A DNA stretch of 32,918 bases, from assembly GCA_025054835.1 (NCBI GenBank), contig JANWZQ010000178.1, positions 1-32,918 on the forward strand. Reading direction: 5' to 3'. The translations under genes and the position numbers were made by a program. This stretch comes from Chthonomonadaceae bacterium. Lineage in GTDB: Bacteria; Armatimonadota; Chthonomonadetes; Chthonomonadales; Chthonomonadaceae. Each line of letters opens with the position of its first letter. The stretch's first letter is position 1. This document shows positions 1-32,918 of this stretch, piece by piece. Below the pieces are notes generated by a model. The model saw only the letters and a program-made list of their open reading frames with translations, did not search any database and was not told the origin of the DNA.

Positions 1-855
1 TGGGAGGGCTTTCTGGCCGGCGAGGATGGTGTCGGCGAATTCTCCGAGGAGGAGTCGGAGGGCGAAGGCGGGTACGGGGAGGAGTGCGGGGCGGTGGAGG
101 GCGCGTGCGAGGGCGCGTGCGAATTGTGCGTTGGTGACGGGGTTGGGTGCGGTGGTGTTGATGGGGCCGTGTGCCTGCGGGTTGTTGAGGGCCCAGAGGA
201 AGAGGTGGACGGCGTCGTGGAGGTGGATCCAGGGCATCCATTGTTTGCCGGATCCGAAGGGTCCTCCGAGGCCGAGTTTCCAGGGTGAGAGGGGCAGGGG
301 GAGGGGGTAGAGGATTTTCTGGAGTGCGCCTCCTTTGCCGAGGACGATGCCGATGCGCATGCAGCAGACGCGGAGGCCGTATGCGGTGGCTTGCTGTGCT
401 TCGTGTTCCCATTGCTGGCAGGTTTCGGCGAGGAAGCCGGTGCCGGGTGGGCTATCTTCGGTGAGGGTTTCGTCGTGGCGGTTGCCGTAGAAGCCGACGG
501 CGGAGGCGCTGATGAGGGTGGTGGGTGGTGGGGAGGCGTCTTTGATGGCGTGGACGAGCTGTCGGGTGGTGTGGACGCGGGAGGCGCGGATGATTTCTTT
601 GAATTGCGGGGTCCACGGGGCGCTGGCGACGGGTTCTCCGGCGAGGTGGAGGATGGCGTGTGTGGTGGCGAGGGCGTGGCGCCATTCGGTGTGTTGTTCG
701 GTGCCCCATGGGAGGCAGGTGATGCCTTCGGGGAGTGTGGCGCGGGCTTTTTCGGGGTTGCGTGTGAGTGCGATGACCTGATGGCCCTGCTGGAGGAGCT
801 GGTTGCAGAGGGGCCTGCCGATGAAGCCGGTGGCTCCGGTGACCAGGATTTTCAT
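1..855 (-). CDS. TIGR01777-type SDR epimerase (C-terminus cut by window edge)
   Basis: An NAD(P)-dependent nucleoside-diphosphate-sugar-epimerase-like protein of the YfcH/SulA (TIGR01777) branch of the extended SDR family. The true substrate of this branch is poorly known. Translation from the ATG at 853-855 gives 285 residues before the window ends. The start MKILVTGATGFIGRPL is a Rossmann GxxGxxG nucleotide-binding motif. Further in come LHLAGEPV and SASAVGFYG, which is the family's active-site region, and later RIGIVLGKGGALQK and WIHLHDAV. About 15 or more residues of the DUF1731-type tail lie outside the window. A purine-rich Shine-Dalgarno (CACAGGAAAA) precedes the ATG; nearly the same leader precedes the isomerase gene at 3336. 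It is the last visible gene of a minus-strand series with the aminotransferase (87-bp gap) and the isomerase. Family call is firm; substrate unknown. Confidence 0.9.
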   Translation of the reverse strand, partial: MKILVTGATGFIGRPLCNQLLQQGHQVIALTRNPEKARATLPEGITCLPWGTEQHTEWRHALATTHAILHLAGEPVASAPWTPQFKEIIRASRVHTTRQLVHAIKDASPPPTTLISASAVGFYGNRHDETLTEDSPPGTGFLAETCQQWEHEAQQATAYGLRVCCMRIGIVLGKGGALQKILYPLPLPLSPWKLGLGGPFGSGKQWMPWIHLHDAVHLFLWALNNPQAHGPINTTAPNPVTNAQFARALARALHRPALLPVPAFALRLLLGEFADTILAGQKALP

Positions 856-942
856 GGTTGTGGTTTTCCTGTGTTCCTCGTGTTGTGCCGCGTGTGATTT
901 TCCTCTGTTCTGTGTTCCCTGTTGCGGTGTGTTTGTGGTGTG

Positions 943-2271
943 TCAGGCGAGGGCGGCGTCGACTTTTGCGATGGCGCGGGCCATGAGTTGCGCGTGTTGC
1001 TGTGTCATGCGGAGGTTGAAGCTGAAGCGGATGGCGCGGTGGAGGATGTAGAGGGAGCGCGGGCAGCCTTCGGGGTGGTAGGTGATGTTGCCGGGCGGGA
1101 GGTTGTGGAGGGGCCGGGTGTAGTGGGGGTCTTTCCATGGGTATCCTGCGGGGTGGGGGCTATTTTGCTGGAGGATGGAGGTCCAGTTGCGGTAGATGTG
1201 TCGGTCGGGGAAGCCTGCGGGGTTGTAGGCGGTGCCGCAGGGGAGTCCTTCGGCGCGGAGGGCTTCGGCGTAGCGCTGTGCGGTGTCGGGGTCGTGGCAG
1301 AGGATGGCGGCGCTGATGCCGCAGTCGCCTTCGGGGTCGTCGACGTGCTGGAGGCGGTAGCCGCGGGGTCGGGGCTGGAGGTGGAGTTCGTGGAGGAAGG
1401 TGGTTTTGAGGGTGCGGGTGTGTGTGAGGAGTGTGTGGAGTTTGCGGAGCTGGACGCGGAGGATGGCGGAGGCGATTTCGCTGGCACGGAAGCAGTGGAG
1501 GGAGAAGGGGGGTGTGCTCCACTGTTGTTTGTCTTCGTGGTCGCGCATCCAGAGGGGCATTGCAGGGTCGGAGGCGAGGCAGGCGCGTTCGAAGAGGTGT
1601 TCGTGGTTGGTGAAGAGGAGCCCTCCTTCGCCGGCGGTGAGGATTTTGAAGTGATTGAAGCTCCAGATGCCGGCGTGTCCGAAGGTGCCAACGATTTGCC
1701 GGTGGTAGCGCGCGCCGATGGCCTGTGCGCAGTCTTCGATGACGGGGATGTTGTGTTGCTGTGCGATGTGGAGGATGTCGTGGAGGCGGGCGGGGATGCC
1801 CTGCATGTGGACGGGGATGATGGCGCGTGTGCGCGGTGTGATTCTGTTCGGGAGGTCTGCGGGGTCGAGTCCGAGGGATTCGTCGATTTCGGCGATGACG
1901 GGCACGGCTCCGACGGCGGCGACGGCAGCGGGCGTTGCGATGTAGGTGTAGGCGGGCACGATGACTTCGTCTCCGGGGCCGATGCCGAGGCCGTGGAGGG
2001 CGCAGATGAGCGCGGAGGTGCCGCTGTTGACGGCGAGCGCGTGCCGGACGCCGATGAGGTTTGCGGCTTCGTGTTCGAAGGCACGGGTCTGGCTTTCGGG
2101 GTTGTGACGGAAGAGGTTTTTTGAGAGGAGGGTTTGTGTGACGGCGTGGATTTCTTCGTGGTCGATGGCGTCGGCACCGAGTCCGCCGCTGAAGGTGGGT
2201 ACGGGTGGCTGGATGAGGGGTTCTCCGCCGTGGAGGGCGAGTCGGGTGTTGTGTGTGGCGTGTGCTGACAT
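943..2271 (-). CDS. DegT/DnrJ/EryC1/StrS family PLP aminotransferase
   Basis: A PLP-dependent sugar or cyclitol aminotransferase of the DegT/DnrJ/EryC1/StrS family (fold type I), 442 residues, at the long end of the family. The PLP lysine is probably K209 in SFNHFKILTAGEGG. The pyridine-ring aspartate is D180 in PVIEDCAQAIGA. The phosphate-binding stretch is VNSGTSALICALHGLGIGPG (82-101), followed by DEVIVPAYTYIAT. Members transfer an amino group from Glu or Gln to keto-sugars or keto-cyclitols; some act as sugar dehydratases or regulators. The substrate cannot be read from sequence. The ATG at 2271 has an AAGGAG Shine-Dalgarno 9 nt upstream. The gene lies 36 bp after the XylA-like isomerase and 87 bp before the SDR gene, which suggests one sugar-modifying operon. 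Codons end heavily in C, unlike plus-strand neighbours that favour G. Confidence 0.93.
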   Translation of the reverse strand: MSAHATHNTRLALHGGEPLIQPPVPTFSGGLGADAIDHEEIHAVTQTLLSKNLFRHNPESQTRAFEHEAANLIGVRHALAVNSGTSALICALHGLGIGPGDEVIVPAYTYIATPAAVAAVGAVPVIAEIDESLGLDPADLPNRITPRTRAIIPVHMQGIPARLHDILHIAQQHNIPVIEDCAQAIGARYHRQIVGTFGHAGIWSFNHFKILTAGEGGLLFTNHEHLFERACLASDPAMPLWMRDHEDKQQWSTPPFSLHCFRASEIASAILRVQLRKLHTLLTHTRTLKTTFLHELHLQPRPRGYRLQHVDDPEGDCGISAAILCHDPDTAQRYAEALRAEGLPCGTAYNPAGFPDRHIYRNWTSILQQNSPHPAGYPWKDPHYTRPLHNLPPGNITYHPEGCPRSLYILHRAIRFSFNLRMTQQHAQLMARAIAKVDAALA

Positions 2272-2307
2272 GGCGGGTGTCTCCTTATGGGTTGCGGGAG
2301 CGGCTGT

Positions 2308-3336
2308 TCAGGTTGTGAGGAAGTGGCGCAGGATGAACATGTCGAGCCCGTCGTAGTCCTGTGTGTCGATGTAGTGTTGCCATTCCTGCCGGTCGATGGT
2401 TGCGGAGAGTTGCACGAGCCGGAGGAAGACTTCTTTGCTGTTGGCGAGGTGTCTGGTGGCGAGGTGGTGGGGTTGTGTGCGCATGGCTTTGACGTCGAAG
2501 CCGACGACCTCGCCGTGTGTGCCGTAGTCGTTCTGGACGAGGACGTCGACCTGGTTGAACGCGCGCCGGAGGTCGACGCTGCCGAAGCTTTTGTCCTGGT
2601 CGTACTTGAGTCCGTTCTGGTCGTTGAGGTGGACGCCCCAGAGTTTGTTGTGGAAGAGGGCGCAGGCCATTTCGTCGGCGGGGTCGAGTCCGAGGAGGAT
2701 GCAGTGTGCGGATTCGATGAGGACTCCGGTGCGTTCGGGGTCGATGGTGCGGTAGCAGAGTGCGAGCATGTGTGCGGTGGTGGGGAGGTACATGAGGTCC
2801 ATGGGTTCGTTGGGTTTCATTTCGCCGAGGATCCGGATTTCGGGGTGGATCTGGAGGATGGCGTTGCAGTAGTCGAGGAGGCGCTGGAGGGCGGTGCGCG
2901 GGTTTTTGGCTTCGCGGATGTAGGTGCCTTCGCGTGCGGGCCAGAGGACGATGCGTCGGGTGTCGAGTTCGAGTGCGATTTCGACGGCGCGTTGTGCGCG
3001 TTCGAGGGCGCGCTGTCGGGCCTGGGGGTTGTTGGAGGTGGGTCCGCCGTCGGCGAAGAGGGGGTCTTCCCAGATGCGCGGGGCGATGAATTCGACGCCG
3101 AGTCCGTGGTCGTTGCAGATGGTTTTGATTTGCTGGCAGTGTTGTGGGATCTGGTGGGCGGGCACGTGGAGGGGTACGGCGTCGTCGTCGTGGAGCTGGA
3201 CGTAGTGGAAGCCGAGTTGCTGGAGGATGCGGCAGGTTTCGACGAAGTTGCGTTCGGGTCGGACGGGTGGTCCGAAGGGATCGGCTCCGGTGTTGAGGTT
3301 CCAGACGCCTGCAGAGAAGGTGAAGCTGGTGTTCAT
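2308..3336 (-). CDS. Xylose-isomerase-like TIM-barrel sugar isomerase
   Basis: A 342-residue TIM-barrel protein related to actinobacterial-type xylose isomerase, about 45 residues shorter than XylA. Family motifs line up: DPFG (19-22); LHDDDAVP with H49 and D52 at the XylA catalytic His/Asp positions; GEMKPNEP with E172 and K174; ESAH with E208 and H211; KYDQD with D246 and D248; and GFDVK with D281. The XylA metal-1 ligand Asp245 (numbering of the Streptomyces enzyme) corresponds here to H236 in VHLNDQNG. L-rhamnose isomerase also has a His at this type of site, so the substrate is probably not xylose. The start at 3336 is chosen because it begins the conserved sequence and has an AGGAAA Shine-Dalgarno; the frame stays open upstream, but that part is Pro/Thr-rich and not protein-like. 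It is probably the first gene of the operon with the aminotransferase and SDR genes. Confidence 0.85.
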   Translation of the reverse strand: MNTSFTFSAGVWNLNTGADPFGPPVRPERNFVETCRILQQLGFHYVQLHDDDAVPLHVPAHQIPQHCQQIKTICNDHGLGVEFIAPRIWEDPLFADGGPTSNNPQARQRALERAQRAVEIALELDTRRIVLWPAREGTYIREAKNPRTALQRLLDYCNAILQIHPEIRILGEMKPNEPMDLMYLPTTAHMLALCYRTIDPERTGVLIESAHCILLGLDPADEMACALFHNKLWGVHLNDQNGLKYDQDKSFGSVDLRRAFNQVDVLVQNDYGTHGEVVGFDVKAMRTQPHHLATRHLANSKEVFLRLVQLSATIDRQEWQHYIDTQDYDGLDMFILRHFLTT

Positions 3337-3461
3337 GGTTGTGTTTCCTGTGTTTTTTCGCTGGTCGTATGCAGGTTTCGACGGTGGGCGCGGGGTTTCC
3401 TGTGTGTGGTGTGGGGCGCCGGGTGCCGGGTTCTGTGGCCTGTGCGGGCGGGGTTTTAGGG

Positions 3462-3467
3462 TATAAT
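3462..3467 (+). promoter_or_regulatory. Possible -10 box (TATAAT) for the GT2-serC pair
   Basis: A perfect TATAAT lies about 45 bp before the GT2 start, in the gap between the divergent isomerase and GT2 genes. No convincing -35 box is found 16-19 bp upstream, so the promoter call rests on the -10 element and its position alone. Confidence 0.4.
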
Positions 3468-3512
3468 CGGGTCTGGTTTCGGGGTGTGATGCGGGGGGCG
3501 TTGAGGAGTGAC

Positions 3513-4343
3513 ATGACGTCGATCGGGGACGTGCCGCTGGAGCGGTTGCGGTGTGTGGTGGTGGTGCCGACGTACAATGAGGCGGAGAATGTGGCGGCGC
3601 TGGCGGAGGGCGTGTGTCGGGCGTTGCCGGGCGCGGATCTGTGGCTGGTGGACGATGGTTCTCCGGACGGGACGGCGGATGTTGCGGAGGGTTTGTTTGC
3701 GTCGCGTGTGGAGTACGCGGGGTATCGTGTGATTCGTCGTTCGGGGCCACGGGGTCTGGGGCGGGCGTATCGGGAGGGTTTTCTGCGGGCGTTACGCGCG
3801 GGTTATGATCGGGTGTTTCAGATGGACGCGGATCTGTCGCATGATCCGGGGGCGTTGCCGGAGTTGTGGCGCGCGAGTTTGACGGCGGATGTGTGCATTG
3901 GTTCGCGGTACTGTGCGGGGGGTGTGGTGCGGAACTGGCCGTGGCACCGGCACATGCTGTCGCGTTTTGCGGTGTGGTATGTGCGGTGTGTGGCGGGGAT
4001 ACCGGTGGCGGATAGCACGGCGGGTTTCCGGTGCTGGACGCGGCGCGCGCTGGAGGCGGTGCAGCTGGAGACGCTGTGTTCGGAGGGGTATTCGTTTCAG
4101 GTGGAGATGACGCATCGGGCGTTGCGCGCGGGGATGCGGGTGGTAGAGGTGCCGATTGTGTTCACGGACCGTCGGCATGGGCGTTCGAAGATTTCGCGGC
4201 GGGTGCTGGTGGAGTCGATGTGGATGCCGTGGCGTTTGCGGTGGCGTCCGTGGTGTCCTGCGGTGGCGGCGGTACGGTCGCGTGGCGGGAGTGCTTCCGG
4301 GAGCCCGTCGCTGGTGATATCTGGAAGAGAGGATGAGGGATGA
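3513..4343 (+). CDS. Polyprenol-phosphate mannose synthase-like GT2 glycosyltransferase
   Basis: A family 2 glycosyltransferase of the dolichol/polyprenol-phosphate mannosyltransferase (Dpm1/Ppm1) type, 276 residues. Relatives move a sugar from a nucleotide donor, usually GDP-mannose, to a polyprenol phosphate on the inner face of the cytoplasmic membrane. The core begins VVVVPTYNEAENV (15-27), then LVDDGSPDGTAD (45-56), the metal-binding DAD (105-107) in FQMDADLSHDP, IGSRYC, and ADSTAGFRCWTR. No C-terminal membrane domain is visible, so it is probably a soluble or peripheral one-domain form. The start at 3513 has GAGGAG 5 nt upstream; the frame stays open earlier, but that part has no family similarity. 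Its stop overlaps the serC start (ATGA), indicating translational coupling to an unrelated pathway gene. Donor and acceptor are inferred from the family. Confidence 0.88.
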   Translation: MTSIGDVPLERLRCVVVVPTYNEAENVAALAEGVCRALPGADLWLVDDGSPDGTADVAEGLFASRVEYAGYRVIRRSGPRGLGRAYREGFLRALRAGYDRVFQMDADLSHDPGALPELWRASLTADVCIGSRYCAGGVVRNWPWHRHMLSRFAVWYVRCVAGIPVADSTAGFRCWTRRALEAVQLETLCSEGYSFQVEMTHRALRAGMRVVEVPIVFTDRRHGRSKISRRVLVESMWMPWRLRWRPWCPAVAAVRSRGGSASGSPSLVISGREDEG

Positions 4344-5419
4344 AGCGGATTTATAATTTCAGTGCGGGTCCGGCGACGTTGCCTGTTGCGGTGCTGGAGG
4401 AGGCGGCCCGCGGGGTTCTGGAGATCGGTGATTCCGGGATGTCGGTTCTGGAGGTGAGTCACCGGGGGAAAGAGTATGAGGCGATCCATTTTGAGGCGCA
4501 GGAGCGTCTGCTGCGGGTGATGGGTCTGGATCCGGGGGCGTATGTGGTGTTGTTTCTGGGGGGCGGCGCGAGTTTGCAGTTTGCGATGGTGCCGATGAAT
4601 TTTCCGGGTGGCGCCGGTGCGGACTACGTGCACACGGGGGAGTGGAGCGCGAAGGCGATCAAGGAGGCGCAGCGTTTCGGGGCGGTGCATGTGGCGGGTT
4701 CTTCGGAGGACGGGGGGTTTTCGTACATTCCGCGGGAGCTGTCGTTGCGTCCGGATGCGGCGTATGTGCACATTACGACGAACAATACGATTGAGGGCAC
4801 GGAGTGGCCGGAGTTGCCGGAGACGGGCGGGGTGCCTCTGGTGGCGGATGCGTCGTCGGATATTCTGGGGCGTGCGCTGGATTATTCGCGGTTTGCGTTG
4901 ATCTACGCGGGGGCGCAGAAGAATCTGGGTCCGGCGGGTGTGACAGTGGTGGTGATCCGTCGGGAGTTTCTGGAGCGGGCGTCGGATGCGGTTCCGGCGA
5001 TGCTATCGTACCGGGTGCATGCGAAGGCGCAGTCGCTGTACAACACGCCTCCGGTGTTCGGGGTGTATGTGCTGTGTCTGGTGTTGCGCTGGATTGAGGA
5101 GCAGGGCGGTTTGACGGTGATAGAGGCGCGGAATCGGGAGAAGGCGGGGCTGGTGTATGCGGCGCTGGATGCGCATCCAGAGGTGTATGAGCCGGCGGTG
5201 CGTGTGCGGGAGGATCGTTCGTTGATGAACGTGACGTTTCGTTTGCGCCGGGGCTCGGAGGAGGCGTTTCTGGCGGGTGCGCGGGAGCGCGGCATGGATG
5301 GTTTGAAGGGGCATCGTTCGGTTGGTGGCTTCCGGGCGTCGATTTACAATGCGTTTCCAGTGGAGGGTTGCCGGGTGCTGGCGGAGTATCTGCACGATTT
5401 TGCGGGGCGTTGCAATTAG
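4340..5419 (+). CDS. serC: Phosphoserine aminotransferase
   Basis: SerC is a class V PLP aminotransferase. It converts 3-phosphohydroxypyruvate and glutamate to phosphoserine and 2-oxoglutarate in serine synthesis, and can also act in pyridoxine synthesis. It has 359 residues, the usual full length. Seen: the N-terminal signature YNFSAGPATLP (5-15), SVLEVSHRGKEY, LFLGGGASLQF (71-81), HITTNNTIEGTE (144-155), VADASSDIL (168-176), and PLP lysine K194 in YAGAQKNLGPAG. The C-terminal KGHRSVGGFRASIYNA is also typical. The NNTIEGT form is closer to Firmicutes-type SerC than to the NETI form of E. coli. Its ATG overlaps the stop of the GT2 gene by 4 bp. The transcript ends at a strong terminator just downstream. 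Confidence 0.97.
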   Translation: MKRIYNFSAGPATLPVAVLEEAARGVLEIGDSGMSVLEVSHRGKEYEAIHFEAQERLLRVMGLDPGAYVVLFLGGGASLQFAMVPMNFPGGAGADYVHTGEWSAKAIKEAQRFGAVHVAGSSEDGGFSYIPRELSLRPDAAYVHITTNNTIEGTEWPELPETGGVPLVADASSDILGRALDYSRFALIYAGAQKNLGPAGVTVVVIRREFLERASDAVPAMLSYRVHAKAQSLYNTPPVFGVYVLCLVLRWIEEQGGLTVIEARNREKAGLVYAALDAHPEVYEPAVRVREDRSLMNVTFRLRRGSEEAFLAGARERGMDGLKGHRSVGGFRASIYNAFPVEGCRVLAEYLHDFAGRCN

Positions 5420-5440
5420 GTGTGCGTGTATGGATGCGTG

Positions 5441-5476
5441 CCGGGGGGCAGGCAGGTCCTGCCCCCCGGTTTTTTT
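5441..5476 (+). terminator. Rho-independent terminator after serC
   Basis: A perfect 12-bp GC-rich stem (arms 5441-5452 and 5458-5469) with a 5-nt CAGGT loop is followed directly by seven T residues (5470-5476). It lies 21 bp after the serC stop and points along serC. There is no T-run on the other strand, so it is not expected to serve the convergent hlyD-like gene. Confidence 0.95.
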
Positions 5477-5484
5477 GTTGCCGG

Positions 5485-7146
5485 TCAGAATTTGTTTTTG
5501 GCTCTGCGTTTGACGCCGCTTTTGGCTTTGGGTTTTTCGGCGTCTTTGTCGGACTTGTCTTCTTTGTCGGGGTCGGAGAGGAGCTCCTGTCGGTCGACGG
5601 TGGGTGGGAAGGCGTTGAACTGTCGCCAGAGTTCGAAGCCGAGGGAGACCTGATCGAGCATGACCCATCCGACGACTTTGGCTCCGGGGCGGAGGCGCTC
5701 GAGGGGTGGCCAGGGTTCGTCGCGTGTGTTGTTGATCTGTTCCCAGTCGGGTTTGACGATGATGCGGAAGCTGCTGGTGCCGTCGTCGATGGCGTCGATG
5801 ACGGCGACTTTGCCGGCGAAGGTGCCGACGGCGACGGAGGGCCATCCGGTGAACTGGAGTGCGGGCCATCCGGCGAACTGGAGGCGGACTTTGCGTCCGA
5901 CGGAGACGAGGGGTGCGTCGTTGTCGGAGAGGAAGAGTTCGACGGCCTGGTCGGAGGAGCGGGGTGCGAGGACGGCGAGGACGTCTCCGGCTTTGACGGT
6001 TTCTCCGGCGCCGACGCGCATGAGTCGGACGATGCGTCCGTCGCGGGGCGCGACGACGAGTTGTTGTTTGACGCGGCGTTCGAGGTTCATGAGGTCCTGA
6101 TCGAGTCGGATGATGCTGTTGGTGATGGAGGCGACGGTTTCTTGCGCGGCGGCGAGGGAGGCTTCGACGGTGTTGAGCTGTGCGGCGGTATCGGCGTCGA
6201 CGGTCTGTACGCCGAGGGCACCGGCGTTGCGTGCGCGTCTGGCGGCTTCGACTTCGGCAGCGGCGCGCGCGACGTCGGCGTCGGCCTGTTCTTGCAGGAG
6301 GCGCGCGCGTTTGAGTTCCTGTTTTGCGACTTCGACGCCTTCCTGTGCGGCGCGTACGGCGGCTTCGGCTTGCTGGACGCCGGTGGTGGCGAGGACGAGG
6401 TCCTGTTCGGCGAGTTCGTCTTCGCGCTGGGATCGGAGTTCTCTGGCGAAGAGTTCGGCGATGCGTTGTCGCTGGATGCGCGCGATTTCTTCGCGTTTAC
6501 GTGCCTGTGTGAGGGCTTCGCGTTCGCGTCGGAGGGCTTCTTCGGCCTGTCGGAGTCGGGCTTCGGCGGCGGGCACGGCGGCGTCGCGGGCGATTTGCTG
6601 GCTTTTGCGTGTGGCTTCGAGGATCTGCTGTGCGCGCCGGAGCTGATCTTCGGCCTGTTTGGCGAGTTCGCTGGCGGTGGGTACGCGTGCGGACCGGGAT
6701 TGTGTGAGGAAGGCGTACTGGCTTTTGAGTGCGCGGATGCGATTCTGTGCGGCCCGGCGTTGTTCGATGAGCGCGGCGCGTTGTGCGCGGAGTCGTCTGG
6801 GCTGTTCGGGGTCGAGGAAGCGTTGTTCGATGTCTTCGAGGCGCGCGATGATCTGCCCTTTACGGACTTCCTGCCCTTCCTGAACTTCCCAGCTGACGAG
6901 TCGTCCGGGGATCTGTGCTTCGATGTTCTGGGGGCGTTCCATGGCGGAGTAGATGATGACCTGTCCGGTGCCGGTGACGGACTGCTGCCAGGGGATGTAG
7001 ATGAGTCCGAGGGTGATGGTAAGGATGAGGAAGATGAGGGTGAGGGCGACGGGGCGGACCCAGGGTTTGGGTGCGACCATGAGGAGGGAGCGGGAGGGAG
7101 CTCCGGCTTCGATGATGAGTGAGTTGAAGTCGCTGTGTGTTGCCAT
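5485..7146 (-). CDS. HlyD-family periplasmic adaptor (type I secretion/efflux)
   Basis: A 553-residue membrane-fusion protein that should bridge an inner-membrane ABC exporter to an outer-membrane TolC-type channel. A short cytoplasmic N-terminus is followed by one membrane segment (about 33-51). A lipoyl-like hairpin half follows (about 74-105, with [20 protein letters not shown]), then a very long Arg/Glu/Gln/Ala-rich coiled coil (about 115-370). The second lipoyl half has [25 protein letters not shown], written here as the stretch after the coiled coil, and a beta-barrel region follows. The last 30 or so residues are Lys/Asp-rich and end KRRAKNKF, which is not typical of the family. It starts 6 bp after the ABC stop, so the two are co-transcribed. 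The cargo is unknown; no RTX-like substrate is present in the window. Confidence 0.92.
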
Positions 7147-7152
7147 GGTATG

Positions 7153-8934
7153 TCACCTGCCAAATCCGCTGATGATCTGTCGGGTGAGGAAGGGGAAGAT
7201 GGGCCCGAAGGCGCAGTTGTCTTTGCGCGCGAGTTCTTCGGGGGGGCCGGACTCGACGATTTTGCCATCGCAGAGGACGTGGACGATGTTGGATCGCATG
7301 ACGACTTCATCGATATGCGTGATGGAGAGGATGGTCCACGGGTTTTCGGGCGCGAAGATGGCGTCGAGGAGTTTCTGTCGAGTTTGTTCGTCGATGGCGA
7401 TGAAGGATTCGTCGATGATGAGGAGTTTGGGTCGGGCGACGATGGCGCGTGCGATGAGGAGGCGCTGGCGTTGCCCGCGGGAGAGGTTCTGTCCTCCGGC
7501 GACGAGGGTTGTGCGCATGCCTTCGGGCATGGATTCGAGTTCGCGAGTGAACTGTGCGAGTTCGAGGGCCCACCGAACGTCATCTTGAGTGATGTTGGGT
7601 CGGCCGACGGTGACGTTTTCCTCGATGGTGCCCTCGAAGATTTCCTCGGTGTCTCCGACGAGGGAGACGATACGTCGGAGGCTGGCCAGGTCGAGGTCGC
7701 GGACGTCGGTGCCGTTGACTTCGATGGTGCCGTGGCTGGGTTCCTCGATGCCGCAGATGAGCGCGGCGAGGGTGGACTTTCCGGCTCCGCTGACGCCGAC
7801 GAGTCCGGCGCGGTCTCCGGAGCGGATGGTGAGGTCGAGCCCGGTGAGGATCTCATGTCCGGGGATGTAGGAGAAGCGGACGCCGCGGCAGACGACGGTG
7901 GCGCCGGCGCTTCCGGGCTCGAGCAGACGTCCTCCAGTGCGCTCGACGGGCATGTCGGTGACGTGGCCGACTTTGTCGAGGGCGGTGAGAAGGTCGAACA
8001 TCTGTTCGGTTTGCTGGACGAGTTTGTCCATGGCGGCAAGGACGCTGACGACGATGATTTCTGCCGCGACGAGCTGTCCGAGCGTGAGTTCGCGGTTGAT
8101 GACGAGGTAGCCTCCGACGCCGAGGGTTGCGGCGCTGGCGATGGCCTGGAAGAGGTAGCTGCCGGCGGCCTGTCGGAAGATGACGCGGAAGTGTCTGCGT
8201 CGGGCGATGAGGTACTGGACGACGATGCTGTCGGCGCGCGCGATGAGGTAGGCGAGGTGTCCGTTCATTTTGAAGCTGATGTGGCAGCGCGCAAGTTCTT
8301 CGAGCCATGCGGCGACGCGGTATTTCTGTACGGACTCGGCGATGCTGGTGCGCAGCCCGTTCCATCCGAGGCCAAAGAAGATGAAGAGCATGAAGAGGAT
8401 GATGAACAGGTCGAGGCTGAGCAGGAGCGGGCTGTAGAAGGCGAGGAGCACGAGTCCGACGAGGGCCTGCAGGAGCGCGGCGAGCCCGTCGAGGAGCAGT
8501 TTGGCGAGGGTTTTCTGCACGGTGAGGGTGTCGAAGAAGCGGTTGACGAGTTCGGGTGCGTACTCGCCGGAGAGCGCGGCGTTGCGGATACGTGGCAGGC
8601 GTTGTGCGAGCAGGAGTGCGGTGCGCGCGAAGATGCGTTGTTGCAGGTATTCGACGAGCGCAAGTTGCATGAGGCGGAGGGCGCCGGCGAAGAGGAGTCC
8701 GAAGAGGACAATGAGGGTAAGGACGATGAGAGGCTGGAAGAAGATGCCCGCGGCGATGATGTTGACGAGGGCCTGTGCGGCGAGGGGCACGGCGAGTGCG
8801 AGCATGCCGGTGACGATGGTGTAGATGAAGAGTGCGATCAGGTCGTTGCGGTCTTCGTGGAGCAAGCCGAACAGGCGGCTGGTGGGGCTCGGGTGTTCTT
8901 CGGCGTGTTTGTGGTGTGTCAGGTCTCTGGCCAT
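7153..8934 (-). CDS. ABC exporter, fused membrane and ATPase domains (type I secretion)
   Basis: A 593-residue half-transporter with an N-terminal transmembrane domain (about 30-300) and a C-terminal nucleotide-binding domain (about 345-590). There is no C39 peptidase domain in front, so cargo is not expected to be cut by it. Seen: A-loop Y356, Walker A GVSGAGKST (380-388), signature LSRGQ (484-488, one change from LSGGQ), Walker B LLIIDE (504-509), and H-loop H540. The Q-loop region reads SLVGDTEEIFEGT, and I see no glutamine at the usual place. The start at 8934 has a GAAGGAAA Shine-Dalgarno. It is followed by the HlyD-type gene and is divergent from the TolC-like gene, completing a three-part export machine. 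An efflux rather than protein-secretion role cannot be excluded. Confidence 0.93.
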   Translation of the reverse strand: MARDLTHHKHAEEHPSPTSRLFGLLHEDRNDLIALFIYTIVTGMLALAVPLAAQALVNIIAAGIFFQPLIVLTLIVLFGLLFAGALRLMQLALVEYLQQRIFARTALLLAQRLPRIRNAALSGEYAPELVNRFFDTLTVQKTLAKLLLDGLAALLQALVGLVLLAFYSPLLLSLDLFIILFMLFIFFGLGWNGLRTSIAESVQKYRVAAWLEELARCHISFKMNGHLAYLIARADSIVVQYLIARRRHFRVIFRQAAGSYLFQAIASAATLGVGGYLVINRELTLGQLVAAEIIVVSVLAAMDKLVQQTEQMFDLLTALDKVGHVTDMPVERTGGRLLEPGSAGATVVCRGVRFSYIPGHEILTGLDLTIRSGDRAGLVGVSGAGKSTLAALICGIEEPSHGTIEVNGTDVRDLDLASLRRIVSLVGDTEEIFEGTIEENVTVGRPNITQDDVRWALELAQFTRELESMPEGMRTTLVAGGQNLSRGQRQRLLIARAIVARPKLLIIDESFIAIDEQTRQKLLDAIFAPENPWTILSITHIDEVVMRSNIVHVLCDGKIVESGPPEELARKDNCAFGPIFPFLTRQIISGFGR

Positions 8935-9182
8935 GATGACAGTGCGTTTCCTTCACAGGGTCTGGCTGTGGCCGATGTGTTCCGTATTCGGGTTACGTTC
9001 CGGGGCGGGTTCTGTGTTGCAGGGTGCCGCGCGGGGCGGGAAGTTCTACGTAATATTATGTTCTGGCAACGCAACCCTGCCTCTGCGGTGTATCGTATCA
9101 GAGGCGGACGCGCTTTCGAGCGTTCAATCCCTGAGGATCCGGTGGGTGTTCTGTGTACGAGCAACGCGAAGTGCCTCTTTCG

Positions 9183-10601
9183 ATGCGTGTAACCGCGACA
9201 TGTCGGGTGATTGCTGTTCTGTGGTCATTTTTGCCTGCTCTGGCGGCTACAGGACAGCAGGCGCCTGCCACACGAGGGCAGGGACCTCTGACGCTGGAGG
9301 AGGTGTTGAAGCAGGTGGATGCGTACTACCCGAAGTTGCGGGGCGCGGATGCGGAGCGGCAGTCGTTTGCGGCGAAGCGACTTTCCAAGCAGGGTGCGTT
9401 TGATACGGCCGTGTCGTTCAGCACGGATTATCTGGCGTACAACAGTTCGGGGACGTTGAAGACGGGGGCAACGAACGATATTGTGGTGGAGGTGCCGACG
9501 CGGTACGGTCCAAAGTTTTTTGCGGGGGCGCGTTTGAACCTGGGTTCTGTGAAAGCGCCGGATTCGAATACGGGCTCGTTCGGGGAGTATTTGCTGGGTG
9601 TGAAGTTGCCCTTGTTGCGGGGGCTGGGGATCAATGAGAAGGCGGCGCAGGAACAGCAGGCGATACTGGGGGAGCGTGTGGCGGACCAGATATTTGCGGG
9701 CACGCGGCTGGAGGTTCTGTTCAAGGCGGCCACAGTGTACTGGAAGTGGGTGGCGGCGGGCCGGAAGGTGGATCTGGCGCGGGACTTGCTGAAGGTGGCG
9801 CAGGTGCGCGCGGAGGGGATCCGGGAGGAGTTTCGCCAGGGTGCGACGGCCGGGATTGTGGTGGCCGAGGCGGAGCAGGAGGTGGCGCGTCGGGAGGGCA
9901 GTCTGGCGAAGGCGGAGCGGGATTTTCAGGAGGCCGGGTTTGCGCTCTCGCTTTTTCTGTGGGGTCCGGATGGGGCGCGTCGTCCGCAGCCGACGGCGGA
10001 ACGAGTACCGGAGTTGATTTCGGAGCCGAAGGCGTTCACGCCGGAGCAGGTTGCGGAGGGGAAGCGGATTGCGCTGGAGCGGCGTCCGGAGTTGAAGGCG
10101 TTGCGTTTGAGCCGGGAGATCACGCAGGTGGATGAGCGGCTGGCCCGGAACGATCGCTTGCCGACGGTGGACATAGTGTTCAATCCGGGAGCGGATATTG
10201 GCCGGGGGGCGGTTGGCGGGACGTTGAAGGCGGGGCTGGTGTTTGCGATGCCGCTGCAGTTGCGTGAGGCGACGGGGCGGATCAATGAGGCGCGTTTGAA
10301 GATTGAGAAGATCAATCAGGAGGAGCGTCTGACCCGGGAGGCGATCCTGGTGGAGGTGGATGACGCGGTGTCGGCAGTGAATGCGGCGTATCAGCGGTAT
10401 CTGGCGGCGGAGAAGGAGCTGGAGCAGGCGCGGCGCGTGGAGCAGGGAGAGCGGGATCAGCTGGCAGCGGGTCTGAGCACGCTGTTTCTGGTGAACCAGC
10501 GGGAGCGGGCGACGTTCGAGGCAGCGATCCGGGTGATTGAGGCGCAGGTGGAGTATGAGCAGGCAGTGGCGTTGTATCGGGCGGTGACAGGGCAGTTGTA
10601 G
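9183..10601 (+). CDS. TolC-family outer-membrane efflux/secretion protein
   Basis: An outer-membrane channel protein (OEP/TolC family), about 472 residues, expected to form the exit duct for the divergent ABC-HlyD pair. The N-terminus MRVTATCRVIAVLWSF followed by LPALAATG is a Sec signal peptide. The mature part opens with LTLEEVLKQVDAYYPKLRGA, the usual OEP start. Two long helical repeats rich in Ala, Glu, Arg and Gln follow, for example VRAEGIREEFRQGATAGIVV and a C-terminal copy ending EQAVALYRAVTGQL. A GTG at 9153, in frame and behind GGTGGG, is an alternative start, but it would add acidic residues before the signal peptide, so I prefer ATG 9183. It begins a plus-strand series in which the next gene starts about 26 bp after its stop. 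Confidence 0.92.
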   Translation: MRVTATCRVIAVLWSFLPALAATGQQAPATRGQGPLTLEEVLKQVDAYYPKLRGADAERQSFAAKRLSKQGAFDTAVSFSTDYLAYNSSGTLKTGATNDIVVEVPTRYGPKFFAGARLNLGSVKAPDSNTGSFGEYLLGVKLPLLRGLGINEKAAQEQQAILGERVADQIFAGTRLEVLFKAATVYWKWVAAGRKVDLARDLLKVAQVRAEGIREEFRQGATAGIVVAEAEQEVARREGSLAKAERDFQEAGFALSLFLWGPDGARRPQPTAERVPELISEPKAFTPEQVAEGKRIALERRPELKALRLSREITQVDERLARNDRLPTVDIVFNPGADIGRGAVGGTLKAGLVFAMPLQLREATGRINEARLKIEKINQEERLTREAILVEVDDAVSAVNAAYQRYLAAEKELEQARRVEQGERDQLAAGLSTLFLVNQRERATFEAAIRVIEAQVEYEQAVALYRAVTGQL

Positions 10602-10627
10602 TTGTGGTTGCGGTTGTGGTAGGGGAA

Positions 10628-11011
10628 ATGCGGAGGAATGTGGAACCTGAGGGGGCGCGTGAGGGCGTCCCATATTGCATTCTGTGGGATGGGGAATGCG
10701 CGCTGTGCCGTCGTGCGGTGGCATGGGTGCGGCGCCGGGATGTGCACGGGCAGTTCCGGGCGGTGGCGTATCAAGAGGTTCCGGGCGGGGATGACGCCGA
10801 TGCCGTGCGGGTGATCGGGCCGGACGGGGTGGTGCAGGGTGGCCGCGCGGTGTTGCTGATACTGGAGCGGCTCGGATGGGAGTGGCTGGCGCGGGCGCTG
10901 GGGCGCAGGCCGTGGATCGGGTGCGTGGAGTGGGGCTACCGGCTGGTGGCGCGGCACCGGCGCGTGGTGAGCCGTCTGCTGGAGGGGCTCTGCAGGCGGG
11001 GTGTGGTATGA
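10628..11011 (+). CDS. DCC-family thiol-disulfide oxidoreductase (DUF393)
   Basis: A small protein of about 127 residues with the DCC (DUF393) motif near its N-terminus: CILWDGECALCRRAVAWVRR, with a CxxC pair at C24 and C27. Members are thioredoxin-like predicted thiol-disulfide oxidoreductases whose partners are mostly unknown. The middle also fits the family (FRAVAYQEV, then VIGPDGVVQGGRAV). No signal peptide is seen, so it is likely cytoplasmic. The start is uncertain. ATG 10628 has AGGGGA very close upstream; GTG 10604 is also in frame but almost touches the TolC-like stop. The next gene starts within about 16 bp or overlaps. Confidence 0.82.
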   Translation: MRRNVEPEGAREGVPYCILWDGECALCRRAVAWVRRRDVHGQFRAVAYQEVPGGDDADAVRVIGPDGVVQGGRAVLLILERLGWEWLARALGRRPWIGCVEWGYRLVARHRRVVSRLLEGLCRRGVV

Positions 11012-11027
11012 CGGACAGGGGGTACGA

Positions 11028-11753
11028 TTGGGGCTGGAACGTTTGTTCGACAGCACGGGGCTGGATCTGCCTGCGGAGGCGCTGTACACACGGGTCGTCT
11101 TTCCGGAGGCGCCGCCAGATCGGCCGTACGTGTTTGTGAACATGGTGGCGACGGCGGACGGGAAGATCGTGATCGGAGAGGTGGGCGGGTCGGCTTCGGG
11201 TGTCGGGGGGCCAACGGATCAGCTGTTGTTCCGGCGGCTGCAGCAGGTGTGCGATGGAGCGTTGATCGGTAGCGGGACGTTGCGGGCCAGTCCGGTGATC
11301 TATCCGGTGGAGAAGCCGCGTTTTGTGGTGACGCGGTCCGGGCAGGTGCCGCTGGAAAACCGCTTTTTTACCGATGCGCCGGATCGCGCGTTCGTGCTGG
11401 CTCCAGAGGACCTGCCGCAGGAGATGGCGACGCGTCTGGCGGGGCGTCTGCTGTGCTTCGGTCGGGGGGAGGTGGATCTGTGCGCGGCTCTGCGGCATCT
11501 GCGGCAGGAGCGCGGGATCCGTTATCTGCTGTGCGAGGGGGGTGCGGACCTGAACGACCGGTTGTTGCGTGCCGGTCTGGTGGATGAGCTGTTTCTGACG
11601 CTGGCGCCGAAACTGAAGGGGGGGGCGCACCTGCCGACAGTGGTGGACGGGCAGGGGTTTCCGCCCGGGCAGTTCGTGCCGTTGTCGCTGGTTTCGCTGT
11701 ATCGGGACGGGGATGAGGTGTATTTCCGCTATCGTGTTCGAGGCGGGGTATGA
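11028..11753 (+). CDS. RibD C-terminal-type (dihydrofolate-reductase-like) reductase
   Basis: About 241 residues matching the RibD C-terminal reductase domain. In riboflavin synthesis this domain reduces the ribosyl-aminopyrimidine intermediate with NADPH. The N-terminal deaminase domain is absent, so this is a stand-alone reductase; many such proteins have unknown substrates. Seen: PYVFVNMVATADGKIVIG (residues about 33-50), DGALIGSGTLRASP, and LLCEGGADLNDRLLRAGLVD followed by ELFLTLAPKLKGG, the conserved end of the fold. No other riboflavin gene is in the window. The start is uncertain: TTG 11028 has a CAGGGGG Shine-Dalgarno at suitable spacing, while GTG 11001 is in frame and would overlap the DUF393 gene. 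The stop overlaps the next gene's ATG (ATGA at 11750-11753). Confidence 0.85.
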   Translation: MGLERLFDSTGLDLPAEALYTRVVFPEAPPDRPYVFVNMVATADGKIVIGEVGGSASGVGGPTDQLLFRRLQQVCDGALIGSGTLRASPVIYPVEKPRFVVTRSGQVPLENRFFTDAPDRAFVLAPEDLPQEMATRLAGRLLCFGRGEVDLCAALRHLRQERGIRYLLCEGGADLNDRLLRAGLVDELFLTLAPKLKGGAHLPTVVDGQGFPPGQFVPLSLVSLYRDGDEVYFRYRVRGGV

Positions 11754-12781
11754 GGATCGCGATGGTCTCCCGGTACCTGCCGAGCGGGAGCAAGATCGGG
11801 GTCGGGTATCAGGTGCATTTGCTGGCCAATGGTCTGGTGGAGCGAGGCCATCAGGTGACGGTGTTCAGCCAGTGCAGTGCGTGTGCGGATGCGCGTTATG
11901 AGACCGTGACGGTGCCGGTGGGGGCACGTTTGCGGACGTTCCGGTTTGCATGGAACCTGCGGCGGGCGGATTTTTCTGGTTTCGATGTGCTGCACGGGCA
12001 TACGGATGATTACTGGCTGGACACGCGGGGGCGTCCGCCGCATATACGGACGTTGCACGGGGCGTCATGGGCGGAGGCGCGGAACGCTTCGGGGTGGAAG
12101 TTGCGGTTGCGGATGGCGTTGCTGGCGCTGGGGGAGCAGCGCTCGGTGCGGATTGCGGACCGGGTGGTGTGTGTTTCCCGGGATACGTGCCGCTACTTTC
12201 CCGGGGTGACGGGGGTGATCCCGAACGGGGTGGATCTTACGGTGTTCCATCCGGGAGGAGTGCCGGAAGGAGTGCCGACGATCCTGTTTGTGGGCACGTA
12301 CGAACGGCGGAAGCGGGGGAAGCTCTTGATGGAGATATTTGCGCGCGAGGTACTGCCGGCGGTTCCCGAGGCGCAGCTGTGGATGGTCTGTGAGGACGCG
12401 CCGGCGGCTCCACGGGTGAGCCGTTTCTGCCGGGTGCCGACCGCAGAGCTGGCGGAGCTGTATCGTCGGGCGTGGGTGTTCTGTTTGCCGAGCCGTTATG
12501 AGGGGTTCGGTGTGCCGTATGTGGAGGCGATGGCTTCTGGCCTGCCGGTGGTGGCGACGCCCAATCCCGGTGCAGAGGAGGTGCTGGAGGGGGGGCGATA
12601 CGGAGTGATTGCAGGGCCGGAGTTGCTGGGAGCGACGCTGGTTCGGTTGTTGACTTCGCCCGAGGAGCGCTCACGGTGGCGTGCTGCGGGGCTGGAGCGT
12701 GCCCGGCAGTTCGATCGGGAGCGGGTGCTGGACTGTTACGAGCAGTTGTACGCGGAGGTTGTGGCGGCGGCGCGGGGGTGA
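11750..12781 (+). CDS. GT4-family glycosyltransferase
   Basis: A 343-residue retaining glycosyltransferase with the GT-B fold (family GT4), likely cytosolic and acting on a cell-envelope glycan or glycolipid. The N-terminal domain begins MRIAMVSRYLPSGSKIGVGY with an acceptor-site glycine loop. VSRDTCRYFP and VIPNGVDLTVFHP mark the linker. The donor-binding C-terminal domain has ILFVGTYERRKRG and the EX7E motif in SRYEGFGVPYVEAMASGLP. Sugar and acceptor cannot be told. It is translationally coupled to the RibD-C-type gene by an ATGA overlap. A 70-bp gap separates it from the Gfo/Idh/MocA gene. Confidence 0.93.
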   Translation: MRIAMVSRYLPSGSKIGVGYQVHLLANGLVERGHQVTVFSQCSACADARYETVTVPVGARLRTFRFAWNLRRADFSGFDVLHGHTDDYWLDTRGRPPHIRTLHGASWAEARNASGWKLRLRMALLALGEQRSVRIADRVVCVSRDTCRYFPGVTGVIPNGVDLTVFHPGGVPEGVPTILFVGTYERRKRGKLLMEIFAREVLPAVPEAQLWMVCEDAPAAPRVSRFCRVPTAELAELYRRAWVFCLPSRYEGFGVPYVEAMASGLPVVATPNPGAEEVLEGGRYGVIAGPELLGATLVRLLTSPEERSRWRAAGLERARQFDRERVLDCYEQLYAEVVAAARG

Positions 12782-12851
12782 TGATCAGATCCGGGGTGTG
12801 GTGCTCTGGCGACCGTGCTGTGATGATTGTGTGTGAGAGGGAGTTGTGACA

Positions 12852-13997
12852 ATGGACAGAGTCAGGATGGGGGTGATCGGTGTCGGGGGGATGGGTTCCG
12901 GGCACTGTAACATGATGGGGAAGATCCCGGAGGTGGTGCTGACGGCGGTATGCGACGTGGATGCGCCGACGTTGCAGGCGGTTTCGGAGCGGCACGGGGT
13001 GCCGGGCTTTGACCGGCATGAGGCGTTGCTGGACAGTGGTCTGGTGGACGCGGTGCTGATCGCGACGCCGCACTACTTTCATGCGCCGATTGCGCTGGAC
13101 GCGTTCCGCCGGGGGATCCATGTGCTCTCGGAGAAGCCGCTGGCGGTGACGGTTTCGGCGGCGGATCAGATGGTGGCGGCGGCGCGGGAGTCGGGCCGGG
13201 TGTTCGGGGTGATGTTTCAGATGCGTGCGGAGCCGGCAAGTGTGGCGGCGCGCCGGATTGTGGAGGAGGGGCGCCTGGGAGAGATCTATCGGACGCAACT
13301 GGTGATGGGATGGTATCGGAGTCAGGCGTATTATGACTCCGGTGGCTGGCGCGCGACGTGGAGCGGTGAGGGGGGCGGCGTGTTGATCAATCAGGCGCCG
13401 CATGCGCTGGATCTGTTCACATGGCTCGGGGGGCTTCCATGCCGGGTGACGGGGCAGGTGCGGACGCGCCTGCATGATATCGAAGTGGAGGATGAGGCGT
13501 TTGCGTTCCTGGAGTACGCCAACGGGGCGCATGGCTACCTGTACGTGAGCACAACGGAGGTGCCCGGGGTGCAGCGGATTGAGCTGTGCGGGGACCGTGG
13601 GAAGCTGGTACTGGTGGACGGGCAGTTGGCGTTCCATGAGGTGGAGGGATCGATCCGGGCGTTCACGGTGGAGAACACGGAGATGTGGGCCTCTCCGAAG
13701 GCGCATGCAGTGGATGTGGCGTTGCCGGAGCGAGGGGAATTGCGGGACCATGCGGTGATCACGCGCAATTTCGCCCGGGCGATCCTGTACGGGGAGCCGT
13801 TGATTGCGCCGGGTGAGGAGGGCTTGCGTGCCATGGAGTTGATTAACGGGATCATCCTGTCGGGGAAGACGGGGGAGCCGGTGTCGCTGCCGGTGGATCG
13901 GGTGGCGTACGATCGCCTGATTGCGCAGTTGCAGGCGTCTTCCCGGGGGAAGACCCGGGTGCGGGAGCAGCGGGTGACGGACCCGCACTACGTGTGA
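12852..13997 (+). CDS. Gfo/Idh/MocA-family NAD(P)-dependent oxidoreductase
   Basis: A sugar or cyclitol dehydrogenase-type protein, 381 residues. The N-terminal Rossmann domain has VRMGVIGVGGMGSGH (GxGxxG), AVCDVDAPT for the cofactor ribose, and the signature SEKPLAVT with the family lysine. The C-terminal domain has GGWRATWSGEGGGVLINQAP followed by HALDLF, where the His is a usual catalytic residue. Family members oxidise or reduce sugar hydroxyls with NAD(P); the substrate is unknown. ATG 12852 is preferred over GTG 12846 because GAGGGAG lies 8 nt upstream of it. The gene is preceded by a 70-bp gap and followed 3 bp later by dcd. Confidence 0.93.
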   Translation: MDRVRMGVIGVGGMGSGHCNMMGKIPEVVLTAVCDVDAPTLQAVSERHGVPGFDRHEALLDSGLVDAVLIATPHYFHAPIALDAFRRGIHVLSEKPLAVTVSAADQMVAAARESGRVFGVMFQMRAEPASVAARRIVEEGRLGEIYRTQLVMGWYRSQAYYDSGGWRATWSGEGGGVLINQAPHALDLFTWLGGLPCRVTGQVRTRLHDIEVEDEAFAFLEYANGAHGYLYVSTTEVPGVQRIELCGDRGKLVLVDGQLAFHEVEGSIRAFTVENTEMWASPKAHAVDVALPERGELRDHAVITRNFARAILYGEPLIAPGEEGLRAMELINGIILSGKTGEPVSLPVDRVAYDRLIAQLQASSRGKTRVREQRVTDPHYV

Positions 13998-14000
13998 GCG

Positions 14001-15197
14001 ATGGAGCGTGTTCCGGGCGGGGTGTTGCCCTCGCAGTGGATTCGTACAGCGATCCGGGATGGCGTGATCACGGCGTGTGCGCCATTCGGGGCACGGCAGG
14101 TGCAGCCGAACAGCCTGGACCTGCGTCTGGGGGACGTGGGCTATCGGGTGCAGTGCAGTTTTCTGCCGGGCGAGGAGGGCGTGGAGCGGAAGCTGGCGCG
14201 CTTCGGGTGGTATCGGTTCGCGATACCGGAGGAGGGGGCAGTTCTGGAGCGGAATCAGGTGTATCTGTTTCCGCTGTGCGAGCGATTGTGTTTGCCTGCG
14301 GAGGTGTATGCGCGGGGCAATCCGAAGAGTTCGACCGGGCGTCTGGATGTGTTCACGCGTCTGGTGACGGAGTACGGGCGACATTTTGACGATGTACCGT
14401 GCGGGTACCGGGGGGCGCTCTATCTGGAGGTGGTGCCGCGCTCGTTCGCGATCCGGGTGCGTCCGGGGGACTCGCTGTCGCAGATCCGTTTTCAGACGGG
14501 CGCGCCGCAGCTGGATCGCGCGGAGACGTTGCGTCTGCTGGACGCGGATGCGATTTTGCTGGGTCCAGATCTGCAGGTGTTGCGCTCGCGGGATGTGACG
14601 GTAGCGTCGGGGCTGGTGCTGTCGGTGAGTTTGCCCCGCAGGGGGGGGACAGTGGGCTTTGTGGCGCGGAAGAATACAGCCCCGATTGATCTGCGCGCGG
14701 TGGGGCAGGCGCGGATCCGGCACTACTGGGATCGGATTCACGGGGATAACAAGCCGGTGATTCTGGAGCCGGATGAGTTCTACATTTTTGCTTCACGGGA
14801 GCTGGTGCGGTTGCCGCCGCAGTACTGCGCGGAGATGGTGGCATTTGACGCGAGCAGCGGGGAATTGCGCACGCACTATGCCGGGTTCTTCGACTCGGGC
14901 TTCGGGTATGCAGCGGGGCGCGCGCCGGAGCAGAGCGCGGCGGCAGTGGTGCTGGAGGTGCGGAGCCGGGATGTGCCGTTTTTGATTGAGGACGGGCAGC
15001 CGTTGTTCCGGGTGCATCTATTGCGGTGTGTGGAGCCCCCGGACATTCTGTACGGGGCGGATCTGGGGTCCAATTACCAGTCGCAACGTTTGCGACTTGG
15101 CAAGCAGTTCACGCAGGTTGTAGAGGATGAGGAGGAAGGGCCGGGGCAACCGCGGCTGGACTTCGCTACGAGTGTACAGGAGGAGTGTGCAGAATGA
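14001..15197 (+). CDS. dcd: 2'-deoxycytidine 5'-triphosphate deaminase, long two-half form
   Basis: A dCTP deaminase of the long type, 398 residues, about twice the roughly 190-residue E. coli Dcd. The reaction is dCTP to dUTP plus ammonia, feeding dTTP synthesis. The first half has QPNSLDLRLG (35-44), NPKSSTGRLDVFTR (107-120) and YRGALYLEVV with a Glu (E143) in the position of the catalytic glutamate. The second half repeats the fold, with AGFFDSGFGYAAG and VVLEVRSRDVPFLIEDGQ, so it is an internal duplication or fusion of two trimeric dUTPase-like units. A Glu/Asp-rich tail ends the protein. It starts 3 bp after the Gfo/Idh/MocA stop and overlaps the zinc-ribbon gene by ATGA (15194-15197). 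Confidence 0.9.
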   Translation: MERVPGGVLPSQWIRTAIRDGVITACAPFGARQVQPNSLDLRLGDVGYRVQCSFLPGEEGVERKLARFGWYRFAIPEEGAVLERNQVYLFPLCERLCLPAEVYARGNPKSSTGRLDVFTRLVTEYGRHFDDVPCGYRGALYLEVVPRSFAIRVRPGDSLSQIRFQTGAPQLDRAETLRLLDADAILLGPDLQVLRSRDVTVASGLVLSVSLPRRGGTVGFVARKNTAPIDLRAVGQARIRHYWDRIHGDNKPVILEPDEFYIFASRELVRLPPQYCAEMVAFDASSGELRTHYAGFFDSGFGYAAGRAPEQSAAAVVLEVRSRDVPFLIEDGQPLFRVHLLRCVEPPDILYGADLGSNYQSQRLRLGKQFTQVVEDEEEGPGQPRLDFATSVQEECAE

Positions 15198-16108
15198 TTG
15201 GACATTGTCCGCGGTGCAGTACGCCTCTGGAGCAGACGACAGTGGGCACAGTGCATGTGGACGGGTGCCACGGTTGCGGCGGGGTGTGGTTTGATCATCG
15301 GGAGCTGGGGCAGATTGCGCAGGCGCACGCGGCGGATCTGAAGGAGCTGGATGCACGTTTTGTGCCGGGTGCCGGAGTGCTGGCGGACGGGAACATGCTG
15401 TGCCCGGTGTGTGACGTGGTGCTGTTTGAGTTTGAATTCAAGCACTCGCCGGGGATCAAGCTGGATGCCTGCCCGCAGTGCCGGGGCATCTGGGCGGACA
15501 ACGGGGAGCTGATGGCAATTTATGATCGGATCACGCGGTCGTTGTCACGCGCGGCGACGGCGGCCCGGCCGGCAGTGCGCACGCTATCGACGCGTCAGAA
15601 GGCTCGTCAGGCGATGCACTTCCTGGTAAGCCGGCAGTGCAGTGGGTGCGGGGAGGCGAATCCGCGTGGCAGTCTGGTGTGCTGGGCCTGCGGGAAGGTG
15701 CTAGCCGGGCAGCAGGATAAGGAGTGCCCGGATTGTGAGATCCCGTTGCAGTCGCATACATTTGACGCGGTGGGTACCGTGGATATCTGCCCGGCATGTT
15801 GCGGGGTGTGGCTGGATCATCGGGAGCTGGCCGGTGTGGTGCGGCGGACGGATGCGGAGTTGCGCCCGTTGATGGATGCGGTAAGCCGTCCTTCGGTGGC
15901 TCCGCAGGGGCGTTTGACGCCGGGGGCGGAGTATCTGTGTCCGGTATGTTCTTCGGTGCTGGAGGAACGGCAGTACGGTTACAATTCGGGTATCCGGATC
16001 GATGTGTGCGAGGAGTGCGGCGGGGTGTGGCTCGGGGCAGATGAGCTGCGCCGGACGGTGGAGTACTACCGACGGGAGCAGGGCCTCGGGGGCGATAGAG
16101 CAGTTTGA
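15194..16108 (+). CDS. Protein with four TFIIB-type zinc ribbons and a central Cys4 zinc site
   Basis: A 304-residue protein of unknown function built almost only from zinc-binding modules. Four TFIIB-like ribbons follow the pattern CPxC, about 16-19 residues, CxxC-x-G-V/I-W-x-D/A-x-x-E-L. They are at C5/C8-C25/C28, C70/C73-C93/C96, C178/C181-C199/C202 and C249/C252-C272/C275. A different Cys4 site, CSGCG with CWACG (C149/C152-C163/C166), sits in the middle between two pairs. An Arg/Ala-rich linker (about 112-146) precedes it. The A-B-x-A'-B' order looks like an internal duplication. Short two-ribbon relatives exist widely in bacteria without a known role. The start has AGGAGGAG 8 nt upstream, and the ATG overlaps the dcd stop, so the two are translationally coupled. 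Nucleic-acid or protein binding is only a guess. Confidence 0.85.
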   Translation: MIGHCPRCSTPLEQTTVGTVHVDGCHGCGGVWFDHRELGQIAQAHAADLKELDARFVPGAGVLADGNMLCPVCDVVLFEFEFKHSPGIKLDACPQCRGIWADNGELMAIYDRITRSLSRAATAARPAVRTLSTRQKARQAMHFLVSRQCSGCGEANPRGSLVCWACGKVLAGQQDKECPDCEIPLQSHTFDAVGTVDICPACCGVWLDHRELAGVVRRTDAELRPLMDAVSRPSVAPQGRLTPGAEYLCPVCSSVLEERQYGYNSGIRIDVCEECGGVWLGADELRRTVEYYRREQGLGGDRAV

Positions 16109-16128
16109 TGGGCGTTCTGTCAGAATGT

Positions 16129-16161
16129 GGGCCCCGGCAGGTAGCTTGCCTGTCGGGGCCC
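16129..16161. terminator. Hairpin between convergent zinc-ribbon and prc genes
   Basis: A 13-bp stem (arms 16129-16141 and 16149-16161, one G-T pair) with a 7-nt loop lies in the 72-bp gap between two converging genes. No good T-run follows on either strand, so it may act as a weak or factor-dependent bidirectional end, or protect 3' ends. Confidence 0.6.
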
Positions 16162-16180
16162 TTGCTGTGTTACAGTGCTG

Positions 16181-18475
16181 TCACCGGTTTCTGGCGACCG
16201 GCTTGCCGGTGGTGGTAAGTTCGATGAAGTCGGCCAGAATGCGCTTGGTCTCGTCGAGGGTGATGTCGACTTCCGGTGTTTCAGCCTCGGCGGCGTCGGG
16301 TGGGGTCTCACCATCCGGGGTGTTGAGGCGTTCGGACCGGGCGACTTTTTTCGTGCCGGGCGCGATCGGTGCGGGCAGTCCGGGTTGATCGACGTTTTTC
16401 AGAGTGATTTCGTAGATTTTCTCCCGGGACGGGGGCCGGGCAGCCAGCTCGGCCTTGCGGGCCTTGAGTTGCGCTTCCAGTTCGGCCTTCTCTTTGAGGC
16501 GTTGTGCTTCGTTGAGAGAGACAGTTTTCTGTTCCCGGGCCTTGCGGTACTGCTGCACGAGGCGTTGCCGGTAGAGCAGATCCGGGTCGGTTTTTGCCCG
16601 GGCCTGTGAGCGTGCGCGCAGTTCGTTCAGGTAGGCGTGCACGCGGTTGAGCTTCGTGAACGGCGTCGGGTCGATGGTGTCCCACGGCAGGGGGTTTTTG
16701 AGCGACTTTTCTCCGACGTCACTGTAGTTGTAGACAGAAGGGATGACGACATCCGCTGCGACGCCTTTGAGCTGCGTGGAGTGGCCTCCGGGGCGATAGA
16801 ACTTCTGGATGGTTAGCTTGAGGGCTCCCGGGTCGGTCTCCGTTTGCAGGTTATATCGCTTGAGAATGGGGGCCAGCTGCATGACGGCCTGCACGGTGCC
16901 TTTGCCGAAGGTAGTGTTGTCGCCGATGATGACGGCACGATCATAGTCCTGCAGGGCACCGGCAAGGATCTCGGAGGCAGACGCGGAGGCCTTGCTGATG
17001 AGCACGGCCAGGGGGCCGTCGTAGAGCACGCCCGGGTCCGGGTCGCTGCGTACTTCCACGCTGCCGTCCGGGTCGCGGATCTGTACGATGGGCCCCTGCT
17101 TGATGAAGAGGCCGGTAAGTCGGATGGCTTCTTCGAGGGAGCCACCGCCGTTGCGCCGGAGGTCAAGGATGATGCCGTCGACGTTTTCCGCCTTGAGCTT
17201 CCGGATGAGCCGGGCGACGTCGGTGGTGGTGCTCTTGTGTTCTCCCCGGCCGCGACCGCTCATGTCTTCGTAGAAGGAAGGCAGGTCGATGATACCGAGC
17301 CGCAGGGTTTTGCCTGCGGGCGCGGGGTATTCGATCAGGCGCGCCTTGGCGGCCTGTTCTTCCAATTTGATCTCTTCACGGACGAGGGTGACCACCTTGC
17401 GGGTGGACATGTCGGTGGCGTCGGCGGGGATGACGATCAGTCGAACGGTGGTACCTTTGGGCCCGCGGATCATGGAGACGACATGTTCGTTTTTCATGTC
17501 GATCACATCGACGGGTTCGCCATCGCCCTGCGCGACGGCGACGATGCGATCGCCGACTTTGAGTTGCTTGCTCCGTTCGGCGGGCCCTCCGGGGATGAGC
17601 TCCATGATTTTGCAGTAGCCGTCTTCGGAGCCAAGGAGTGCGCCGATGCCGAAGAGAGAGAGGCGCATGTTGATTTCGAAGTCTTCGTTGGTAGCCCGGC
17701 CCATGTAGTCGGTGTGCGGGTCGTAGACGTGGGCGAGGGCGTTCATGTAGAGCTCGAAGATGTCGTCGCTGTCCTGTTCGCGGAGGGTGCGGGCGATGCG
17801 GTTGTAGCGCCGGGTGAGGATACTGACGATTTCCTCGGGCTTTTTCTGGTTGAGCTTCTCCTGCAGGTACTCGTAGCGGAGGCGATCGCGCCAGAGTTTC
17901 TTCGCCTCTTCGAGGGTAGCGGGGCGCGGTTGCTGCTTGCGATCAATGATGAAGGTGTCGTCGCCGTCGAAGGTGAACTGCCCGGTTTTGAGCAACTCGT
18001 GGACATAGGCGAGCTGGGCGTCGAAGCGCTCCATGAAGCGTTTGAAGATCTGGTAGGCAGCCGAGACGTCGCCATGATCCACGAGGTCGCGGACCATTTT
18101 AGTGCGCATGGCCTCGAATTCCGCCACATCGCTCTGCAGGAAGTAGAGACGCATGGGGTCGAGAGCGTCCAGATAGTTATTCAGGAAGCGCGCGGTCATC
18201 TCCGGGTCATCTGGCTTGAGGGGCTTTTTGAGGTAGTGGACACTGGAGAGGATGCGCGCGGCCATTTTGGCGGTGACCCGGTTGTCCAGATCGCTGGCGG
18301 TTTTCACCTTTGTCCCGCTGCTTCCCGGTTGCTGGGACGCCAGCGCGGCCTCGCGGGGCGCGTTCATGACGAACGTCTCCTTGAGGGATGCGGCGGGCCG
18401 GAAGGGCAGGGCGCATCCTGTGAGGAGGACGCCGAGCGCGAGAGCCGGGACGATGAGGCGGGCGTTGGTTTTCAT
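16181..18475 (-). CDS. prc: Carboxy-terminal processing (tail-specific) protease, lipoprotein
   Basis: A Prc/Tsp-type serine protease of the periplasm, 764 residues, which removes or cuts proteins from their C-termini. The N-terminus MKTNARLIVPALALGVLLTG then Cys21 is a lipoprotein signal peptide, so it is anchored in a membrane. A long N-terminal Prc domain (about 60-260) ends with YDPHTDYMG. A PDZ domain follows (about 270-360, with GIGALLGSEDG). The protease core has DLRRNGGGSLEEA, then SASASEILAGALQDY with catalytic S501 and D510, and FGKGTVQ with K525, the Ser/Lys dyad region. A charged C-terminal domain with a coiled coil follows. ATG 18475 is preferred over 18493 because AAGGAT sits at proper distance. 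It is minus-strand, convergent with the zinc-ribbon gene, and 206 bp from the MFS gene. Confidence 0.93.
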   Translation of the reverse strand: MKTNARLIVPALALGVLLTGCALPFRPAASLKETFVMNAPREAALASQQPGSSGTKVKTASDLDNRVTAKMAARILSSVHYLKKPLKPDDPEMTARFLNNYLDALDPMRLYFLQSDVAEFEAMRTKMVRDLVDHGDVSAAYQIFKRFMERFDAQLAYVHELLKTGQFTFDGDDTFIIDRKQQPRPATLEEAKKLWRDRLRYEYLQEKLNQKKPEEIVSILTRRYNRIARTLREQDSDDIFELYMNALAHVYDPHTDYMGRATNEDFEINMRLSLFGIGALLGSEDGYCKIMELIPGGPAERSKQLKVGDRIVAVAQGDGEPVDVIDMKNEHVVSMIRGPKGTTVRLIVIPADATDMSTRKVVTLVREEIKLEEQAAKARLIEYPAPAGKTLRLGIIDLPSFYEDMSGRGRGEHKSTTTDVARLIRKLKAENVDGIILDLRRNGGGSLEEAIRLTGLFIKQGPIVQIRDPDGSVEVRSDPDPGVLYDGPLAVLISKASASASEILAGALQDYDRAVIIGDNTTFGKGTVQAVMQLAPILKRYNLQTETDPGALKLTIQKFYRPGGHSTQLKGVAADVVIPSVYNYSDVGEKSLKNPLPWDTIDPTPFTKLNRVHAYLNELRARSQARAKTDPDLLYRQRLVQQYRKAREQKTVSLNEAQRLKEKAELEAQLKARKAELAARPPSREKIYEITLKNVDQPGLPAPIAPGTKKVARSERLNTPDGETPPDAAEAETPEVDITLDETKRILADFIELTTTGKPVARNR

Positions 18476-18500
18476 TCCGGACAGATCCTTCATCCTGATG

Positions 18501-18512
18501 TGCTTGCAAGCA
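18501..18512. repeat. 12-bp palindrome before prc
   Basis: TGCTTGCAAGCA is a perfect palindrome just upstream of the prc Shine-Dalgarno. Its place would suit an operator or a small RNA hairpin, but a 12-bp palindrome may be chance. A second one, CCACGCGTGG, lies at 18580-18589 in the same gap. Confidence 0.3.
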
Positions 18513-18681
18513 GGCGGAATTCTGACAGAGATATAGACGTTTTGCCGACGCGGTTCGTTACCCTTTTATGAGGGAGATTCCACGCGTGGTGCGGCAAATC
18601 CTTGTGTGTCTCCGGGTTCTGAGGGGATTATCGGTGCGGGGCGCGTGATGGCGCAGTGCGATCGGTGTGTGGGTGGCGGGT

Positions 18682-20055
18682 TCAGGAGGTGCGGCAGGCT
18701 GCGTTCTCCAGGGCTTCCGTGGCGCTGGTTCGGGCGCGTTGCTGGCGCCGGTAGGATCCGAGCGATACGGCCTGGAGGCCCAGTCCGGCGAGCATGATGC
18801 CGGTGCAGATGAGGAATGCGCGCTGGAAGTTGCCTCCTGCTGCGTGGAGCAGGGGGATGGCAAGCAAGGGGGCGATGGTGCCCCGGAGGCCGAAGAAGGT
18901 GGAATGCACTGCCTGATACTGGGCTGCCTTGCCCGTCTCGGCGAACATGAGGGTGGTGTTGAGGTACCCGAGGTCGATACCGGACTGGGCGAACCCGGTG
19001 CAGGCAGCGGCGAGGTAGATCCACTGGATGGATGGGGCGAGGAGGTAGCAGATCGGGGTGAGGCAGTTGATGGTCACCGCGAGAAGGACGACTGTCAGGC
19101 TGCCGTAGCGATCCAGGAACCATCCCCAGAAGAACAGGCTGATCAACGCTGCAATGGTAAGCGCGTTGGTCATGATGCCGATCTGTGTGGGGGTGATACG
19201 GAAGTGGTCAACCTGATAGATGGGGTAGAGCGTGCCGGCGACGAGGTTGCCAAAGCCGGTGACGAACACGCTGGCGGTGAACCATCGGTAGCCCGGGTTT
19301 TCGAACACCACACGGAACGTCTCGCGCAGGAACTGCCCGACAGGCGGGGGTGGTGTGGGCGGGGTGCGGGGAAGGCGGAGGCGGCTGAACGCGCCGGCGG
19401 TGGCGATGCCGAAGGCCCCGCCCAGAGCGAACATCCAGCGGAAGTCCAGTCCAGCGTGTTCCTGCAACCATCCCATGAGAGGGGTGGTGATGAGCATGGC
19501 GCCGGTGGTACCGACGCGTACCAGGCTCATCAACCGGCCGCGGTGTTCGTCCGGGTAGATGTCTTTCATGATGGCCGTGTAGGCCGGTGTGGAGATGGAG
19601 AACAGAATGGGGGTGGCGCAGATGAGGAAGAGGAAGGCGGGGAGCTGGAACCTGCCGGTGACGAGCAGGGGGGTGAGCAGAAACAGGCCGCGGGAGACGA
19701 GCCAGGTGCGTGTGACGAAAGGGAGCTTGGCGCGCCCTTCCATCTGGCGGGCCCAGAGCAGGGCAAAGAGATAGCCAATGGCCGGCGCGGCGGAGGCCAG
19801 CCCCATCTGCCATCCGGAGGCCCCGAGGGGACCGCGGGCCAGCTGCAGGGCGAAGGACCAGATGCATCCCTGATAGATGCCAGCGCAGATGCCGGCGAGC
19901 AGGTCCCAGCGCCAGTTATACCAGACATCGTCGGGCACAGAACGCCCGAGACGGCGGCGCATCGCGCTGCAGGTGCGGGGCAGAACGCGCAGAGAGCGGC
20001 GCGCGCGCCGGCGGGTAGTTCTCGAGAGCACGGATGCCATGCGTTTCTGTGTCAT
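18682..20055 (-). CDS. Major facilitator superfamily transporter
   Basis: A 457-residue MFS membrane protein with about 12 hydrophobic segments and an unusually Arg-rich cytoplasmic N-terminus of about 45 residues before the first segment (DLLAGICAGIYQGCIWSFAL). The segment 2-3 loop has LLWARQMEGRAKLPF, and the central cytoplasmic loop has LRLPRTPPTPPPPVGQFLRE. The domain 2 loop motif FFWGWFLDRYGSLTV corresponds to the family's G-x3-D-R pattern. Sugar, drug and peptide carriers share these features, so the substrate is unknown. Its ATG overlaps the stop of the upstream ABC-2 permease (ATGA on the minus strand), so the two are translated together. The N-terminal extension may be partly wrong if a later start is used. 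Confidence 0.88.
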   Translation of the reverse strand: MTQKRMASVLSRTTRRRARRSLRVLPRTCSAMRRRLGRSVPDDVWYNWRWDLLAGICAGIYQGCIWSFALQLARGPLGASGWQMGLASAAPAIGYLFALLWARQMEGRAKLPFVTRTWLVSRGLFLLTPLLVTGRFQLPAFLFLICATPILFSISTPAYTAIMKDIYPDEHRGRLMSLVRVGTTGAMLITTPLMGWLQEHAGLDFRWMFALGGAFGIATAGAFSRLRLPRTPPTPPPPVGQFLRETFRVVFENPGYRWFTASVFVTGFGNLVAGTLYPIYQVDHFRITPTQIGIMTNALTIAALISLFFWGWFLDRYGSLTVVLLAVTINCLTPICYLLAPSIQWIYLAAACTGFAQSGIDLGYLNTTLMFAETGKAAQYQAVHSTFFGLRGTIAPLLAIPLLHAAGGNFQRAFLICTGIMLAGLGLQAVSLGSYRRQQRARTSATEALENAACRTS

Positions 20056-20942
20056 ACATCGCGTCGCTGGAAGATCGCAACACCAGCAAGCAGGGTAACC
20101 AGCACGTACCCGCCCACGTACCAGGCGTCCAGATGCGGGAGATTATGCAGGATCCCCCAGTCCCGCAGGAAGAGGGGGGAGGACCCGATGCGTCCGAACG
20201 GCCCGGTCTCGGTGACGATCTCCTCCACAGCCTCCCAGACCCACCAGGAGATGTAGCCCTGTGGCATGATGAGACTGGCTGCGTTGGCCAGCGTGCGCAG
20301 GACTTCCACATCGTACACCTGAGGGGAGCCCAGCGTGTTCAAAATGCCATCGAACCATCCAATGGCGCAGAGGGCAACCGCCAGCGAAGTGCCGAAGACG
20401 CGCTGAGCGAACGTGGAAAGGCTGAGGGTTACTGTCATGAAGACGATGGGGAAAAGGACAGAGATCAGGCCGGCCCGGAGCATCGGGGTCAGGTTGGCCC
20501 CGGTCTGGTAGGTGAGCGAAGCCCAGGCGAGCACGGTCCAGAGCAGGATGCTGCCAGTGAGGATCAGGGCCATGCCGATCCATTTGCCCAGCAGGATGTG
20601 CCACCGGGGGATCGGTCGAGGCAGGATCACGGCAAGCAGGCCGCGCTCGATCTCACCGGAGATTGCGCCTCCGGCCAGCAGGATCGCGAAGAGGCCCCCC
20701 AGCCCTTTGATAGCTGCCAGACAGAGCACGGTGATCACGCTGCGTGCCGCCGGGTAGAACTCTCCCCAGGCCTCTTCGGGATCCATGCGCCCGATTTCCA
20801 CCCGGTATTGCAGGCGTGCTTTGATGAAGAAGAGAATACCAGACAGGGCCAGCACCAGCAGGCCCAGCAGCAACGCGCCCACGAGGGTGCGTCGTCGTAC
20901 AGCCTCGGTCAGGGTCAGCCCGGCGATGGTGAAAACCGTCAT
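20052..20942 (-). CDS. ABC-2 type permease without a linked ATPase
   Basis: A 296-residue integral membrane protein of the ABC-2 permease type (NatB/GldF-like), with six predicted segments. It begins MTVFTIAGLTLTEAVRRRTL, the usual amphipathic lead-in, then LVGALLLGLLVLALSGILFF. Later come GGAISGEIERGLLAVILPRP and IPRWHILLGKWIG, the conserved intracellular stretch of this family (SxEIxxGT-like, then a PxxRxxxLxGKxxG-like segment). Normally a separate ATPase is encoded next door; none is in this window. ATG 20942 is chosen because AAAGGAG lies 5 nt upstream; an earlier in-frame ATG at 21020 would place the promoter inside the gene. It is first in an operon with the MFS gene, read from the promoter at 20976-21005. 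Confidence 0.87.
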   Translation of the reverse strand: MTVFTIAGLTLTEAVRRRTLVGALLLGLLVLALSGILFFIKARLQYRVEIGRMDPEEAWGEFYPAARSVITVLCLAAIKGLGGLFAILLAGGAISGEIERGLLAVILPRPIPRWHILLGKWIGMALILTGSILLWTVLAWASLTYQTGANLTPMLRAGLISVLFPIVFMTVTLSLSTFAQRVFGTSLAVALCAIGWFDGILNTLGSPQVYDVEVLRTLANAASLIMPQGYISWWVWEAVEEIVTETGPFGRIGSSPLFLRDWGILHNLPHLDAWYVGGYVLVTLLAGVAIFQRRDV

Positions 20943-20975
20943 GCCGCTCCTTTCGGCGTTCGGGAGGTGACACTC

Positions 20976-21005
20976 ATTGTACGCTCTGCGCACCCGTAGC
21001 GTCAA
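20976..21005 (-). promoter_or_regulatory. Sigma70-type promoter of the ABC-2/MFS operon
   Basis: On the minus strand TTGACG (21005-21000) and TACAAT (20981-20976) are separated by 18 bp, 34 bp upstream of the permease ATG. Both boxes match the consensus at five of six positions. Confidence 0.85.
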
Positions 21006-21044
21006 CGTGTCTTCCGGCACGTCGGGCAGCCCTGCACGTTGACG
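21000..21044. promoter_or_regulatory. 10-bp inverted repeat spanning two divergent -35 boxes
   Basis: CGTCAACGTG (21000-21009) and CACGTTGACG (21035-21044) are perfect inverted copies with a 25-bp centre. Each copy contains the -35 box of one of two divergent promoters. It may be a shared operator, or the result of two similar -35 regions facing each other. The match extends 4 bp beyond the -35 hexamer on each side. Confidence 0.55.
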
Positions 21045-21068
21045 GTGGCACAGGCCATCCTCTATAAT
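21039..21068 (+). promoter_or_regulatory. Sigma70-type promoter of the AAA ATPase gene
   Basis: TTGACG (21039-21044) and a perfect TATAAT (21063-21068) with an 18-bp spacer, 46 bp before the AAA ATPase ATG. Confidence 0.9.
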
Positions 21069-21114
21069 AGGGGTATCGGCACCTCTGCTTCGGATCTAAT
21101 GGAAAGGAAAGACG

Positions 21115-22788
21115 ATGGCCTCTGCGGACGTGGACAGGGAGCTTGAGACGCTCATTCGGGCACGGTATCCGATCATCTACATTGTCTCCTGGGAAGAGAA
21201 ACGCGTGGAGGACGCTCTGCGTGCGATTGCGCAGGCACGAGGCAAGAAGATTTTCTTCTGGACGATCACGCAGGGCATGGTGCTGAACCCGAACCATCGG
21301 GATAATGCCACCCGTGACCCGCTTGCTGCGCTGGACTTTGTGATGGACTCGCGGGATCAGGCGCTGTTCGTCCTGAAAGATTATCACGCGTTCATCACGG
21401 ATGTTACCGTTACGCGTCGTCTGCGCGACCTGACAGTAGCGCTCAAGACCAGCTACAAGACGTTGTTGATCCTCTCGCCGATCCTGAAACTGCCTACCGA
21501 GCTGGAGAAAGAAGTGACCGTGGTGGATTACGGTCTACCCGATATCGAGGATCTGGATCGGATCCTGGAGAGCATCATTCAGGCGGTGAAGGATAATCCG
21601 CAGGTGAACACGCAGCTGACCGAGTTCGAGCGGGACCAGATCTTGAAGGCGGCGCAGGGGCTGACCGCCAGTGAAGCGGAGAATGTGCTGGCCAAGTCGC
21701 TGGTGGAGAAGCAGCGGTTCGATGTGGATGTGATCCTGAGCGAGAAGGAGCAGATCATCCGCAAGTCGGGCATCCTGGAGTACTACCCGTTCAACGAGCA
21801 GATCGGGGATGTGGGGGGGCTGGATCTGCTCAAGGACTGGATGGAGAAGCGGACGGTAGCTTTCACCGAGAAGGCACGGGATTTCGGTCTACCAGCGCCC
21901 CGTGGCGTGCTGTTGCTGGGGGTGCAGGGGTGCGGGAAGTCGCTCTCGGCCAAAGCGATCGGCGCGCTCTGGCGCCTGCCCCTGCTGCGTCTGGATGTCG
22001 GGCGGATTTTCGGAGGGATTGTGGGGCAGTCCGAGGAGAACATGCGCAAGGCGATCCGGGTGGCCGAGTCGGTCTCTCCGGCGATCCTGTGGATCGATGA
22101 GCTGGAGAAGGGGTTTTCGGGCACACAGAGTTCCGCACAATCGGACGGGGGCACGACCAGCCGGGTGTTTGGCACGTTCCTGTCGTGGATGCAGGATAAG
22201 AAGGCGGCCACGTTTGTGGTGGCTACTTCCAACGATGTGAAGTCCCTGCCGCCGGAGTTGCTGCGAAAGGGGCGCTTCGATGAGATCTTCTTCATCGATC
22301 TGCCGTCGGAAGCGGAGCGCCGGGAGATCTTCCGGATCCATCTGAAGAAGCGGCGACGCAATCCAGACGACTTCGATCTGGACGCACTTGCGGCAGCAAC
22401 ACCCGGGTTTTCCGGCGCGGAGATCGAGGCGGCTGTGGTGGAAGCGCTCTACGATGCGTTCGATGAGACCCGTGACCTGACAACGGAGGACATTCTGAAG
22501 GCAGCGCGCAACACGTTCCCGCTCTCCATGACGATGCGCGAGCGGATCGAGGAGTTGCGCGAGTGGGCTGCAACGCGCGCCCGGCCCGCCTCCAGTGAGA
22601 AATCGGAAGATATGCTGACCATCGCGGAGGAGCTGATGCTGGCCAAGCTGGGACACACGCGCACGGGCGCGAGGCCCGTGGAGGCGTCCGGGGATGGGCA
22701 GGAGCGCCCGGCGGCGGAACCTCCAGCGGATCCTGTAGAGCGCGTCCCCGTGCTGCCGGCTACCGAGCTGCCGGGCTCCGGCACGTGA
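21115..22788 (+). CDS. Ycf46-like AAA+ ATPase
   Basis: A 557-residue AAA+ ATPase resembling the cyanobacterial and chloroplast Ycf46 group. The N-terminal domain (about 1-220), starting with ELETLIRARYPIIYIVSWEE, is typical of that group and has no known catalytic function. The AAA core has Walker A GVQGCGKS (269-276), Walker B ILWIDE (324-329), sensor-1 Asn (N373), the Arg-finger region LRKGRFDE (383-390), and sensor-2 region GFSGAEIE. ATP hydrolysis is therefore expected; the remodelled target is unknown. A Pro/Glu-rich tail of about 50 residues ends it. The Shine-Dalgarno AAAGGAAA precedes ATG 21115. It is probably co-transcribed with the NHL gene 15 bp downstream, which could be a partner. 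Group assignment is from sequence recall, not a search. Confidence 0.9.
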   Translation: MASADVDRELETLIRARYPIIYIVSWEEKRVEDALRAIAQARGKKIFFWTITQGMVLNPNHRDNATRDPLAALDFVMDSRDQALFVLKDYHAFITDVTVTRRLRDLTVALKTSYKTLLILSPILKLPTELEKEVTVVDYGLPDIEDLDRILESIIQAVKDNPQVNTQLTEFERDQILKAAQGLTASEAENVLAKSLVEKQRFDVDVILSEKEQIIRKSGILEYYPFNEQIGDVGGLDLLKDWMEKRTVAFTEKARDFGLPAPRGVLLLGVQGCGKSLSAKAIGALWRLPLLRLDVGRIFGGIVGQSEENMRKAIRVAESVSPAILWIDELEKGFSGTQSSAQSDGGTTSRVFGTFLSWMQDKKAATFVVATSNDVKSLPPELLRKGRFDEIFFIDLPSEAERREIFRIHLKKRRRNPDDFDLDALAAATPGFSGAEIEAAVVEALYDAFDETRDLTTEDILKAARNTFPLSMTMRERIEELREWAATRARPASSEKSEDMLTIAEELMLAKLGHTRTGARPVEASGDGQERPAAEPPADPVERVPVLPATELPGSGT

Positions 22789-22803
22789 TCGCTGCTGGCG
22801 TCT

Positions 22804-23727
22804 ATGAGCGACCGTTTTGACTTCCTTGAGCTCGGAGATCCTCCACCTGCCCCGGCCCCTGCGGAGACAACCCCGTACGAGCCCATCGGGTGGCGCCCCC
22901 TGCGCCTGCGCAGTGTGGAACTGATCGGTGAGCCGGGCAATCGCCCGGGGCAGTTCCGGAACCCGGTAGGCCTCGGGGTGGACCCATGGGGATCGTTGTA
23001 CGTGGTCGATAGCGGCAACCATCGCGTGCAACGGATCACGCCAGCGGGCGATGTGTATCTCTATGGTCGTCCGGGGAGTGCCAGCGGGCAGCTATGGGGG
23101 CCGCAGGCCGTGGCAATACAGCCCGACGGTCAGTTCTTCTTCGTGGCTGATCAGGGCAATCATCGGGTGCTCTGCTTCCGGGTGACGGATGGCACGCCGT
23201 ACGGATTTCTGCGCGAGTGCGGGACGCCGTTCCGGAGCCCTTCCGGGGTGGCTTTCGATGTGGAAGGGATGCTCTGGATTGCGGATACGGGCAACGCGCG
23301 CCTGCTGCGTTTTGACCCCTACGCGAGTCGCTTCATCGGGGGATTCGATCGCCGGGCGGGCGTGATGCGCCCGATTGCGGTCGCCTGCGACACCACCGGC
23401 ACGGTGTATGTGACTGATGGCGTGGCGGCGGACGTGACGCGCTATACGGTTACCGGGCAGCGGCTCGGGGCGCTCGGGGCGTTGCGCCGGCTCGCCGGGC
23501 CTGTGCAGTGCGCGGTGGATGCGCAGGGACGGGTGTACGTGGCGGAGGCCGGTGCGAACCGGTTGCATGTGTTCGACGCGCAGGGGATGTCTCTGGCTAC
23601 GTTTGACGCGCCAAGCACGCGCCTTGGCCCTCTGAAAGCGCCCTGTGGCGTTGCGCTTGGCCCGTACGGGGAGATCTACGTGGCCGACACGCAGAACCAT
23701 CGTGTGGTGCGCGTGGCGTGGGAATGA
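22804..23727 (+). CDS. NHL-repeat beta-propeller protein
   Basis: A 307-residue protein made mostly of NHL repeats, expected to fold as a six-bladed propeller. Each blade carries a pattern like NPVGLGVDPWGSLYVVDSGN then HRVQRI. Similar copies appear as VAIQPDGQFFFVADQGNHRV, VAFDVEGMLWIADTGNARLL, VACDTTGTVYVTDGVAADV, VAVDAQGRVYVAEAGANRL-like and VALGPYGEIYVADTQNHRVV. The last repeats are more divergent. The N-terminus (1-35) is Pro/Ala-rich and has no signal peptide, unlike many exported NHL proteins, so it is probably cytoplasmic. NHL propellers bind proteins, RNA or sugars; no activity can be assigned. It lies 15 bp after the AAA ATPase gene with no clear Shine-Dalgarno, suggesting coupled translation. 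Confidence 0.88.
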   Translation: MSDRFDFLELGDPPPAPAPAETTPYEPIGWRPLRLRSVELIGEPGNRPGQFRNPVGLGVDPWGSLYVVDSGNHRVQRITPAGDVYLYGRPGSASGQLWGPQAVAIQPDGQFFFVADQGNHRVLCFRVTDGTPYGFLRECGTPFRSPSGVAFDVEGMLWIADTGNARLLRFDPYASRFIGGFDRRAGVMRPIAVACDTTGTVYVTDGVAADVTRYTVTGQRLGALGALRRLAGPVQCAVDAQGRVYVAEAGANRLHVFDAQGMSLATFDAPSTRLGPLKAPCGVALGPYGEIYVADTQNHRVVRVAWE

Positions 23728-23736
23728 TCAGGCAGC

Positions 23737-24660
23737 TCACTCCCCGGCTACCTCCTCGAAGGCGTCGGCGAGACGGGCGAACTCTTCCAGCGAGAGCGTC
23801 TCTCCGCGGCGGTTGCCATCGATCCTCGCGTGTGCCAGTATCCGGAGCGCGCGCGCACGATCTTCCATCCCGATGCCCAGCCCGAAGGAGGCCGGAGCCC
23901 GGATCAGAGCGTTCAGGAGAGTCTTGCGGCGCTGACCGAATGCGGCGCGGATCACGTGAAAGAGGCGCTCCTCGTTCCGTACTGGCACGGTGCCGGGCAC
24001 GACCGGGGTGAGGACCAGGATCGCCGAGTCGACTTCCGGTGCAGGCAGGAAGACGGTGCGGGGTACGAAGCCGGCAATTTCCGCGTGCGTGTGATACTGC
24101 ACGAACAGCGAGAGGGCGCCTCGCGCTTCGGATCCTGCAGAAGCGACGGCCCGTTGGGCGAACTCTTTCTGTACCAGCAGGACAATCTGCCGCAGGCGCG
24201 CTTTCTGTTGCAGGAGGCGTTCGACGATGGGAGTGGTGATATAGTAGGGAATGCTGGCTACCACGACCCCGGGTCGGTCGCCGAAAGCGGTGTCCAGCAA
24301 CGCGGGTAGATCCAGGCGCAGGAAGTCGGCAAACACCAGTGTGACGTTGGGCAATCGCGCTGTGGTAGTGCGGAGCACAGGCTCCAGGTGCCGGTCGATT
24401 TCGACTGTGGTCACCTGTGCGGCCAGCGCGGCCAGTGCGCCGGTGAGGGTGCCCAGTCCACCCCCAATTTCGAGGACCGGATCCTCGTGCGTGAGGTTCG
24501 CCGCCCGAATGATCCGGTCCCGGGTGTTGCGGTCGCACAGGAAATTCTGACCCAACCGCTTTTGCGGTTGCAGACGATAGGCCTGCAACAGCTCGCTGGC
24601 CTGCTTCGGCGAGGTCAGATCCTGTTCTAGTCCAGAATGTGCACGCGCACCTGCTTCCAA
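23737..24660 (-). CDS. rsmA: 16S rRNA dimethyladenosine transferase RsmA (KsgA)
   Basis: RsmA adds two methyl groups from S-adenosylmethionine to each of two adjacent adenines near the 3' end of 16S rRNA during small-subunit assembly. Seen: [10 protein letters not shown] (34-43), motif [14 protein letters not shown] (62-74), TVEIDR for the SAM ribose (85-90), ADFLRLD, motif [15 protein letters not shown] (132-144), and the C-terminal [12 protein letters not shown] with [13 protein letters not shown]. Motif IV normally reads N-[IL]-P-Y; here S136 stands in the Asn position (codon AGC). The start is doubtful. No ATG is near; TTG 24660 overlaps the G5/3D gene by 34 bp, and CTG 24618 would suit the family's N-terminus better. 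It is coupled to the G5/3D gene, as in the Firmicutes yabE-rnmV-ksgA cluster, but rnmV is absent. Confidence 0.93.
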
Positions 24661-25361
24661 TTTTTGATGTTGATGCGCTTCGTGTCGTGCCGTGTATCTA
24701 CGCCAAGGTCGATGCGGTTGCCTTTGATTGCGCCTCCGGTATCGGCGGCTACCGCATAACCGTATCCTTCGATGTAGAGTCTGGTTCCCAGTGGGATGAA
24801 GTTCGGGTCGACGGCTACGGTCCCGTAACCAGCCATCAGGCCGGTGCGTGTGCGTCCGTTGCCGGAGCCACCACAGTTATACGGGTCGTAGTAGGTGGCG
24901 CGCATGATCAGCACGCGCCGCCCGGAGGCGTAGCCACGGCGGGACGCGTACTTGCCGCGTGCAGGGGGTGTGACGCCCTGCTCCACAATCTCCGGTTGCG
25001 GCTTCCTCAGGATCCGCGTGGAGACTGCTTCGCGGCGCAGTTCGATGCCGTCCGCGCGCAGAAAAACCCGATACTTCGTCTCCTTCTCCCCGTTGGCTCC
25101 ATGTTGTAGGACTCGACTGGCGCCGCTCCGCAACTGCGTTGTGGTCTTCCTCAGGATGGGAAAAGGAATTGGCTCACGCTGCACAAGCGTTTTCACTGCC
25201 GGAACTTCGGTGACGGCCACCCCGGTCTCCGGGCCTGTGCTGCGCTTTCTGTCAGGTTCCTGTGGCGCACCGTGCAGCCGGGCCTGGCTGATGGCCAGCA
25301 ACCCGAGGGCGCTTAACCCGGCGATCAGGGCCACAGGACGGCCAGCAGTGTTCAAGGACAC
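24627..25361 (-). CDS. G5 and 3D domain cell-wall protein (YabE/RpfB-like)
   Basis: A 244-residue exported or membrane-anchored protein. An N-terminal hydrophobic segment (about 9-27) is followed by a G5 domain (about 53-130, with [20 protein letters not shown] and [19 protein letters not shown]). The C-terminal 3D domain (about 150-244) has the three aspartates D185, D207 and D218 in [24 protein letters not shown] and RIDLGVD. 3D domains are related to the lytic transglycosylase MltA core, so a role in cutting or remodelling peptidoglycan is likely. The GTG start is supported by AAAGGAGG about 8 nt upstream. It overlaps the rsmA frame at its 3' end. Its long leader may hold regulation. Firmicutes keep similar proteins next to ksgA. 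Confidence 0.9.
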
Positions 25362-25589
25362 GTGAGGGCCCTCCTTTCCGTTCTGTTGTCAGACACCACG
25401 GCGAATGCCTTGCGGTGGAACCTCCTTGCTACGATTGAGATGCGGCCAGCGATCGGCGGACGCCCTCCGTATCCGGGGAGGGGCGCCGCTGTGAGAACTC
25501 CGCGCCTGCCAGTTGGAGCAGACGTTGAGGAAGGGGCTACCAGCCCGTAGAGCCAACCGACGCAGAGTGTGACACATTCCGTACCACGT
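25362..25589 (-). promoter_or_regulatory. Long, possibly structured leader of the G5/3D gene
   Basis: Most of the 444-bp gap between the G5/3D gene and the divergent gene at 25806 holds no protein gene. On the minus strand there is room for a leader of about 200 nt. It has imperfect hairpins, for example CCACCGC against GCCGTGG around 25397-25419 and a GC-rich pair around 25460-25490. c-di-AMP (ydaO) riboswitches often control genes of this kind, but I do not find that riboswitch's conserved core. The rest of the gap (25613-25805) is AT-richer, and I see nothing more in it. Confidence 0.3.
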
Positions 25590-25612
25590 TGTCAATGTGA
25601 GAGTTATTGACA
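25590..25612. promoter_or_regulatory. Inverted repeat with back-to-back TTGACA boxes
   Basis: TGTCAAT (25590-25596) and ATTGACA (25606-25612) are perfect inverted copies 9 bp apart, between divergent genes. Each contains a consensus -35 hexamer facing its own gene. Convincing -10 boxes are lacking on both sides, so it may be an operator rather than two promoters. Confidence 0.4.
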
Positions 25613-25805
25613 GAAATCGCTAATCTGCGTTTTTGAGTGAGAATGGCTTCCTGTGAATGCCAGAACGGGATGGATAAAAAGATCGCAGAAAATGCAAAAA
25701 AGTTTTCCGGAAATGGCAACAAAGATCTACTTATTCTACTGGAATGGCTCCGGAGGTCAGCGGTCCGTGGGGCCCGATTTCCGGAGCGGGGAACAGGAGG
25801 AGAAC

Positions 25806-26462
25806 ATGAAGAAGGAATTCATCGTGGAGCGACAGGGTCGGCATTTTGTGCTGTACGCGGGCTTGCTGGCCGAGGCGCACGCACAGGGATTGCAGGCGAT
25901 CCGGACGGAGTTGCTGCAGGTGCCCTCCGGGGAGAACCAGCAGGTGGCGATCTGTCGCGCCGAGGTGGTGATGGCGCGCGATGGACAGGAGCGGGTATTC
26001 ACGGGCATCGGGGATGCAGCGCCCAACAACGTGGCCCCGGCGATGCAGACCTGCCTGATCCGCATGGCAGAGACCCGGGCGAAAGCGCGGGCGTTGCGGG
26101 ACGCGGTGAACGTGGGTGTTGCGGCCCTGGAAGAGCTCGGGGAGGCGGATGCGCTGGATGGTGCTCCGGAGCGGGGCTACGCGTTGATCGACCGCCGATC
26201 GCGGGCAAGCCGTACAGCCACAGCGGAACCGCGCACTCCCGTATCACCGCCGGCTCCAAGCCCCTCTGACCGGATCACGGAGCAGCAGCAGGCGGCGATC
26301 CGCAACCTGTGCAAGCGGCATCACCGCACAGTGGAGGCCGTACTGGAGGAGCGGTACCGGACGAAGGACCTGACAGCGCTCACCCAGGCGCAGGCCAGTG
26401 AGTTGATCCGGGCCCTGAACCAGACGGGGAGCGCGCCTGCAGCGATGGCGGATCGGTCTTAA
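25806..26462 (+). CDS. Possible Rad52/ERF-like single-strand DNA annealing protein
   Basis: A 218-residue protein not recognised with certainty. The N-terminal part (1-112) has FTGIGDAAPNNVAPAMQTCL and RMAETRAKARALRDAVNVGV. Phage and bacterial Rad52, ERF and related annealing proteins carry a similar 'GxGDA...AETRAKARALR' stretch. A Pro/Ser/Thr-rich linker follows (about 130-155). The C-terminal module (about 156-207) reads ITEQQQAAIRNLCKRHH and later LTQAQASELIRALNQ. This resembles the small tail domain often attached to such recombination proteins. No signal peptide or membrane segment is seen. The start at 25806 has AGGAGG 6 nt upstream; the longer in-frame N-terminus from 25653 is not protein-like. 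It stands alone, with no phage genes around. Its stop shares TTAA with the converging GT2 gene. Confidence 0.7.
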   Translation: MKKEFIVERQGRHFVLYAGLLAEAHAQGLQAIRTELLQVPSGENQQVAICRAEVVMARDGQERVFTGIGDAAPNNVAPAMQTCLIRMAETRAKARALRDAVNVGVAALEELGEADALDGAPERGYALIDRRSRASRTATAEPRTPVSPPAPSPSDRITEQQQAAIRNLCKRHHRTVEAVLEERYRTKDLTALTQAQASELIRALNQTGSAPAAMADRS

Positions 26463-27334
26463 CGCATGCGCAGGCGCCGCAGGAGACGCTTAACTCGGGC
26501 GCCGACCTGCACCAGCGCGTTCTTCACCAGCCCGATGAGCATGGTCGGGAGGAAGGCCAGCGGGTGCAGGGGCGTTCCGGTCTTGCGATAATAGGTGAGC
26601 CCGCTGAGCAGCAGGCGGTTGGACATGGCCCATACTCTCTGGCGTACGCTGCCCATGTGGTGGTGCGTGACCTGCGCGGTGGGCACATACATCACACGAA
26701 AACCAGCGCGTTTGATCCGCCAGCACCACTCAACCTCCTCGTAGAACATGAAGAAGTCCTCACTGAGCAGGCCGACTTTCTCCATGGCCTCACGGCGTAC
26801 CATGAGGCAGGCACCCATGACGAAGTCGACCTCTGCTTCCTGATCGAAATCGCTTCTTCCGAACTCGATCCGTTGCTCGAAGGCCGTGGGGTGCAGGCGC
26901 CAGAGGCCGGTGACAGCCAGGAAGTCACGCCATGGCGAGGGGAAGAGGCGGCCATTGTGCTGAAGTGAGCCATCGGAGTTACGCAGCTGTGGCCCGATAG
27001 CTCCCACATCGGGATGGGTATCCAGATACCGGACGAGACAGGTGAGCGCGCCCGGGTGGCACTCGGTGTCGGGATTGAGCAGGAGCAGGTAGCGTCCGGT
27101 AGCCCGGCGCAGAGCCTGATTGTTGGCGCGGGTGAAGCCTGCGTTGTGGGTGTTGGCAATGAGGTGGACGTGCGGGAAGGTGCTGGCGACCATGGCGGCG
27201 CTGCCGTCCCGGGAGGCATTGTCTACGACAAATGTCTCATATTGCAGCCCCGATGCAGCCTCTGGCAGGGTCTGCAGGCACGCACGCAGCATCTCTCGCG
27301 GATTATAGTTGACAATGATGACGGACAGATCCAT
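26459..27334 (-). CDS. GT2 glycosyltransferase, rhamnosyltransferase-like
   Basis: A 291-residue inverting glycosyltransferase (GT2, GT-A fold) of the type often annotated as rhamnosyltransferase in surface-polysaccharide synthesis. Seen: DLSVIIVNYNPREMLRACL at the start, VVDNASRDGS (36-45), NAGFTRANNQALR, and the metal-site stretch LLLLNPDTE. FVMGACLMVRREAMEKVGLL and FFMFYEEVEWCWRIKRAGF are also present, with the ED-type catalytic region represented by EEVEW. A basic, partly amphipathic C-terminus (ARVKRLLRRLRMR) may touch the membrane. No Shine-Dalgarno is seen. Its ATG lies only 23 bp from the divergent peroxiredoxin-like start. The stop codon overlaps that of the gene at 25806 within TTAA. 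Donor and acceptor are unknown. Confidence 0.92.
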   Translation of the reverse strand: MDLSVIIVNYNPREMLRACLQTLPEAASGLQYETFVVDNASRDGSAAMVASTFPHVHLIANTHNAGFTRANNQALRRATGRYLLLLNPDTECHPGALTCLVRYLDTHPDVGAIGPQLRNSDGSLQHNGRLFPSPWRDFLAVTGLWRLHPTAFEQRIEFGRSDFDQEAEVDFVMGACLMVRREAMEKVGLLSEDFFMFYEEVEWCWRIKRAGFRVMYVPTAQVTHHHMGSVRQRVWAMSNRLLLSGLTYYRKTGTPLHPLAFLPTMLIGLVKNALVQVGARVKRLLRRLRMR

Positions 27335-27357
27335 GTGGACAGCGGGAGGTTTTGACT

Positions 27358-27933
27358 ATGACATCGGCAATGACACGTTCGGAGGCAGGACCGCAGGTCG
27401 GCGATCTGGCTCCGGATGTGACGGTCCGGCGCGAGGACGGCAGTCCAATCACGCTCTCGCAGCTGTGGCAGAACGGCCCGGTAGTTCTGGTCTTCCTGCG
27501 TCATCTGGGGTGTACGTTCTGCCGGGAGCACATTGCGCAGTTGCGTCAGGATGAGGCGCGTTTCCGGGAGCTGGGCGCGACCATTGCGTTGATCTCTCTG
27601 GGCTCGCCGGAGGCCACGGCGGAGTTCTGTGCGACGCGCGCTCCCGAGGACATCTTTGTGTGCCTGAGCGACCCGGAGAAGCAGGCGTACCGGGCGTTCG
27701 GGTTGCGCCGGGCGGAGATCGGGGAATTACTGGCGCCGCATCTGTGGGCGCGCGGATTGCAGAACATGCTCCATGGTCACTTCGCTGGTATGCCCAAGGG
27801 CGATGTGTATCAGCTGCCCGGCGTGTTCATTGTGGATCGCGCAGGGGTGGTGCGGTACGCACACCGGCATCGGGATGCCGCAGATAATCCTCCGAACTTC
27901 GAGTTGCTGGATGTTCTGGGGGCGCTCCCCTGA
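27358..27933 (+). CDS. Peroxiredoxin-like (AhpC/TSA_2 family) protein
   Basis: A 191-residue thioredoxin-fold protein of the AhpC/TSA_2 (PRXL2-like) group. It has GPQVGDLAPDVTVRREDGSP (11-30), then VFLRHLGCTFCREHIAQLR with a CxxC pair at C52 and C55. The C-terminal QLPGVFIVDRAGVVRYAH is the usual redoxin strand. Classical peroxiredoxins have PxxxTxxC; here the active site is RHLGCTFC, so peroxide reduction is possible but thiol-disulfide exchange is equally likely. No signal peptide is seen, so it is cytoplasmic. ATG 27358 is supported by GGGAGG 8 nt upstream. It is divergent from the GT2 gene and followed by the convergent acyl-CoA synthetase gene. Confidence 0.88.
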   Translation: MTSAMTRSEAGPQVGDLAPDVTVRREDGSPITLSQLWQNGPVVLVFLRHLGCTFCREHIAQLRQDEARFRELGATIALISLGSPEATAEFCATRAPEDIFVCLSDPEKQAYRAFGLRRAEIGELLAPHLWARGLQNMLHGHFAGMPKGDVYQLPGVFIVDRAGVVRYAHRHRDAADNPPNFELLDVLGALP

Positions 27934-27965
27934 GTGTCATGTGGAGGGGCTCCTCTGTATCCGCG

Positions 27966-29780
27966 CTAGCTCCGGGTCATGGTGGCGATCAGGTCAGCGT
28001 ATTTGCGCGCGACGAAATGGCGCTTCACTTTCAGGGTGGGCGTCAGTTCTCCTCCTTCGATGCTGAATGGTTGTTCAATCAGGCGGAACCGCCGGATCTT
28101 CTCGTAGTCGGCCAGATGGGGGGTCAGGCGGTCGATCTCGCTGCGGTAGAGCCGGTACACCTCGGGGTGCTCCAGAAGCTCCGGGGTGTTCTGTGACGGC
28201 ACATCGTGCTGTTCGGCCCATGCGCGCAGGGCGTCGAGGGCAGGAACCAGCAGTGCCATGACGGTGGCCTGCCGGTCGCCCAGGAGGACAGCTTCGGCGA
28301 TGTAGGGGCTGTGTTTGAGCGCGATTTCGATGGCCTGCGGAGCAACCTTTTTGCCGTTGGTGAGCACGATCAGGTCTTTCTTGCGATCGGTGATGCGCAG
28401 GTAGCCGTCCGGCGAGAGTTCGCCGATGTCGCCGGTATGGAACCACCCCTCCGCATCGATGGCTTCCGCGGTGTCCTCCGGTCGGTTCAGATAGCCTTTC
28501 ATCAGGCCCTGTCCGCGCATCAGGATCTCGCCATCCGGAGCGATTTTGACTTCGACCTGGCGCAATTTGAGGCCGACAGTGCCGGGGCGCTGTCGGCCGG
28601 GCCGGTTGACGAACATGATGCCGGCCTCGGAGAGCCCGTAGCCTTCCAGCATCTGCACCCCGATGGAGAGGAAAAAGACGGTGGTCTCCGGGTCGAGAGG
28701 AGCGCCTCCGGAGATGGCGTAGCGCATGCGACCTCCGGTCAGGCGTTGCCGGATTTGCGAGAGCACCAGGCGGTCGGCGAGGGCGAGGCTCATGCGGAGG
28801 ATCGGCCCCGGCTGGCGTCCGCTGGCGCGGAGTTCGACGGCCTTCCGGGCGGTCGCGAGCGCCCACGTGACCAGTTTGCGCTTTTTCTCCGGAGCGCGTG
28901 CCAGCGCCTCGAGGAACTTGCTGTGCATGTTCTCCCAGAGGCGGGGCACGCAGAGCATGACGGTGGGGCGCACGGTGCGGGTGATCTCGTCGGGCAGTGC
29001 GGCGAGTCCCCGGGAGTAGACGATGCAGGCCCCGGCGCGCAGGGGGAGGTAGTATCCGGCGGCGCGCTCGGTGATGTGACTGAGGGGCAGGAAGGAGAGG
29101 AAGATGTCCTGCGGGGTGAGGTCACCGACGGGTTCTTCCATGACGTCGTCCGGGCACTGCAGGAGGTTGTTGTGGGTGAGCATGGCGCCTTTAGGATCGC
29201 CCGTAGTGCCGGAGGTGTAGAGCAGCGTGGCGACGGCATCCGGGTCGACGCTCGCGGCAACCCGATCCAGTTCTTCCTGCGTTCTGCCGCTCTGCTGGCC
29301 GATCGCGGGTAGTTCCGTGAAGGGGATCAGGCCCCGGGCACGGAGCGTTTCCGGGTCCCCTTCCATGGCGATGACGTGTTCCAGGCAGGGCAACTCGTGG
29401 CGGATCTCCTGGATTTTGTCGGCCTGTCTGGCATCGGAAACAATGACGGCGCGTGCGCGGGAGTCTTGCAGGATGTAGCGGATCTGCGGCGCGGGGAGGG
29501 TTGCATAGGGGGCCACGATGCAGATACCGAGCGACTGTGCAGCGAGGTCGGCGATGGCCCATTCCACCCGGTTCTCTGACAACATCGCGAGGGTGTCGCC
29601 GGTTTTGAGCCCGAGCGCATCGAGACCTCTTCGAAAGGCGCGCACGCGTTCGTCCAGTTCTGCATAGGTGTAGTACGTATAGCTACTGGCGTCCGGGGTG
29701 GCTTTGAACCCGACGGCGGGCCGGCTCCCGTGCCGGCGCACGGACTCCTGGAACATGTGGTACAGGGTGCGGCTGGCCAT
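27966..29780 (-). CDS. Long-chain fatty-acid-CoA ligase (AMP-forming)
   Basis: A 604-residue adenylate-forming enzyme of the long-chain acyl-CoA synthetase type (FadD15-like). It activates a fatty acid with ATP to an acyl-AMP and passes it to CoA. Seen: the P-loop-like LLYTSGTTGDPKGAMLTH (about 186-203), SFLPLSHITERAAGYY, ISGGAPLDPETTVFF, LEGYGLSEAG, GWFHTGDIGELSPDGYLRIT, DRKKDLIVLTNGKKVAP, and the C-terminal TPTLKVKR with the catalytic lysine region. ATG 29780 is preferred over 29798 because AAGGAGAAAGG lies directly upstream of it. It stands alone on the minus strand, so chain length and pathway cannot be judged from neighbours. The plus strand of the gene is very G-rich (for example 29041-29100: 31 G, 9 C). 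Confidence 0.93.
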   Translation of the reverse strand: MASRTLYHMFQESVRRHGSRPAVGFKATPDASSYTYYTYAELDERVRAFRRGLDALGLKTGDTLAMLSENRVEWAIADLAAQSLGICIVAPYATLPAPQIRYILQDSRARAVIVSDARQADKIQEIRHELPCLEHVIAMEGDPETLRARGLIPFTELPAIGQQSGRTQEELDRVAASVDPDAVATLLYTSGTTGDPKGAMLTHNNLLQCPDDVMEEPVGDLTPQDIFLSFLPLSHITERAAGYYLPLRAGACIVYSRGLAALPDEITRTVRPTVMLCVPRLWENMHSKFLEALARAPEKKRKLVTWALATARKAVELRASGRQPGPILRMSLALADRLVLSQIRQRLTGGRMRYAISGGAPLDPETTVFFLSIGVQMLEGYGLSEAGIMFVNRPGRQRPGTVGLKLRQVEVKIAPDGEILMRGQGLMKGYLNRPEDTAEAIDAEGWFHTGDIGELSPDGYLRITDRKKDLIVLTNGKKVAPQAIEIALKHSPYIAEAVLLGDRQATVMALLVPALDALRAWAEQHDVPSQNTPELLEHPEVYRLYRSEIDRLTPHLADYEKIRRFRLIEQPFSIEGGELTPTLKVKRHFVARKYADLIATMTRS

Positions 29781-30176
29781 GGTGCCTTTCTCCTTCATCG
29801 TGTGCTATAGCAGGCATCCGGTCGTGCTGCGTCCTTACGATACGGTATACCGGGACGCGTCCGGAAGGGCCAGAAGTCCCATTTTCACGTTCGGTCAGGT
29901 CGGTAATTCCGTGGGACTGTGCCCTGCTGGCGTTGCACTGGTCTGGCTTCTGCTGTTCTACGATCCTGTCCGGGGGCGGGATCGTTGCAGACTTCAGCAG
30001 GCTTGCCCCGGGAGGGTTTCCGGATGTGCAGTGCCTTCTCGGAAGCGATACGGACATGAGCCCGTTCCGCGTTCCGTCGGTCCGATTTTCGGGGCGCGCC
30101 GGGATGATTTTCTCCTGTGGTTCTTCCGGGGGTGAGGTGATGCCGGCGCAGGAGAGCCGGTGATCGGTATGGAAAG
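29781..30176. other. Intergenic gap without a recognisable gene
   Basis: Nearly 400 bp between the acyl-CoA synthetase gene and the tRNA terminator. Open frames here are short, Arg/Pro/Ser-rich and lack ribosome binding sites. Upstream of the synthetase there are weak -10-like boxes (TATAGC, TATCGT on the minus strand) but no proper -35. I looked for tmRNA, RNase P, SRP RNA and common riboswitch cores and saw none. Confidence 0.5.
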
Positions 30177-30229
30177 CAAACAAAAGCGCCTGTTACTTCC
30201 GAATACAGGAGGGTTCGGACTTACAGGCG
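30177..30229 (-). terminator. Intrinsic terminator after tRNA-Thr
   Basis: On the minus strand, 10 nt after the tRNA end, CGCCTGT pairs with ACAGGCG (30223-30229 with 30187-30193). An inner CCGAA/TTCGG stem lies above a small internal loop. The T-rich tract CTTTTGTTTG follows (30186-30177). Confidence 0.75.
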
Positions 30230-30238
30230 GGTGTGTGA

Positions 30239-30310
30239 AGCCGACGGTCGGATTCGAACCGACGGCCTGCGGTTTACGAAACCGCTGCTCTACCGCTGAG
30301 CCACGTCGGC
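30239..30310 (-). tRNA. trnT: tRNA-Thr, anticodon CGU (reads ACG)
   Basis: The 72-nt minus-strand sequence folds as a full cloverleaf. It has a 7-bp acceptor stem GCCGACG/CGTCGGC, a D-arm GCTC-AGCGGTA-GAGC, an anticodon stem GCGGT/ACCGC with loop TTCGTAA (anticodon CGT), a 5-nt variable loop, and a T-arm GTCGG-TTCGAAT-CCGAC. The discriminator base is U, and the 3' CCA is not encoded. It has a strong promoter (30332-30361) and its own terminator, so it is a single-gene unit. A GGTGCC-AGATG-GGCACC hairpin lies at 30312-30328, in the 5' leader between promoter and tRNA. Confidence 0.97.
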
Positions 30311-30331
30311 AGGTGCCAGATGGGCACCCTT

Positions 30332-30361
30332 ATTATGGAGGCAGTTTCCAGATTCTGTCAA
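30332..30361 (-). promoter_or_regulatory. Sigma70-type promoter of tRNA-Thr
   Basis: On the minus strand a perfect TTGACA (30361-30356) and CATAAT (30337-30332) with an 18-bp spacer, 22 bp before the tRNA 5' end. Confidence 0.9.
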
Positions 30362-30380
30362 GAGGTTCCGGTGCATTTGC

Positions 30381-30410
30381 TTGCTCCAATACGGGGAAGT
30401 GCGGTACAAT
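30381..30410 (+). promoter_or_regulatory. Sigma70-type promoter of the tandem metal-site gene
   Basis: TTGCTC (30381-30386) and TACAAT (30405-30410) with an 18-bp spacer, 89 bp before the gene's ATG and back-to-back with the tRNA promoter. Confidence 0.65.
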
Positions 30411-30499
30411 GGGATGCAAGCGGTATCAGCCGCCCTGTGGATTGCGGCATGTGCCGGTTATCGTGTCACCGGCCGTGGAACGTTGTCAGGAGTGAAGCC

Positions 30500-31033
30500 A
30501 TGATGAAGATCGCTGGATGGATCGTTGCGGTGTGCTTGCTGACTGCCGGTTCTGGCGTGCTTGCGGGCCCGCCCGCCAAAGGCAAGGCGAAGACGACGCG
30601 CTTGCAGGAAGTGTGGACCTGCCCGATCTCCGGTGCGAAGGTCACGGACAAAAAGTCCAGAACGGCTGTTGTGGGGAACTATCGGGTGCACTTCTGCTGT
30701 GCCAGTTGCCCTCAGGCGTTCGCCAAGCTGAGCGCGAAGGAGAAGCAGGCCAAGGCGGCTGAGGCGGCGAAGAAGGACAGGGCGAGCGCCCGGAAGCCGA
30801 AGGAGGTTGCCGAGGCGGCGCCAGAGGCCCCGGCAGAGGAGGCCATCAAGGACGTGTGGGTCTGCCCGATTTCCGGTCAGGAAGTACGGGATCGGGAGGG
30901 GGCCCGGGCGAACGCGGTTGTCGTGGGGAACTACCGGGTGCACTTCTGCTGTGACGGGTGCCCCTCGGCGTTCGCGAAATTGAGTGAAGCGGAGAAGCTG
31001 GAGAAAGCTGAGGCCGCTGCGAAGAAGAACTAG
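30500..31033 (+). CDS. Exported protein with two tandem YHS/TRASH-like Cys-rich metal sites
   Basis: A 177-residue protein with a Sec signal peptide (MMKIAGWIVAVCLLTAGSGV then LA, cleaved about residue 22), so it works outside the cytoplasm. Two near-copies of a small domain follow. Copy 1 runs from VWTCPISGAKV (38-48) to NYRVHFCCASC (60-70); copy 2 from VWVCPISGQEV (119-129) to NYRVHFCCDGC (144-154). Each has CPISG, about 20 residues, then HFCC-x2-C, giving C41/C66/C67/C70 and C122/C150/C151/C154. YHS and TRASH domains bind soft metals such as copper with a similar Cys layout; metal binding here is inferred. A Lys/Ala/Glu-rich linker joins the copies, and a similar Lys/Ala-rich tail ends the protein. 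CAGGAG lies 7 nt before the first of two ATG codons. The partner protein is unknown. Confidence 0.87.
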   Translation: MMKIAGWIVAVCLLTAGSGVLAGPPAKGKAKTTRLQEVWTCPISGAKVTDKKSRTAVVGNYRVHFCCASCPQAFAKLSAKEKQAKAAEAAKKDRASARKPKEVAEAAPEAPAEEAIKDVWVCPISGQEVRDREGARANAVVVGNYRVHFCCDGCPSAFAKLSEAEKLEKAEAAAKKN

Positions 31034-31069
31034 GGAGCGCATTCCGGCAATCGATGCGCGAGGTCTCGA

Positions 31070-31102
31070 GGCAGGGGCGCAGGTATAGAAAGCGCCCCTG
31101 CC
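31070..31102 (+). terminator. Hairpin after the tandem metal-site gene
   Basis: A perfect 11-bp GC-rich stem (31070-31080 with 31092-31102) and an 11-nt loop, 37 bp after the stop. Only two T residues follow, so termination may be partial, leaving some read-through to the DUF2344-rng genes. Confidence 0.55.
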
Positions 31103-31177
31103 TTGCAGTGATGCCTCCGCGTACGCATCCGGGGTGTGTTCCCATGGCGGGTTCTGTACGCTCGCCAGCACCGTTGC

Positions 31178-31843
31178 ATGCCCAGATACCTGCTGACGTT
31201 TGAGAAAGGTGAGCCGGTTCGCTGGCTCAATCACCTCGATATCCTCCGTACGTTCGAGCGCGCGATCCGCCGCTCCGGTCTGCCAGTGGCTTTCTCGCAG
31301 GGGTTCAACCCGCGGGAGCGCCTGGCATTTGCCTCCGCGCTGGGTACCGGGATCACTGGGGAAGCGGAGAAGGCGACACTGGAACTGACCGCCCCTCTGG
31401 ATCCTGCAGACGTTCGGGAGCGGCTCAACGCGGCGCTTCCCCCCGGGATTCGCATCCATGCCTGTGAGCTGATCCCGGATGCTGGTGCGCGCGACCTGCT
31501 GAACGCCTACACGCGTGCGGAGTACCGGCTGCTCTGTCGGTGCCCGGAGGGGGTGACAGAGCATGAGGTGGTGGATGCGATAGAGCGTTTCCTGAGCGAG
31601 ACCGATGTGCCGTTTGCGCGGGAGCGCGAAGGGAAAGTCCGGTCGATTAACATGCGTTCGCTGGTGGAGTTACTGGCATGTGAGGCGGGATCCTGTCGGG
31701 AGGGGCAGGTGGTGCTGCGCGCCGTGATGGTGCTGGCGGCCACAGGGGCGGCACGCCCGGTGGAGGTTGTGCAGGCACTGAGCGCGTTCCTGCCCGGGCT
31801 GACGCTCCGGCGGGCGCATCGCGTACGGTTGCTGGGTGCGTGA
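31178..31843 (+). CDS. DUF2344 (TIGR03936) radical-SAM-linked protein
   Basis: A 221-residue protein of the DUF2344 family, usually encoded just after a B12-binding radical SAM protein (TIGR03960) or fused to it. Seen: PRYLLTFEKGEPVRWLNHLD (2-21), then ILRTFERAIRRSGLPVAFSQ and GFNPRERLAFASALGTGITG, the conserved N-terminal half. The function is unknown; links with tRNA or ribosome modification have been guessed from neighbours. The radical SAM partner is missing: the metal-site gene sits in its place. As in Firmicutes, the next gene is rng, 30 bp downstream. ATG 31178 starts the conserved part but has no clear Shine-Dalgarno; GTG 31136 is in frame but adds a non-conserved leader. Confidence 0.88.
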   Translation: MPRYLLTFEKGEPVRWLNHLDILRTFERAIRRSGLPVAFSQGFNPRERLAFASALGTGITGEAEKATLELTAPLDPADVRERLNAALPPGIRIHACELIPDAGARDLLNAYTRAEYRLLCRCPEGVTEHEVVDAIERFLSETDVPFAREREGKVRSINMRSLVELLACEAGSCREGQVVLRAVMVLAATGAARPVEVVQALSAFLPGLTLRRAHRVRLLGA

Positions 31844-31873
31844 GGTCGGGTCGGCTGCACGCAGGAGGGACAG

Positions 31874-32918
31874 TTGTCCAAGGAGATTTACGTGAACGTG
31901 GGCGATCGAGAGACGCGGATCGCCGTGGTCGAGGATGGTAAGCTGGTCGAGTTGCATATGGAGCGGGCCGAACGGGTCGTGGGTAGCCTGTACAAGTGTC
32001 GGGTGGCCAACGTGCTTCCCGGGATGGACGCCGCGTTTGTGGATATCGGTCTGGAGCGGAACGCGTTTCTGTATGTGGGGGATGTGCTCCCGATGAGCGA
32101 AGACGCCTGGCGTGTCAGTGACGGGCGAGAGTATCCACACGATGCGCCTTCCGGGACGGACATGATTGAGGCGTCTTCACCGGTGGCGGATGTGGAGATT
32201 GTGGAGAGCGGGGAGCCGCTGGAGCTACCCGATGGGGACTCGCTGGAGGTCCCGATGGAGACCGGGACCGGGGAGGACCGTGCGGGCATTCCCCCGGAGG
32301 AAGGGGATGCGGTTGTGGAGGAGGGGGTAAATCCCGCCGCGTTGATAGACCCGACGGGCGAGAAGCTGGCGGCACGCCCCCGGAGGAGTTACCGGCGTTC
32401 TGCACTGCGGCAACAGCGGATCAAGGATGTGTTACGTGTGGGGCAGGAATTGCTGGTGCAGGTCATCAAAGGGCCCCGCAGTACCAAAGGAGCACGGGTG
32501 TCGACCCGGATCTCTCTGCCCGGGCGTTATCTGGTGCTGATGCCGGAGGGCGATATGCTGGGGGTCTCGCGCAAGATTGAGGATGGTAGAGAGCGAGACC
32601 GGTTGCGCAAGATCGGCGAGCGATTGCGCGAGCCCGGGTTCGGTCTGATCGTTCGTACGGAGGCGGAGGAGAAGACCGAGGAGGAGTTGCGCAGCGACTA
32701 CGAATTCCTGATGCGCACGTGGCGTCAGATCCAGGAGACGGCGCGCAAGGTGAGTGCGCCCGCGCTGGTGCAGCAGGACCTCTCGCTGCTTTACAAGACC
32801 ATCCGCGACGTGTTCGGGTCGGATGTGCAGAAGCTGGTGATCGATGACCCTGCCGAGTACGAGAAGGCGAATGCCTTGCTGGAGCGTCTTTCGCCGAAAT
32901 TGCGGGGGCGGATCCATC
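31874..32918 (+). CDS. rng: Ribonuclease G/E (C-terminus beyond window)
   Basis: An RNase G/E-family endoribonuclease that cuts single-stranded AU-rich RNA in rRNA maturation and mRNA decay. About 348 residues are visible. The TTG start has AGGAGG 5 nt upstream and gives SKEIYVNVGDRETRIAVVED. The S1 domain begins with LYKCRVANVLPGMDAAFVDI and GLERNAFLYVGDV (about 39-71) and resumes at IKDVLRVGQELLVQVIKGP (183-201). An insert of about 110 residues, rich in Glu, Asp, Gly and Pro and ending in an Arg-rich patch, separates the halves; E. coli RNase G has roughly 25-35 residues there. Then come ISLPGRYLVLMPEGDMLGVS, GFGLIVRTEAEEK and the RNase H-like region. The catalytic Asp pair lies beyond the edge. 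It follows the DUF2344 gene by 30 bp and is probably co-transcribed. Confidence 0.94.
   Translation, partial: MSKEIYVNVGDRETRIAVVEDGKLVELHMERAERVVGSLYKCRVANVLPGMDAAFVDIGLERNAFLYVGDVLPMSEDAWRVSDGREYPHDAPSGTDMIEASSPVADVEIVESGEPLELPDGDSLEVPMETGTGEDRAGIPPEEGDAVVEEGVNPAALIDPTGEKLAARPRRSYRRSALRQQRIKDVLRVGQELLVQVIKGPRSTKGARVSTRISLPGRYLVLMPEGDMLGVSRKIEDGRERDRLRKIGERLREPGFGLIVRTEAEEKTEEELRSDYEFLMRTWRQIQETARKVSAPALVQQDLSLLYKTIRDVFGSDVQKLVIDDPAEYEKANALLERLSPKLRGRIH

Follow-up and report, generated by a model that had tools for sequence, protein, structure and literature searches.

A small, apparently exported protein with two TRASH domains from the Chthonomonadaceae and its possible role in copper handling

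TRASH and YHS domains are widespread, yet in the literature as far as it was consulted metal binding has been tested in few of the proteins that carry them. Among the closest described arrangements is that of the rhizobial copper ATPases, which bear two copies of the TRASH/YHS domain at their N-terminus (PMC5552934). Elsewhere, Cu2+ is the one metal, among those tested with Mg2+, that elicits a response from an adenylyl cyclase containing a YHS domain (PMC4626032), while CopR versions without the TRASH domain show a lower copper response in gel shifts (PMC7830388). Outside the cytoplasm, the periplasmic protein SilE binds Ag+ via His/Met motifs (PMC5008109).

We analyzed a stretch of 32,918 nucleotides from a Chthonomonadaceae bacterium (the window), which codes on its forward strand for a 177-residue protein with a pair of TRASH domains (30500..31033; ATG at 30500, stop codon ending at 31033). 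It begins with a signal-peptide-like stretch, delineated by eye (residues 1-22, ending SGVLA/G; 30500..30565), followed by domain 1 (residues 38-92; 30611..30775), a linker rich in A, E, K and P (30776..30853), whose residues 98-114 are modeled with a pLDDT below 50, and domain 2 (residues 119-176; 30854..31027), with the domain limits drawn from Pfam, the cysteine pattern and the structural model. Both halves are versions of a CPISG...HFCC-x2-C domain with a C...CC-x2-C pattern; the protein has cysteines at positions 12, 41, 66, 67, 70, 122, 150, 151 and 154, with C41, C66-C67 and C70 lying in domain 1 and C122, C150-C151 and C154 in domain 2. As in the rhizobial ATPases, two TRASH-type domains stand in a row, and there is a weak match to PF12156; however, the ATPase domains serve a membrane transporter as its metal-binding N-terminus (PMC5552934), whereas the present pair is free-standing and preceded by a signal-peptide-like start. 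A search of the literature, judged by titles and the beginnings of abstracts, found no description of this family among the matches listed. Hence, the first-pass annotation, which knew of no characterized protein with this layout, holds insofar as no free-standing exported pair was found in that literature, but not for the pairing itself, which the rhizobial ATPases already display (PMC5552934).

The signal-peptide-like N-terminus, read by eye, is common to the window protein and the relatives whose N-termini were read, in agreement with the export claimed earlier, and the protein is apparently an exported, small and soluble one. A lipoprotein reading found no support by eye, as Cys12 comes after a valine and lies outside any lipobox. 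A cysteine inside the hydrophobic stretch, there following a leucine, is also present in the relatives from G020, G023, G024, G025 and G028, and those from G017 and G018 show a lipobox-like LLAC, suggesting that some relatives may be lipidated.

By profile, the protein is a member of the TRASH family, an assignment that carries no claim of an identical metal site. The whole protein matches Pfam PF24273 (TRASH_HVO_1752_C) with 37.8 bits over two matched stretches (E 2.1e-9; cut-off 27), while neither domain reaches that cut-off alone (25.4 and 20.5 bits). The likeness to the C-terminal domain of HVO_1752 lies in this whole-protein match; the signal-peptide-like start and the presence of two domains set the window protein apart from it. 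YHS (Pfam PF04945), for which the protein reaches 8.4 bits where 30.3 are required, was rejected as the family name, such that of the YHS/TRASH-like fold suggested at first reading, the TRASH part is borne out by the profiles and the YHS part is not. NCBIfam returned only rubredoxin (17.7; cut-off 90) and FeS repair (11.7; cut-off 204.7) for the window protein, both far under threshold. We further examined an alignment of 31 domains, two of them from the window protein (A4), which omits 8 of 39 domains (those from G003, G004, G007, G015, G023 and G025, and two from a triple-domain protein of G012). All 31 match PF24273 at E <= 0.1, 15 show a weak match to PF12156, a domain of cation-transport ATPases with putative metal binding, and nine match YHS, the best at E 2.5e-12.

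The invariant columns of this alignment are C4, C29, C30 and C33 only, with a phenylalanine before the CC and another four residues past the last cysteine being near-invariant. In some relatives, another residue (Y, L, T, N or W) takes the place of the HFCC histidine, which is thus unlikely to be an obligatory ligand. The CC-x2-C pattern is present in 30/30 related loci examined, these loci having been found by homology and the domains collected from them by a pattern requiring CC-x2-C. The TRASH domain as first published by Ettema in 2003 reportedly has the spacing C-x19-22-C-x3-C. In the window protein the C...C-x3-C pattern recurs as C41..C66-x3-C70 and C122..C150-x3-C154, with 24 and 27 residues, respectively, between the first and second cysteines, a loop whose length varies among the relatives. 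In YHS/TRASH domains, a further ligand, Asp or Cys, is described at the third position upstream of the first conserved cysteine (PMC4626032). This position is a valine in both window copies and is unconserved in the family, and we infer that the extra adjacent cysteine may replace the upstream ligand.

An AlphaFold2 model of domain 2 built with four sequences has a mean pLDDT of 79.9 and comprises strands at 2-6, 24-27 and 30-33 and helices at 39-44 and 48-61. The full-length model has a pLDDT of 68.9 and a pTM of 0.35, with residues 1-32, like the linker segment mentioned above, under 50. With the domain model as query, neither Foldseek against the PDB (E <= 0.001) nor VIA-align against 23 chains (Z >= 2) gave a match. 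Sequence searches of the PDB gave a best E of 0.094 for the single sequence, nothing for a second profile (A3; 134 positions long, because the two-domain row of locus L005 was kept whole), and a best E of 0.026 for profile A4, to a segment of phenol hydroxylase.

In the NCBI taxonomy, the Chthonomonadales belong to the Chthonomonadia within the Armatimonadota. A scan of genome contigs recovered two relatives, in MAGs of Chthonomonadales and of Chthonomonas calidirosea, and some match at E <= 0.01 is present in 28/31 genomes of the window's class, where 36 match places were listed and six without a locus (C7 of G028 among them) were left out. We delimited a subfamily by a gap in the A3 scores, with at least 73.3 bits in and at most 42.0 out, the class members used to build A3 matching it by construction. 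So defined, it is found in 23 of the 31 class genomes, including 15 of the 17 in the window's family, and in three of the 260 other genomes of the phylum searched (G031, G033 and G058, the first by score only). Twenty of the 23 class members read are single-domain proteins, as are those of G033 and G058; two subfamily domains occur among the 23 solely in the window protein and in G011, and the G012 member pairs one subfamily domain with a YHS-like domain. No plasmid relatives were found at E 0.01. To judge from sequence, the window protein is fairly ordinary, a doubled member of a usually single-domain and already known TRASH kind. The apparently exported one- and two-domain versions of this free-standing, soluble family would offer an easy system for establishing what the domain binds and how doubling bears on affinity or capacity.

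The same class also has YHS-like paralogues of the form CPVMG...YKGxxYYFCCxxC...DP, one of them in the window's own genome (C35 of G000). These share the cysteine pattern of the window protein but branch separately in the domain tree (100/99), mostly have Y/F rather than H before the FCC, and in most cases have a DP-type motif after it. A separate paralogue of G012 has three tandem YHS-like TRASH domains (L032, about 1246-2157, forward strand), and in G021 a C-terminal YHS-like domain sits on a longer open frame with His/Met segments (L033, about 964-1689, forward strand). Two single-domain relatives (L048, 8056-8484, reverse strand; L049, 8023-8436, forward strand) carry C-terminal repeated Met motifs, like some soft-metal-binding proteins.

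The likeness between the two halves of the window protein is far above chance. The domains are identical at 36 of 59 aligned residues, and BLASTP of one half against the other gives 75.5 bits (E 1e-25, calculated for these two sequences alone). In DNA, the repeat extends over 116 nt at 76% identity (30663-30778 versus 30915-31030) and over a further 29 nt at 86% (30606-30634 versus 30849-30877). These figures bear out the domain duplication first noticed from the sequence; its description as recent or gene-converted fares less well. The two domains use the same codon at 22 of 35 identical residues with multiple codons, where the codon usage of 20 genes in the window predicts 15.8 (P 0.023). 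Conversely, the codons differ at the other 13 of the 35, and six of 16 four-fold sites differ, for which reason the doubling does not appear to be very recent. Comparison of the window domains with those of other genera shows shared codons at 475 of 1018 identical residues, with GC3 differing between the genomes and single pairs reaching up to 0.70. Gene conversion was not retained as a needed explanation, codon sharing being just slightly over expectation, and is a possible rather than a necessary contributor.

In a tree of 36 domains over 63 columns, the window's two domains are sisters with a support of 88/74, which is not decisive, and the two of G011 are not sisters. AU tests rejected a single origin for the doubled forms of the window and G011, set up as one clade of all four domains (p 0.0035), as well as a clade of the two first domains (p 0.0013); a clade of the two second domains gave p 0.051, and G011's own pair as a clade was not rejected (p 0.178). 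From these rejections and the tree, the doubling in the window protein appears to be specific to its lineage and independent of the one in G011.

A TRASH-type domain combined with a signal-peptide-like start makes metal binding likely, in keeping with what the first-pass annotation had proposed. As for function, our leading reading, held tentatively and drawn by analogy, is that the protein may buffer or deliver copper outside the cytoplasm. We envisage a soluble, Sec-exported protein whose two TRASH domains, joined by a flexible linker, would each bind a single soft metal ion, most probably Cu(I), through the first cysteine and those of the CC-x2-C motif; copper would then be buffered outside the cytoplasm or passed on, for example, to efflux or to the assembly of oxidase. 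The lineage-specific doubling would provide two sites per chain. The choice of copper derives from the TRASH precedents, from Met-rich tails in one genus and from the co-occurrence with COX1 and Sco. The tails belong to the G006 and G007 relatives, with 12 M in 52 residues and 15 M in 58. The linker of G011 has four H and one M in 22 residues; the window protein has no Met- or His-rich stretch, its linker containing neither residue (0 M, 0 H). These tails and the possible periplasmic buffering of soft metals recall the SilE/PcoE metal sponges, but SilE is disordered and His/Met-based rather than a folded cysteine site (PMC5008109), and we claim no sequence relation to it.

COX1 (heme-copper oxidase) is found in 22 of the 23 class genomes with the protein as compared to four of the eight without it (Fisher 0.0098), and Sco in 14 of 23 as compared to none of eight (Fisher 0.0035); both tests ignore kinship, and the eight genomes lacking the protein include three of one genus and three less than 80% complete. 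When the five genomes below 80% completeness are excluded, p becomes 0.014 for COX1 and 0.039 for Sco, again with kinship ignored. G010 has the protein and no COX1 match, and HMA domains, tried as a third family, are uninformative, with 30 of the 31 class genomes having them. The valine in place of the upstream ligand also speaks against copper, as does the lack of a Foldseek match. A more specific version of the copper reading, which we consider doubtful, is that this free-standing exported TRASH family, present in 15 of the 17 genomes of its family within the Chthonomonadia, might be a dedicated Cu(I) carrier for heme-copper oxidase assembly, with a CC-x2-C site that dispenses with the usual upstream ligand and a capacity tuned by domain doubling or Met-rich tails. 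Copper binding, if confirmed, would add a type of carrier in little-studied bacteria.

The genes around the locus bear on a different kind of role. Upstream lies a tRNA-Thr gene on the opposite strand (30239-30310), and downstream, on the same strand as the TRASH gene, a gene for a DUF2344/TIGR03936 radical SAM-associated protein (31178..31843) and one for RNase E/G, cut by the window end (31874..32918). The usual partner of DUF2344/TIGR03936 is a radical SAM gene; none was noticed by eye beside the window copy. The protein could conceivably be a partner of DUF2344 and RNase E/G in RNA or tRNA work instead of handling metal in the envelope, given that DUF2344 follows in 13 of the 27 regions examined and an RNase E/G gene occurs in 13 (G019 is without an RNase match and G005 without DUF2344), across two families. 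Yet no DUF2344 is seen in the other 14 regions (some of the regions end at a contig edge), and the signal-peptide-like start places the protein in another compartment. Moreover, the TRASH and DUF2344 genes are parted in the window by a terminator-like hairpin with a 14-pair stem, an 11-nt loop and no T run (31067..31105, forward strand), which a simple terminator scan did not list. Perfect stems of at least nine pairs (G-T allowed, loop of up to 15) within 110 nt past the TRASH gene occur in 18 of 25 regions and in nine of the 13 with DUF2344, the window included; the remaining four of the 13 have none, which is a point in favor of the RNA-related partnership. The folding energy has z <= -2 in 17 of the 25 regions and in seven of the 13 with DUF2344, with the window at -7.1, as gauged by 100 dinucleotide shuffles per region, which cover folding energy and not stem length; G006 and G007 are near-identical past the TRASH gene. 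We take the TRASH gene to keep a conserved place beside DUF2344 and to be probably transcribed apart from it. The hairpins weaken an operon with DUF2344 and RNase E/G, if leaving it conceivable, and we regard a shared role with these two proteins as highly improbable.

Two further readings keep the protein in the envelope and differ from copper handling in what the cysteines do. Each domain could be a small, zinc-stabilized, partner-binding fold whose metal has no part in trafficking, as the four invariant cysteines might form a Cys4 site, and ribosomal protein L24e, in which four cysteines bind Cd2+, has been described as consisting of one TRASH domain (PMC4626032). It would also agree with our having recognized by eye no copper-specific gene within about 3.5 kb in the regions of nine relatives, nor beside the window gene, a result that counts against the copper reading. 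The adjacency of two of the four cysteines would, however, be awkward for a classic Cys4 zinc site, and the Met-rich tails of one related genus do not suggest zinc, so that we hold this reading to be rather unlikely. Alternatively, the CC-x2-C cysteines could cycle or form structural disulfides with no metal at all; an apparently exported protein with adjacent, presumably redox-prone cysteines would suit such a role, and a predicted periplasmic YHS domain of FetA is clustered with two putative thioredoxins (PMC10783030). Against this, the cysteine pattern fits the TRASH profile, and neither Pfam nor NCBIfam returned a thioredoxin-type family for the window protein, rendering a purely thiol-based function improbable in our estimate.

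Six neighbor proteins in the relatives' regions were scanned against Pfam. In G058, HlyD/CusB-type membrane-fusion and outer-membrane efflux genes lie within 4.6 kb of the TRASH gene on the opposite strand (L091, 2954-6060, reverse strand); these are general efflux parts, counted in favor of the copper reading. Of the proteins scanned in G006, one is of the MFS/HEAT type and another matches a lamin-tail family below threshold. In G017 and G018, small signal-peptide-like proteins with a single CxxCH motif occur in pairs near the TRASH gene (L093, 7882-8717, reverse strand; L050, 6887-7631, forward strand), the two from G017 matching no Pfam family at E 0.001. Elsewhere in the window, a 307-residue protein on the forward strand (15185-16108) contains four Zn_ribbon_TFIIB stretches (Pfam PF13453, E 1.2e-42).
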